Origin: Candidatus Parcubacteria bacterium | GTDB lineage: Bacteria; Patescibacteriota; Patescibacteriia; PEXW01 | Direction of reading: 5' to 3' | DNA: 48,543 bases | Assembly (NCBI GenBank): GCA_003597955.1 | Contig: QZJU01000020.1 | Location: 77,459-126,001 of the forward strand | In this document: positions 1 to 48,543 of the stretch, piece by piece | Numbering within the stretch: position 1 is the stretch's first letter | Layout: each line of letters opens with the position of its first letter | Translations under genes and position numbers: made by a program | Notes under the pieces: generated by a model | Told to the model about the DNA's origin: nothing | What the model saw: the letters and a program-made list of their open reading frames with translations, nothing else | The model's database searches: none

Positions 1-768
1 CGTGACGGTGGCAGCCAAATCACTGCCGGCGTGCAACAAGATTATCCCGCCGGGTTTAATGTAGGTTTTTATTCGCGTGGCAACTGAATCCAGGGTCGCA
101 CTCGAAGAAATATCCAACCCGTCAACGGTCCAGGTCAAAGGGCAATACCCAGCCTGGCGCATGGTTTCCACCACGGCCGGCGTGCTCTCGCCAAATGGCA
201 AACGCGCAAAGGGCTTGGCCGACACTCCGCTCACGCTTTTAATCAAATCTTCCGTGGCCTGCAGTTGGGCTTGGATTTCCTTATCGGACAAGGTGGTAAA
301 TTTCAAATTGTCGTAAGAATGATTGTAGATGGGAAAACCAGCGGCATGAATGTTTTCGATCAGCGGTTTGTTCGTTTCAATTATTTTGCCTGTGACGAAA
401 AACGCAGCCGGTACATTGGCGGCCTTGGCCGCCGGCAAAGTTTTTTCCAGATCCCCGGGTAAAGTACCGACATCATAAGTTAAAGCCACGGCTTTTTCCG
501 TAGTGCTGGCAACACTAATCACGCCCGGGCAATCCGCTGTCGTCAAGCTGGCTTGAGCAATAGCCGCGTTGGTTGATGGCAAATTCAAATTGGCGATATC
601 TTCGTTCTGGTTTTCCACCTTTTTGCCGGATTTCAAATAAGCGATAAACAGCAAAATCAAAACCAGAATAATAAAACCCACGGTTAGAGGGCTTTTGCCA
701 AGCCGGTGTGGCCGGCCTTGGCCAAGACCGCCCCGGGGACCGGGCGTATAGCGGTAATAGTGTCGCAT
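1..768 (-). CDS. Polysaccharide deacetylase-like (NodB fold) protein, partial, degenerate active site
   Basis: This gene reads leftward from an ATG at 768 and runs off the left edge, so its C-terminus is missing. It encodes a basic, Gly-rich N-terminal tail, one membrane segment near residues 28-44, an Asn-containing linker, then a NodB-type carbohydrate esterase domain. The five family motifs can be traced: TYDVG (normally TFDDG), NHSYDN (normally HTxxxH), RLPFG (RxPY/F), a TWTVDGLD stretch, and ILLHAG. The usual second Asp of motif 1 is Val, and the second His of motif 2 is Asn; both are metal ligands in active members. It is therefore probably a membrane-anchored cell-wall protein with altered or lost esterase activity. 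The family call is firm; catalytic loss is inferred. Confidence 0.8.
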   Translation of the reverse strand, partial: MRHYYRYTPGPRGGLGQGRPHRLGKSPLTVGFIILVLILLFIAYLKSGKKVENQNEDIANLNLPSTNAAIAQASLTTADCPGVISVASTTEKAVALTYDVGTLPGDLEKTLPAAKAANVPAAFFVTGKIIETNKPLIENIHAAGFPIYNHSYDNLKFTTLSDKEIQAQLQATEDLIKSVSGVSAKPFARLPFGESTPAVVETMRQAGYCPLTWTVDGLDISSSATLDSVATRIKTYIKPGGIILLHAGSDLAATVT

Positions 769-793
769 GCCCGCAATTTTACTGCGAAATGAC

Positions 794-837
794 AAAAAAA
801 GCAATTACCGGCTGGCATAAACTTTAAGGCGATAATT
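794..837 (-). terminator. Intrinsic terminator after the B12-regulated pair
   Basis: On the minus strand an AATTATCG / CGGTAATT stem (one G-T pair) is followed by GC and seven T. It lies just past the stop of the DUF6580 gene and before the deacetylase-like gene. Confidence 0.6.
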
Positions 838-839
838 AG

Positions 840-1376
840 CTAGGTCCGAATGGTAACTTTTCTTTTCTGCCAGGCTAAAACCAACTCCATTACGCCGAAA
901 AATACCCCGGTGTAAAACAGATCGCCCAGCACAGTGTTTCGGAAAAACGGCAAGCCGTATTCATACGCCAATATCAATCCCGAAAAATTGAAGGCATAGA
1001 ATTCGCCGTGATTGAAAAACCAGACCGCGGCATTGGTAACCAAAAAGAAAATCACTGAACCAAGCAAGATCCCGCCCGCGATTGTGTAAACATTTTTTTT
1101 CTTTCTAACAACCCGGCCGATTAGGCCCGACAAAATCATACACCCCCAAGTGAAAAAAATTAGGTTATGCAAGCCCAAAAAGATGTCCGAAGCCATCATG
1201 GCCAGCACTGGCACGACAATGGAGGCGCGCTTGCCCAAATATACGCCGCTGAACATGGCCACGGCTGCCACGGGCGCGAAATTCGCCGGGTGAGGCAAAA
1301 ATCTGGCCGCCACGGCAAAGGCAATCAAAATTCCGGCTGTAAGATTTTGGGTAGTAAGATATTTTTTAATCATCAT
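840..1376 (-). CDS. DUF6580-family membrane protein, probable vitamin uptake (ECF S-component-like)
   Basis: A 178-residue protein with about five hydrophobic segments. The N-terminal stretch RFLPHPANFAPVAAVAMFSG is typical of DUF6580, a family related in appearance to substrate-binding S-components of energy-coupling-factor transporters. It begins four bases after the stop of the DUF4430 lipoprotein gene, and both lie downstream of a cobalamin riboswitch, so corrinoid import is the natural role. No ATPase or T-component is visible nearby, so energising subunits would have to be encoded elsewhere. The family assignment is from sequence; the substrate is inferred from the riboswitch. Confidence 0.7.
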   Translation of the reverse strand: MMIKKYLTTQNLTAGILIAFAVAARFLPHPANFAPVAAVAMFSGVYLGKRASIVVPVLAMMASDIFLGLHNLIFFTWGCMILSGLIGRVVRKKKNVYTIAGGILLGSVIFFLVTNAAVWFFNHGEFYAFNFSGLILAYEYGLPFFRNTVLGDLFYTGVFFGVMELVLAWQKRKVTIRT

Positions 1377-1380
1377 AAAA

Positions 1381-1785
1381 TTAAAAAGTGATTAATTTCC
1401 ATTCGATTTGATCATCCGTCTTGGTTTGATATTGACCCGCGCCGACTGGTGCGGATTTTCCGTTAACATAAAAACCCCAATATTCTTTTTCGCCGGCCTC
1501 GCGGCCATTAATGCCGGTCACATATTCGCCCTGGCCCGAAGTTTTTGTGGTTACGCCTTGAAATTTGGACTTAAGCAATTCCAAAGCGGTTTTGCCAGCT
1601 TCGCCAACATAAGAAACGCTCGGCACGGCATTAGTGTTTTGCTGGCTGACATTGGCGTTTGCGGTATTGGTGTTGGCGTTTTGATTTAAATTTTGGTTTT
1701 GATTGGAAATTGGCGTACAAGCCACCAACGCAACAACTAAAACAACCAAAAGGCCAAAGGGTTTGATAGAATTTATATAATTCAT
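1381..1785 (-). CDS. DUF4430 lipoprotein, predicted corrinoid-binding
   Basis: A 134-residue exported lipoprotein. The signal peptide ends in a lipobox (LVAC, Cys at about residue 23), followed by an Asn-rich tether of about 25 residues and a C-terminal domain of about 85 residues. That domain carries the DUF4430 signature YWGFYVNG followed by a DQIEWKL strand. DUF4430 resembles the C-terminal domain of animal transcobalamin and intrinsic factor. First gene after the cobalamin riboswitch and followed at once by the DUF6580 gene. I infer a surface corrinoid-capture protein feeding the membrane partner. No Shine-Dalgarno sequence is obvious before the ATG. Confidence 0.75.
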   Translation of the reverse strand: MNYINSIKPFGLLVVLVVALVACTPISNQNQNLNQNANTNTANANVSQQNTNAVPSVSYVGEAGKTALELLKSKFQGVTTKTSGQGEYVTGINGREAGEKEYWGFYVNGKSAPVGAGQYQTKTDDQIEWKLITF

Positions 1786-1807
1786 AAATTTTTTAAGGTT
1801 AAGAATT

Positions 1808-1842
1808 AAAAAAAGCCTGGCGGCTTCAGGTTAGCCGTCAGG
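1808..1842 (-). terminator. Riboswitch expression-platform terminator
   Basis: On the minus strand a 10-pair stem (CCTGACGGCT / AGCCGCCAGG with one A-C mismatch, loop AACCTGA) is followed by C and seven T. It sits between the B12 aptamer and the DUF4430 gene, as expected for a transcriptional off-switch. Confidence 0.8.
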
Positions 1843-1845
1843 AAA

Positions 1846-1992
1846 GATATCCGATCCTATTCGACCTTTTCCCGAAGGATTTGTCTTAATCCGCCGATGA
1901 GGCGGAAAGGCGTCGGACTCTCACGACCTTCCAGCAGGAAGGGCGGAATACCGTGGCGGGACCGTTCCGGATTCGCACCGGATTGCCTGGTT
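1846..1992 (-). promoter_or_regulatory. Cobalamin (AdoCbl-type) riboswitch aptamer
   Basis: The minus strand carries the hallmark cobalamin riboswitch core GGTGCGAATCCGG, then ACGGTCCCGCCACGGT, and about 30 bases later a B12-box-like stretch GAGTCCGACGCCTTTCCGCC. It is followed by a strong intrinsic terminator and then the DUF4430 and DUF6580 genes. High intracellular cobalamin should therefore terminate transcription of the predicted uptake pair. The core match is close enough to call the class; exact aptamer ends and AdoCbl versus MeCbl preference cannot be set by eye. Confidence 0.9.
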
Positions 1993-2023
1993 AAATTGTT
2001 AAGTAAAAGAAAGATACCATACC

Positions 2024-2051
2024 TTGACAAAGCCCGCAAATTTGCTAGGCT
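2024..2051 (+). promoter_or_regulatory. Sigma-70-type promoter for the 2100 gene
   Basis: TTGACA, a 16-base gap and TAGGCT, placed about 50 bases before the ATG at 2100. It diverges from the riboswitch transcript. Confidence 0.7.
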
Positions 2052-2099
2052 AATTTGAAAATTAAAAAATAACCAAAAACGACACAAAGGAGCTTGAAA

Positions 2100-2675
2100 A
2101 TGGGAAATACCCAATCCGAACGAACAATGCCTTATGCTTTGGAATTTCTGGGCAAAAACACAGATGAAATCACCAAGCAGGCTACCCAAATCTTGGGTGT
2201 TCTGGTTAATCTGCCGGAATACGACCGGAAGGATCGAAAAGGCGGGATTCTGACCCTTATGGGATTGCGCGGAAGTTTTCTGGTTGGGTTCGCCATTGGC
2301 GAAGTGCCAAAAAATGACCCGGCCAAGTATTACGAAATTGCTTGCAAGAAATGCCGCTTATTACACAATCTACATTATAATGACCATTTTTCCGACGAAA
2401 AAGAAAAACCGCCCATCAGTTCGTTTGTACGGCGAAATGAAAAGTATGAGATATACGGTGGCGGGATCCCTTTGGGTACGTTTTATTCCTCAGATCCTTG
2501 TAAATATAACTGTGGTTTTCTGGCCTTTTCCGGCCTGCCTGAACTGGCTGATGAAGCCCTGGTTCTAGTGCTGGCGCTGGACATGGAGTGGATTAAATTA
2601 GACCTGGCGCGGGAGATCGCCCAGGCCTCAACAAATCCATACTTTGAAGCTTTACTTAAAGCTTCTCGAGCGTAA
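2100..2675 (+). CDS. Hypothetical protein, 191 residues
   Basis: I do not recognise a family. The start is the ATG at 2100, which has an AAAGGAG ribosome site seven bases upstream; an in-frame TTG at 2094 is too close to that site. The protein has no signal peptide or membrane segment. It contains a CKKC pair near residue 80 followed by HNLHYNDHF, which could bind a metal, and a Cys near the end of a YNCGF stretch. It is its own transcription unit, with a promoter at 2024 and a terminator at 2691, between the B12 riboswitch and a small membrane gene. Codon use resembles the neighbours. Confidence 0.75.
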   Translation: MGNTQSERTMPYALEFLGKNTDEITKQATQILGVLVNLPEYDRKDRKGGILTLMGLRGSFLVGFAIGEVPKNDPAKYYEIACKKCRLLHNLHYNDHFSDEKEKPPISSFVRRNEKYEIYGGGIPLGTFYSSDPCKYNCGFLAFSGLPELADEALVLVLALDMEWIKLDLAREIAQASTNPYFEALLKASRA

Positions 2676-2690
2676 ATCACTATCGTTCCT

Positions 2691-2722
2691 AAAAGCGTCG
2701 CTTAACCAAGTGACGCTTTTTT
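2691..2722 (+). terminator. Intrinsic terminator of the 2100 gene
   Basis: AAAAGCGTC / GACGCTTTT stem with a 12-base loop and a T run. Confidence 0.85.
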
Positions 2723-2727
2723 ATTAT

Positions 2728-2760
2728 ATAAAAAGTGGGAAGAAAATTTTTCTTCCCACT
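2728..2760 (-). terminator. Intrinsic terminator of the 2765-2986 gene
   Basis: A 13-pair AGTGGGAAGAAAA / TTTTCTTCCCACT hairpin followed on the minus strand by five T; it lies just past the stop of the convergent membrane gene. Confidence 0.8.
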
Positions 2761-2764
2761 AAGT

Positions 2765-2986
2765 TTACTTTGTGACTCTTGTTTCGGCATCAAGATGACC
2801 GTTGATGGCGCTTATTACTAATAGCGAGAGAAACACAACACCCATAAGTAGACCTGGGACTTCCTTAATCAGCTTATTCAGAAAAACCTGATAAGGTTCC
2901 CAGAAAAGCAGCGGGTTCAGATCTGACGCTTGCAAAATAACCAACGAAGCCGCCAAACCAATTGCATAGAACAGTTTTCTCTTCAC
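2765..2986 (-). CDS. Small membrane protein, 73 residues, unknown function
   Basis: A GTG start at 2986 is preceded by an AGGAGG site eight bases upstream. The protein has a lysine/arginine N-terminus (MKRKLF), one hydrophobic segment near residues 6-20 and a second near 43-61, and a polar tail. No family is recognised. It has its own promoter (TTGACA, 17 bases, TAAGCT at 3060-3032, minus strand) and its own terminator, and sits between an orphan gene and the corrinoid adenosyltransferase gene; I see no direct functional link to either. Confidence 0.7.
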   Translation of the reverse strand: MKRKLFYAIGLAASLVILQASDLNPLLFWEPYQVFLNKLIKEVPGLLMGVVFLSLLVISAINGHLDAETRVTK

Positions 2987-3031
2987 TTACCTGCCTCCTA
3001 TTTTTTTATTTTTTAGAACTTATGTAATGTC

Positions 3032-3060
3032 AGCTTAAGCTGTAGAGATGAAATTGTCAA
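3032..3060 (-). promoter_or_regulatory. Promoter of the small membrane gene
   Basis: Minus strand TTGACA, exactly 17 bases, TAAGCT, about 45 bases upstream of the GTG start. Confidence 0.75.
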
Positions 3061-3084
3061 TGTAAAAAAATCAAGCTTGGAACA

Positions 3085-3660
3085 TCAATAATCAATCCCC
3101 TTCACGGCTAAGTACCCCTTATAAAAAGGGTGTTTAACCATTTTCATTTCCGTAATCAAGTCACAAAGCTTTGCCAGTCGTGGATATTTTTCGTGACCCG
3201 TAATTACCAAATGGATAGCTTTTAATTTTTTCGACCTGGCTTTAAGTTTCAGCAAATCAACAACTTGTTTTTCGGCCAACAAACCGACTTCTAAACATGA
3301 AACTATTTCATCGAGTATTACGACCTGATATTTCCCCGAGGCTAATAACCGCTTGGCTAAGCTAAGCGCCCGCACAGCCAAGCGCTGGTGTTCAGCAAAT
3401 GATTTCCGGTCGCCCCAGATGCCAACAAAACCCGCCCCGTGAATTTCAACTTTTACGCCCAGTTTTTCCAAGGAGATCCTTTCGCCGGAAGGCCATTTGG
3501 GATTTTTGAAAAATTGGAAAAACAAAACTTTCAAACCATAGCCAACGGCTCTGACCGCCAAACCAATAGCGGCAGTGGTTTTGCCCTTGCCTCGGCCCCA
3601 ATAGTAAACATTTATACCTTGGGGAAAAACCTTTAATTTGGGAATAGATTTTTCTGGCAT
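3085..3660 (-). CDS. cobA: Cob(I)alamin adenosyltransferase, CobA/BtuR type
   Basis: A 191-residue P-loop protein of the usual length for CobA/BtuR. It transfers the adenosyl group of ATP to a reduced corrinoid, making adenosylcobalamin in the cytoplasm. Visible features are the Walker A loop GRGKGKTTAA (about residues 22-31), a VLFFQFFK strand, the VILDE Walker B (about 113-117), and the C-terminal signature TEMKMVKHPFYKG. No riboswitch precedes this copy, and no ribosome site is evident. It matches the need of NrdJ in this window for adenosylcobalamin. The family is certain; the symbol could equally be btuR. Confidence 0.93.
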   Translation of the reverse strand: MPEKSIPKLKVFPQGINVYYWGRGKGKTTAAIGLAVRAVGYGLKVLFFQFFKNPKWPSGERISLEKLGVKVEIHGAGFVGIWGDRKSFAEHQRLAVRALSLAKRLLASGKYQVVILDEIVSCLEVGLLAEKQVVDLLKLKARSKKLKAIHLVITGHEKYPRLAKLCDLITEMKMVKHPFYKGYLAVKGIDY

Positions 3661-3712
3661 ACAAGCTTTGGCTTAATATAGCTTACTTAATGCCGCAAAA
3701 AAGCGCAAAATT

Positions 3713-3740
3713 TTGAAAAAAATAAAGTTTAAGGTATAAT
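3713..3740 (+). promoter_or_regulatory. Promoter driving the 3747 structured RNA
   Basis: TTGAAA, 16 bases, and a perfect TATAAT. No open reading frame with a ribosome site follows within the next 450 bases, so the product is probably RNA. Confidence 0.7.
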
Positions 3741-3746
3741 ATTTTC

Positions 3747-3862
3747 GGAGAATCGCCGATAAAAGTCATTTCTCCAAAGCCCCTTAAACTTCGCTAGCGA
3801 ATCCTAAAACTAACGAAGTGTTCCTTCATCCGCCTGCTCGCTCCCAACCGGGCAGGCTTCTT
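3747..3862 (+). ncRNA. Candidate small structured RNA with its own terminator-like hairpin
   Basis: Starts just after a perfect TATAAT. It opens with a GGAGAA / TTCTCC stem (3747-3752 with 3770-3775), contains ACTTCG / CGAAGT and an alternative self-complementary TTCGCTAGCGAA, and ends in a nine-pair GCCTGCTCG / CGGGCAGGC hairpin (3832-3857; one T-G pair favouring this strand) followed by a weak T-rich stretch. Length is about 115 bases. No known RNA family recognised. It could also be an attenuated leader of the next RNA. Confidence 0.45.
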
Positions 3863-3901
3863 CATGTTTGCTTTAACTAAAAACTGTCATATACTGATAG
3901 C

Positions 3902-4143
3902 AGATTACCTGATGGTTTAGAGCTCCTTTCCCGCTCAAGGAAGCACATGGAATGCGACCATCAGGATTTCCCAGGCCAAAAAACGCTTCAAAACACACGC
4001 TCGTTGTTTTTTAGGAAGCAATCGCCGTATCGGCCTCCCGGCCCAACTAAATGGGTGGGGTTGCATTCCAAATTTAGGGACTCGGCTTTTACAAAAGCCG
4101 CCTATCATTCCAAGCCCTCAATATCATTGAGGGCTTCTTTTTG
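3902..4143 (+). ncRNA. Candidate structured RNA with long-range helix and intrinsic terminator
   Basis: A TATACT box (3890-3895) lies just upstream. The transcript would contain a nine-pair CCTGATGGT / ACCATCAGG helix (3908-3916 with 3957-3965), and an alternative eleven-pair GGAATGCGACC / GGTTGCATTCC helix (3949-3959 with 4059-4069), whose single G-T pair is allowed only on the plus strand. The two share bases, so they compete. Further hairpins are AAAAAAC / GTTTTTT, CGGCTTTT / AAAAGCCG (4083-4100) and the closing terminator at 4112. Conserved landmarks of RNase P, tmRNA or SRP RNA were not found. Not a protein gene: no start has a ribosome site. Confidence 0.5.
4112..4143 (+). terminator. 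Intrinsic terminator of the 3902 RNA
   Basis: AAGCCCTC / GAGGGCTT stem, nine-base loop, followed by CTTTTT. Confidence 0.85.
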
Positions 4144-4157
4144 CCATAGGTCGGGGC

Positions 4158-4186
4158 TTGACAATAACGCAAGACCATGCTAACCT
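4158..4186 (+). promoter_or_regulatory. Promoter of the 44-residue gene
   Basis: TTGACA, 17 bases, TAACCT. The TTG of this -35 box is also the first codon of a longer reading frame, which it excludes as the true start. Confidence 0.75.
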
Positions 4187-4220
4187 TAGCGGTTTTGAAA
4201 TTAAATTATTTTTATATTAT

Positions 4221-4355
4221 ATGGAAGAATTACAAGCGCACGCTGAAAGCATAATTTCACGAACCCAAACTAATGACTTGGGTTTAGATGGGGTGATTCA
4301 GGCTCTGGCCGAATTGCACGATGAGCTTAAAAAACACTCCGAAACTACGGCTTAA
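4221..4355 (+). CDS. Small hypothetical protein, 44 residues
   Basis: The reading frame extends upstream to 4158, but that codon is inside the -35 box, so the ATG at 4221 is chosen. There is no Shine-Dalgarno sequence in the short, very AT-rich leader. The product begins MEELQAHAES and is an acidic, probably helical peptide with a conserved-looking middle (GLDGVIQALAELHDEL). No family is recognised. The unit has its own promoter and a terminator at 4374, which supports expression, but existence as a protein is only moderately certain. Confidence 0.55.
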   Translation: MEELQAHAESIISRTQTNDLGLDGVIQALAELHDELKKHSETTA

Positions 4356-4373
4356 GCTTAGAACTAAAAAACG

Positions 4374-4407
4374 AAAATCCCCTCTCGTTAAAATCAGGGG
4401 ATTTTTT
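4374..4407 (+). terminator. Intrinsic terminator of the 44-residue gene
   Basis: AAAATCCCC / GGGGATTTT stem with a 14-base loop and T run. Confidence 0.85.
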
Positions 4408-4433
4408 GTACGAAAAATCTTGACCACACTCTT

Positions 4434-4542
4434 AACCCCGCACCACTTTCCAAATTAAACCTTAAGTTTAGTGCAAGGTTGTTTGCCTAGTAAATATCTT
4501 AGTACTAAGTGTTGGCGCTTTACTGGAAAGTGGTGCGGGGTT
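4434..4542. repeat. 109-base element with perfect 19-base terminal inverted repeats
   Basis: AACCCCGCACCACTTTCCA at 4434-4452 is exactly reversed at 4524-4542. The right arm runs straight into the -35 box of the next gene. Inside are further small palindromes, including CTTAGTACTAAG. The 11-base core CCCCGCACCAC recurs as a close palindrome at 35109-35151, also directly next to a -35 box. It could be a MITE-like element or a regulatory site; no target-site duplication is evident. Confidence 0.75.
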
Positions 4543-4569
4543 GACAAAAGCCATTTTTTGGCTTATGCT
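4541..4569 (+). promoter_or_regulatory. Promoter of the 4609 gene, embedded in the inverted repeat
   Basis: TTGACA, exactly 17 bases, TATGCT. GTGGTGCGGGG abuts the -35 box directly upstream. Confidence 0.8.
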
Positions 4570-4608
4570 GTCTTGAAAATAAAGGTAAGCTTTTTTCAAG
4601 GAGGAAAA

Positions 4609-4830
4609 ATGCGGGTAAACTTCATACTGCATATGCAGAACGCCGTGGTTAACGGTAAGTCTTATGACGAATTGATAATTGATTGGTTCGAAGAAATGAA
4701 CTGGGAAGAAGTTAATGCCGTTTCCCAGAAATGGCTAAAGGATCACAATTTTTTGACCAGCCGGATGTCGGGCTTAACCCGAGTCAGTGATTCCAGTCTG
4801 AGCATAGAGCCGATGGAAGAAGCTAAGTAA
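4609..4830 (+). CDS. Hypothetical protein, 73 residues, paralogue of the next gene
   Basis: Start chosen at the ATG at 4609 because an AAGGAGG site lies four bases upstream; the longer frame from 4471 would cross the promoter. The small soluble protein begins MRVNFILHM, has an acidic centre (DELIIDWFEEMN), and ends NFLTSRM...SLSIEP. The same pattern occurs in the neighbouring gene at 4993-5205 (RVIIEWEEE..., NYLTQRM..., SLTIEP), so the two are tandem duplicates. The function is unknown; no metal site, signal peptide or membrane segment is present. Own promoter and terminator. Confidence 0.8.
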   Translation: MRVNFILHMQNAVVNGKSYDELIIDWFEEMNWEEVNAVSQKWLKDHNFLTSRMSGLTRVSDSSLSIEPMEEAK

Positions 4831-4836
4831 TTTTTT

Positions 4837-4865
4837 AACCCCCTTGAGGCTTTCTTGGGGGTTTT
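4837..4865 (+). terminator. Terminator overlapping the next promoter
   Basis: AACCCCC / GGGGGTT stem; its T tract (4862-4865) runs into the TTGACA -35 box at 4864. Confidence 0.8.
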
Positions 4866-4892
4866 GACAAAAATTTCGGTCCACGCTAGTGT
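4864..4892 (+). promoter_or_regulatory. Promoter of the 4993 gene
   Basis: TTGACA, 17 bases, TAGTGT. The first two bases overlap the T tract of the preceding terminator. Confidence 0.75.
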
Positions 4893-4992
4893 GAGGAGAA
4901 AATAAGAAACTTAACACTGTTCAGCAATCGGAACCGCTGAATTCACCCGCGCATTGGATGCCCAAAAACTTATTTTAAAGAAAGGGCAAAAA

Positions 4993-5205
4993 TTGCAGGT
5001 GAAATTCAAACTCATTATGGACGGCTTGCTGGTTATGGGCAATTGGTTGGATCGGGTAATTATCGAGTGGGAAGAAGAAGCCGACGAGGTCCGCGTCCAG
5101 GAAATCGCCAATGAATGGCTAACAACCCGGAATTACTTAACCCAAAGAATGCTGGGATTACATTCCGTAGCCGAGGCAAGCCTGACTATTGAACCGCAAG
5201 AATGA
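4993..5205 (+). CDS. Hypothetical protein, about 70 residues, paralogue of the 4609 gene
   Basis: The start is uncertain. A GAGGAG site at 4893 has no start codon nearby. A TTG at 4993 gives MQVKFKLIM, which lines up residue for residue with MRVNFILHM of the paralogue and has a weak AAAGGG upstream, so it is preferred; a TTG at 4954 would add 13 residues. The body matches the neighbour throughout: an acidic IIEWEEE stretch, NYLTQRM, and a terminal SLTIEP. It is a tandem duplicate of unknown function, with its own promoter and terminator. Confidence 0.7.
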   Translation: MQVKFKLIMDGLLVMGNWLDRVIIEWEEEADEVRVQEIANEWLTTRNYLTQRMLGLHSVAEASLTIEPQE

Positions 5206-5222
5206 TCTCTTTAACCTTTTTG

Positions 5223-5252
5223 GCCTGCCTGGATTCTCCGGCAGGCTTTTTT
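5223..5252 (+). terminator. Intrinsic terminator of the 4993 gene
   Basis: GCCTGCC / GGCAGGC stem followed by six T. Confidence 0.85.
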
Positions 5253-5265
5253 GTTTGGTTTCAGC

Positions 5266-5294
5266 TTGACTTTATATCAAACCTCATTTAAATT
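5266..5294 (+). promoter_or_regulatory. Promoter of the 5328 gene
   Basis: TTGACT, 17 bases, TAAATT. Confidence 0.7.
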
Positions 5295-5327
5295 TAATTT
5301 TCCAAAAACCAGAATCATGGAGGATGA

Positions 5328-5531
5328 ATGGATATTGACACCTTACAAAAAGCTGTTCGCGACAAAAAGGTCCCGAATGCGGAAATCGTGAAAAAACTCA
5401 ATGCTTACCTAAAAAGCCGGCATTCCACCGGTGGCTTGATCGGGTTTTTGCACATCTTGGAAAAGCACCGACCAGGCCTTTTTAAACAAATCCATCAGGC
5501 CATTCGGCAAAAAGCAAAGGGATTCAAATAA
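5328..5531 (+). CDS. Small basic hypothetical protein, 67 residues
   Basis: The ATG at 5328 has a GGAGG site four bases upstream. The product is basic and helix-prone (MDIDTLQKAV..., ending RQKAKGFK) with a central Gly-Gly turn (HSTGGLIGF). Its Lys/Arg content would suit nucleic-acid binding, but no family is recognised and that is only a guess. It is a single-gene unit bounded by its own promoter and terminator. Confidence 0.75.
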   Translation: MDIDTLQKAVRDKKVPNAEIVKKLNAYLKSRHSTGGLIGFLHILEKHRPGLFKQIHQAIRQKAKGFK

Positions 5532-5546
5532 AATACGTTCAGTTTT

Positions 5547-5585
5547 AACCCCTCTGAAAGTAAGTTAAAGAGGGGTTTTTATTTT
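5547..5585 (+). terminator. Intrinsic terminator of the 5328 gene
   Basis: AACCCCTCT / AGAGGGGTT stem and T-rich tail that leads into the next TTGACA (5585-5590). Confidence 0.85.
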
Positions 5586-5655
5586 TGACAAACCTTTGGG
5601 TATTTGAGAAAATATAGTAAACAAACTGAACATTGCAAAAAACGGAGGGCATAAC

Positions 5656-6069
5656 ATGGCCAACCCGGATGTTGAGCTAAAAAAATTCTGCCAAGAAATA
5701 AACCAAATTCTTGCCAAAGCCAAGCCGGAAGAACGCCAAAACTCAATCTTGGATCTTTATCGAACATACGCCAAGCGGGAAGAAAACTCCAAGATCGTGC
5801 CGGATTTGACCACGATTACCTGCCGGTGCGTTTCGGCGGACTGCATTATTCTGGAAGCCATTGAAAAACCGCAAATTCCAGATGAGCTTATCGAAAGATT
5901 CTTTTTTGAAGCCGTGGGCGGTTTAGAGACTGAGGAATTACGCAAAGCTTTCAAGCTTTTAAAGCTGTATCGTTACAAGGCTTTTGATTCCGTGGTGAAT
6001 AAATATTTGATCCTCAAAGACCAAGAGGAATTTTTCGGCGACCTGATTAAGCCGCATTCTCGGGCCTGA
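5656..6069 (+). CDS. Hypothetical protein, 137 residues
   Basis: The ATG at 5656 follows a CGGAGGG site. The product is a soluble, mostly helical protein with a CRCVSADC cluster near residues 57-64, whose three Cys might bind metal or form a redox pair, and a repeated KLLKLYRYKAF / LILKD helix region. No family is recognised. A TTGACA at 5585 provides the promoter (the -10 is weak) and a terminator follows at 6079. Confidence 0.75.
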   Translation: MANPDVELKKFCQEINQILAKAKPEERQNSILDLYRTYAKREENSKIVPDLTTITCRCVSADCIILEAIEKPQIPDELIERFFFEAVGGLETEELRKAFKLLKLYRYKAFDSVVNKYLILKDQEEFFGDLIKPHSRA

Positions 6070-6078
6070 AAAATTTGT

Positions 6079-6105
6079 AAAGCCCCGAGCAAACTTGGGG
6101 CTTTT
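6079..6105 (+). terminator. Intrinsic terminator of the 5656 gene
   Basis: AAAGCCCC / GGGGCTTTT stem. Confidence 0.85.
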
Positions 6106-6108
6106 ATA

Positions 6109-6137
6109 TTTACAAAGTTTAATACCCAGTGTAAGTT
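6109..6137 (+). promoter_or_regulatory. Promoter of the 6176 gene
   Basis: TTTACA, 17 bases, TAAGTT. Confidence 0.7.
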
Positions 6138-6175
6138 AAGATTATAAAAAAAATACCAAAATTCCTGGAGGAACA

Positions 6176-6502
6176 ATGCACTTTACTTTATTCTGGCTTT
6201 CCGTCAGCGCCGTATCTATTGTTTGTCTTTTTCGCATCGATAAACACTTCCAAAAAAAAGCGCTACAAACCCGCCGGCAAACGCTTTACAAAAACTTGTT
6301 TCTGACAGCACAGTTCTTGACGATTTTTTTCGTCATTTCTGCGCTTCAATTTCTGGTTTTTGATGCCGGGGCCTATAGCAATTTCATGAGCGCTTTGGCT
6401 TGCGCCTTGCTGGTCTGTCTAATCGGTTTCAGAGCTGACTCTCGGGCTTTTTATTGCAGGGTTGAAAAATTGCGGGAGGAGATTTCGACCACCAGAGTAT
6501 AA
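6176..6502 (+). CDS. Three-segment membrane protein, 108 residues, paralogue of the 6618 gene
   Basis: The ATG at 6176 follows a GGAGGA site. It has an N-terminal hydrophobic segment (about residues 4-20), a basic loop (KHFQKKALQTRRQ), two more hydrophobic segments (about 43-62 and 71-87), and a polar tail RADSRAFYCRVEKLREE. The next gene has the same layout and tail (KSDSKEFISAVEKLQQN), so they are diverged tandem duplicates. The function is unknown. Own promoter and terminator. Confidence 0.75.
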   Translation: MHFTLFWLSVSAVSIVCLFRIDKHFQKKALQTRRQTLYKNLFLTAQFLTIFFVISALQFLVFDAGAYSNFMSALACALLVCLIGFRADSRAFYCRVEKLREEISTTRV

Positions 6503-6509
6503 CTTTAAT

Positions 6510-6543
6510 ATGACCCAAGAAAATTCTTCAAGGGTCATTTTTT
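6510..6543 (+). terminator. Intrinsic terminator of the 6176 gene
   Basis: ATGACCC / GGGTCAT stem and T run. Confidence 0.85.
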
Positions 6544-6552
6544 AATCCCTTC

Positions 6553-6581
6553 TTGACCAAACCACAGAATTAAGATAAGGT
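6553..6581 (+). promoter_or_regulatory. Promoter of the 6618 gene
   Basis: TTGACC, 17 bases, TAAGGT. Confidence 0.7.
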
Positions 6582-6617
6582 TATGTAAAATAAAACAAAA
6601 AAATAAGGAGGTTTTAA

Positions 6618-6974
6618 ATGCTCCTTTCAATTACCTATGTCTTGTGTTTGATTTTGGCATGCACACTCGCTCTTTTCTGCGCTTATGTGATGAGGCCCTG
6701 GTTCCACCGCAAGGCTGTAACCAAAGCTAAAGTGAAGCCTTTCCTCGGCTTTTTCTTGCTGCTGCAATTCCTGCTCTTATTCTTGTTCTTTATTTTTGGC
6801 CATCTACTTGCGGAACAAATGGGTTGGATAGACGAAGAAGGGTGGGTTATTAACTTGGTCGTCTCGCTTATCGGAGCAGCGGCTATCTGTTTACCTTTTC
6901 TAAAAAGCGATTCTAAGGAATTTATTTCAGCCGTGGAAAAACTGCAGCAAAACGCGATGGGCATAAGCCAATGA
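6618..6974 (+). CDS. Three-segment membrane protein, 118 residues, paralogue of the 6176 gene
   Basis: The ATG at 6618 follows a perfect AAGGAGGT site. Hydrophobic segments lie near residues 3-24, 44-65 and 81-95, with a basic loop after the first (RPWFHRKAVTKAKVK) and an acidic connector (WIDEEGW). The polar tail SDSKEFISAVEKLQ matches SDSRAFYCRVEKLR in the preceding gene. The pair may form a hetero-oligomer, but this is only inferred from adjacency. No family recognised. Confidence 0.75.
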   Translation: MLLSITYVLCLILACTLALFCAYVMRPWFHRKAVTKAKVKPFLGFFLLLQFLLLFLFFIFGHLLAEQMGWIDEEGWVINLVVSLIGAAAICLPFLKSDSKEFISAVEKLQQNAMGISQ

Positions 6975-6983
6975 CCCCCCTTT

Positions 6984-7020
6984 AAATGACCATTTGAAGA
7001 TTCAGATGGTCATTTTTTTT
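6984..7020 (+). terminator. Intrinsic terminator of the 6618 gene
   Basis: AAATGACCAT / ATGGTCATTT stem with a long T run. Confidence 0.85.
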
Positions 7021-7026
7021 CAAGGG

Positions 7027-7054
7027 TTGACAAAATTTTTTAAAGTATTAAATT
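7027..7054 (+). promoter_or_regulatory. Promoter of the 7092 gene
   Basis: TTGACA, 16 bases, TAAATT. Confidence 0.7.
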
Positions 7055-7091
7055 TTTTCCATAAAACCAGAAACCAAAAAAGGAGTTTTAA

Positions 7092-7466
7092 ATGGCATTA
7101 ATACCCTTGACCGAACACAAGGATTGGCCGCTGCATGTCAGAATCTGGAATCTGACTGCCGAAGAAATTGCCGAGCACGCCAAGGATTTGGAAACACGCA
7201 TTTGGAACAATTTCGGCTTCGCCTTGGGGTATGACAGCTCCAAACACGACATTTTATTCTCTTTCCCCACCGAGGCCGGCTTGGAAGCCAGCGCTGAAAT
7301 CCCCATCCGGATTGAAATTGCCATCCGGCACAAAGCCAAGGGTCTTGCGCTTGACCGGCACCTTAAAGCCATACTGCGCGAAAGGTCGGGGTGCGTCGCT
7401 CAACGCATCAAAAAGTGGAAAAATCGGCAGGATGTTCCGATTATTTTTGACCTTAGCACTCCTTAA
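7092..7466 (+). CDS. Hypothetical protein, 124 residues
   Basis: The ATG at 7092 follows an AAAGGAG site. It is a soluble protein with an acidic N-terminal half (LTAEEIAEHAKDLE), a run of alternating hydrophobic residues (AEIPIRIEIAIRHKAKG) that would form strands, and a basic C-terminal part (RHLKAILRERSGC, KKWKNRQ). No family recognised. It is transcribed alone and converges on the 7547-8497 gene through a shared palindromic terminator region. Confidence 0.75.
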   Translation: MALIPLTEHKDWPLHVRIWNLTAEEIAEHAKDLETRIWNNFGFALGYDSSKHDILFSFPTEAGLEASAEIPIRIEIAIRHKAKGLALDRHLKAILRERSGCVAQRIKKWKNRQDVPIIFDLSTP

Positions 7467-7475
7467 GTTTTTTTA

Positions 7476-7501
7476 AAGAGCGATCCAGCTGGATCGCTCT
7501 T
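7476..7501. terminator. Perfect 26-base palindromic terminator
   Basis: AAGAGCGATCCAG / CTGGATCGCTCTT is a perfect self-complement with T on the plus side; it terminates the 7092 gene and could act from both strands. Confidence 0.8.
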
Positions 7502-7509
7502 ATTGCTAT

Positions 7510-7540
7510 AAAAAAAGGACTGCCACCAGGCAATCCTTTT
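7510..7540 (-). terminator. Intrinsic terminator of the 7547-8497 gene
   Basis: Minus strand AAAAGGA-TGCC / GGCA-TCCTTTT hairpin followed by T. Confidence 0.75.
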
Positions 7541-7546
7541 CAATGA

Positions 7547-8497
7547 TCAAAACAAACTGACTTTCTGGTTATCCTGATACTGCTGGGCACGCTCCGCTTC
7601 ATTGAGCGCAGACCAACCAGCAGTCAGGTCAACTACGAGTGACCGGATTTCTTCCACTGTGCCGCTCATGCTGTGCAGGCCAACATTGTAGTATTCGCCT
7701 TCAGCAACCGCAAAGGTCAGATCGTGTGAGCCGCGTTGCAAAGTCAAAGCGACTCTGCCCGCGGCCACCCAGCTCATGAGCTCCACACCGTTAAAGGTGC
7801 CGGACATGCCACGTATTTTTGACCTATCAATAAGCGCCTTCAGTCCCTTCGCATAAACCTGCGTGCTAAATTCCTTGGCGATCTTGTTAAGCTCAGCGTG
7901 AAATCGCTGCACATCTGGCCGCTCAGGGCGACAACCCAAAATAATTACATCAATCATTCGCTCAATGGGTACATTTTTGCTGAGGTCTGTCGAGACCAGG
8001 AGCTCATACCACCCGCACTTTGGCGCCTGATAAATAATTATCTCCAGATCAGTCCCTTGGTACTCACCCAGGTTGCTTGCCGCAGTGAGCACATCCTGCT
8101 CTTTGTGCCAGGTAAGAACGCTTAGCAAAATAATCCGATTGATAGCCGGCAATTTCGATGTGCGGGCAAGCAGCAGATCAATGCAGAACGCCTTGCGGAA
8201 ATCCTTATAAGCGATTTCGTCGTTAATAGCGCCATTCGCTTCAACAAAGAAAAGAAATTGGTACCGCGTAGCGACGCAACCTTTCCGAAGGGTTTCATCA
8301 TTGAACGGAGCAACATAATTTCGCTCGCCATCAGCAATCTCTGCGTAACTGTACAGGAACGCAGGATCAGCCCGTTGGACTAAAATGCTAGTCCGGTGCG
8401 CTGGGCCGTCGCCGCGTTTAAAACGCTCAATAATATGCTTGAGCTCTGGGAACTGCGCTTGCAGCTGCTGCACGCGCTTGGGTGTTTGGTACCGCAT
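7547..8497 (-). CDS. Hypothetical protein, 316 residues
   Basis: The frame opens at 8515, but its GTG overlaps the start of an AAAGGAGGT ribosome site; the ATG at 8497, six bases after that site, is the likely start. The protein is soluble, with no signal or membrane segment, beginning MRYQTPKRVQQL. It contains a YVAPFNDETLRKG segment, a VIILGCRPERPD loop and a C-terminal helical region. No family is recognised. Codon use is richer in GTG, CTC and GCA than its neighbours, which might reflect transfer. Its leader holds two small hairpins with identical GGAAG loops. Confidence 0.75.
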   Translation of the reverse strand: MRYQTPKRVQQLQAQFPELKHIIERFKRGDGPAHRTSILVQRADPAFLYSYAEIADGERNYVAPFNDETLRKGCVATRYQFLFFVEANGAINDEIAYKDFRKAFCIDLLLARTSKLPAINRIILLSVLTWHKEQDVLTAASNLGEYQGTDLEIIIYQAPKCGWYELLVSTDLSKNVPIERMIDVIILGCRPERPDVQRFHAELNKIAKEFSTQVYAKGLKALIDRSKIRGMSGTFNGVELMSWVAAGRVALTLQRGSHDLTFAVAEGEYYNVGLHSMSGTVEEIRSLVVDLTAGWSALNEAERAQQYQDNQKVSLF

Positions 8498-8517
8498 GTG
8501 GGTACCTCCTTTCACAT

Positions 8518-8592
8518 CCGCTCTGGCCTTCCGCCAGAATTGGTTTTAGGATAACCAGCCAGCCTTCCGCTGGCCGAGTGTCAAAGAACAGT
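8518..8592 (-). promoter_or_regulatory. 5' leader with twin GGAAG-loop hairpins
   Basis: The minus-strand leader of the 7547-8497 gene folds into GCCAGC-GGAAG-GCTGGC and TCTGGC-GGAAG-GCCAGA about 20 bases apart, just before the ribosome site. Identical loops on similar stems suggest a protein-binding or regulatory RNA motif. Confidence 0.5.
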
Positions 8593-8598
8593 CTGCCG

Positions 8599-8627
8599 AA
8601 TTTAACAAAGTTTAATTTCTTTGTCAA
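8599..8627 (-). promoter_or_regulatory. Promoter of the 7547-8497 gene
   Basis: Minus strand TTGACA, 17 bases, TAAATT. Confidence 0.8.
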
Positions 8628-8721
8628 TACTATGACTAAAGCCTGTTATTATCTTTAGACAGTATTACGGTTTGATAAATCCTTTGTTTCTATCTTAATT
8701 ATCTTGTGCTATTCTAAAAAA

Positions 8722-8936
8722 ACTTCCCATAAAGAAAGCCGTTCGGCCAATTGGGCCTGGAGTAATAACGGTCTATAAGGTTCTTTTAAAAACTTTATAA
8801 GAAGATTATTAAGTTCCTTGGGGCAAGAATACCCCGTATCTCGTGGGGTTTCCAGGCCCAGAAAAAATAGCCGTCATACCTTTTGACTGATTTTTCTTAA
8901 AGAGCGACCGGTTTGTTGCTCGTTCTTTATTTTCTA
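8722..8936 (+). ncRNA. Candidate structured RNA with possible pseudoknot
   Basis: The stretch between two divergent genes holds TGGGCCTGGA / TCCAGGCCCA (8752-8761 with 8851-8860, ten pairs), a nine-pair TATAAGGTT / AACTTTATA hairpin (8774-8799, one G-T pair), an ACCCC / GGGGT hairpin (8831-8848), and a possible crossing helix ACGG-CTAT / ATAGCCGT (8768-8776 with 8867-8874). It ends in an AAAGAGCGA / TCGTTCTTT hairpin (8899-8928) and T-rich DNA. Upstream, TATTCT near 8710 may be the -10. The G-T pairs favour the plus strand. No known family recognised; 6S-like RNA is one possibility. Confidence 0.5.
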
Positions 8937-8943
8937 CTTTAAA

Positions 8944-8972
8944 TTGACAAAATTATCTTGTTAGGATAAAGT
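8944..8972 (+). promoter_or_regulatory. Promoter of the 9059 gene
   Basis: TTGACA, 17 bases, TAAAGT. Confidence 0.75.
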
Positions 8973-9058
8973 CATCTATTAAAATTGAACATTAAAAGCG
9001 AGGTTTGTACATGATTCAAAACACGAAAGAAATTGAAATCCTAAAAGGAGGAATACTA

Positions 9059-9241
9059 ATGAGCCTATGTCCAGTTTGTGGAAGAGCGTACTGTGATCAC
9101 ACCCCAAAAGAACGCGGGCAGACTGAAGTGGAAATGACGCGCCCGCTTACTGACGAAGAGCAGAAAGTCTGGGAAGAAGAGCCGGATGGCTCCCTAAAAA
9201 AAATCGCGGTTGCTAAAAAGCATGCTCATGACCCAGTCTGA
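9059..9241 (+). CDS. Small CxxC...C-H protein, 60 residues, probable zinc knuckle
   Basis: The frame extends upstream to 9005, but the AAAGGAGG site at 9044-9051 points to the ATG at 9059. The N-terminus MSLCPVCGRAYCDH carries CxxC plus a further Cys and His, a likely zinc-binding knuckle. The rest is acidic and charged (DEEQKVWEEEPDGS) with a Lys-rich end. No family is recognised. It is expressed from its own promoter behind a leader of about 80 bases and has its own terminator. Confidence 0.7.
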   Translation: MSLCPVCGRAYCDHTPKERGQTEVEMTRPLTDEEQKVWEEEPDGSLKKIAVAKKHAHDPV

Positions 9242-9253
9242 CACACGACCTTT

Positions 9254-9285
9254 AAGAGCGGACCTTACCGGCCCGCTCTTTTTTC
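9254..9285 (+). terminator. Intrinsic terminator of the 9059 gene
   Basis: AAGAGCGG / CCGCTCTT stem and T run. Apart from the nrdJ terminator, 9286-9425 holds nothing else I recognise. Confidence 0.85.
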
Positions 9286-9390
9286 ATTTTGTCATTGCAA
9301 CGACTAACGCCGCGATTCCACAAGGGTAAGTGAGGCTGTTGTCACCGCAGAGCGGGATCCCGCCCATAAATTTTAATAAAGGGTGCGGGA

Positions 9391-9418
9391 AAAGGGAAAA
9401 CCGTTCAAGGTTTTCCCT
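9391..9418 (-). terminator. Intrinsic terminator of nrdJ
   Basis: Minus strand AGGGAAAACC / GGTTTTCCCT stem, six-base loop, then T. Confidence 0.85.
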
Positions 9419-9425
9419 ACAAATT

Positions 9426-12400
9426 TTAACTACACCCTGTGGTTTCCCCGCAATCCAAACAAAGGATGCAGGTGCCGTTTCTTTTCATTTTCATGCTCCC
9501 GCAGGCGGCGCACTGGTCGCCGGTGTAGCCCTGCTGCCGGGCTTCGTCTTTGGAATGCATGCCAAAGGTCACATTGCTGGCGACGGCTTCGGAAATGTTC
9601 ACTTTGGGCACATTCATGGGCAAAGGCTCTTGCACGGCTTTGGGTTTGTTTTCCATCTGCGGCGTGGTGTCGGGCTTCACATGCACTAAATCTGTCCGGC
9701 CCAAGTATTCAAAGCCCAAAATCCGGAAAACATAATCCAAAATCGAAGTAGCCATTTTTACATTCTCATGGCCTTGTACCGGGCCGGCGGGTTCAAAGCG
9801 GGTGTAAGTGAAAGTGTCCACATATTCTTCCAGCGGTATGCCGTATTGCAAACCTTTGGAAATAGAAATGGCGAACATGGAAAGCAAGCTGCGGTAGGCC
9901 GTGCCTTCTTTGTACATGTCAATGAAGATTTCGCCCAAACGACCGTCGGGATATTCACCCGTGCGCAAATAGACTTTATGGCCGCCGACATAGGATTTCT
10001 GCACAAAACCCCGGCGCTTGTTGGGCAAAGCCATTCTAACGATCTGGCCGGCCACAGCGTCGGAAACCTGTTTGGGCGTCACGGCTTCGTTTATCTCCTC
10101 GGCCTTGGTTTCGGTTTGACCTAATTCGTCCAGACCCGCTACAGAATTCAAAGGCTGGGAAAGCTTGGAGCCGTCGCGGTACAATGCTACGGCTTTGAGC
10201 ATGTATTTCCAGCTTTTGGTGTAGGCATCGGAAATGTCTTTGATGCTAGCTTCGTTGGGCATGTTAATGGTTTTGGAAATTGCGCCTGAAAGAAAAGGCT
10301 GGGTGGCGGCCATCATTTTCAAATGCGCGTCATAAGCAATAAAACGTTTGCCTTTGACCCCGCATTTGTTGGCGCAATCAAAAACGGGGTAATGTTCTGG
10401 CTTGAGGTGCGGCGCGCCTTCCACCGTCATGGCGCCGCAGACATACTCATTAGCCTCGTTAATCTGCGCTTCCGTAAAGCCCAGGGCTTTTAAAACATTC
10501 AGTTCATGATCAGCCAGCTGTTCTTCGCTTAAACCGACTTTTTTCAAAACTTCTTCGCCCAGGGCATAGGGCGTGAAAGCGAAACGAATGTCAAAAGCGG
10601 TTTTTAAATTCTGCTCGATGGCCTGTAGGGCCGAATCGCTAAAGCCTTTGGCGCGCAGAATTTCCGGGTTTATGCTGGGGCAACCCTGCAAGCTGCCGTG
10701 GCCTTTAGCGTAATTTTCAATATCCTGAATCTGCTGTTCGGTATAGCCCAGGCGCTTTAAAGCCAAATCCAAAGATTGATTGACGATCTTAAAAAAGCCG
10801 CCGCCCGCCAATTTCTTAAATTTCACCATGGCAAAATCCGGCTCGACGCCGGTGGTATCGCAATCCATAATCAGGCCAATGGTGCCGGTGGGCGCGATAA
10901 GCGTAGTCTGCGCATTGCGAAAACCATATTTCTCGCCCAAAGTAATGGCCCGATCCCAGGCTTCTCGCGTAGCAGCAACCAAATATGCCGGGCTGGCTGC
11001 GGGATCAATGCCGGCGGGTTTAATGCTTAAATTTTCATATTCATCCTCGGGCGCATTGTAGGCGGCTCGGCGGTGGTTGCGTATCACCCGCAGCATATGC
11101 CGCTTGTTCCGTTCGTAGGCCGGAAAAGCGCCCAAAGCGCTGGCCATCTCCGCCGAAGTGGCATAAGCCTCGCCGGTCATAATCGCCGTCAGGTTCGCGG
11201 CCACTGCTCGGCCTTCTTCCGAATCATACGGAATGCCGAGCATCATCAAAACCGTGCCCAGATTGGCATAGCCCAACCCCAAGGTGCGGTATTCATAACT
11301 CTTGCGCGCAATTTCCCGGCCGGGAAATTGCGCCATCAGAACCGAGATTTCCAAAGTAATCGTCCAGAGCCTGATGCTGTGCCGGAAGCTGTCCAAATCA
11401 AAAACCCCGGTTTCCGTGTTCAAATACTTAGTCAGATTCATGGAAGCCAGGTTGCAGGCCGTGTCGTCTAAAAACATATATTCACTGCAGGGGTTAGAGC
11501 CGTTTATCCGGCCGTCTTCCGGACAGGTGTGCCATTCATTAACCGTGGTATCAAATTGCAAACCCGGATCCGCGCAAGACCAAGCCGCAAAAGAAATCTG
11601 ATCCCACAAATCCCGGGCGGAAATAGTCTTGGTGACTGCGTCATCAAGCCGCCTTCTTAAATTCCAAGGCGCATTGGCTTTGACCGCATCCATAAATTCA
11701 TTGGTGACCCGGACGGAATTATTGCTGTTTTGGCCGGAAACAGTTTGGTAGGCTTCGCCTTCAAAATGTGTGTCAAAAACCGGGAAGTCAATGCTGGTTT
11801 TGCCCTGCTTGACCAAATCCAAAACCCGCACAATGTAATTTAAAGGCACGTGGTGGTTAATAGCTTGCTGGACAACATTTTTTAGCTTGGGAGAAGCATT
11901 AATTTTGGTAACGCCCTCGGCTTTAGCAACTTGCATAATTTCATTTAGGAATCTGGCGTTAATTTTGCTGCCGGCAACCAAATCGGCGACCTTCTGTTCT
12001 TCTTTCGCTTTCCAATTCACATATTCTTCAATGTCCGGATGATCCGCATTTACGATGACCATTTTGGCAGCCCGCCGCGTGGTGCCGCCGCTTTTGATCG
12101 CGCCCGCAGCTTTATCAAAAATCTGCAAAAAAGACATTAATCCCGAGGAAGTGCCGCCGCCGCTTAATTTTTCGCCTTTGCCCCGGATATCTGAAAAATT
12201 ACTGCCCGTGCCCGAACCAAATTTAAAAAGCCTGGCTTCTCGGGTGACTAAATCAAAAATCCCACCTTCATTAACCAAATCGTCCTTAATACTCTGAATA
12301 AAGCAGGCGTGCGGCTGGGGGTGAGTGTAAGCATCTTCGGATTTTTTTAATTCACCAGTCGTGGGCTCGACATAATAGTGCCCTTGAGGCTTGCCGGTTA

Positions 12401-12923
12401 TGCCATAAGCAACTTGCAAACCCGTGTTAAACCATTGTGGCGAATTCGGCGCGCCCATCTGTCGTATTAAAATATGCTCCATTTCATTTTCATACGCCTC
12501 GGCGTCTTCGGCTGAAGCAAAATAACCATGACTCTCGCCCCACCAGCGCCAACATACAGCCAAACGCTTGACCACTTGTTTTGCGCTCCGTTCCGAACCT
12601 AAAATCGGGTTACCTTGAGCGTCCAGCTTTGACTTGCCGTCATCATCAAGCATCGGCACATCGCTTTTCCGGAAATATTTTTGGGCCAGGATGTCTGTGG
12701 CCACTTGGGACCAAAAGCTCGGCACTTCCACGTCTTTGATTTCATAAATAATCCGACCGTCGGGATTTTTGATAATTGACGAGCGTTTTTCGTAAATAAT
12801 CTGCTCTAATGGATCGACCCCGGGCGAGGTGTAGCGACGCTTAATTCGCAAACCGGTTGGCGGATATTCAAAAACCCTAACCTCGGTTTGAGTCTTGGTT
12901 TCCCTTAAATTCGCCTGGGGCAT
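9426..12923 (-). CDS. nrdJ: Adenosylcobalamin-dependent (class II) ribonucleotide reductase
   Basis: A 1165-residue enzyme that reduces ribonucleotides to deoxyribonucleotides using adenosylcobalamin as radical source. Seen in order: an N-terminal region (about 1-100), HACFIQS with the first active-site Cys (about 207), an [16 protein letters not shown] loop, [15 protein letters not shown] with the Asn-Cys-Glu catalytic set (about 480), the [12 protein letters not shown] loop (about 685), and a C-terminal zinc ribbon (CAACGS...[10 protein letters not shown]) that serves the redox-active Cys. No inteins or truncation. It follows nrdR by 47 bases in the same direction and so shares its NrdR-box promoter. 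Full-length for the Streptomyces-type class II group. Confidence 0.97.
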
Positions 12924-12970
12924 AAGCTTATTTAAAAGTTAATAATGAATTATTTGATTTTTTTGAAAAT

Positions 12971-13450
12971 TTAATGACGGTTTTTGCCTTTGGCCCGACG
13001 GGGCTTCAATAAATCGTGGAGTTCCCTTTGAAAAGTCTCGACGTCTTTAAATGATCGATAGACAGAAGCAAAACGGATGTAAGCTACCTGATTTGCCCTT
13101 TTTAGGTGCCGCATGACAATTTCGCCAATCTCTTTGGATTTAATCTCGGTCCGGCCGATAATCTGGATATCCCGCTCGATGCGGTTCACTAGCCGCTTGA
13201 ATTCGTCCTGGGTAATCGACAATTTCTGAAAAGACCGCCTTAAACCGGTTTCCAGCTTTTCACGGCTGTAGGGTTCGTGCCGGCCGTCCCTTTTGACCAC
13301 GCTGAGGTTCAAAATTTCAGTCTGTTCAACCGTGGAGAACCGAAAACCGCACTTTTCGCATTCCCTTCGGCGGCGAATCGTCATACCGTCTTCGATTAGC
13401 CGGGAATCCATGACCCGAGTATCTGGTTTATGACAAGCTGGGCACTTCAT
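12971..13450 (-). CDS. nrdR: Transcriptional repressor NrdR
   Basis: A 159-residue regulator of ribonucleotide reductase genes. The N-terminal zinc ribbon is clear (CPAC at 3-6 and CEKC at 31-34, with the RRRRECEKCGFRF motif), followed by an ATP-cone domain (VVKRDGRHEPYSREKLETGL, about 52-71) that senses ATP/dATP. Length is typical. It lies directly upstream of nrdJ in one operon. Two promoters can be seen: one with paired NrdR boxes at 13713-13767 and a second close to the gene, so it probably controls itself. The ATG lacks a clear ribosome site. Confidence 0.96.
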   Translation of the reverse strand: MKCPACHKPDTRVMDSRLIEDGMTIRRRRECEKCGFRFSTVEQTEILNLSVVKRDGRHEPYSREKLETGLRRSFQKLSITQDEFKRLVNRIERDIQIIGRTEIKSKEIGEIVMRHLKRANQVAYIRFASVYRSFKDVETFQRELHDLLKPRRAKGKNRH

Positions 13451-13469
13451 AGGATTAATTCGGAAATTT

Positions 13470-13498
13470 ATCTTACCCCTTTGTTCTGGCTAAAGCAA
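13470..13498 (-). promoter_or_regulatory. Proximal promoter of nrdR
   Basis: Minus strand TTGCTT, 17 bases, TAAGAT, giving a leader of only about 15 bases before the nrdR ATG. Confidence 0.5.
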
Positions 13499-13604
13499 TT
13501 CCCTCGGCTTTAAAAAAACAGCGACAAATAACGCCCTGCGTAAGCTTCGTCACCGCAGCTAGCCAAAGTAATAAAAACCCTAAAAATTAGCGGTGGTTTT
13601 TGAT

Positions 13605-13691
13605 TTTTTAAAAAGCGTGCGACAAGCTTAATTTTTTTTCACGCTCCCTCTTAAATCCGGTCGGTAGAGGCTTGCTTAGCCTTGGCCTACC
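13605..13691 (-). promoter_or_regulatory. Structured leader and possible attenuator of nrdR-nrdJ
   Basis: Transcripts from the NrdR-box promoter would first form a GGTAG / CTACC hairpin with inner AGGCT / AGCCT (13663-13691), then an AGCGTG / CACGCT hairpin followed by a short T run (13613-13645). This could stop transcription before nrdR. No B12-aptamer landmarks are present here. Sequence 13500-13600 shows only weak CTGCG / CGCAG pairing. Confidence 0.4.
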
Positions 13692-13712
13692 AAATTTCGA
13701 GGTTTTGTCTAA

Positions 13713-13728
13713 ATACTATATGTTGTGG
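13713..13728 (-). promoter_or_regulatory. NrdR box 1
   Basis: ATACTATATGTTGTGG matches the NrdR-box pattern and is the mirror of box 2; the extended 19-base arms differ at a single position. Confidence 0.85.
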
Positions 13729-13739
13729 TATGTATCCTA

Positions 13740-13767
13740 AGTATACCACTACATATAGTATTGTCAA
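13740..13767 (-). promoter_or_regulatory. nrdR-nrdJ promoter with NrdR box 2
   Basis: Minus strand TTGACA (13767-13762), 16 bases, TATACT (13745-13740). Box 2 (ACCACTACATATAGTA, 13745-13760) fills the spacer, and starts 32 bases from box 1, the three-helical-turn spacing known for NrdR pairs. Confidence 0.88.
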
Positions 13768-13923
13768 GCCCAACCAAAAAACGCCCCGATTAGGTTAAAG
13801 CCCTTGAAAATATTGGCTATTTTTGTGTCGCTATAATTTACCAGAACTTTTGAACATCGCTTTTACTGTGCAAAAGCCTCTAAAGAGATGCGCTACAGAT
13901 CACTGCGCTGTCCCTGGCCGGGA

Positions 13924-15129
13924 TTACATCATTTTCCGACGAATAAATGCCGGTATTTCCAAATCTTCTTCGGGCTTCTTGGGCTGTTCAGGCCGGGCGG
14001 GCGGAGCTGATTCGAGTTTAGGCGCTGGCCGGGCGGGCGGAGCTGGCTTGTAAGTTGGCTTGCTTTCAAAAATTGAGGTTTTTCTTTCTGGCTCCTTAGC
14101 TTCAAAAGACTCGAGGCCTGTGGGTGTGATTTTTTTTGATACCGGCCGGGGCGTAACCGTGCCGCCTTTGCCAAAACCTGTGGCAATGACCGTAATTCTG
14201 ACCTCGCCTTTCAAATTTTCATCGATTACCGTGCCAAAAATGACCTTGGCATTGGGGTCAACCGAAGCCGTAATCACCCGAGCGGCTTCATTGACCTCAT
14301 ACATGCTCAAATCCGAGCCGCCTGTCACGGTAAAAAGAATGCCTTTGGCCCCGTCAATGGAGAGCTCCAAAAGCGGGCTGTCAATTGCAGCTTTGGCCGC
14401 ATCCACAGCTCGATTCTCGCCTGAAGCCCGACCAATACCCATCAAGGCCGAACCGGCGTCCTCCATAATTGATTTCACATCCGCAAAATCGACATTAATC
14501 AGACCGGGAATAGTTATCAACTCTGAAATTCCTTGAACGCCTTGCCGCAAAACTTCATCCACGGTGCCAAAAGCGTCCAAAAGCGAAGTCTTCTTATCAA
14601 TAATCTGCAAAAGCCGGTCATTAGGAATGGTAATTAGGGTATCCACCCGATCAGCCAGGTCGCTTAAACCATGATCAGAAATGGTTTTTCGCTGAATGCC
14701 CTCAAAAGCAAAGGGCTTGGTCACTACAGCCACGGTCAAAGCGCCCACATCCTTGGCGATTTCTGCCACGATCGGCGATGCGCCCGTACCCGTGCCGCCG
14801 CCTAAACCACAAGTAATAAAAACCATATCGGCGCCTTTGAGGTTTTCGTGAATTTCGTCCTGGCTTTCTTCCGCGGCCTTCCGGCCTAAGTCGGGGTCCA
14901 TGCCCGCGCCCAAGCCGCGGGTAACGGTTTTGCCAATATGAATTTTTGTCGGGGCTTTGGAATGATGCAAGGCCTGCGCGTCAGTATTAATAGCAATGAA
15001 TTCCACTCCGCGTATTTTGGAGGAAATCATGCGGTCAATAGCCGAACCGCCCGAACCGCCCACGCCCACCACCTTAATTTTGGCAAAGGTTTCAATGTCG
15101 GGTTTAATTTCCATAGCGTTTTTTGGCAT
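13924..15129 (-). CDS. ftsZ: Cell division protein FtsZ
   Basis: A 401-residue tubulin-like GTPase that forms the division ring. It shows the N-terminal [15 protein letters not shown] nucleotide loop, the tubulin signature [12 protein letters not shown] (about 107-118), and the T7-loop region [12 protein letters not shown] Pro/Lys-rich linker (about 345-385) leads to the conserved C-terminal peptide [13 protein letters not shown] that binds FtsA and other partners. ftsA ends 15 bases upstream, so the two are co-transcribed. Downstream, 13768-13923 holds nothing recognisable. Confidence 0.97.
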
Positions 15130-15144
15130 TGTTGATAATATGCG

Positions 15145-16386
15145 TTAAGAGGCCAGGTTTTTCATCCACCCTCGTATCTTACCAAGGACTGTATTAACTG
15201 TCGAAAATTTCGAGCCGTGGCCCGTACCCGCGCTCTGCAGCGCCAGACCCCAAAAAGCTAAACCCACGGCGGTAGCATATTCAGGTTCATGGACCTTATC
15301 AACGGCGGTGATGATGTTCAAAGGCGTACCCACTGCCGCTGGCAAACGAAATTCGCGTTTGGCCACATCAATAATGCCGGGTAATTTTGAACCACCACCG
15401 ATCATGAAAATGCCGGCTGGCAACAAACCCGAACGATCGACCTTTTGCAATTCCTTGTCCAGCATGGAAAAAATTTCCGAAACCCGGGCTTCGATAATTT
15501 CCGCGACATGCCGACGGGAAACTACACCGGTTTCTTTGGGGTCGATTTCGGCCAGATCAATCTCATCGCGCTTCCCTACCTCATTGGGCAAAGCTGTGCC
15601 GTATTCCAGCTTTACTCTTTCCGCCACATCGATTGAGGTGCGTAAGCCGATGGCAATGTCGTTAGTGATATGGCCGGCGCCTACAGGTAAAATCGCCGTA
15701 TGCAAGACATCACCTTCTTCAAAAACAATCAGGCTAGTGGTGGAAGCGCCAATGTTGACCAAGCCAACTCCAATTTCTTTTTGGCGTTTAGTTAAAACAC
15801 TTTCGGAAGCGGCTAAGACGCCCAAAACCAAATCGTCAATTTCCACGCCGGTCCGGTAAATGCATTTAGTTAGATTTTTTACTTGCGCCTGCAAGCCCTG
15901 GATGATCTGCGCATCAACTTCCAAGCGAATTCCTGACATGCCAATGGGATCTTTTACGCCTTTTTGATTATCCACGGTGAAAACCCGCGGGATGACATGC
16001 AAAACTTCCACATTCGAAGGCGAAACCGTGGTCTGAGCCGCTTCAATCACTCTTTCCACGTCATCTTCTTTGATTTCCCCGTCAGCTTTGGCCACGGCCA
16101 CCACGCCATGCACCTCTTGTGAAGAGATGTGCGTACCATTAATGCCGACAAACGCGTGCGTGACCGGAATACCAGTCATCCGCTCGGCTTGTTCCAAGGC
16201 ACTGGAAATGGAAGAGATAGCGTCTTCAATGCTGGTGATGGTGCCTTTACTAATTCCGTCGGCCGAGTGTTCGCCCACACCTAAAATTTGCAGTTGCTGG
16301 GGCTGGCCTTCGGTCGGCTGAGCCACTACAACCCGAATGGTCGTCGTGCCCAAGTCCAAACCAACAAGGGTATTTTCTCGAGACAT
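15145..16386 (-). CDS. ftsA: Cell division protein FtsA
   Basis: A 413-residue actin-like ATPase that tethers FtsZ to the membrane. It begins with the phosphate-1 loop GLDLGTTTIRVVV, contains the SHS2-type 1C domain (about 85-165, SSQEVHGVVAVAKADG onward), the second phosphate loop VNIGASTTSLIVF (about 205) and the adenosine motif MIGGGSKLPGI (about 330). The C-terminus ends in a short amphipathic stretch (KIRGWMKNLAS), the usual membrane anchor. Directly upstream of ftsZ, as in most bacteria. Confidence 0.96.
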   Translation of the reverse strand: MSRENTLVGLDLGTTTIRVVVAQPTEGQPQQLQILGVGEHSADGISKGTITSIEDAISSISSALEQAERMTGIPVTHAFVGINGTHISSQEVHGVVAVAKADGEIKEDDVERVIEAAQTTVSPSNVEVLHVIPRVFTVDNQKGVKDPIGMSGIRLEVDAQIIQGLQAQVKNLTKCIYRTGVEIDDLVLGVLAASESVLTKRQKEIGVGLVNIGASTTSLIVFEEGDVLHTAILPVGAGHITNDIAIGLRTSIDVAERVKLEYGTALPNEVGKRDEIDLAEIDPKETGVVSRRHVAEIIEARVSEIFSMLDKELQKVDRSGLLPAGIFMIGGGSKLPGIIDVAKREFRLPAAVGTPLNIITAVDKVHEPEYATAVGLAFWGLALQSAGTGHGSKFSTVNTVLGKIRGWMKNLAS

Positions 16387-16432
16387 AGAATGCGCTAAGT
16401 ATACTATAAAAACGGGCTTTTCACAATTGTTT

Positions 16433-16798
16433 CTAACGGCTTAAATAAGGCCAAAATACCACCCCGCCAATAACCGCTGCCATGATTGAGGCGAATAAAA
16501 CCGCCGCTGCCATGGCGTCTTTAACGATTTGCGCCACTGGCGCCAAGCGGGCGCTGACTAGGTCAGTCAGGTGCTCGACCACGGTGTTGATGAGTTCCAA
16601 AATCATCACTAGGGCAATTAGCATCGCCAGGACTATAAAATCCCGGGTCGTAACTTTTAAGTAAACCATTAAAACAATCACGACCACTGCCGCGACACTT
16701 TGGATGCGGAAACTCTGCTGGGTTTGAAAAGTATGCACCAGGCCGCGAAGAGCGTAACGAAAGCTATTTTTTATTCCGTTGGGCGTGATGACGACCAT
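16433..16798 (-). CDS. dgkA: Diacylglycerol/undecaprenol kinase, DagK family
   Basis: A 121-residue integral membrane kinase with three hydrophobic segments (about 28-47, 52-70, 92-115). The family signature ELINTVVEHLTD (Glu and Asn of the active site, about 63-74) and KDAMAAAVLFA (Asp of the second catalytic motif, about 88-98) are intact. In Gram-positive-like lineages the substrate is undecaprenol, which suits the neighbouring cell-wall and division genes. The start overlaps the end of ybeY by 35 bases; no ribosome site is visible, so translation may be coupled. Confidence 0.88.
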   Translation of the reverse strand: MVVITPNGIKNSFRYALRGLVHTFQTQQSFRIQSVAAVVVIVLMVYLKVTTRDFIVLAMLIALVMILELINTVVEHLTDLVSARLAPVAQIVKDAMAAAVLFASIMAAVIGGVVFWPYLSR

Positions 16799-17213
16799 AA
16801 GGTTTAATTGTTCGAATTAGAACTTGGGTTAAATTTTCCATTTTCCGGGCCGCGCTTTCTGTTCGGTGTTCGAAACCAAGCAAATGCAACAAACCGTGGA
16901 TAAAACGATGGATTAGCAAAGACCTAAGCGACATTTTAGGATAGCGCCGGGCCAAGAATGCCGGGCAGACAAAGATGTCACCGCTACCATCACGGGGATT
17001 TTGTTTGGCAGCGGCAAAACTTAACACATCTGTAGTTTTTGCTTTTTTGTGGTACCGTCGGTTTAAGCCCTGCATCCGTTTGGGCGTAATAAAAATCAAT
17101 GCCACGCTAGTTTTGGACCACGCTTGTTGGGAGCGCTCGGTAGCTTTAAAAATCTGCAGCCACGGCGCGGCAGCCCACCGCTGCCCAGTTTCATTTACAA
17201 CTCGGAATTCCAT
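16764..17213 (-). CDS. ybeY: Endoribonuclease YbeY
   Basis: A 149-residue zinc-dependent RNase involved in rRNA maturation and ribosome quality control. It has the conserved Arg region (NRRYHKKAKTTDVLSFA, about 51-67) and the three-His metal site HGLLHLLGFEH (about 106-116). The position before the last His is Glu where Asp is usual, but all three ligands are intact. The C-terminus is short and basic. Between the surface-protein genes and the dagK-like gene, eight bases after the TSP3 protein stop. Confidence 0.9.
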   Translation of the reverse strand: MEFRVVNETGQRWAAAPWLQIFKATERSQQAWSKTSVALIFITPKRMQGLNRRYHKKAKTTDVLSFAAAKQNPRDGSGDIFVCPAFLARRYPKMSLRSLLIHRFIHGLLHLLGFEHRTESAARKMENLTQVLIRTIKPYGRHHAQRNKK

Positions 17214-17220
17214 CCCCTTC

Positions 17221-18360
17221 TTAGAGGTTGGTATTGCTGTTGGAATTAAGGTTGCTGTTAAAATTCGCGTTGCTATTCAAATTACTGTTTTGATTCAAAT
17301 TAGTTGCGTTGTTGGTGTTGAGATTTATCTTGGTAGGATCAATGGTTAAACTGCGCGCCAACATTTCGAAGGTCGTTCTAGAATCCACGGTAGGTTTTAG
17401 GCCATAACTTAAAGAAACGATATAAAGCTGGCTGCCATTAGCAAAATAATAAGCCAAACCATCTGGACTGATAATGCCGTTGCTTTTATTGTCCCAGCTG
17501 GTGACATCAACTAAGGTAGTTGGGTCAACAGTCGGCGACTGTTGAATGTACCACTGCTTGGCAGTCAGCCTCGCCGGGTTATCTTGCACGGCCAAGGTGA
17601 TGGTTTCGTCGGCAGTGGGATTAGCAAATAGTTGCTCGGTGGCGCTCCGCGCAACATTACTCCAGCTCTTCGGGTAGATCACGCTGGCTCCGTATAAACT
17701 ATTTGTAAAAGTGGAAATAACTGAAGAAACGGCAATTTTGCCAGGGCCATTTGGGTGATAGCCAAGTTTAACTTCTTGACCGTCTATAAAACCGTCGCCG
17801 TCACTGTCTTGCGAGCTTGGATTGGTGCTGAAAATCGCTTCTTCCGCATCAGTTAGACCGTCCTTGTCTGTATCCACGCTGCTCTTTGCCTGGGGATTTG
17901 AGGAAATATTTGTATTTTGATTGGTGTTGGCGTTCGCGTTCAGGTTTTGATTGACGTTAGTGTTCAAATTAGAGTTCTGGTTGGCGTTAAGATTGGCGTT
18001 GGTATTGACATTTACGTTCTGGTTGGCGTTCGCGTTTAAATTCATATTCTGATTTAAATTCGCGTTTGTCACCGGGGTATTAATGACCAAATTGGCATTA
18101 TTGGTGTTGGCCGCGTTCTTATTCAAAACATCCGTAAACATAATTGCCGCCGCTGCTCCCAGGCCCACGACTAAAATAATAGCTAGGGCGATTATCAATT
18201 TACGGCTTACGCCCTTAGGCTTGTTAGAACTGGGACCGCCGGTTTTACTGGAACCGCCCAAAAAGCGATCGGGCATAGTGTGGATTTCCAGAGGTGTGGC
18301 TGGCGGTGGAGGCGCTTTCGGGCTTTCGTTCTTGGGTTGAGGTGTCAGGGATTCAAACAT
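17221..18360 (-). CDS. Membrane-anchored thrombospondin-type-3 repeat protein with Asn-rich linkers
   Basis: A 379-residue protein with a Pro-rich cytoplasmic N-terminus, one membrane segment (about 55-76), an Asn-rich tether of about 80 residues (NxN repeats), two calcium-binding TSP3-like repeats (DTDKDGLTDAEE and DSDGDGFIDGQE, about 163-200), and a C-terminal domain of about 130 residues with a YPKSWS motif. It ends in a second Asn-rich tail. The neighbour at 18377 shares the plan, so they are paralogues. Probably a surface or secretion-associated protein; the C-terminal domain resembles PsbP-like domains only loosely. 16 bases from the neighbour. Confidence 0.8.
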   Translation of the reverse strand: MFESLTPQPKNESPKAPPPPATPLEIHTMPDRFLGGSSKTGGPSSNKPKGVSRKLIIALAIILVVGLGAAAAIMFTDVLNKNAANTNNANLVINTPVTNANLNQNMNLNANANQNVNVNTNANLNANQNSNLNTNVNQNLNANANTNQNTNISSNPQAKSSVDTDKDGLTDAEEAIFSTNPSSQDSDGDGFIDGQEVKLGYHPNGPGKIAVSSVISTFTNSLYGASVIYPKSWSNVARSATEQLFANPTADETITLAVQDNPARLTAKQWYIQQSPTVDPTTLVDVTSWDNKSNGIISPDGLAYYFANGSQLYIVSLSYGLKPTVDSRTTFEMLARSLTIDPTKINLNTNNATNLNQNSNLNSNANFNSNLNSNSNTNL

Positions 18361-18376
18361 ATTTTTTAAAAATTAA

Positions 18377-18985
18377 TTATTGATTAGTATTTGAATTGTT
18401 TATTTTTGTCTTGGCCGATTCGAAATCCAATAAAGTGCCGGCTCCCTTTGGATTATACCCCTTTTTCACTTCTTCGCCATCAGTCCGACCGTCGCCATCA
18501 GTGTCTGGGGCTTTCGCATCAGTCTGATAAACATTAATCTCATCCAAATCACTTAAGCCGTCCTGATCCGTATCAGCCAAATCCGGATTGGTGCCCAAAC
18601 TCGCTTCTTTTTCGTCAGTCAAGCCGTCGCTATCCTTATCTTGCGTTTGGGAATCAAGCAACGGAACCGCGGAGGTTGAGGTGTTAGAATTTTGTTGAAC
18701 AGCGCTTTGGTTGGAATTAGCATTGCTGTTTTGGTTGGTTGTGGATTCTTCTTCAGAATTCCTTATCCAAATCATGACCAAAATCAAACCAACCACCAGC
18801 GCCAAAGTAATGCCGATTAACCAAGGCCAACCCAGTCTTGGGCGAAAAGGCAACGCGGCCGACGAACCAAATTGATTTGTCATCGGTCGCGGTTTAATAA
18901 CCGGTTTGGGAGTCGGAGGTTTTGGCTCGGCCGAATTTTTCACCGGCTCGATTTCGTCAAATATATCTTGGGGATTTTTTTCCAT
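18377..18985 (-). CDS. Membrane-anchored thrombospondin-type-3 repeat protein
   Basis: A 202-residue protein with a Pro/Lys-rich N-terminus, one membrane segment (about 52-73), a short Asn/Ser tether, and three TSP3-like calcium repeats (DKDSDGLTDEKE, DTDQDGLSDLDE, DTDGDGRTDGEE). It ends with a short Asn-rich tail. It shares its topology and the GYNPKGAGT / GYHPNGPGK stretch after the last repeat with the next protein, which suggests a duplication. Located just after the giant pilin/Ig gene; likely exposed outside the membrane. Confidence 0.8.
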   Translation of the reverse strand: MEKNPQDIFDEIEPVKNSAEPKPPTPKPVIKPRPMTNQFGSSAALPFRPRLGWPWLIGITLALVVGLILVMIWIRNSEEESTTNQNSNANSNQSAVQQNSNTSTSAVPLLDSQTQDKDSDGLTDEKEASLGTNPDLADTDQDGLSDLDEINVYQTDAKAPDTDGDGRTDGEEVKKGYNPKGAGTLLDFESAKTKINNSNTNQ

Positions 18986-19033
18986 AATTTTTTACAAAAT
19001 TTCCAGAGTAAACACGATACCAATTATCACTTA

Positions 19034-22000
19034 TCACTGTACTGTCACGTTTACTGTGGCGCTGTAAAGATTTCCGACCCTGTCTCTAACCTCGGCCAAG
19101 AGTTGGTAAGGCCCGGGGGTGACAGTGCCAGTATTCCAACTTAGAGTCCAATGGCAATTTCCTAAAGTGCAAGAGGCCAACGCTGCGTTACCCAACAGGG
19201 TGTTGGCGGGATTATTTCGATAAAGCGTTACGCTTGCCACCCCGCTTAAATTGTCAAAAGTATTAATATCAATCGTAATGGTGCCCGTAACTACCTGGCC
19301 ATTTGTTGGCAACCAAAATAGTCCAATGGTCGAATTATCGATTCTGATGGCTTGGACTGTGGGACCCGAGGCATCGTTTGGCGGCACCCCCGTGGTGTTA
19401 TAAGCAATAGCGCTAATATTGTAAATCTGGCCATTCACTGCTGTTGTCGTGTTCCAGGTCCAATTGCAGGTCAATGGCACGCCAGCCGCTGTTGGGCCAT
19501 TGCAAGTCTGCACCACGGTGCCATCGCGTAAAATTTCAATTCGACTAATACCAGAATCAGGATCATTGCCAGTAGCGTCAACGCTCAAGGTGCCACGAGC
19601 GTACATAGTGCCGGAAACATTCACTAAAGGCGGGGTAAAATTTAAGGTCGGCAAGGGCGGGGGCGTAGTGTCAGCTGGCGGCAAAATATTTAGGTAGACT
19701 GTCCCTGACTGGCCTGGGTTACCAGCTCGGTCTTCTGTACGTGCGAAAAATGGCAAATTATTACCATAACCAGGTTGCCCAGTCCAAGTATACAAACCGC
19801 CTGACCCAGCTGTACCGACAGGAACCAAAGGGAAGAAATTCCTAAAAAAGAAAACTGCAGCGATGCCTGAAGCATAACCAGAAGAAAGCGGATCATCGGC
19901 TATAGCGCTTAAAGTTGTATCGGGCGGAACATTGATCGAAGTGCCGTCAGCTGGCGATTGCCAAACGACTGTCGGTGCCAAATTATCATAACCGACCACC
20001 AGAGTTTGGGTGGCTCCGTTATTTGCCACATCCCTAACCACAACCCGAACTATGTAATCTTTATTCACGCTCGGTACCCAGTTAACTTGACAAGGACTTG
20101 TGCTGCAAGTTTGCACAAGCGCGCTGTCAACAAGAATTTCAATCGTCGCCAGACCCGAACCGCCGGTATTGTCGTGCGCTGTAACAGTTATAGTTTCGGC
20201 AGTTCGAGTATACCGACCACTGCGAAGAGCAGGCGAAAAATCCACGCTGTCAATTATGGGCTGAGTAACATCATTAATTTGATTACTGACCACAATAGAA
20301 ATCCGATCGCCGCCGCGGCAACCGGCACTATCCCTAGCAATGGCATACAAGGTGTGGCGACCGTCTGAAGTGGTTGCGGCCGAAGTCCAATTATAAGTGC
20401 AAATATTGGTGGCAACGCTGCAATCGCCTGCCGCTGGATTCATCGAATGAAATGGTGTCGTTAAGTTATCCAAATACAAATCTACGGCTTGCACGCCAGC
20501 CGGGCTGCAGGAACTTAAAGTCTGGGTGCGGATTAAGACGGTGGGGTTATCTTGAACCGTATCGTTGTCTCGCGGGGATGTAAAGTTGATGGAAATTTGA
20601 TTAGTGACATTAACAGTGCGATTAATGGAGGCGATATTATTGGAAGTATCGTAAAGAATCAGGCTGATGGTGTTGGAACCCAAATTCTCGGGCAAGGTAT
20701 TCCAGGCGTAATTCAGGCGCCAGCTAGTTGAGCTTATTTGACTTAAAGCCCCGCCAGTTAACGCTACATCCTGCCCGTTGATCCGGAGCTGAGCCCGCAA
20801 CAAACCGGCGTTATCGCTGAGGTCAGCAGAAATCGTCACGATATTTGAAACATTTGTGCCGTCAGCCGGAAGGAAGTTGGAAATAATGGGTCGGGTGGTA
20901 TCCGGGCCGGTGGCCGTTGAGTAAGTTACATTACTCACGGCCGTAGCTGAATTGCCCGCGCGGTCATAACCATTAGCTCGAACATTGTGACTTGAGCCGT
21001 CCGCGTAAGAGCCGGTTGGCCAAGCATACAAAAATGGCGCCGTGTAATCAATAAAGTCAGGCGTTAGCGAACCATCAACCAAGAATTCAACGCGATCAAT
21101 GCCGCTTCCGCCATCAGTAGCATTGACATTAACATCCACATAACTTCCGCTGATGCTTGAGCCATTACTAGGCGTTAAAATCTGAACAGTTGGCGCCGTG
21201 TTGTCCGAACTGCGATTAAGATTAATCTGCAATTGCCTAATGGCGGTATTGCCCGAAGTGTCATAAGCCACGGCCGAATATGTATAAACGCCATCGCTGA
21301 AACCGGCGATTACCTCGGCTGGCACAGTTACATTAGCCGTGTAATTTCCGCACCCCGAAGTGCAAGCCGGGTCAGGCGCTTGGGCCAACTTGGAAGTACC
21401 CAAATAAAATTCAATCTTGGCAATGCCGACATTGTCCGTGGCACTGGCTGAAAGGTTTTTTGCGCCCGCGCCCCAAGTGGTATTTGAATTAGGATTGATT
21501 AAAGTAATACTAGGCGCCGTGAAATCGCCAGGTGGATTGTTAATAATGTAGTTTCGGTCGGCATTAGGAGAAACATTTCCAGCGCGATCTGTGGCAATCG
21601 CCCTTAAAACATAGCTGCCGTTAACCAAAGATCTGGTGTTCCAAGACCAATGGTATTTACCGTCCCGGCTCGGCGAAGTCACAATCCCCTGTTGGAGCAC
21701 ATTCGTGCCTGACCGAACAGTAAATTCCACCTGAGCCAACCCACTGCCGCCCGTGTCCGCGGCCGTGGCAGATGCGTCAACCGTACCCGAAATGTTTCCA
21801 GCGGCTGGACCATCAATGCTAACGGTGGGGGCGACAGTATCCAAAGCTAAAGCCTGGGTTTCGGAATTTATGCTGGCAAAATTACCTCCCGAAACTCGAA
21901 AATTAAAGCCAGCGCAACTTGAACCATTCGTACCAGCGCAAGGATTTATGCCTGAAATATTTTGCAAAGACGGTGGCTGAATATATTGCAAGGCCAGAGG

Positions 22001-25000
22001 CATCGCATAGACTAAACCATTCGTGCCAGGAAATTCCAGTGTGCCGAGTAAAATTGGTGAACCGCCAGAATCAATTGCGTACAGGCTCCCTTGGGATTTT
22101 GGTGGCAAAACTCCGTCCGTGGGATAAGTAAATCTTTTTAAAGTCTCGTTCCAGCAAGTCGCCGGGTCATAACCCGGTGTTGGACAATATTGTTGGACGA
22201 GAGTGCTGTTCCAACCAACTTCATCTTTGGGCATACTAAGATTCAATTCCCGGCCTAATTCATTTTGCCAGGAGGGCCACTTGTCCGTGCTAATGCCCTT
22301 TAAGAAAGAACCGGTTTCCAGTTTCGGGTAAAAACCCTTACTGGTTTTATAGGCCTCCATCGCGTAAACAATTTCCCAGTAACCTTGCAAACGCTTTACA
22401 TCCCTTCGAATCGCGGTTTTTTCATTTTGATCCAGCGGCCGGGAAAGCGAATAACTGACGCCTTGGTTAAAGCGCAAATTTTTCAGAAATTCTTCGAAAA
22501 TCTGGGTTGTGGCTGGCTGGGCTTTGTCTGTATGGGAAATTACATAAACATAAGACAATAAACCCGGCGAGGGTGTACTGGAAAATTCTGTCAAACCAGT
22601 GATGTAAACCGTACGACCTTCGCGAATGGCTGGGTAGCCGTCAATCGTGGTTTTGGATCCAGAAAAATTTTTATTAAGCTGCCGTTTGTACCACCTTTCC
22701 GGCGAAAGCAAATTTGGGTTTTCGTATATCCGCACGCCAATAGCATCGCCAGTGGACCGGAAAACACCATTGCTGTCTTTTTCTTGCACAAACAAGAAAT
22801 ATTCCTTTTTCAAGCCAGGATCATTGAGATTAAAACCTCGAGTTGGATTGGAAAGCGAGTAATCCCCAAGATTATCGCCGCAAAAACTTGTTTCAAAATT
22901 ATGACTGCGCAAATCCCCGGCGCCAAAATTTGGATCTTGAAACGGCCAGGGGTTGGGCGCGTAAGGCCAGGGATTGGCGCACAAGAAAGAATTTATGGAA
23001 ATGCTAGCGGTGCCTTCACCCGCGCCGTATGCGCCTGTTAATTTAACGGATAGACTTTCTGTCCCGCTTGGCACATTCAAGCTTGTTGCGCAATAACCTT
23101 CACCGGGATTTGTGGCCGCGCCCGCGCAAAGTCCACCTGTGTCGCCGCCCCGGAAAGTGTTTGAGGCGCTACCCGTCGGGTTAGTATCGGCTTCGGTCCA
23201 GGCTTGAGCCGTCACCGCAAGAAGATGGTCGTCTTTATCGTAGGCTTCGGCCCAAAACAAATGGTTATTCTGGGCCACGGCGGCTTCGTCGTCATCCACA
23301 AAACCGCCAACCGTGCAACCGCTTGTAGAGCAAAAAAAGGTGTCGCTGGTTCTGGCTAAGCCGTTCCGGAAAATTTTCACATGATCAACCTTGCAGACAA
23401 CGGCTGTAACCGCCACATTGTAAACTGCTGGTGCTGACGGAAAGAAATAATCAGCGCTTAAAAATTTGCCGTCTTCAGCCACTACGCCATTGGCGCCACC
23501 CACAATGCGAATGCGGTATTGACCCACGGCCAAAAGCGAGCGGGGCATAATATCAACTTGAGTTTGAGTGGGGGTATTTATGCCGCGCAGGTCTATCGGC
23601 ACTTCGGTGTTGGTGCTGACATTAATCAGCCTGACGGTGTTGGTATTCAAGGTATTAAACTGCATTCGACGAGCAAACAGCACGGAAAATATCTGATTCG
23701 TGCAAGTGAGGTTTCCGGCCGGTGGGGTGATGCTTTGAATCAAGTTGTCTGTGCAAAGCAGAGCTGTAGATTGGCAAGTATTGTTTATGCAACAACCCGA
23801 ACTTAAACAATCGCTGTTTGCGCTACAACTAATTTGAATCGGCGTGGGTGTGGCAATGCAATAACCACCCGCGGCTAGAGTACCAACCGTGGCTTGCGGG
23901 TTAGGCGATGTCGTGGGCGTGCCTGTACCTACGGGCACGGTCGCATTGCTGACCTGGGTGGTCGTGAATGTGCCGCCACCCTGGCCCGAGGCTGGGAAAT
24001 TAGGCTGGCCGGTTTGCGAAAAGAAAGTCTGACCCTGGCCCGGTACAGCGTTGAATAGATTGCCGTAAAAAGTCACGCGGGAATTCTCCTTGACCGCGCT
24101 AGGAGTGATGCTGCACAAAATTGGCACGCCTGTACCAGGTGGCGTGACTGTGCCCCCGGATTCAGACTGGCACTGGTTGGAAATTGTGTAGGTTAAATTC
24201 CCGTTACTGGTTAGGCCGCCGTATTGCGAAGAGGTCCTGACCGCCACGTTCCAAACCGAAGCACTGGGCGCACTGTTAGGCTGTGCTTGCACCCGAATAA
24301 TATCATTAGTCCAGTTTTGCGGGCCGCACATCTGAAAACTGCCGGCATATTGTCCGATTCCTGGGTTATTAAAGTAAACTTCGCCATCCCCTTTGCTGTC
24401 ACCAAAGAAACAGCCTTTTACATTCACCAAATTCCCGGCAGTGCCGGTGGGAAATTCAATCTCGTTTATCCAAGGGCCACATCGCTTCGCATTATTATCG
24501 CAGTACGAACCCGTGCACTGCAAGCCATAACTGTTAAATCGCGTTTGGCAATCATTATTGGTCTCGCAGTAAAACCGGTCAACGACCAATTGCCCCACCC
24601 CGGTTTTATTATCCAAAGTGGCGCGCAAATCCACAGTCCCGCTATTGGTGCCTGCTGGCACGATAGCAGTGTTTGTGTCATTCGGCCGGGTGCTGGTGGA
24701 AAGATTTATGGGTCCGGATAATGAAGCGTCTGAAGTGGTCCAGGAAAAACCTGCGGTTCCAGTTAATTCCGAGCAAGTGTTGGTATAACCACCCGCTACA
24801 AAAGCTTGGGATTGGCCGGTGTACAAAGGCCCGGCCCGGCCCGGCGTCACGACCACGGCGTCAACCGTGCAGATTTCCGTACTGTTCCTGACTTTAAAAT
24901 GCCAGACAAAATCACTGGGCAAGGCGACGCCGGCTGCGCTTAAAATCCCGGCTTGAATTCGGCCTTCATACCAATAGCCTGGATCTAAATTCCCTGCAGG

Positions 25001-27523
25001 CGCAAATTTGACCAAGCTTGGCAGGGGCGCTGTCAAAGTTCCATTCAAAACTTGGGGTGAAGTACAGCCAAAATCCGGAGAATTATCGCACCGGCGGAAA
25101 TTAATGCGGGTGGCATCAGTTAAACTGTTCGCCCCTGAAGTTTGCATGTTGATATTAAAGCGGGCGCTTAAAATAATGTTTCGGCAGACTTCGGTTGAAT
25201 TCGGATAAGGATTTGGCGAAGGCAAAACCGAGGCGCTGGGATTGCAAGCCGCGTCTTGCACGACTTGCGGCACCGGATCTCGGGGAATTCGGTATTGTAA
25301 AGGGTTGGAATAACGGCCGTTAACATTCACTGAAAAATTATAAGTTCCGTTCGTTAAAGTCGCGTTCGGGGTGGAAGTTAAAGACTTGCCGTCGGCCGCC
25401 ACATTGCTGGCCGTGCCTGCGATCGTGTTGTAAACGGTGGAAATCGTTCCGCTAAAACCGTCGCCCGTGGCGTTTAAAGAAGCATTGCCGTTATTGCTGC
25501 TGGTGGGGTTTATCGAACACAAACTTGGTGCGTCTATATCTTTCACATCAAACCGGGCAAGGTTGCTCATGCCTCTGACATCGGCAAAACGGTCCGAATC
25601 TACTTGGATGTAGGCAATATCATTGATATTCAAACCTTCGGGCACTTGTACGATTATCTGGTTGTCGGTCCAGCCGCTGGTAGCGCAGGTTGGCACCGAA
25701 GCCGCAACATCAGTGCTTGTCGGCCGACGGAATCTTATAGTGCCATTAGTGCCAAAACCCGAACCAGTTATAGTCACTAGTCTGCCGGGTTTACCTTCTT
25801 GAGGGTAAACTCTTTCAATTCTGGGGTTTTGAATGTCTATAGCCGCCGCCGATGCTGGACTTGATTTATTTCCGACTTCAACCGTTATTGGTCCGTCAAC
25901 AGCGCCATTTGGCGTAGGTCCTAAAGGTCCAGCCGGGATAATGCTCTGAATTTGGGTGTGAGTGGCATTGACGCTTTGAACGCAAGCCACTGAACTAGCT
26001 TGATTTGGCAAAAACAAATTATTGAAGCACAGGCTGGTGGAACCGGTGTTCTGGTCGGCAATTACATTGCCGGCAAACCTAATAATCGGGCTGATGCCAA
26101 AATTCGAGCCCGTAATCGTCACCCTCTGTTGATTTGCGATATTGCCGTAATGGTGGGGAGCAGCGGAGAGCCCAGTGATAACCGGCGTGCAATCAACCGT
26201 ATCCGTGTCCGCAGTCTGAAATTCCCAAATATAATTATCAGCCGGATCATCGTCGGAATTACCGTCGCCGTTGCAGGAACCTATTCCGCCTTCGCAGTCC
26301 AAAGCGTTTAAACAGGTATCTTTGTAGCCGCTATATTTGCCGTTGTTTAAAGTGTTATCGGTCTCCGCGCTTAAAGTTACGCGATATCGGATGTTTCTCA
26401 CTAAAGGCTGGTTTAAGGTTACGGAAATCACCGAAGGCGTTGGCATGCTGACATTGGAAATCTGTGCTGTCACGGGCTGGCCATCAACCCTTTCCAGTTT
26501 GAGGTTGGCGGGATTCAATGCCGACAAAACATGCAAAGGCTCGGTGAACTGAACTTCAATTACCGGTGAAAGACACTGAATAGTTTCATTGTGTCCGGGT
26601 GAAGTAAGTGGATTATTACTGGTATCCAAAGCTACCCGCGGCGGGGTGCTGTCGCTGGTTGTGCCTGTGGTAAAACTCCAAGCGCCCGCCAAAGGAAAGC
26701 TGGAAGGTATGCTGCCCGGGGGCACGCTGCGAATGCCGGTCGCGTCAACTTGGTAAACCGTGTTGGGCGCATAATCATTGGCTGGAGTAAAAGCGACATA
26801 TTCACCAGAAAAGCCCACGACGCCGTTAACATTCGTGCCCCCGCTATCTGCCACGGAAAACGCGCTGGCTGGATCAATATCGTTTGCGTTTGGATTCGCC
26901 GCGGTCGGGGTCAAGCCGCCATAACGCGCCTGGACCGTTGCGCATAAAGACACATTGGTTTGCTGATCATTTGGATCCAACCATTGGGCACGGTATTGTT
27001 GAGTTGTCGGATTTACGCAGGTCGGATCTGGAATCAAAGTGCCCAGACCATTAGTCGGATCGCCGTCGCCATTTTCATCACATAAAGTGCAGGTCGGCGT
27101 TGGGTTGCCCACCACACAGCCTGCCGCCGAGGCTGACCCACCCGTGGTTTGGGTAATGAACCTTTGGATGAACAAAACAATTGCCCAGGCCACCAAAATA
27201 ATCACCAGGCCAATGGCGCCGTTGATTAAAATCTTTTTGGCTTTGTCGATTTGCTGCTGGTTGCCGCGCGCCATCATCCATACGAACCCACCATAGATCA
27301 TAACAATCACTGCCACCAGGCCGACAATGCCCAAAACCCATTTGATGACATTGATGATGGTTTCTTTCAAATCCGCGCTGCCCAAACCCAAACTCGCCCC
27401 CACATCTTCAAAGCTCAAGGCTTTGGCCAGCAAAGGCAAAGCCAAAACTCCCAAACCAACCAGACTAAGACCGGCTAAGCCAAATAGAATTTGTTTTACA
27501 AGTTTGCTTTGAATTTTTTTCAT
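19034..27523 (-). CDS. Giant surface protein: T4SS pilin-like N-terminus, IPT/TIG and bacterial Ig repeats
   Basis: About 2829 residues from the ATG at 27523; a TTG at 27541 would add six. Residues 1-35 look like a signal peptide, followed by a two-segment pilin-like module (INVIKWVLGIVGLVAVIVMI and ILINGAIGLVIILVAW) of the TrbC/VirB2 or T4SS_pilin type. Then come SbsA-like Ig domains, IPT/TIG domains (VTITGSNFG, VTITGSGFG), Cys-containing repeats, a non-repeat block near 1480-1830, and about nine Ig-like repeats of about 100 residues to the C-terminus, each opening with an APTV...SP or similar motif. No sortase signal is seen. Probably a long adhesin or appendage. Confidence 0.85.
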   Translation of the reverse strand: MKKIQSKLVKQILFGLAGLSLVGLGVLALPLLAKALSFEDVGASLGLGSADLKETIINVIKWVLGIVGLVAVIVMIYGGFVWMMARGNQQQIDKAKKILINGAIGLVIILVAWAIVLFIQRFITQTTGGSASAAGCVVGNPTPTCTLCDENGDGDPTNGLGTLIPDPTCVNPTTQQYRAQWLDPNDQQTNVSLCATVQARYGGLTPTAANPNANDIDPASAFSVADSGGTNVNGVVGFSGEYVAFTPANDYAPNTVYQVDATGIRSVPPGSIPSSFPLAGAWSFTTGTTSDSTPPRVALDTSNNPLTSPGHNETIQCLSPVIEVQFTEPLHVLSALNPANLKLERVDGQPVTAQISNVSMPTPSVISVTLNQPLVRNIRYRVTLSAETDNTLNNGKYSGYKDTCLNALDCEGGIGSCNGDGNSDDDPADNYIWEFQTADTDTVDCTPVITGLSAAPHHYGNIANQQRVTITGSNFGISPIIRFAGNVIADQNTGSTSLCFNNLFLPNQASSVACVQSVNATHTQIQSIIPAGPLGPTPNGAVDGPITVEVGNKSSPASAAAIDIQNPRIERVYPQEGKPGRLVTITGSGFGTNGTIRFRRPTSTDVAASVPTCATSGWTDNQIIVQVPEGLNINDIAYIQVDSDRFADVRGMSNLARFDVKDIDAPSLCSINPTSSNNGNASLNATGDGFSGTISTVYNTIAGTASNVAADGKSLTSTPNATLTNGTYNFSVNVNGRYSNPLQYRIPRDPVPQVVQDAACNPSASVLPSPNPYPNSTEVCRNIILSARFNINMQTSGANSLTDATRINFRRCDNSPDFGCTSPQVLNGTLTAPLPSLVKFAPAGNLDPGYWYEGRIQAGILSAAGVALPSDFVWHFKVRNSTEICTVDAVVVTPGRAGPLYTGQSQAFVAGGYTNTCSELTGTAGFSWTTSDASLSGPINLSTSTRPNDTNTAIVPAGTNSGTVDLRATLDNKTGVGQLVVDRFYCETNNDCQTRFNSYGLQCTGSYCDNNAKRCGPWINEIEFPTGTAGNLVNVKGCFFGDSKGDGEVYFNNPGIGQYAGSFQMCGPQNWTNDIIRVQAQPNSAPSASVWNVAVRTSSQYGGLTSNGNLTYTISNQCQSESGGTVTPPGTGVPILCSITPSAVKENSRVTFYGNLFNAVPGQGQTFFSQTGQPNFPASGQGGGTFTTTQVSNATVPVGTGTPTTSPNPQATVGTLAAGGYCIATPTPIQISCSANSDCLSSGCCINNTCQSTALLCTDNLIQSITPPAGNLTCTNQIFSVLFARRMQFNTLNTNTVRLINVSTNTEVPIDLRGINTPTQTQVDIMPRSLLAVGQYRIRIVGGANGVVAEDGKFLSADYFFPSAPAVYNVAVTAVVCKVDHVKIFRNGLARTSDTFFCSTSGCTVGGFVDDDEAAVAQNNHLFWAEAYDKDDHLLAVTAQAWTEADTNPTGSASNTFRGGDTGGLCAGAATNPGEGYCATSLNVPSGTESLSVKLTGAYGAGEGTASISINSFLCANPWPYAPNPWPFQDPNFGAGDLRSHNFETSFCGDNLGDYSLSNPTRGFNLNDPGLKKEYFLFVQEKDSNGVFRSTGDAIGVRIYENPNLLSPERWYKRQLNKNFSGSKTTIDGYPAIREGRTVYITGLTEFSSTPSPGLLSYVYVISHTDKAQPATTQIFEEFLKNLRFNQGVSYSLSRPLDQNEKTAIRRDVKRLQGYWEIVYAMEAYKTSKGFYPKLETGSFLKGISTDKWPSWQNELGRELNLSMPKDEVGWNSTLVQQYCPTPGYDPATCWNETLKRFTYPTDGVLPPKSQGSLYAIDSGGSPILLGTLEFPGTNGLVYAMPLALQYIQPPSLQNISGINPCAGTNGSSCAGFNFRVSGGNFASINSETQALALDTVAPTVSIDGPAAGNISGTVDASATAADTGGSGLAQVEFTVRSGTNVLQQGIVTSPSRDGKYHWSWNTRSLVNGSYVLRAIATDRAGNVSPNADRNYIINNPPGDFTAPSITLINPNSNTTWGAGAKNLSASATDNVGIAKIEFYLGTSKLAQAPDPACTSGCGNYTANVTVPAEVIAGFSDGVYTYSAVAYDTSGNTAIRQLQINLNRSSDNTAPTVQILTPSNGSSISGSYVDVNVNATDGGSGIDRVEFLVDGSLTPDFIDYTAPFLYAWPTGSYADGSSHNVRANGYDRAGNSATAVSNVTYSTATGPDTTRPIISNFLPADGTNVSNIVTISADLSDNAGLLRAQLRINGQDVALTGGALSQISSTSWRLNYAWNTLPENLGSNTISLILYDTSNNIASINRTVNVTNQISINFTSPRDNDTVQDNPTVLIRTQTLSSCSPAGVQAVDLYLDNLTTPFHSMNPAAGDCSVATNICTYNWTSAATTSDGRHTLYAIARDSAGCRGGDRISIVVSNQINDVTQPIIDSVDFSPALRSGRYTRTAETITVTAHDNTGGSGLATIEILVDSALVQTCSTSPCQVNWVPSVNKDYIVRVVVRDVANNGATQTLVVGYDNLAPTVVWQSPADGTSINVPPDTTLSAIADDPLSSGYASGIAAVFFFRNFFPLVPVGTAGSGGLYTWTGQPGYGNNLPFFARTEDRAGNPGQSGTVYLNILPPADTTPPPLPTLNFTPPLVNVSGTMYARGTLSVDATGNDPDSGISRIEILRDGTVVQTCNGPTAAGVPLTCNWTWNTTTAVNGQIYNISAIAYNTTGVPPNDASGPTVQAIRIDNSTIGLFWLPTNGQVVTGTITIDINTFDNLSGVASVTLYRNNPANTLLGNAALASCTLGNCHWTLSWNTGTVTPGPYQLLAEVRDRVGNLYSATVNVTVQ

Positions 27524-27584
27524 GCTTTTTTTAGCCGACAAGCTAACTTTTGGGCATGCCTTCCCGCGAAAAGCAGGAGAAATT

Positions 27585-28028
27585 TTAAGTGAGTAATTTT
27601 TTTACTAGAACCTGAACCATCTTGCCGTCCGCCTGGGTGCCAACTTTGGCCATAACTGATCCCATGACCTTGCCAAAATCCCTCGGGCCCTGGGCGTTAA
27701 CAGCGCCAATCTGTTCGCGGATAATCTTTTCGATTTCCGCCTCGGGCAATTGTTCTGGCAAATACTTTTTCAAAATTTCCAAGGCCTGCGTGTCTTTTTG
27801 GGCCAAGTCTTCGCGGCCGCCAGCCTGAAATTGCGTAATTGCTTCGGTTCTTCTTTTTATTTCCGAGGCAATCTGCTTTTCCACCTCGGCATTGGTCAAG
27901 TCTTCCCTTTTGGCAATCTTGGCATTATGCAGGACGCTTTTCAGAAACCGCAAAACTTCAACCTTATCGGTTTCTTTATTTTTCAAAGCTCCCACCAGGT
28001 CCGCTTCAATTTTCTCCGATAAATTCAT
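27585..28028 (-). CDS. GatB/YqeY-domain protein
   Basis: A 147-residue protein with the typical YqeY beginning MNLSEKIEADLVGALKNKE and an ending with GKVMGSVMAKVGTQADGK, similar to the tail domain of GatB. In GatB that domain contacts tRNA, but the function of free-standing YqeY is not settled. Its ATG overlaps the TAA of rpsU by one base (TAATG), so the two are translationally coupled, a common arrangement. Confidence 0.9.
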   Translation of the reverse strand: MNLSEKIEADLVGALKNKETDKVEVLRFLKSVLHNAKIAKREDLTNAEVEKQIASEIKRRTEAITQFQAGGREDLAQKDTQALEILKKYLPEQLPEAEIEKIIREQIGAVNAQGPRDFGKVMGSVMAKVGTQADGKMVQVLVKKLLT

Positions 28029-28315
28029 TATTTAAGCTTTACGTTCAAGAGTTTGGCTAAACTTCTGACCCTACCTCGGCCTTTGGACTTGGCCATTATC
28101 TCGTCTAGGCGGCCAATTTTTCTTAAATACTCTTTTTTGTCAGAAATTTTGGCCTTGCGAATGGCTTTTTCCTTATTTTGTCTTTCGTTTGGCGCGGGCA
28201 CATAATATTGGCCCTTTTTGGTGCGCAGCAAAATTCCGCTTTGCTGAACGCGTCGGTTAAATCGGCGAATTAAACTCTCGGATGATTCATTGTCTTTCTT
28301 CTTTACTTCAACCAC
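28028..28315 (-). CDS. rpsU: Ribosomal protein bS21
   Basis: A 95-residue basic small-subunit protein, longer than the usual 60-70 residues through a C-terminal basic extension. The core ESLIRRFNRRVQQSGIL is diagnostic. The start is a GTG at 28315, with AAGGAGGT upstream at a slightly long spacing. A promoter (TTGACA, 17 bases, TATATT) lies at 28397-28369 on the minus strand. It is the first gene of the block that continues through the yqeY-like gene and the giant surface protein. Confidence 0.92.
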   Translation of the reverse strand: MVEVKKKDNESSESLIRRFNRRVQQSGILLRTKKGQYYVPAPNERQNKEKAIRKAKISDKKEYLRKIGRLDEIMAKSKGRGRVRSLAKLLNVKLK

Positions 28316-28368
28316 GATATTAAGACACCTCCTTACAAGGGATTAAAAATAAAAATTTGAGTGAATTG

Positions 28369-28397
28369 AATATAACATTTCCACCAGTGTATGTCAA
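28369..28397 (-). promoter_or_regulatory. Promoter of rpsU
   Basis: Minus strand TTGACA, 17 bases, TATATT; a strong match to consensus. Confidence 0.85.
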
Positions 28398-28444
28398 ACC
28401 AAAAAATCCAAAATTTTATTGGATCAAAGTTTGCTCAAAAATAT

Positions 28445-28771
28445 TTAAAAATGCGTGCCGTGCAAAATATGGATATGCAGATGTTCGACTTCCTGACCGC
28501 CGTCCCGACCGGTCCGGATCAGGGTTTGAAACCCCGAGTGCTTCAATTTCAGAATTTTCGCGACCTGACCTATGCCAGCGATAATTTCGGCCATAAGCTT
28601 TTGGTCAACTGGCTCAAAATCCACCAGGCTGGCAATGTGCTTTTTGGGAATCAACAAAACATGCACCGGCGCCATGGGGTGAATGTCTTTAAACGCCACC
28701 AGGGTTTCACTCTCCCAAACAATTTCGCTGGGAATTTCTTTTTGGGCGATTTTGCAAAAAATACAAACCAT
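28445..28771 (-). CDS. HIT-family nucleotide hydrolase
   Basis: A 108-residue histidine-triad protein, standard length for HINT-type enzymes that cleave nucleoside phosphoramidates or related bonds. It begins CIFCKIAQKEIPSEIVWE, and the triad EHLHIHILHG (His-x-His-x-His, about 96-105) is intact. The exact physiological substrate is unknown for most bacterial members. It follows hisS by eight bases and probably shares its transcript. Confidence 0.92.
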   Translation of the reverse strand: MVCIFCKIAQKEIPSEIVWESETLVAFKDIHPMAPVHVLLIPKKHIASLVDFEPVDQKLMAEIIAGIGQVAKILKLKHSGFQTLIRTGRDGGQEVEHLHIHILHGTHF

Positions 28772-28779
28772 AAAAAAAT

Positions 28780-30144
28780 TTACTTCACCTCGGGATTCAA
28801 GATGATTTTGTCACCGTTCGTTTTTTTTATTCGTTTCTGAATCTCGGGTATAGCCTTGGAAAAATCAATCACTTCCTGAATGCCGCTTTCCATATCCCGA
28901 ACGAGAACTGTCCCGTCAACCATTTCTTTTTGACCCAAAATTAAGGTAAAGGGCGCGCGTAAGCGATTGGCGGCTTCCAATTGAGTCTTGATGCTAGTCT
29001 TAGAAAAAGTTGCGGCCACCTTGACACCCAGCGCCCGAAATTCCCGGAAAAGTTTTAAAGTTTTTTTCCGAGCGGCATCGCCCAGCTGCGCCAAAAATAC
29101 ATCGGGCCGCGGCGGCGTCGGCGGCTGAATACCTCGCGCTTTCATCTGAATGATGACTCTTTCGATGCCGCAGGCAAAACCTATTGCCGGCGTGGGTCGT
29201 CCGCCGAAAGTTTCCACCAAACCATCATAGCGCCCGCCGCCACCCAAAGCCGATTGCTGTTTCTCTGTGCCGACATCATCAGCTGGAATGTATTCGAAAG
29301 CCGTGTGGGTATAATAATCCAGACCTCTGACGATCCGGGGGTTTAGATCATAGACAACCTCCATATCGTCCAAATGTTCCAGGACTTTGGTGAAATGCTC
29401 TTTAGCTTCTTCCGAAAGATGATCCAAAAACGCGGGCGCGTCTTGCACCAAAGTCTGACAAGTCTCAACCTTGCAATCCAAAACCCGCATGGGATTTTTT
29501 AGCATCCGCTTTTTGCAGTCTTCACACAATTGACTCTTTCGGGATTTTAAATATTCGGTCAAAACTTTCACATAGGCAATCCGCGAAGCGGCGTCACCGA
29601 CCGAGTTAATCTGAACTTTCACCGGCAGACCCAGCTCTTGTAAAATAGTCGCGCCCAAAGCCACGGTTTCCGCGTCAACCACAGGGTGACCGTCACCAAT
29701 GATTTCAAAACCAAATTGCCAAAACTGCCGGTACCGACCACTCTGGGGCCGGTCATAGCGGAACATCGGACCTAAGTAAAACAACTTGATGGGCTGCGGC
29801 AAAGACATAAATCCGTGCTCCAGGTAAGCCCGAACCACACTGGCCGTGCCTTCGGGCCGCAAAGCAATATTATCGCCGCCGCGGTCGGTGAAGACAAACA
29901 TCTCTTTTTCGATAATATCAGTGTCTTTGCCGACCGACCGCACAAAAAGATTTTGTTCCTCCAAAATGGGGGTTTCAATCCTTTCAAAACCAAAATCTGA
30001 AGCAATGGAAACAACCTTGTTCATTACTAAATTCCACCAAGGCCAATCCACAGGCAGAATGTCTTTCATGCCTCGAACGAGGTTGGGTGTTTTACCTTTT
30101 TTGAGAATGAAAACTTCTGGGGCGGGGGTTTTTTTAGGCAACAT
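28780..30144 (-). CDS. hisS: Histidyl-tRNA synthetase
   Basis: A 454-residue class II synthetase that charges tRNA-His. Seen: motif 1 region (FGFERIETPILEE), motif 2 (FRYDRPQSGRYRQFWQFGFE, about 130-149), the His-specific loop LVRGLDYYTHTAFEY shape (VRGLDYYTHTAFE, about 273), motif 3 (ACGIERVI, about 327), and a C-terminal anticodon-binding domain from about 345. No truncation. Upstream lies lepB, downstream the HIT gene, all in one direction. Confidence 0.96.
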   Translation of the reverse strand: MLPKKTPAPEVFILKKGKTPNLVRGMKDILPVDWPWWNLVMNKVVSIASDFGFERIETPILEEQNLFVRSVGKDTDIIEKEMFVFTDRGGDNIALRPEGTASVVRAYLEHGFMSLPQPIKLFYLGPMFRYDRPQSGRYRQFWQFGFEIIGDGHPVVDAETVALGATILQELGLPVKVQINSVGDAASRIAYVKVLTEYLKSRKSQLCEDCKKRMLKNPMRVLDCKVETCQTLVQDAPAFLDHLSEEAKEHFTKVLEHLDDMEVVYDLNPRIVRGLDYYTHTAFEYIPADDVGTEKQQSALGGGGRYDGLVETFGGRPTPAIGFACGIERVIIQMKARGIQPPTPPRPDVFLAQLGDAARKKTLKLFREFRALGVKVAATFSKTSIKTQLEAANRLRAPFTLILGQKEMVDGTVLVRDMESGIQEVIDFSKAIPEIQKRIKKTNGDKIILNPEVK

Positions 30145-30158
30145 ATTTTTAAAAGCCC

Positions 30159-30767
30159 TTAAGGATTAATGAGTTGATAACTCGGCAGGGTATCGTTCTG
30201 AAAAGTATAGGACGGGGTGCGGAAACGCGTTAAGCGATCAAACGGCCAAGCGCGAATCCAGGTTTTCCCAACAATGTATTTCCGCGCAACTGGCCCGAAA
30301 ATTCTGGAATCCAAGCTGGCTGGCCGGTTATCACCCAAAAGCAAATATTGATCCGGGCCTAAACTTATGTTCAATGAGCCGGTTGTTAAAACAGTATTGG
30401 CTAAATACGCTTCTTCAAGCAAGCCTTGGCCATTTATGTAAACTTTATTATTGCTGATCGAAACATTCTCGTTTGGCAAGCCGATTACGCGCTTAATGAA
30501 ATACTGGCTGGGATCTTTCGGGTATTTAAAAACCACCACTTCGCCGCGTTTAGGATCTCGAAAGTGATAAGTTAGCTCATCAATCAGTAAGTACTCGTGA
30601 TCTTCGTAATTCGGTTCCATGGAAGCGCCTTTTACATAAAACGGCTGCAACAAAAGATACCGAACCGGAATAATGATGGCTAAAGAAATGGCCACAACTT
30701 TGATGGCTTCCCAGAGTACTAACCAGCCGGACATTGCTTGGGGATCTTTTTGGGGCGGATTTGGCAT
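30159..30767 (-). CDS. lepB: Signal peptidase I
   Basis: A 202-residue membrane protease that removes signal peptides outside the membrane. One N-terminal membrane segment (about 16-38) precedes the catalytic Ser in GASMEPN (about 49), the catalytic Lys in FIKRVIG (about 89), and the GDNRPASLDSR box (about 145-155). Single-segment topology is like Gram-positive enzymes. It begins the lepB-hisS-HIT run. Confidence 0.95.
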   Translation of the reverse strand: MPNPPQKDPQAMSGWLVLWEAIKVVAISLAIIIPVRYLLLQPFYVKGASMEPNYEDHEYLLIDELTYHFRDPKRGEVVVFKYPKDPSQYFIKRVIGLPNENVSISNNKVYINGQGLLEEAYLANTVLTTGSLNISLGPDQYLLLGDNRPASLDSRIFGPVARKYIVGKTWIRAWPFDRLTRFRTPSYTFQNDTLPSYQLINP

Positions 30768-30927
30768 AAGTTATTTTTAAGGAAAAAAATTTATTATTAA
30801 ATGGTGGCCACTGCTGGACTCGCCTGTCCTCCGCAGAAGCACCCGTCTGCTTCGCAGGATGGAAACCAGCGACTTTCCCGCCGTACGGCGGGACGCTAGG
30901 GCCCGCTTAGTCTGCTGATTATATTTC

Positions 30928-31004
30928 TGGTGGGGACGAGAGGACTCGAACCTCTGACCTTACGGATGTGAACCGTACGCTCTAACCAACTGAGCTACGT
31001 CCCC
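30928..31004 (-). tRNA. tRNA-Val (anticodon CAC)
   Basis: A full cloverleaf: GGGGACG acceptor, TAGCTCAGTTGGTTAGAGC D-arm, TACGG-TTCACAT-CCGTA anticodon arm, GGTTCGAGTCC T-arm and encoded CCA. The anticodon CAC reads GUG. Confidence 0.95.
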
Positions 31005-31088
31005 GAAACAAATTACAAGATATGAAACTTAGCATTGTTGAAGAGACGAAGCAGGCGCGGCGGGTAACTCCCGCCATTCGGCGGGATC

Positions 31089-31127
31089 CCCGATATTTCC
31101 GAAATCGAAGATTTCGGAAATATCGGG
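31089..31127. repeat. Perfect 18-base inverted repeat
   Basis: CCCGATATTTCCGAAATC, a three-base loop, and its exact reverse complement. It sits in the D-loop of the interrupted tRNA. Further GC-rich palindromes (CCCGCC / GGCGGG types) lie at 31065-31085 and 31186-31232. The region 31147-31327 holds no gene I can support. Confidence 0.85.
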
Positions 31128-31327
31128 ACAGCTGAGCTAGGTGGCCGCGACGGACTAACCAACTGCCTGTTTGCACACCGACCTACCCGCCAATGCTAAG
31201 CGAGAGCTGGCGGGGCTTGCAAGGTAGGCGGGCCCTCCTATCAAACCCCAATAAATATAGGCGAATGTGCGGAATTCTAACACATTTTCAAGTTTTGGCA
31301 AGGGCGAAGTCTAAAAATCTTAACGAC

Positions 31328-31356
31328 TTGACGGATTATTAGAAAATTGTTACGGT
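31328..31356 (+). promoter_or_regulatory. Promoter of the LytR-CpsA-Psr gene
   Basis: TTGACG, 17 bases, TACGGT, about 15 bases plus initiation distance before the ATG, so the leader is very short. Confidence 0.7.
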
Positions 31357-31377
31357 CAACATACAAACAGCGGTTCT

Positions 31378-32925
31378 ATGCCAGAAATGACAAAGTCAAA
31401 ACGGGTTGAACCTCAACCTGCCGACCAGCCCGGACCGGAGACCAAAAACTCTCCGAGGATTTTGTTGTCTAAAGCTACGGAAAAACCCAAAAATAAATTG
31501 CGGATTCATTGGTGGCGGTTGGGTTTCATCGCGTTCGGGATTTTTGCGATTGCCATTATTTTGGTGGGCTGGCGTGTGCTGACGGTCGGCACCCAGGTTT
31601 TTCACGGCAACAACAATGCTTCAGCTTTAAGCCAATTGGGCAGATTAATTGTGCCGGGTGATCGAGAATTAAAAAATGACGGGAATAAACGCACTAATTT
31701 TCTTTTTGTGGGCCACGGAGGCGAAGGCCACGACGGCCCTTACTTGGCTGACACCATTATTTTCGCAAGCCTGGACCAGAACCAAAATTCCGTCGCTATG
31801 CTTTCGATTCCCCGCGATTTTTTGGTCGACCTGCCGGGCTATGGCTACCGGAAGATCAACAACGCCTTGGCCTTCGGTCTGACCGAGGCCAACCCCAGCG
31901 GCGGAGACGAACTAATGCTAAAGGTCGTGGAAAGCATCACTGGACAAAAAATTCACTATTATATGCGGATTGATTTCAACGGCTTTAGAAAAGCAGTTGA
32001 CGATTTGGGCGGCATCGAGGTGAATGTTGAAAATTCTTTCACGGATTACCAATACCCAACCTACAATTATGGCTACCAAACCATAAAATTTGAGGCCGGC
32101 GAACAACATTTCAACGGCGAAAAAGCCCTGCAGTTTGCGCGTTCCCGTCACGGCACCAATGGCGAGAATTCCGACTTTGCCCGCTCTATTCGCCAGCAAA
32201 AATTACTTTTTGCTTTTCGAGAAAAAGCCTTGACTTTAGGCACACTGACCAATCCCGGAAAAATCAATGCCCTCCTGAAAACTCTGGGCGACCATGTTTC
32301 CAGCAACTTGGAGCTTTGGGAAGTTCTACGCCTAGCTGAAGTCGCAAAAAATCTTTCGACTCATAGCGTAATCACCCGAGTTTTGGAAACCGGTCCGACA
32401 GGTCTGGTTAAAGCAGCTACTGGCTTGGATGGCGCATATGTTTTGCAGCCAAGAATCGGCCTTGGTAATTACCAAGAAATTCAAGAACTAACTAAAGACA
32501 TTTTTATTTTAAATCAAGTGGCTAAGGAGGCGGCCCCAATTCAAATTCAAAACGCAACCAGCGAAAAAGGCTTGGCCGAAACTGCGGCCACAACTCTTAA
32601 TGGCTTTGCTTACGAAGTTACTTCAGTGACTAACCTAAAAACTACCCGCTACGACCAAAGTTTTGTTGTGGATCTTTCCAACGGCCATGCCGTGCAAACC
32701 GTAGCGCAATTAAAAAAACGCTACAACGCAGAAGTAGTCACGGAACTGCCGGCCGATATCACTTTGCAACTAAATCAAAACCTCAACGGCAACTTGAATC
32801 AAAACCGAAACTTGTCTCTGAACCCGCCAAAAATAATCTTGGTTTTGGGCCGTGCGTCCGTGACAACGGTCAACAATCAAGCAAAACCCCATCTACAAAA
32901 AGCTTCACCGACTAGTTCAATTTAG
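31378..32925 (+). CDS. LytR-CpsA-Psr family cell-wall glycopolymer transferase
   Basis: A 515-residue membrane protein. It has a cytoplasmic N-terminus, one membrane segment (about 48-68), and an external LCP domain with the conserved ADTIIFASL, SIPRDFLV (catalytic-site Arg), GYRKINNALAF and ALQFARSRHG (about 258) motifs. A LytR_C-like domain follows (about 385-455), then an Asn-rich stretch (LNQNLNGNLNQN) near the end. LCP enzymes attach polymers from lipid carriers to peptidoglycan or proteins. No ribosome site is seen; the mRNA may be nearly leaderless. der starts five bases after its stop. Confidence 0.9.
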   Translation: MPEMTKSKRVEPQPADQPGPETKNSPRILLSKATEKPKNKLRIHWWRLGFIAFGIFAIAIILVGWRVLTVGTQVFHGNNNASALSQLGRLIVPGDRELKNDGNKRTNFLFVGHGGEGHDGPYLADTIIFASLDQNQNSVAMLSIPRDFLVDLPGYGYRKINNALAFGLTEANPSGGDELMLKVVESITGQKIHYYMRIDFNGFRKAVDDLGGIEVNVENSFTDYQYPTYNYGYQTIKFEAGEQHFNGEKALQFARSRHGTNGENSDFARSIRQQKLLFAFREKALTLGTLTNPGKINALLKTLGDHVSSNLELWEVLRLAEVAKNLSTHSVITRVLETGPTGLVKAATGLDGAYVLQPRIGLGNYQEIQELTKDIFILNQVAKEAAPIQIQNATSEKGLAETAATTLNGFAYEVTSVTNLKTTRYDQSFVVDLSNGHAVQTVAQLKKRYNAEVVTELPADITLQLNQNLNGNLNQNRNLSLNPPKIILVLGRASVTTVNNQAKPHLQKASPTSSI

Positions 32926-32930
32926 AAGTT

Positions 32931-34262
32931 ATGGCTTATCCAGCCGTCCTGATTTTGGGACGGACTAATGTGGGCAAATCGACCTTATTCAACCGCCTCT
33001 CGGGCGGACGCTTTGCCATCACTCACGCATCGGCTCACACCACCCGGGATCTTCAAAAACAACCTGTCAGCTGGAACAATAAACTTTTTACCTTAATTGA
33101 CAGTGGGGGTTTTGACCTGCGACCAGACACCGACTTGTCCGCCGCAGTCCTCAAACAAATTGAAAATGCCAGCCAGGCAGCTGAAGTGGTTGTCTTAGTG
33201 ATCGACGGTGGCTTTGGCTGGAGCCAGGCGGAAAATCAGCTTTTTAAAAAACTTGCCAAAGCGCAGAAAAAAATAATTATTGCTGTTAATAAAATGGATT
33301 CCCCCGCAGCAAGAAACCAGTCGGAATTAACCCAGCGCTTGAAGCGGGGACCGGATAAGCCGATTTTTGTTTCGGCAAAAAACGGCGGCGGCACAGGTGA
33401 CTTGCTGGACGCGATTACGGCCAAACTGGAAGCGAATTACCCCCCTGCCAAGGCCGCGACGACTTGCAAAGTCGCAATCGTTGGCAAAACTAATGTCGGC
33501 AAGTCCGCCTTAACCAATGCTTTATTAGGTGAAGAGGTTCGGGTGGTTTCCGGCCTGCCCCACACCACTCGGGACGTTGCCGAATATGAGATAATTTTTC
33601 AGAAACAGGCAATTATCCTGATTGATACCGCGGGCGTTAGAACTCGCGGCCGCACGGCTGACCAGATTGAAGCGTTAAGCCTGAAGGCCACTTTAAACGC
33701 TTTGGCCGAAGCGGATATCGCGATGCTGGTCTGGTCGGCAAATGAAAAAATCGGCTTGGTGGAAAAAACCCTGGCCGGTTATGCCGCCAAGAATCAAAAG
33801 GGCTTGTTGCTTGTGGCTAACCAAGTTGATAAATTGCCAAGCCGTGATTCTCGAGAACTTAAGCATTTGGAAAAAATTTATCGGTGCAGCCTGGCTTATG
33901 TAAATTGGGCACCCTTGCTCTTTGCCTCCGCCCTGAAAAAAACCGGCCTGGAAAAAATCCTAGATGTTCTGCTGCAAATCCGGCTGGAAAACAGCAAGCG
34001 CCTGACCCTGGAGCAGTTAAACCAAATCCGCAAGGAAATTATTAGGAGTTTGAATTTTAAAACCTCTTGGCAGAAAAAAATTTCTGCGCGGCTAGAACAA
34101 ACGCCCAGTCCCAGCCCGAATTTTGAGCTTAAGGTCGACGGGCGCCACGCCTTACCGGAAGCGATTATTAAAATCGCCGAAAAAAAACTGCGGGAAAAAC
34201 ATGGATTTGTGGGCGTGCCTTTAGGTTTAAAATTACTTCAACCTTTTGCGAAAAAAATATGA
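32931..34262 (+). CDS. der: Ribosome-assembly GTPase Der (EngA)
   Basis: A 443-residue protein with two tandem GTPase domains. The first has GRTNVGKST (G1, about 8-16), DSGGF in place of DTAG/DTGG, and NKMD (G4, about 119). The second has GKTNVGKSA (about 184), DTAGV, and NQVD (about 299). A C-terminal KH-like domain begins near residue 360. It acts in 50S subunit maturation. Overlaps pth by four bases (ATGA), so the pair is probably translated together. Confidence 0.95.
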   Translation: MAYPAVLILGRTNVGKSTLFNRLSGGRFAITHASAHTTRDLQKQPVSWNNKLFTLIDSGGFDLRPDTDLSAAVLKQIENASQAAEVVVLVIDGGFGWSQAENQLFKKLAKAQKKIIIAVNKMDSPAARNQSELTQRLKRGPDKPIFVSAKNGGGTGDLLDAITAKLEANYPPAKAATTCKVAIVGKTNVGKSALTNALLGEEVRVVSGLPHTTRDVAEYEIIFQKQAIILIDTAGVRTRGRTADQIEALSLKATLNALAEADIAMLVWSANEKIGLVEKTLAGYAAKNQKGLLLVANQVDKLPSRDSRELKHLEKIYRCSLAYVNWAPLLFASALKKTGLEKILDVLLQIRLENSKRLTLEQLNQIRKEIIRSLNFKTSWQKKISARLEQTPSPSPNFELKVDGRHALPEAIIKIAEKKLREKHGFVGVPLGLKLLQPFAKKI

Positions 34263-34891
34263 AACCCTTTATAATTCTCGGACTTGGCAACCCAGGCAAA
34301 AAATATTTGAACCACCGTCACAATGTGGGTTTTCGGATTTTAGACGCGCTGGCCGCCAAATGGCAGCTTAGTGGCTTCCAGGAAAATTCGGATTTAAACG
34401 GCGCCTGGGCTAGCAAACCTGGCGACCCAATAGTCTATTTGGTTAAGCCTCTGACCTTTATGAATGAATCCGGGCACGCCGCCCAAAAATTCAGCAATTT
34501 TTACAAAATCCCGCCCGAAAATCTTTGGGTAATTCATGATGATATGGATCTGCCTTTCGAGCAAATTAAAATCCACCGCGATATCTCCGCCGGCGGACAC
34601 AACGGGGTAAAATCAATCATTGAAAATTTGCATACCCAAAATTTCTGGCGTTTCCGAATCGGCATAAGCCGGCCGCGGTTAGGAGACTTAAATGCCGATG
34701 GTCGTATTGATTCCCGAGAGTGGGCCATTGCTAGATATGACAGTGCCGATTATGTTTTGGCGGATTTTGACCCACAGCAACAAAGTGCCTTGCCAGATAT
34801 CCTAAACCGAACCTTGGCCGCGATTGAAATGGCTTTAGCCGAAGGACCGGCCAGGGCTGCCAATTTTTATAACCAAAAAACCAGCTCTTAA
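34259..34891 (+). CDS. pth: Peptidyl-tRNA hydrolase
   Basis: A 210-residue enzyme that releases peptides from peptidyl-tRNA. The start motif FIILGLGNPGKKYLNHRHNVGF holds the catalytic His (about 22), followed by KPLTFMNESG, VIHDDMDLPF (catalytic Asp, about 95), and SAGGHNGVKSI. A short insertion (LGDLNADGRIDSREWAIARY, about 143-162) lies before the last helix and is not usual in the family. The stop codon lies inside the terminator of an opposite-strand RNA gene. Confidence 0.95.
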   Translation: MKPFIILGLGNPGKKYLNHRHNVGFRILDALAAKWQLSGFQENSDLNGAWASKPGDPIVYLVKPLTFMNESGHAAQKFSNFYKIPPENLWVIHDDMDLPFEQIKIHRDISAGGHNGVKSIIENLHTQNFWRFRIGISRPRLGDLNADGRIDSREWAIARYDSADYVLADFDPQQQSALPDILNRTLAAIEMALAEGPARAANFYNQKTSS

Positions 34892-34904
34892 ACTCCGGCT
34901 GGCT
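34875..34904 (-). terminator. Terminator of the minus-strand RNA
   Basis: Minus strand CCAGC / GCTGG stem, 12-base loop, six T; overlaps the last codons of pth. Confidence 0.75.
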
Positions 34905-35074
34905 TTGGTCACTCTTCTCTTATACCCCGCGTCCACGCTCAAGACACATCGGAAAACCGAGGAATCTTGGTTAAAGCAATCGCTGAGGAATAGGAGGGGT
35001 ACCCCAGGATCACGGTGTGGACGCAGGATAGAAGAGAACAGTTTAGGAAATTTTAATCTTCTTTGATTTTCGAA
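34875..35074 (-). ncRNA. Probable structured RNA (about 200 bases) with long closing stem
   Basis: A minus-strand promoter (TTGACA, 17 bases, TAGGTT, 35108-35080) points into this stretch and an intrinsic terminator (CCAGC / GCTGG plus six T, 34904-34875) ends it. The arms 35038-35017 and 34936-34915 pair over 22 positions: 19 Watson-Crick pairs plus two G-U pairs that exist only on the minus strand, and one mismatch. Inside, CCAAGA and CGG-TTTT-CCG with TCTTG form another arm, leaving a large unpaired side. Size and closing stem recall 6S RNA, but no family motif is proven. Signal-recognition-particle landmarks are absent. Confidence 0.65.
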
Positions 35075-35079
35075 AAATT

Positions 35080-35108
35080 AACCTAACATTATTTATTTTT
35101 TTTGTCAA
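35080..35108 (-). promoter_or_regulatory. Promoter of the minus-strand RNA
   Basis: Minus strand TTGACA, 17 bases, TAGGTT. GGTGGTGCGGGG abuts the -35 box, the same flank as at the 4541 promoter. Confidence 0.75.
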
Positions 35109-35151
35109 CCCCGCACCACCTCGTACCATATTGATGCAGGGTGGTGCGGGG
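35109..35151. repeat. CCCCGCACCACC palindrome, second copy
   Basis: CCCCGCACCACC at 35109-35120 is reversed at 35140-35151 with a 19-base spacer. It shares its core, and its position beside a -35 box, with the 4434-4542 element. mfd transcription must also begin hereabouts; TTGTCA-16-TACCAT or TAAATT at 35166 are weak candidates. Confidence 0.8.
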
Positions 35152-35203
35152 CCAACCCTTTTGATTAAATTTGATAAAAACCCTGAATTCAAACCTAGCC
35201 TTC

Positions 35204-38200
35204 ATGTCAAATTCCAATTCTAAAAATCAAACTGAGTTTTTGGCTTTACCGCTGGAACCCGAAGTCGTAAAAAAAATCAAAGCCGGCAAACGGGTACAAA
35301 CCGGCGGAATCCCCGAAATCACGGCTCAAGTCGCCTTAGTCAAAAACGTTTTAAACACTGCAAAACGAGCGTGTTTACTGTGGTTAGTTGACGATGAAGA
35401 ACACCAGCGCCGCGTTGTTGCGGCAGTTGCGTCTCTGGGGCTTAATAAAAACCGCCAATTACGAACCGAAGTAACCCCGCCGGTTTTAACCGAACTGCTG
35501 TTTAAAGAACCGTTAATCTTGGTAATTAACGCTCGCAATTTTTTAACCCCCCTGCCGCAACCCAAGCATTTTACCGATGGGATTCTAAACCTCCGGCCAA
35601 AAATGATTTTGACTCCCACCGACCTCTCTCGCCATTTGGTCGCACACGGCTACATGGCGGAATCCATGGTGGCAGGGCCGGGTGAATTTGCGCGCCGGGG
35701 CGGGGTTTTAGATATTTTCCCGGTTGGTTCCGGCTTTCCGGTGCGAATAGAATTCACTAATCGAGAAATCCAATCCTTGCACACGGTGGATCATGCGAAC
35801 AAATCCGGCGACGAAATTACCAGCACCCTGATTCCGCCCGCTCGCATGCCGGCTCGCGACGAAAACTTCAATTTAGGCGCCTATCTGGACGCCAAAGAAA
35901 CTTTGGCGGTTGTTACCGATGCGGAAGATGCGGTTTCGGCGGAAGCTAGCACGGTACTTGGCAATTTGAGCAAGTTCCCGCTCTTGTGTTTGAGGACTTT
36001 TGGCAATAGCGAGGCCGATATTAATCTTGATATTCGACCCGCGCCGCTTTATGCCGGCCAATATACCCGTTTGGTCAGTGATATTAACTCTTGGTCCGAC
36101 AAAAAACTACTTATCTTAACCGCCCGCAAAAAACAAATCGAAAAATTATTCAGCGAACACAAAATTCGCCAGCCGGAATGCTGGGAAATTCCCTTTAATG
36201 CTCCGGTTTCCGGGTTCCGCTGCGATTCGGCAAAATTATTAGTTCTGACTGACCGAGAAATTTTTCCGCGCGAGTCCCCCGGCATCAGAACGCGAGGCTT
36301 AGACACTTCTTTTCTGGCCGAATTAAAACCTGGAGATTATGCCGTTCACTTGGATCACGGTATAGGTATTTTTAAAGGCATGCGGACCGAAGCCATCAAT
36401 GGCATTGCCAAGGAATACTTTGTTCTAGAATATGCAGAAAAAGATCGTTTGTCCGTACCAGTTGAGCTGGCAGAAAAGCTCTCTAAATATATTGGCGTTG
36501 CTCACCCGCCCCTGCATCGGCTTTCCGGTTCCAATTGGTACCAAGTCACCCGGAAAGTCCGCGAAGACACTCGGGCTTTGGCTAAAGAGTTGGTGAGGCT
36601 ATATGCGGCGCGCGAGCTGATTAGAGTCGCACCCATGCAACCCATGACTGAAGAAGAAAAAGCCTTGGCTGACTCTTTTCCTTTCCAAGAAACCCCGGAT
36701 CAAGAAAGAGCCATTGAAGAAGTTTTTACGGATATGCAATCCGACCGACCTATGGACCGGCTGGTCTGCGGTGATGTGGGTTTCGGCAAAACCGAAGTGG
36801 CAATTCGCGCCGCATACAAAGCCTTGGTAAACGGCTACCAAGTGGCTATGCTGGCGCCGACGACCATCTTAACCCAACAACACTTTGACACTTTTCAAAA
36901 AAGGCTGGCTGGCGCCAAAGTAAAAATCGGCCTGCTTTCCCGCTTTGAATCATTAAAAGAACAGCAAGAAACCATTGAAAAAATCAACCGAGGCGAGGTG
37001 CAAATCGTCATTGGCACGCACCGACTGCTTTCTCGAGACGTAAAATTTCAGAGACTGGGTTTAATCATCATTGACGAAGAGCAAAGATTTGGCGTTGAAC
37101 AAAAGGAGAAGCTAAAGCAGTTCCGGCTGCAAGCACACGTTCTAACCATGTCGGCCACACCCATTCCCCGAACTTTGAATCTGGTTTTATCAAATTTGCG
37201 TGATGTCAGCATGATCGAAACCCCGCCCGAAGGCCGGCAACCCATTGAAACCACGATCGCGCCGTTTTCTGAAGATTTAATCAAAGAAGCGGTCACGCGG
37301 GAAATCTCCAGACAAGGACAAATTTATTACCTATATAACAATGTGGAAACCATTCATGAAAAAGCCGTGGAAATTCAAGAGCTTTTCCCCAGAGCCAGAA
37401 TTGGAGTTGCACACGGGCAATTACCCGAAGAAAAACTAGCCGAGGTTATGCATAAATTTGACGCCTATGAGCTTGACATATTGGTTTGTTCAACGATTAT
37501 CGAAAACGGCTTGGACCTTCCAAATGTGAACACTTTAATTGTTGACCAAGCACCGCGTTTTGGCCTCTCCCAACTTTACCAGTTGCGCGGCCGGATCGGC
37601 CGGGGCAACCGACAAGCCTATGCTTATTTCCTCTACCATAGCCAAAAACTAACGGGTGAAGCCAAACAAAGATTGGTGGGTTTGGAAGAGGCCAAAGCTT
37701 TAGGCTCGGGCATGCAGGTGGCTTTGCGGGATTTGGAAATCCGTGGCACAGGCAATATCTTGGGCAATCAGCAGCACGGCCATGTCGCGGCCATTGGCTT
37801 GGGCTTATACACCCGCTTGCTCGCACAGGAAATTACGGAATTAAAACAAGGCACGGCCTTGCCCTCCATCCATGATGTCACAATCGATTTACCGCTGTCC
37901 GTAGGCATTCCGCACGACTTTGAGCCTGACGAAAGAAACCGTCTGCGAATTTACCAAGACCTAGCTAACATGGTCTCCATCGGCGAACTCTGGCACTACC
38001 ATGATCAATTGGTTAAAGAACGCGTGGCCCCGCAAAGCTTGGAAGATTTGTTCAAACTTTTGGAATTAAAATTACTGGCGCAAAAAACCGACATTACCAA
38101 CATCCAGCTGGTCAAGCTCGGCCCAAATGAAAGACTGATTATCCGCTTTTTACGGCCGATTGAGGTAAAAAATTTAAAACCGCTTTTCGAGCTTTTGGAT

Positions 38201-38356
38201 GGTTGGCAACTGGCTCCGGATCAGATAAAAATCGACAAGCCCAGGTTGGGCAAGGACTGGCTGGCTATGCTTAAAAAAATCATTGCGGTTTTTGAGAAAA
38301 AAGACGCTACCGTCAAACCGGAAAAAACCGAATCCAAGAAAAAAACTAAAAAATAA
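35204..38356 (+). CDS. mfd: Transcription-repair coupling factor Mfd
   Basis: The ATG at 35204 gives 1050 residues; the longer frame from 35171 starts with a TTG without a ribosome site. Mfd removes stalled RNA polymerase and recruits excision repair. Visible: a UvrB-like N-terminal module (GEFARRGGVLDIFP, about 160), the polymerase-interaction domain (GDYAVHLDHGIGIFKG, about 382), helicase motifs (VCGDVGFGKTEVA; DEEQRFGV; SATPIPRTL; QLRGRIGRGNRQAYAYF), and the C-terminal TRCF domain. The N-terminal region is about 100 residues shorter than in E. coli. The tail is Lys-rich. Confidence 0.95.
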   Translation: MSNSNSKNQTEFLALPLEPEVVKKIKAGKRVQTGGIPEITAQVALVKNVLNTAKRACLLWLVDDEEHQRRVVAAVASLGLNKNRQLRTEVTPPVLTELLFKEPLILVINARNFLTPLPQPKHFTDGILNLRPKMILTPTDLSRHLVAHGYMAESMVAGPGEFARRGGVLDIFPVGSGFPVRIEFTNREIQSLHTVDHANKSGDEITSTLIPPARMPARDENFNLGAYLDAKETLAVVTDAEDAVSAEASTVLGNLSKFPLLCLRTFGNSEADINLDIRPAPLYAGQYTRLVSDINSWSDKKLLILTARKKQIEKLFSEHKIRQPECWEIPFNAPVSGFRCDSAKLLVLTDREIFPRESPGIRTRGLDTSFLAELKPGDYAVHLDHGIGIFKGMRTEAINGIAKEYFVLEYAEKDRLSVPVELAEKLSKYIGVAHPPLHRLSGSNWYQVTRKVREDTRALAKELVRLYAARELIRVAPMQPMTEEEKALADSFPFQETPDQERAIEEVFTDMQSDRPMDRLVCGDVGFGKTEVAIRAAYKALVNGYQVAMLAPTTILTQQHFDTFQKRLAGAKVKIGLLSRFESLKEQQETIEKINRGEVQIVIGTHRLLSRDVKFQRLGLIIIDEEQRFGVEQKEKLKQFRLQAHVLTMSATPIPRTLNLVLSNLRDVSMIETPPEGRQPIETTIAPFSEDLIKEAVTREISRQGQIYYLYNNVETIHEKAVEIQELFPRARIGVAHGQLPEEKLAEVMHKFDAYELDILVCSTIIENGLDLPNVNTLIVDQAPRFGLSQLYQLRGRIGRGNRQAYAYFLYHSQKLTGEAKQRLVGLEEAKALGSGMQVALRDLEIRGTGNILGNQQHGHVAAIGLGLYTRLLAQEITELKQGTALPSIHDVTIDLPLSVGIPHDFEPDERNRLRIYQDLANMVSIGELWHYHDQLVKERVAPQSLEDLFKLLELKLLAQKTDITNIQLVKLGPNERLIIRFLRPIEVKNLKPLFELLDGWQLAPDQIKIDKPRLGKDWLAMLKKIIAVFEKKDATVKPEKTESKKKTKK

Positions 38357-38357
38357 A

Positions 38358-38390
38358 AAGCGGAAAACTTGGGATAGTTTTCCGCTAAAA
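38358..38390. terminator. Bidirectional terminator between mfd and the 38396 gene
   Basis: AGCGGAAAAC / GTTTTCCGCT stem with A on one side and T/A-rich DNA on the other; sits between convergent genes. Confidence 0.8.
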
Positions 38391-38395
38391 ATAAT

Positions 38396-38689
38396 TCAAT
38401 CAACCTTGTATCGGTCAAGATGCCGTTGTTGTTTGGCCATGACCGCTTCTTCGTCGTGGAATATTGACCTTTTGCTGCCCTTGGCTTCGCCCAAGTATTT
38501 GTCCTTTGGATGCAGCGAGCAATTGGCGTTTAGGTTGAGACAAAGCTCATTATCGAAATATTGGTTCCGATAACCGTGGCTTAGCGCCCACTTTTTGACA
38601 AAGACCCAGGCCTGGGCCTCGGTAAAGGCATGGACAAAACCCAAGAAAGTCGCGCAATGGTAAACAGCAAAGCACATTTGATTTTTCAA
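38396..38689 (-). CDS. Hypothetical protein, about 97 residues
   Basis: The open frame reaches an ATG at 38722, but the -10 box of its promoter is at 38731-38726, so that ATG precedes the transcript. A TTG at 38689 follows a CGGAGGG site and is preferred, giving MKNQMCFAVYHC. The protein has several Cys and His residues (CFAVYHC, ELCLNLNANCSLH) and a basic C-terminus. No family recognised. Single-gene unit. Confidence 0.65.
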   Translation of the reverse strand: MKNQMCFAVYHCATFLGFVHAFTEAQAWVFVKKWALSHGYRNQYFDNELCLNLNANCSLHPKDKYLGEAKGSKRSIFHDEEAVMAKQQRHLDRYKVD

Positions 38690-38725
38690 AAAACCCTCCG
38701 TTTTTTCTTTTATTTTTAACATCAG

Positions 38726-38754
38726 ATCATAGCGCGAAAATCCCGTCTTGTCAA
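38726..38754 (-). promoter_or_regulatory. Promoter of the 38396 gene
   Basis: Minus strand TTGACA, 17 bases, TATGAT. Confidence 0.8.
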
Positions 38755-38858
38755 GCTAAGACAACACCTTTGCCTCGCTTAGACTTGAATCGAAAACTAA
38801 ACCACGAACTTGCCAACCTCCTAACCCCCGTGCTAGCCTCGATTACATAAATTCCTTT

Positions 38859-39953
38859 ATGGATACCTGGGAAAAAATTTATTGGTGTGCGTGGAAAAAA
38901 ATTTACGCCGTCGGTCCCAAAAGATTTGAACTTTTGCGGCGACATTTTGGTTCCATGCAAAATGCCTGGGAGGCTTCCGATTCCGAAATCGCCATGGCCT
39001 TAGGCGCGGAAAAAAGCCAAAATCTTGAAGAGATACTGAAGACCAAAAGCCAAACCGAGCCTGATGCAAATTGGCAAGCCATGGAAAAACACCAGGTCAA
39101 GGCCGTCACCCTGCTCGAGCCAGAATATCCAAAACTGCTGAAAGAAATCCACTCGGCTCCGCCGGTGCTTTTTTTCAAAGGCGAACTACCAAAGGCCGAA
39201 GAGATTTGCCTGGCCGTAGTCGGCACTCGAGCGATGACTAATTTTGGCAAAACCGCCACCGATCTTTTGGTCGAACCTCTGGCTCAAGCGGGTTTAGCCA
39301 TAATCTCCGGCCTGGCTTTGGGCATCGATGGTGAGGCGCACAAGACCGCGCTCAATGCCGGCGGCCAGACCTTTGCCGTGGTCGGTTCGGGCTTGGACCA
39401 AACTTACCCACCCCAACACAAGCAGTTAAGTGAAGAAATGCTAGCCAAGGGCGGCGGGATAATGAGCGAGTTTACTATTGGCACACCGGCTTTACCCCAC
39501 CACTTTCCTTTGCGCAATCGAATCATCGCAGGCTTGGCTAAAGGCACGCTGATTATCGAGGCGGGCGAAAAATCCGGAGCTTTGTTGACGGCACGCAACG
39601 CCTTGGATGAAAATCGGGAAGTTTTTGCCGTGCCTGGCGATTTCACCCGGCCAAGCGCTCTGGGGCCGAATCAGTTAATAAAGCTTGGGGCGACTACAGT
39701 CACAAAGCCTGAAGATGTTTTAAATGTTTTTGAGCTGAAAACAACGACCGCCACCAAGCCAAAAGCTTTGCCTCGGGCCGATACGCCCGAAGAAGAATTG
39801 ATAATAAAAAATCTAGTCGCGGGCGCAAAACATGTTGACGAACTTTCTAGTTTATGCGATCTTGACCCAAGTATAGTCAACGCGACTTTAATTATGTTGG
39901 AATTGAAAGGTCGCATACGCCATTTGGGCGGTTTGCAATACGAAATTATTTAA
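38859..39953 (+). CDS. dprA: DNA processing protein DprA
   Basis: A 364-residue single-strand DNA-binding protein that loads RecA during natural transformation. It has an N-terminal helical domain, the Rossmann-like core with VVGTRAMTNFGK (about 121), IISGLALGIDGEAHKTAL (about 148), GSGLDQTYPPQH and NRIIAGLAKGTLIIEAGEKSGAL (about 221), and a C-terminal winged helix (about 305-364). It is complete. topA starts six bases after its stop, a common pairing. Transformation competence is consistent with, but not shown by, its presence. Confidence 0.95.
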   Translation: MDTWEKIYWCAWKKIYAVGPKRFELLRRHFGSMQNAWEASDSEIAMALGAEKSQNLEEILKTKSQTEPDANWQAMEKHQVKAVTLLEPEYPKLLKEIHSAPPVLFFKGELPKAEEICLAVVGTRAMTNFGKTATDLLVEPLAQAGLAIISGLALGIDGEAHKTALNAGGQTFAVVGSGLDQTYPPQHKQLSEEMLAKGGGIMSEFTIGTPALPHHFPLRNRIIAGLAKGTLIIEAGEKSGALLTARNALDENREVFAVPGDFTRPSALGPNQLIKLGATTVTKPEDVLNVFELKTTTATKPKALPRADTPEEELIIKNLVAGAKHVDELSSLCDLDPSIVNATLIMLELKGRIRHLGGLQYEII

Positions 39954-39959
39954 ACGGTT

Positions 39960-42410
39960 ATGCCAAAAGCTTTAGTCATCGTTGAATCCCCTACCAAAGC
40001 CAAAACCATTACCCGATTCCTGGGTAAAGAATTTCTGGTGGAGCCGTCTTTTGGTCATATTCGCGATCTTCCCAAAAGTCGCATGGGCGTGGATGTGGAA
40101 AAAAATTTCGAACCAGCCTACGAGGTTAAAAAAGAAGATAAAGAGAGGGTGATGCATTTGAAAAAATTAGCCAAGTCCGCGGCTGAAGTCTACTTTGCCA
40201 CTGACGAAGACCGAGAAGGCGAGGCGATTTCTTGGCATCTGTCCGAACTTCTAAAAATCCCCAGCTCAAAAATTAAAAGAATAGTTTTCCACGAAATCAC
40301 CAAGGAAGCCATTTTAAAGGCTTTGGAAACACCCCGGGCTTTGGATATGAAGCGCGTGGATGCCCAGCAAGCCAGACGGATTTTAGATCGGTTGGTGGGT
40401 TATGAACTCTCGCCGTTTTTGTGGCGCAAAGTCGCTCGGGGGCTTTCTGCTGGGCGGGTGCAATCCGTGGCCGTCAGGCTAATCGTGGAAAGGGAAAGAG
40501 AAATTCAAGCTTTTAAGCCCGAGGAATATTGGACTGTTGAAGCGCTTTTCAAACACCATAATGACGCCTTTCCAGCCAAGCTTTTAAAACTTGATTATAA
40601 AAGTTTGGACAAGTTTACCGTTAACACTAAAAAACAGGCGGAAAAAATCGTGGCGGACTTGAAAAAGGCTGATTTCAAAATTGGGGAGATAATCAACAAA
40701 ACAACCAACCGCTATCCTAACCCGCCTTTCACCACTTCCACCCTGCAACAGGACGCCAACCGCCGGCTTGGCTTTTCGGCCAGGCAAACGATGCGTCTTG
40801 CCCAACAATTATATGAGGGCGTCAAACTGGGCGAAGCTGGCCAGACCGGATTGATAACCTATATGCGTACAGATTCTTTGAATCTGGCGGACAAGTTTGT
40901 GAACGAAGCCAACGACTTTTTGAAAAAAACTTTTGGTTCTGACTATGCCATTGGCGGCCGCAGATACAAAACCCACGCCAAAGGTGCCCAAGAAGCCCAT
41001 GAAGCCATCCGTCCGACTGATGTAAATCTTAACCCAGAAAAAATCCAGGCCTACTTACTGCCTGACCAATACCAGCTTTACGACCTGATTTGGAAGCGCG
41101 CTCTGGCTTCGCAAATGCCAGAAGCGATCATAAACCAAACCAGCGTTGACATAGTCGCAAACCGCCTTGGCGCCGTATTCCGCGCCAACGGCGCCACGGT
41201 TCGCTTTACCGGCTTTTTGAAAGTCTACCCGGATGGCGCCAAAGAGACCTTCCTGCCGGTTTTAAAAAGTAACGACGCAGTGGCTCTTCAAAAAATTGAT
41301 GGCGTGCAACATTTTACCGAACCGCCGGCGCGTTTTTCAGACGCCAGCTTGGTAAAAACCTTGGAAGAATACGGCATCGGTCGGCCCTCAACCTACGCAC
41401 CGACCATCGGCACGATAATTGACCGCGGCTATGTAATCCGGGAGGATCGACGCTTGAAACCCACCGAGGTGGCGTATTTGGTAAACGACCTTCTGGTCAA
41501 ACATTTCCCCGAAATTGTTGATTTTAAGTTCACCGCCAAGATGGAAGAGGAGTTTGATGTGATTGCCGAGGGCAAAATAGCCTGGCAGCCCGTCATTAAG
41601 GAATTCTACGAACCATTCAAAAAACACCTAATCCAAAAAGACGCGGAGATTTCTAAAAAAGACATCACCGAAAAAGCGACAGATCACATTTGCGAAAAAT
41701 GCGGCCGGCCCATGGTTGAAAAATTCGGCCGCTTCGGAAAATTTTTAGCTTGCACGGGTTATCCGGAATGCAAAAACACAATCAACCTTGACGCTAACGG
41801 CAATCACGCGACCCGAGCCGAAGCCAAAATTTTGGGTAATCACCCGGAAACCGGTGAACCGATATTTTTAAAAACCGGCCGCTTTGGCACTTACATTCAG
41901 GTTGGGGAAAAAGCCAAAGGCAAAACCTTGCGCTCCGCTTCCTTATTATCCGGCATGACGGCAGAAACTTTGACCCTTGAACAGGCTCTGGAATTATTAA
42001 CCCTGCCAAAACTCCTTGGTCAGACCGATACGGGCGAAGATATTATTTCGGCCAATGGCCGCTTTGGGCCATACATAAAAGCCGGCAAAGAAACCCGCAG
42101 CATCCCGGCGGACAAATCACCTTTGACCATAACTTTGACCGAGGCTAAAGAACTGTTAAGCCAGCCCAAATCTTTTGCGGCCAGAAATTCCAAAAAAACA
42201 TTGTTTGATCTGGGTAAAGACCCGGTTTCTGGCAAAGACATTAAAATCATGGAAGGCCGTTACGGCATGTACATAACCGACGGCGCCACCAATGCCTCTT
42301 TACCCAAAGGCTTAGCTGTGGAAACGGTTTCCTTAAGCCAAGCTTTGGAAATTCTTGCGGAAAAAGAAAAATCCCCGAAAAAAACCAGACGGAGAAAGAA
42401 AAAACCCTAA
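39960..42410 (+). CDS. topA: DNA topoisomerase I
   Basis: An 816-residue type IA topoisomerase that relaxes negative supercoils. The TOPRIM domain is at the start (KALVIVESPTKAKTI; ATDEDREGEAISWHL, about 78). The active-site Tyr lies in LITYMRTDSLNLAD (about 300). The C-terminal part has one four-Cys zinc ribbon (CEKCGRPM...CTGYPEC, about 578-602) and three topoisomerase C-terminal repeats (GRFGTYIQ, GRFGPYIK, GRYGMYIT), ending in a Lys/Arg tail. Translated directly after dprA. Confidence 0.97.
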   Translation: MPKALVIVESPTKAKTITRFLGKEFLVEPSFGHIRDLPKSRMGVDVEKNFEPAYEVKKEDKERVMHLKKLAKSAAEVYFATDEDREGEAISWHLSELLKIPSSKIKRIVFHEITKEAILKALETPRALDMKRVDAQQARRILDRLVGYELSPFLWRKVARGLSAGRVQSVAVRLIVEREREIQAFKPEEYWTVEALFKHHNDAFPAKLLKLDYKSLDKFTVNTKKQAEKIVADLKKADFKIGEIINKTTNRYPNPPFTTSTLQQDANRRLGFSARQTMRLAQQLYEGVKLGEAGQTGLITYMRTDSLNLADKFVNEANDFLKKTFGSDYAIGGRRYKTHAKGAQEAHEAIRPTDVNLNPEKIQAYLLPDQYQLYDLIWKRALASQMPEAIINQTSVDIVANRLGAVFRANGATVRFTGFLKVYPDGAKETFLPVLKSNDAVALQKIDGVQHFTEPPARFSDASLVKTLEEYGIGRPSTYAPTIGTIIDRGYVIREDRRLKPTEVAYLVNDLLVKHFPEIVDFKFTAKMEEEFDVIAEGKIAWQPVIKEFYEPFKKHLIQKDAEISKKDITEKATDHICEKCGRPMVEKFGRFGKFLACTGYPECKNTINLDANGNHATRAEAKILGNHPETGEPIFLKTGRFGTYIQVGEKAKGKTLRSASLLSGMTAETLTLEQALELLTLPKLLGQTDTGEDIISANGRFGPYIKAGKETRSIPADKSPLTITLTEAKELLSQPKSFAARNSKKTLFDLGKDPVSGKDIKIMEGRYGMYITDGATNASLPKGLAVETVSLSQALEILAEKEKSPKKTRRRKKKP

Positions 42411-42432
42411 ACCAAGTGGTTTGGGGTTTTTT
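42401..42432 (+). terminator. Intrinsic terminator of dprA-topA
   Basis: AAAACCCTAAACC / GGTTTGGGGTTTT stem with a T run, overlapping the last codons of topA. Confidence 0.85.
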
Positions 42433-42446
42433 AAAATACGCTATTT

Positions 42447-42920
42447 TTAGAGTAAGGCATAAGCAGTGGTCGTACCAGAACGGGTAATATATTGCAGCCT
42501 GACCACTTCTTCCAGAGAGTCGTAAATGCAGCGAATGATCGGCAAATTGCCGTCTTGGTTGGTGCAGACAATAAATACTGTGCCGATTTTTCCATTCACA
42601 ATAATTTTTGCCTTGTTAAATATCGTACTCGGCAGGGCTAAGCCGGTTAGCTTAGTGGCTTCGGTTAAGGCCAAAGAATCATTGACTAACGACTGCGCTT
42701 TGGCCTTCCGTAGCAAGACTACGGTAAAAGCAAAAGCTGAATCCAAAGTTTGGCGATTTTCCTCACTGCAATCATCCAAAATTGCGGGTTTCTGGCTTAA
42801 AACCACGGCTAATTTGGAATCACACGAGTCATTTACTGTGTCTTCTGCCCGAATTTCTTGATCGAAATCCAGAAAAGGCGGCAACATACTGAACAGCACA
42901 AAGCTTGCGATTTTGAACAT
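42447..42920 (-). CDS. Hypothetical exported protein, 157 residues
   Basis: It starts at an ATG at 42920 with AGAAGG upstream. The N-terminus MFKIASFVLFSMLPPFLDFD could be a weak signal peptide. Two Cys pairs (DSCDSK, DDCSEE; VCTNQDG, IRCIYD) could form disulphides outside the cell. No family recognised. A promoter (TTGCAG, 17 bases, TAAGCT) lies upstream. Its first 20 or so bases of coding sequence plus leader are duplicated at 43597-43633, marking a local duplication. Confidence 0.65.
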   Translation of the reverse strand: MFKIASFVLFSMLPPFLDFDQEIRAEDTVNDSCDSKLAVVLSQKPAILDDCSEENRQTLDSAFAFTVVLLRKAKAQSLVNDSLALTEATKLTGLALPSTIFNKAKIIVNGKIGTVFIVCTNQDGNLPIIRCIYDSLEEVVRLQYITRSGTTTAYALL

Positions 42921-42934
42921 TAAAAGAACCTTCT
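42898..42934. repeat. Direct repeat, copy 1 (gene start and leader)
   Basis: A 37-base stretch including the first codons (MFKIASF) and ribosome site of the 42447 gene; 35 of 37 positions match copy 2 at 43597-43633. Confidence 0.9.
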
Positions 42935-43027
42935 ATTTTTATTTTAGTTCATTTTGCAGAAAGCTTAGTGTTTTTCAACAAACTCTGCAAGTTCTTATCC
43001 AGTTAACATTAAGTGGTAATAAGTATT

Positions 43028-43055
43028 AAAAAGCCACCGGCATGGAACCGATGGC
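43028..43055 (-). terminator. Intrinsic terminator of the 43075 gene
   Basis: Minus strand GCCATCGG / CCGGTGGC stem followed by five T. Confidence 0.8.
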
Positions 43056-43074
43056 AAAGTTACAATATTTTAGA

Positions 43075-43506
43075 CTATGTGGTGGAATTGACGATGGCAT
43101 CGTTAGAACTACGCCGAAGCTCTCTTGCTTTTTGCACCACTTCATCAACCTGTTCTGCGGTCAAGACAAGGTGCAGCGCCTGTACCAGTGAGGTGTATTT
43201 ACGCTCACTATCAGAAATCATCCGCTGCTGACTATTCTCTTTACGTCTCAGTCGTAGTTCATTCTGAATGCGCTGGCTGAGCTGCCCTTTCGCACCTTTC
43301 GCTGTCATCGCGCGACGGTACCAGTCTGGATCCGCATAAGTGCCGTTTGTGATACGCTCTGTTCTCGCCTTACCGAGCTGGTCGTTGATAGCGAGGATAT
43401 CACCATCGATAATACTTTTGAGCTCTAGGAGTTCCTCTGAATCGGCGATCTTGATATCGGTCGTACTGATCCGCCGACTGTCCACGTACTTACTGCAAAT
43501 GTTCAT
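43075..43506 (-). CDS. Hypothetical protein, 143 residues
   Basis: The frame opens at 43560, but a TAGGAGGT site six bases before the ATG at 43506 identifies the start (MNICSKYVDSRR). It is a charged, probably helical protein (ELRLRRKENSQQRM, EQVDEVVQKARELRR) likely to form coiled coils. No family recognised. It lies between two copies of a 37-base direct repeat and has its own promoter (TTGACA, 17 bases, TACGAA, 43577-43549) and terminator, so it may be an inserted unit. Codon use is more mixed than in neighbours. Confidence 0.7.
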   Translation of the reverse strand: MNICSKYVDSRRISTTDIKIADSEELLELKSIIDGDILAINDQLGKARTERITNGTYADPDWYRRAMTAKGAKGQLSQRIQNELRLRRKENSQQRMISDSERKYTSLVQALHLVLTAEQVDEVVQKARELRRSSNDAIVNSTT

Positions 43507-43571
43507 TCTACCTCCTAGCCCCTCACTTTCGGGGCTTTGTTTTCCCTCTTCGTACATCATTGCGGATTGGA

Positions 43572-43633
43572 TGTCAATATATTGAATGTCTGCATTACAA
43601 AACTTGCGATTTTGAACATTAAAAGAACCCTCT
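43572..43633 (-). pseudogene. Truncated duplicate of the 42447 gene start
   Basis: Minus strand: a GAGGGTTC ribosome region and codons MFKIASFVMQ continue for only about 20 residues before a stop. The start and leader match the intact gene (35 of 37 bases) while the rest is unrelated. Its own promoter TTGTCA, 17 bases, TAAGCT (43692-43664) remains. Confidence 0.6.
43597..43633. repeat. Direct repeat, copy 2
   Basis: Matches 42898-42934 at 35 of 37 positions, 699 bases away. Confidence 0.9.
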
Positions 43634-43725
43634 TTATTATTTTGGATTTTTAAATTTTAATAACAGCTTAATGGATTTCGGTTTTTTTGACAAGCCGCGC
43701 ACGGTTCCTGTATAACACCCCTGGT

Positions 43726-44001
43726 TCAAGAGTTAAGATTTACATAAACATCGAACAGAGCCCTCAAAACCACCAAAACTAAACTAGCGATACCGAAAAC
43801 AAAACTAAGTCTTTGGAACTTTTTAATTGGGGCTTTAAATTTATTAATATCACCTGAATCGGTCGGCAAAATATAATCGGGCAACGCGGTGCTCCGCTTT
43901 TCCAAATATGCTTTGGCTTGGCGCCACTTTACAAAAAAGAAAATTGTCGGTAAAAAAGCTGACAGTATCAAAATTACCGAAATTAAGTGCACTTCATCCA
44001 A
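43726..44001 (-). CDS. Small membrane protein, 91 residues
   Basis: The ATG is at 44001; no good ribosome site. Two hydrophobic segments (about 5-24 and 65-88) flank a polar, basic loop (KWRQAKAYLEKRS; KAPIKKFQR). No family is recognised. The upstream stretch 44002-44138 holds no further gene I can support, only a TATACC box at about 44020 that may be its -10. Confidence 0.6.
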   Translation of the reverse strand: MDEVHLISVILILSAFLPTIFFFVKWRQAKAYLEKRSTALPDYILPTDSGDINKFKAPIKKFQRLSFVFGIASLVLVVLRALFDVYVNLNS

Positions 44002-44138
44002 AACGGTTTTTCTAAATTTGTGGTATAAGGCGTGAATAGGCCCAGTTCGGCAAGAGGACCTGCGCCCTGACTGAATTAAAGCTTGTTAAAATACCTAGGG
44101 CCACCAGAAGGGGCACATTTGTTTTCTTTAAATAAATC

Positions 44139-45002
44139 CTAAGGATTTTCAATCTTTTGAATTATTCCCTCCAGCTCTTCCGCGTCGCCATATTCAATCT
44201 GCACCTGACCGCCTTTGCCCCGAGAATTAATTTTGACTTTGGTGCCCAAGGCTGACCTTAGCCGGGCTTCTTTGGCTTTCAGTTCCAAATCGTCCTTATA
44301 GCTGCGGGTGTGTTTACGGACCGAAACCTGCTTTTGCGCTTCGGTTGACCTGACGGTCAAGCCTTCTTCCAGAATCTTTTTAAATAACTGCAGACGGTTC
44401 TTGGGGTCTACAATACCCAAAAGCACTTTGGCGTGGCCTTCGGAAATTTTTCCGGCCTTCAAGGCGTTTTGCATTTCGGGCGGCAAGGCTAAAAAACGCA
44501 GGGTATTTGCCACGGCCGTCCGACTTTGACCGACTTTTTTTGCCACGGCATCTTGGGTCAAAGAAAATTCGTCAATCAAACGCTGATAGGCTCGCGCTCT
44601 TTCGATAGCGTTTAGGTCTTCTCTTTGCAAATTTTCCACCAAAGCCAATTCCAGCTTTTGCTGGTTAGTGGCGCTGCGGATTATAACCGGCACTTCAGCC
44701 AAATTCGCCAAACGCGCCGCCCGCAAGCGCCGCTCCCCAGCGATCAATTCATAGCCGCGGGGCGTTTCGCTGACGATTAACGGCTGTAAAATCCCGTGTT
44801 CTTTTATGGAACCGACAAGGTCTTCCAAGCCTTGCTTTTCAAAATTTTCCCTTGGCTGCTGCGGATTAACCATGATTCGGCTCAAGGGGATTTTTTCAAC
44901 CGGTTCGGTTTTTTTATTAGTGGCTTCGGCGCTCCAATAATTTTTTCCCGAGGCGCTTGGGATCAGCGAGGATAAACCGCGACCGAGGGTGGTTTTATTC
45001 AT
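44139..45002 (-). CDS. parB: Chromosome partitioning protein ParB
   Basis: The ATG at 45002 (MNKTTLGRGLSSLIP) is the family-typical start, giving 287 residues; the frame runs 30 codons further into parA. ParB is a CTP-dependent clamp loaded at parS sites. Visible: the N-terminal CTP-binding domain with GERRLRAARLANL (about 100), the helix-turn-helix LTQDAVAKKVGQSRTAVANTLR (about 150-171), and a C-terminal dimerisation region. It starts four bases after the parA stop. I found no parS-like TGTTTCACGTGAAACA in the window. Confidence 0.93.
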   Translation of the reverse strand: MNKTTLGRGLSSLIPSASGKNYWSAEATNKKTEPVEKIPLSRIMVNPQQPRENFEKQGLEDLVGSIKEHGILQPLIVSETPRGYELIAGERRLRAARLANLAEVPVIIRSATNQQKLELALVENLQREDLNAIERARAYQRLIDEFSLTQDAVAKKVGQSRTAVANTLRFLALPPEMQNALKAGKISEGHAKVLLGIVDPKNRLQLFKKILEEGLTVRSTEAQKQVSVRKHTRSYKDDLELKAKEARLRSALGTKVKINSRGKGGQVQIEYGDAEELEGIIQKIENP

Positions 45003-45006
45003 AAAA

Positions 45007-45786
45007 TCAAGGCTTAATGGTTGGGGGTTCGGTTTCCAAAATTTCCCGCGCCAGTTTTTCATAGGCCTTGGCGCCTTTGGATTTTGGGTCAAAATGCTTT
45101 ATGGGTTTGCCGTAACTCGGCGCTTCCGCCAATCTGACATTACGCGGGATAACCGTGCGAAAAATTTTGTTCGGAAAATACTGGTAAAGTTCCTGAAAAA
45201 CCGCTTGGGCAAGCTTATTCCGATCGTCAAACATGGTCATGACTACGCCCAAAACTTCCAGACCGGGCTGTAAATTCTGTTTGATTAAATTTATAGTTTG
45301 GGATAATTGGCCCAAGCCTTCCAGGGCATAATATTCGGTTTGGACGGGAATTAAAATTTCTTCAGCGGCGACCATGCCATTAAGGGTAAGCAAGCCCAGA
45401 GACGGTGGGCAGTCAATGATTATGTAATCATATTCATTCCGGATTTCCAGCATGCTTTCTCGCAAGCGATGCTCCCGTCTTTCTATGGTAACCATCTCCA
45501 CATTCGCGCCGGCCAAGTCCAGAGTCGCCGGCGCCATCCGCAGACCATCCACGGTCGTTGGGTGAATGATTTCCCGGAAATTCTTCAAGCCGGCCAGGGC
45601 GTGGTAAACGCCGTGCGGCAATTTCTGATGCTCAAGCCCCACGCCCGACGAAGCGTTGCCTTGCGGGTCAATATCCACCAATAAAACAAACTTGCCTAAA
45701 GCCGCCAATTCACTGGCTAAATTGATGGCGGTCGTGGTTTTGCCAACGCCGCCTTTTTGGTTAACAACTGCAATTACCCGCGACAT
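45007..45786 (-). CDS. parA: Chromosome partitioning ATPase ParA (Soj)
   Basis: A 259-residue Walker-type ATPase. The deviant Walker A KGGVGKTTTAINLA (about 11-24) with its signature Lys, DIDPQGNASSGVG (about 39-51) and DYIIIDCPPSLGLLT (about 119-133) are intact. No N-terminal DNA-binding extension, so it is the chromosomal Soj type. It works with the adjacent ParB to segregate chromosomes. Upstream, 45787-45858 contains nothing else recognised. Confidence 0.95.
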   Translation of the reverse strand: MSRVIAVVNQKGGVGKTTTAINLASELAALGKFVLLVDIDPQGNASSGVGLEHQKLPHGVYHALAGLKNFREIIHPTTVDGLRMAPATLDLAGANVEMVTIERREHRLRESMLEIRNEYDYIIIDCPPSLGLLTLNGMVAAEEILIPVQTEYYALEGLGQLSQTINLIKQNLQPGLEVLGVVMTMFDDRNKLAQAVFQELYQYFPNKIFRTVIPRNVRLAEAPSYGKPIKHFDPKSKGAKAYEKLAREILETEPPTIKP

Positions 45787-45858
45787 ATGCCTTCATAATA
45801 CCAAAAAATTCGGTTTTTGAGATGGGTTCTAAATAAAAAAGGATGCTTAATTTTATAA

Positions 45859-46791
45859 TTAAACATCCTTTAAGAAAGATCTTTGTTTGGGTTTTGGGGG
45901 CAATAACAAGCCACCTGATGTTTCGCCGTTATAGGCGGCCATTAAAAATTCCCTCCGACTGGAATGCTGCAAGCGTCGCAGAGCCTTTTCTTTTAGTTGC
46001 CTAACCCGCTCACGAGTTAGACCAATTCTGTCCCCGATTTCTTCCAGGGTATATTTTCGGCCGCTGAAACCAAATAACAATTCTAAAATTTCGCTTTCTC
46101 TTGGCGGAATAGTTCCTAAGACTTTCCGTACAGCATGACTAATTGATTCATTTATCACCAATTCATCGGGTGAGGGCTGGCTATTGTCAACCAAAATATC
46201 TTTCAACGTACTGCCATCATCGCTGTCAACCAGCGGATCCAGTGCAGCCGTTCTATTTCTCATGTTCACGGCCTCAATCACTTCGAATTCCGTCAATTCA
46301 AGGTTTTTGGCGATTACCTCAAGACTTGGCGAAAAACCATACTGCCTTTCAAAATCTGATTTAAAGCGAAATACCTTACTTACCGAGAAAGCGCGGTTAG
46401 ACGGCAGCCTGACAATCCGACTCTGTTCTGCTAGGCTTTGCAAAATCGCCTGTCGAATCCACCAAACGGCGTAAGAAATAAATTTAAACCCTCGTGTTTC
46501 ATCAAACCGGCTAGCGGCTTTGATCAAGCCGCAGCAACCTTCACCAATCAGGTCGCTTAAGCTTAAGCCCTGATTTTGGTATTGCTTTGCCACCAAAACC
46601 ACAAAACGCAAATTTGCTTCAACCAGCTGTGTTTGCGCTGCTTTTTCGCCCTTTCTGGCCCGGATTGCAAGCCGCAACTCATCATTTGGTTTTAATAATG
46701 GAATTTTATTAATATTCCGTAAAAAGGCCTTCAAAGCGCCATCATCGGTCGGAAAAATAATTTCCGGATTCCCTTTCGCGAAATCAGTCAT
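45859..46791 (-). CDS. Sigma-70 family RNA polymerase sigma factor, primary type
   Basis: A 310-residue sigma factor without the long region 1.1. Region 1.2/2 (LRFVVLVAKQYQNQGLSLSDLIGEGCCGLIKAASRFD...WWIRQAI is spread over about 61-118) contains the -10 recognition helix; region 3 spans about 130-230; region 4 has the -35 helix-turn-helix YTLEEIGDRIGLTRERVRQL (about 247-266). It has a strong GGAGGTGG site and a promoter (TTGACG, 16 bases, TAATGT) upstream. It could be the housekeeping sigma or a group 2 copy. Confidence 0.9.
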   Translation of the reverse strand: MTDFAKGNPEIIFPTDDGALKAFLRNINKIPLLKPNDELRLAIRARKGEKAAQTQLVEANLRFVVLVAKQYQNQGLSLSDLIGEGCCGLIKAASRFDETRGFKFISYAVWWIRQAILQSLAEQSRIVRLPSNRAFSVSKVFRFKSDFERQYGFSPSLEVIAKNLELTEFEVIEAVNMRNRTAALDPLVDSDDGSTLKDILVDNSQPSPDELVINESISHAVRKVLGTIPPRESEILELLFGFSGRKYTLEEIGDRIGLTRERVRQLKEKALRRLQHSSRREFLMAAYNGETSGGLLLPPKPKQRSFLKDV

Positions 46792-46846
46792 TTGTACACC
46801 ACCTCCTCTTTTTTTAATTTTTTAAAGGTTCGGTTTTCAGGGAATA

Positions 46847-46874
46847 ACATTAGCAAAACCGTTAGATTCGTCAA
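46847..46874 (-). promoter_or_regulatory. Promoter of the sigma-70 gene
   Basis: Minus strand TTGACG, 16 bases, TAATGT; diverges from the 46893 promoter. Confidence 0.65.
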
Positions 46875-46892
46875 ATTCTCTAAAATACTCCC

Positions 46893-46920
46893 TTGACAAA
46901 AATATAATTTTTGCTATGTT
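46893..46920 (+). promoter_or_regulatory. Promoter of the 46965 gene
   Basis: TTGACA, 16 bases, TATGTT. Confidence 0.75.
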
Positions 46921-46964
46921 TTATCGTAAATAAAAATCTAACCCCTTGATAAAAGGATTAAAAA

Positions 46965-47210
46965 ATGGAAGTAAAAGAAATCCAAAAAGGCATGCGGCTT
47001 TCTTTTAAAACCATGCAGGACGGAGTCGTCCATATTGGCACAGTAAATAATGTCTACCAAGAAGACATTGATACCGTGGTCAGTTTCGGGGATGAAAACT
47101 TTTCCGGCAATTTGCTGGAAATCTACCTCCGCGCTTCCATTACGGTCTGGATGGCTAGATTCAACAAAGTGGAATGGGGCGAGGTGAGGGAGCTGAAAAT
47201 AGTCCTCTAG
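46965..47210 (+). CDS. Small hypothetical protein, 81 residues
   Basis: The ATG follows an AAAGGA site. The predicted fold is mostly strands (MRLSFKTMQDGVVHIGTVNNV..., DTVVSFGDENFSG), which recalls small barrel proteins of the SH3 or KOW type but without a clear family match. It has its own promoter and terminator, like the accessory genes at 2100-9241, and lies just before the tRNA cluster. Confidence 0.75.
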   Translation: MEVKEIQKGMRLSFKTMQDGVVHIGTVNNVYQEDIDTVVSFGDENFSGNLLEIYLRASITVWMARFNKVEWGEVRELKIVL

Positions 47211-47221
47211 GACGAATTAAT

Positions 47222-47253
47222 AACGCGCTTTTAAAACCAAAAGCGCGTTTTTT
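47222..47253 (+). terminator. Intrinsic terminator of the 46965 gene
   Basis: AACGCGCTTTT / AAAAGCGCGTT stem and six T, immediately followed by the tRNA promoter. Confidence 0.85.
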
Positions 47254-47254
47254 C

Positions 47255-47283
47255 TTGACAAAAACCTTGGGTTGCATTATGTT
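47255..47283 (+). promoter_or_regulatory. Promoter of tRNA-fMet
   Basis: TTGACA, 17 bases, TATGTT. Confidence 0.8.
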
Positions 47284-47325
47284 GTGGCAGCACAGCAATA
47301 ATTGTGGTAATTTAAATTTACTCAT

Positions 47326-47400
47326 CGCGGGATGGAGCAGTAGCAGCTCGCCGGGCTCATAATCCGGAGGTCGGGGGTGCAAATCCCCCTCCCGCAACCA
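47326..47400 (+). tRNA. Initiator tRNA-fMet (CAT)
   Basis: Begins CGCGGGATGGAGCAG with the mispaired first base typical of bacterial initiators, has CTCATAA in the anticodon loop with a GGG / CCG-type stem, and an encoded CCA. Confidence 0.93.
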
Positions 47401-47454
47401 ACGCAAATTTTCTTAAATTGAAAAATTGCGACCAAAAGAATAAGTAGAGTATAA

Positions 47455-47519
47455 AAAAGCCGTAGAGCCAGTGCCAGCATACCCAATGTTATACTGGCCT
47501 TACTGGTTCTACGGCTTTT
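47455..47519. terminator. Long nested hairpin after tRNA-fMet
   Basis: AAAAGCCGTAGAGCCAGT pairs with ACTGGTTCTACGGCTTTT (17 pairs plus one G-T), enclosing a second GCCAG-ATA / TAT-CTGGC hairpin. It is T-rich on one end and A-rich on the other, so it could end transcription from either side. Confidence 0.75.
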
Positions 47520-47531
47520 GCATAAGCCTGA

Positions 47532-47608
47532 GGCAGGGTAGCTCAGTTGGTTAGAGCACGGGACTCATAAGCCCGGGGTCGAGAGTTCGAATCTCTCCCC
47601 TGCTACCA
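47532..47608 (+). tRNA. tRNA with anticodon CAT (elongator Met, or Ile2)
   Basis: GGCAGGG acceptor, TAGCTCAGTTGGTTAGAGC D-arm, anticodon loop CTCATAA, GAGAGTTCGAATCTCTC T-arm, encoded CCA. The body looks like elongator Met, but a lysidine-modified Ile tRNA cannot be excluded by eye. Confidence 0.9.
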
Positions 47609-47702
47609 AATATTTTATGAACTCACTTGTCCGCCAAGGCTTTAGCGACGACGGATAAGTCTGGGGTCGTCCCGCGTGACAAGACTCCAGGTACCAAAAT
47701 AT

Positions 47703-47953
47703 GCCGGGATGGCCCCGCCACACCCATCATTAGACGGGGCAGGTTCGGCGGGGTAAACTCCACTGGTAGACAAAAAATTTTAATGCCGCTGTGGTGGAAC
47801 TGGTAGACACGCACGACTCAAAATCGTGTGGGAGTAATCCCTTGTCGGTTCGACTCCGACCAGCGGCACCAACGTAATTGATTTCAAGTGAGATTCCCTG
47901 CCCCGCATACGATGAGCAAAGCGAATCGTTGTGCGGGGTCTCTCCCGGCACCA
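47703..47953 (+). other. Interrupted tRNA-Leu-like pieces enclosing tRNA-Leu
   Basis: GCCGGGATGG (47703-47712) is a typical tRNA-Leu 5' end, then a GC-rich CCCCGCC...GGCGGGG hairpin (47713-47753) and ACTGGTAGAC (47762-47771), a tRNA-Leu D-loop. After the intact tRNA-Leu come GAGA (47890-47893), a CCCCGCA...TGCGGGG hairpin (47901-47938), TCTC, TCCCGGC and ACCA (47943-47953). The acceptor strands pair at seven of seven positions. No anticodon arm is recognisable between them. Same layout as 30802-31146. Confidence 0.55.
47785..47871 (+). tRNA. tRNA-Leu (anticodon CAA)
   Basis: GCCGCTG acceptor, TGGTGGAACTGGTAGACACGC D-arm region, ACGACTCAAAATCGT anticodon arm, class II long variable arm (GGGAGTAATCCC), TCGGTTCGACTCCGA T-arm, encoded CCA. 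Confidence 0.95.
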
Positions 47954-48012
47954 ATTAGAAATTTGCAGGCAATTTAATATTAAAGCGAGCTAGGTGAAAC
48001 TATTTTTTCTGT

Positions 48013-48543
48013 ATGTTTCTAAATAGATTGGGATCTGAAGCAATCCATGTTCAAAGAACATCACATCTAACATTTTTTCCCGAAGGAATAATGTCAGTAG
48101 AAGCTGGTCTCAAAATGTTGGGCTTCCTCCATGAACTCATAACTACTCTATTCGACGGGGTTAACATGAAGGAAATATTGCCAACAAAGACCTCCCAACA
48201 AATCAATATATTTCACGACCTGAATAATAAATTTATTGCCCTTGCTTCTGCATACATTGTACATGTTTGCACAATAGATCGCATTATAAGAAAAAGTTAC
48301 CTCGATATGAAGCGGGGTCTGGAAGAGACGGGGTACGGCTCCACTATCCCTGATGACACTCTAGAAATACAAAAACGCGAAAAAGAGATTGAGAATTATA
48401 AATGGTACAGAGACAAGGTATTTGCGCACACATCATTCTCAAAGCCTGTCAAGACCCCCAAAATTAAGACACTTTTTCGACGAGTGGGAGCAGCCGTTGG
48501 GCAAACAATACCGGCGGCATTTTCAGTACCGAATGAATACGGG
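48013..48543 (+). CDS. Unknown protein, partial, AT-rich codon use
   Basis: An open frame from an ATG at 48013 runs off the right edge (177 codons visible). A second in-frame ATG at 48091 has AAGGA only three bases upstream, so the start is uncertain. The visible part has LITTLFDGVNMKEIL, a helix with HDLNNKFIALASAYIVHVCTIDRII, and an acidic, charged stretch (IQKREKEIENYKWYRDKVF). It uses ATA, AGA and CTC codons more than its neighbours, which might reflect transfer. No family recognised. 47954-48012 holds nothing I can identify. Confidence 0.55.
   Translation, partial: MFLNRLGSEAIHVQRTSHLTFFPEGIMSVEAGLKMLGFLHELITTLFDGVNMKEILPTKTSQQINIFHDLNNKFIALASAYIVHVCTIDRIIRKSYLDMKRGLEETGYGSTIPDDTLEIQKREKEIENYKWYRDKVFAHTSFSKPVKTPKIKTLFRRVGAAVGQTIPAAFSVPNEYG

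What the first reader, a model, noticed from the sequence alone, without database searches (positions are those of the whole stretch)
30802..31146. tRNA-Val nested inside a split, hairpin-interrupted tRNA
On the minus strand a tRNA 5' piece (GGCCACC-TAGCTCAG) and a 3' piece (GCTGG-TT ... CGAGT-CCAGC-AGTGGCC-ACCA) flank an intact tRNA-Val. The T-arm is textbook once a 41-base hairpin is removed from within the T-loop, between its second and third bases; the D-loop is broken by a perfect 18-pair hairpin. The two acceptor strands pair at 6 of 7 positions. This could be a decayed tRNA invaded by palindromes, a template for trans or permuted maturation, or an element that targets tRNA loops.
Basis: partly seen in the sequence, partly recalled or inferred. 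Interest (0 to 1): 0.72.

Follow-up and report, generated by a model that had tools for sequence, protein, structure and literature searches.

The report
Transfer-RNA gene nested in its broken predecessor
A working transfer-RNA gene sits inside the broken remains of an older copy of the same gene, and the same layout recurs across this bacterium's relatives and in other phyla, often with a tiny DNA-cutting enzyme gene and paired hairpins, which points to a little-noticed kind of mobile DNA that invades the loops of essential tRNA genes.

Summary
In detail: an intact tRNA-Val(CAC) (30928-31004, minus strand) lies between the 5' and 3' pieces of a second tRNA, whose T-loop is interrupted by 41 nt exactly at 55|56 and whose D-loop is interrupted by a perfect 18-pair hairpin. 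The outer pieces are best matched by tRNA-Val(CAC) genes from the orthologous tRNA-Val/lepB locus of other genera. They are therefore the displaced resident gene, not an unrelated or trans-spliced tRNA. The locus is one of many. In four genomes of the family, 38 of 99 tRNA genes sampled are flanked by ghosts of the same amino-acid type (opposite-strand control: none). Ghost breakpoints concentrate in loops (79 of 120; anticodon after nt 35, T-loop after nt 55). In relatives, a small GIY-YIG endonuclease ORF sits between ghost and intact tRNA, on the tRNA's strand, and the double hairpins go with that element. One locus (fMet) is empty in this genome and filled in two relatives. GIY-YIG genes at tRNA-Ser(CGA) occur in Patescibacteria, Cloacimonadota and Lentisphaerota. 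Best reading: the window carries an ORF-less, decaying trace of a loop-targeting GIY-YIG/double-hairpin element that disrupts a tRNA gene but leaves an intact copy beside it. Cleavage and mobility are inferred, not shown.

The parts
30802..30822 (-). 3' ghost: T-loop 56-60, T-stem 3' strand, acceptor 3' strand AGTGGCC and ACCA
30823..30863 (-). 41-nt insert (imperfect hairpin) in the ghost T-loop at 55|56
   Evidence: same position in other ghosts
30864..30876 (-). 3' ghost: end of the variable loop, T-stem 5' strand GCTGG, T-loop TT
30876..30893 (-). hairpin TCCCGCC-GTAC-GGCGGGA directly before the 3' ghost
30928..31004 (-). intact tRNA-Val(CAC), the inner copy
31069..31086 (-). second hairpin TCCCGCC-GAAT-GGCGGGA of the D-loop insert; a 36-bp stretch around it recurs at 94% at C6:83322 near another tRNA cluster
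31088..31128 (-). perfect 18-pair hairpin inserted in the ghost D-loop
31129..31146 (-). 5' ghost of the older tRNA-Val: acceptor 5' strand GGCCACC, TA, GCTCAGCTG
31155..31165 (-). further D-loop-like piece CAGTTGGTTAG upstream; possible remnant of a still older layer
31262..31291 (-). promoter-like stretch conserved upstream of the single clean tRNA-Val in family members G002 and G003
47703..47771 (+). second nested case in the window: 5' ghost pieces of tRNA-Leu(CAA) (GCCGGGATGGC, CTGGTAGAC) with a hairpin between
47785..47871 (+). intact inner tRNA-Leu(CAA)
47888..47953 (+). 3' ghost of tRNA-Leu(CAA) with a hairpin in the T-arm, ending TCTCTCCCGGCACCA

Best explanation
The outer pieces are the displaced, decaying resident tRNA-Val(CAC) gene of the conserved tRNA-Val/lepB locus; the inner tRNA is the copy now in use. 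The locus is an ORF-less trace of a mobile-element family that targets tRNA genes. Its full form is [ghost part of the tRNA with double hairpins in its loops]-[small GIY-YIG endonuclease ORF]-[intact tRNA]. Proposed working: the GIY-YIG nuclease cuts the tRNA gene in a loop (anticodon near 35|36, T-loop 55|56, perhaps D-loop 18|19). Repair copies the element in, and because the element carries a copy of the missing part (nt 1-36, or nt 56-76) or a whole tRNA of the same type, an intact tRNA is always left. The cut part stays behind as a ghost, its loops occupied by double hairpins. The ORF is later lost and the ghosts decay, as here. Shown by sequence: ghosts, breakpoints, strand and position of the ORF, empty and filled alleles, association of hairpins with the ORF. 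Inferred: cutting, mobility, the role of the hairpins, and that the window locus once held the ORF.
For: Outer ghost = Val(CAC): score 44 against 27 for the best non-Val and 23 for the control. tRNA-Val(CAC) lies upstream of lepB in 19 of 30 lepB loci examined; in G002 and G003 it is single and clean behind a conserved promoter-like stretch. Recurrence: 14/42, 12/21, 11/26 and 1/10 sampled tRNAs of G000, G001, G003 and G002 have ghosts scoring >= 32; opposite-strand maximum 29 over 262 flanks. Breakpoints: 79/120 in loops, 45 expected, p = 3e-10; peaks after nt 35 and nt 55. GIY-YIG ORFs within about 80 bp of a tRNA on its strand: 4 in G000, 5 in G001. Of 43 GIY-YIG loci in public genomes, 32 lie within 250 bp of a tRNA, all on the same strand, and the closest relatives lie at tRNA-Ser(CGA) in three phyla. 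Their ghosts are nt 1-36 (ORF upstream) or start at nt 56 (ORF downstream) in many loci. Catalytic-type residues are conserved. fMet locus: empty in the window, filled in G001 and G002. GTCNNNNGAC-loop hairpins: 18 near GIY-YIG (23 kb), 0 in 100 kb elsewhere. 30-nt double hairpins in G000: 6 of 8 places are at tRNA ghost loci. L199: tandem double insertion.
Against: No GIY-YIG ORF, nor a recognisable remnant, lies in the window locus. The inner and outer tRNA-Val differ in sequence, so here a whole tRNA was replaced; the ORF-bearing cases mostly carry near-identical copies. The window's 5' break is in the D-loop, not at the anticodon peak, and its T-loop insert is a poor hairpin. Many tRNA-adjacent GIY-YIG ORFs of the Microgenomates type, about 100 bp downstream of a tRNA, show no detectable ghost. 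Why the intact tRNA escapes cutting is unexplained; L199 suggests it does not always escape. Breakpoints are not all independent events. No cleavage or transposition data exist.
Confidence: 0.66

Rival explanations
1. Ordinary decay: the tRNA was duplicated or replaced by horizontal transfer, the old copy lost constraint, and generic GC-rich palindromes (REP- or MITE-like) inserted into it, with no endonuclease involved.
For: The window locus has no ORF. Three Y1 transposase (PF01797) matches exist in the genome. Two of eight 30-nt double hairpins in G000 lie away from tRNAs.
Against: Hairpins sit in loops of ghosts that have no point mutations yet (L152). Breakpoints concentrate at fixed loop positions. 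Hairpins of one structural class are tied to GIY-YIG genes across phyla. Empty and filled alleles differ by ghost plus ORF.
Confidence: 0.2
2. Scars of classical integrative elements (tyrosine integrase, attB in the tRNA anticodon loop or T-loop) that restored the tRNA and were later lost.
For: Anticodon loop and T-loop are known crossover places of tyrosine integrases (established knowledge; tRNA fragments left by integration are discussed in PMC9897764). 3' ghosts beginning at nt 56 look like attR.
Against: The stretch between ghost and intact tRNA holds only the GIY-YIG ORF and is a few hundred bp. Frequent 5' ghosts (nt 1-36) are not the usual att layout. Double hairpins sit at the junctions.
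Confidence: 0.08
3. A functional split or hairpin-interrupted tRNA matured by excision of inserts or in trans, with the inner tRNA as passenger.
For: T-stem and acceptor pairing are kept in the window; archaeal split and multi-intron tRNAs exist (PMC10714607).
Against: No anticodon arm in the outer pieces; the same anticodon is served by the intact inner gene; ghosts elsewhere carry uncompensated mismatches; Rfam finds no tRNA or intron other than tRNA-Val here.
Confidence: 0.03
4. RNA-level origin: tRNAs cut in their loops by ribonucleases were religated with hairpin RNAs, reverse-transcribed and recombined back into tRNA genes.
For: The breakpoints coincide with the exposed loops of the folded tRNA.
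Against: No reverse transcriptase was tied to the loci (none was looked for systematically); the GIY-YIG ORF sits inside the inserts, which RNA religation does not predict.
Confidence: 0.03

Closest known systems
Mobile endonuclease ORFs (mORFs) of fungal mitochondria that bring a replacement 3' end of the host gene (atp6 of Allomyces macrogynus; atp6, atp9, cox2, nad3 of Glomus; PMC3630166)
   Same: An endonuclease ORF (GIY-YIG in Glomus atp9) enters a conserved gene, supplies a foreign copy of the lost part, and the native end is left behind as a displaced duplicate.
   Different: Here the host genes are bacterial tRNA genes, the break lies in tRNA loops, either the 5' or the 3' part (or a whole tRNA) is duplicated, and double hairpins mark the loops. 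The window copy has no ORF.
Phage T4 SegB, a free-standing GIY-YIG homing endonuclease in the tRNA region (PMC2988022)
   Same: A GIY-YIG ORF next to tRNA genes that promotes inheritance of that region.
   Different: SegB targets an intergenic stretch between tRNAs; no tRNA ghosts or loop hairpins were found in the passages read.
GIY-YIG-bearing and short ORF-less insertion sequences in rRNA genes of CPR bacteria (PMC11270868)
   Same: Same bacterial group; GIY-YIG only in non-intron inserts; most inserts lie at the top or base of stem-loops; many short inserts without ORF.
   Different: Those lie in rRNA genes; that paper's main text does not mention tRNA. A link is suggested, not tested.
Double-hairpin elements (DHEs) of mitochondria; REP/REPIN pairs of bacteria
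   Same: Two adjacent GC-rich hairpins as a small repeated unit (PMC2670323 and PMC12306157 came up but were not read in full; REPIN pairing is from own knowledge).
   Different: Stem sequences vary freely here; what is kept is the two-hairpin form and loop motifs, and the units are tied to GIY-YIG genes and tRNA loops.

Membership tests
GIY-YIG homing element that restores its host gene (mORF-like) | Endonuclease ORF with catalytic residues inside the disrupted gene | tested here: not met
   Absent in the window locus itself. Met in relatives: GIY-YIG ORFs with invariant Y, Y-x-G, R, H and E columns between ghost and intact tRNA.
GIY-YIG homing element that restores its host gene (mORF-like) | Fixed insertion place in a conserved host gene | tested here: met
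   Breaks peak after nt 35 and nt 55 in tRNAs of many types; same tRNA-Ser(CGA) across phyla.
GIY-YIG homing element that restores its host gene (mORF-like) | Intact host gene kept beside a displaced duplicate | tested here: met
   Window Val and Leu, and loci.
GIY-YIG homing element that restores its host gene (mORF-like) | Empty and filled alleles of one locus | tested here: met
   fMet: window empty, L169 (G001) and L185 (G002) filled at the corresponding locus. Not available for the Val locus with an ORF.
GIY-YIG homing element that restores its host gene (mORF-like) | Site-specific cleavage and transfer | not testable with these tools
   Needs biochemistry or crosses.
Split or intron-containing tRNA | Pieces together make a complete tRNA including an anticodon arm | tested here: not met
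   No anticodon arm in the outer pieces.
Group I or II intron in tRNA | Rfam intron match in the inserts | tested here: not met
   No intron match in the window at gathering thresholds or at 30600-31400 down to E = 10.
tRNA-integrated element with tyrosine integrase | Integrase gene in the element | tested here: not met
   Inserts read hold only the GIY-YIG ORF; the window insert is too short for an integrase.
REP/BIME (RAYT-dependent) | Conserved repeated sequence in many copies near a RAYT | tested here: inconclusive
   PF01797 matches exist; a 30-nt double-hairpin pattern occurs at about 8 places, 6 at tRNA ghost loci, but other inserts share structure, not sequence.

The most novel reading that the evidence does not exclude
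A natural home-and-rescue system of bacteria: minimal elements of a few hundred bp (one GIY-YIG gene plus double hairpins) attack essential tRNA genes in their loops and carry the rescue copy of the tRNA with them. They have spread across at least three phyla and repeatedly replaced tRNA genes of Patescibacteria.
Probability: 0.45. Interest if true: 0.9.

Novelty: new variant of a known kind. Interest (0 to 1): 0.74.

Why it matters
If right, an essential and slowly changing gene class is under steady attack by a very small selfish element that survives by always leaving a working copy. That would explain tRNA fragments and palindromes around tRNA genes in these genomes, offer a route by which tRNA genes are replaced, and give a natural counterpart of synthetic home-and-rescue drives that can be tested with small purified proteins. 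It also warns annotators about split or pseudo-tRNAs in Patescibacteria.

Tried and rejected
ARAGORN with large-intron settings and Rfam at loose E-values: only the intact tRNA-Val is found. Trans-splicing or a split tRNA: rejected because the outer pieces lack an anticodon arm. First idea, REP elements moved by a Y1 transposase: three PF01797 matches exist, but the hairpins share structure rather than sequence and are tied to GIY-YIG genes instead. Genome pattern GGTT-N-CRANTCC: too unspecific (220 hits, control 159), though it led to the Ile ghost. Viral contigs: no relative. Group I intron in the interrupted tRNA-Thr(GGT) of L021: no Rfam match. Complementarity of the two hairpin loops: true in some pairs (L174, L199, L209), not in others (L202), so not claimed. 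Papers on tRNA-nested GIY-YIG elements: none found.

Full report
Setting. The window lies in a 990-kb Patescibacteria-type genome (G000, contig C17:77459-126001). A member of the same class in the search (G034) appears to be a Candidatus Buchananbacteria genome: its tRNA-Ser/GIY-YIG locus L187 is the top, 100% hit L192 in the public scan.

The observation. On the minus strand, between the divergent gene at 31378 and lepB (30159-30767, Pfam signal peptidase), an intact tRNA-Val(CAC) at 30928-31004 is enclosed by GGCCACC-TA-GCTCAGCTG (31146-31129) and by AAAGTCGCTGGTT...CGAGTCCAGC-AGTGGCC-ACCA (30876-30802). The second piece is interrupted by 41 nt exactly at T-loop 55|56. The D-loop of the first piece is followed by a perfect 18-pair hairpin (z -7.4) and a second hairpin. 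The 41-nt insert is only a weak hairpin (z -1.1). A split T-arm alone is not rare: one chance-like hit exists elsewhere in the window.

Identity of the outer pieces. A local alignment that allows long inserts, with 183 intact tRNAs of all kinds as queries, gives the outer pieces 44 points with the tRNA-Val(CAC) of L074 and 35 with that of L059. The best non-Val query gives 27; the opposite strand, which keeps all palindromes, gives at most 23. L074 and L059 are lepB loci of other genera: tRNA-Val(CAC) lies directly upstream of lepB in 19 of 30 lepB loci examined. In the family members G002 and G003 the locus holds one clean tRNA-Val behind an upstream stretch that is conserved in the window. 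So the outer pieces are read as the old resident gene and the inner tRNA as its replacement.

It is not a single case. The same test on the flanks of 99 sampled tRNAs of four family members finds ghosts of the same amino-acid type at 14/42 (G000), 12/21 (G001), 11/26 (G003) and 1/10 (G002) genes; none of 262 opposite-strand flanks reaches the threshold (a ghost lying between two tRNAs of one type can be counted for both). Examples read directly: Trp inside Trp split in the anticodon, Ala(TGC) inside Ala(TGC) split at TTTG|CAA, Ser inside Ser, Tyr inside Tyr, Cys inside Cys. The window holds a second case, tRNA-Leu(CAA) at 47785-47871.

Where the ghosts break. Of 120 breakpoints, 79 touch a loop (45 expected if uniform, p = 3e-10; the events are not all independent). 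Anticodon breaks peak after nt 35 (18 of 37), T-loop breaks after nt 55 (9 of 20). The window's T-loop insert sits at exactly this place.

The enzyme gene. In relatives and elsewhere in G000, an 80-100 aa GIY-YIG ORF lies between the ghost and the intact tRNA. In G000, 4 such ORFs lie within about 80 bp of a tRNA; in G001, all 5 non-UvrC GIY-YIG genes do. In the class sample, about 14 of 25 non-UvrC loci read are within 250 bp of a tRNA on the same strand (counted). In 43 loci found in public genomes with a tRNA-Ser-derived alignment, 32 lie within 250 bp of a tRNA, every one on the tRNA's strand; two of the others end at a contig edge. With the ORF upstream of the tRNA, the ghost is typically nt 1-36; with the ORF downstream, it often begins at nt 56. 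Ghosts in several loci are identical to the intact copy over their length (L112, L172, L192), and L152 is identical apart from three hairpins. Residues of the GIY-YIG active site are invariant in 14 proteins. The nearest solved structures are UPF0213 proteins and I-TevI.

Spread and specificity. The closest relatives of the tRNA-Ser protein lie at tRNA-Ser(CGA) in Buchananbacteria, Cloacimonadota and Lentisphaerota. On a protein tree the tRNA type is clustered (30 changes, shuffled mean 39.3, 0 of 200 as low) but changes often, and the tree has few columns. In L199 two ghost/ORF units stand in tandem before one intact tRNA, as if the site had been hit twice.

Empty and filled. The initiator tRNA locus is empty in the window (47326-47400). 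In G001 and G002 the corresponding locus has, between the promoter region (weakly alignable to the window in G001) and the intact tRNA, a tRNA-fMet ghost with the hairpin TCCCGCGGCCGCGGGA and a GIY-YIG ORF.

The hairpins. In the public loci, hairpins with GTCNNNNGAC loops occur 18 times within about 260 bp of the GIY-YIG gene (23 kb) and 0 times in 100 kb elsewhere. They sit in the ghost's anticodon loop or T-loop as two adjacent hairpins (L199, L202, L206, L209). In G000 a different 30-nt double hairpin is found at 8 places, 6 of them at tRNA ghost loci. Thus the hairpins belong to the element or its insertion. Their role (recognised end, block against re-cutting or against recombination with the intact copy) is open.

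Mechanism, shown and inferred. Shown: displaced resident gene, recurrent architecture, loop breakpoints, ORF between ghost and intact gene, empty and filled alleles, hairpins tied to the ORF. Inferred: the GIY-YIG protein cuts tRNA genes in loops, repair installs the element, the element supplies the missing tRNA part, the ORF is later lost. The window has no ORF, a D-loop 5' break and a full tRNA replacement, so it is read as a decayed, ORF-less end product.

Comparison. The nearest known behaviour is that of endonuclease mORFs in fungal mitochondria that bring a replacement gene end (PMC3630166) and of free-standing phage GIY-YIG enzymes such as SegB (PMC2988022). CPR rRNA genes contain non-intron inserts, some with GIY-YIG genes, mostly at stem-loops (PMC11270868). 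No paper describing such elements in bacterial tRNA genes was found in the library searched; subscription papers and preprints are largely not held.

Verdict. Observation confirmed; interpretation partly supported; new variant of a known kind; interest 0.74.

Noticed in passing
window 47703-47953 (+): Second nested case: intact tRNA-Leu(CAA) inside ghost pieces of the relatives' tRNA-Leu(CAA), with hairpins; acceptor pieces GCCGGGA/TCCCGGC pair 7/7.
   Followed up: partly
L021 (C19:48000-49400) 1002-1274: tRNA-Thr(GGT) appears only in interrupted form in this genome: perfect acceptor halves separated by about 190 nt in the anticodon loop; the insert contains AAGATACAGTC as in group I introns but no Rfam intron matches. 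No contiguous tRNA-Thr(GGT) was seen among the tRNAs read.
   Followed up: partly
L022, L029, L045, L117 flanks of intact inner tRNAs: Sequences flanking many inner tRNAs are inverted repeats that would extend the acceptor stem by 10-20 bp.
   Followed up: no
L168, L187 end of the GIY-YIG ORF: The GIY-YIG reading frame runs on into the intact tRNA gene, so stop codon and tRNA overlap.
   Followed up: no
L154 and L174 upstream of the GIY-YIG ORF: The Leu(TAG) ghost leader with two hairpins is kept between two genera with changes on both sides of stems, as if the structure were under selection.
   Followed up: no
L212-L231 (Microgenomates-type genomes): GIY-YIG ORFs about 70-140 bp downstream of a tRNA on the same strand without detectable ghost; possibly a related but different insertion habit.
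   Followed up: no
lepB loci L049-L077: tRNA-Val(CAC) directly upstream of lepB is conserved in 19 of 30 lepB loci examined.
   Followed up: yes
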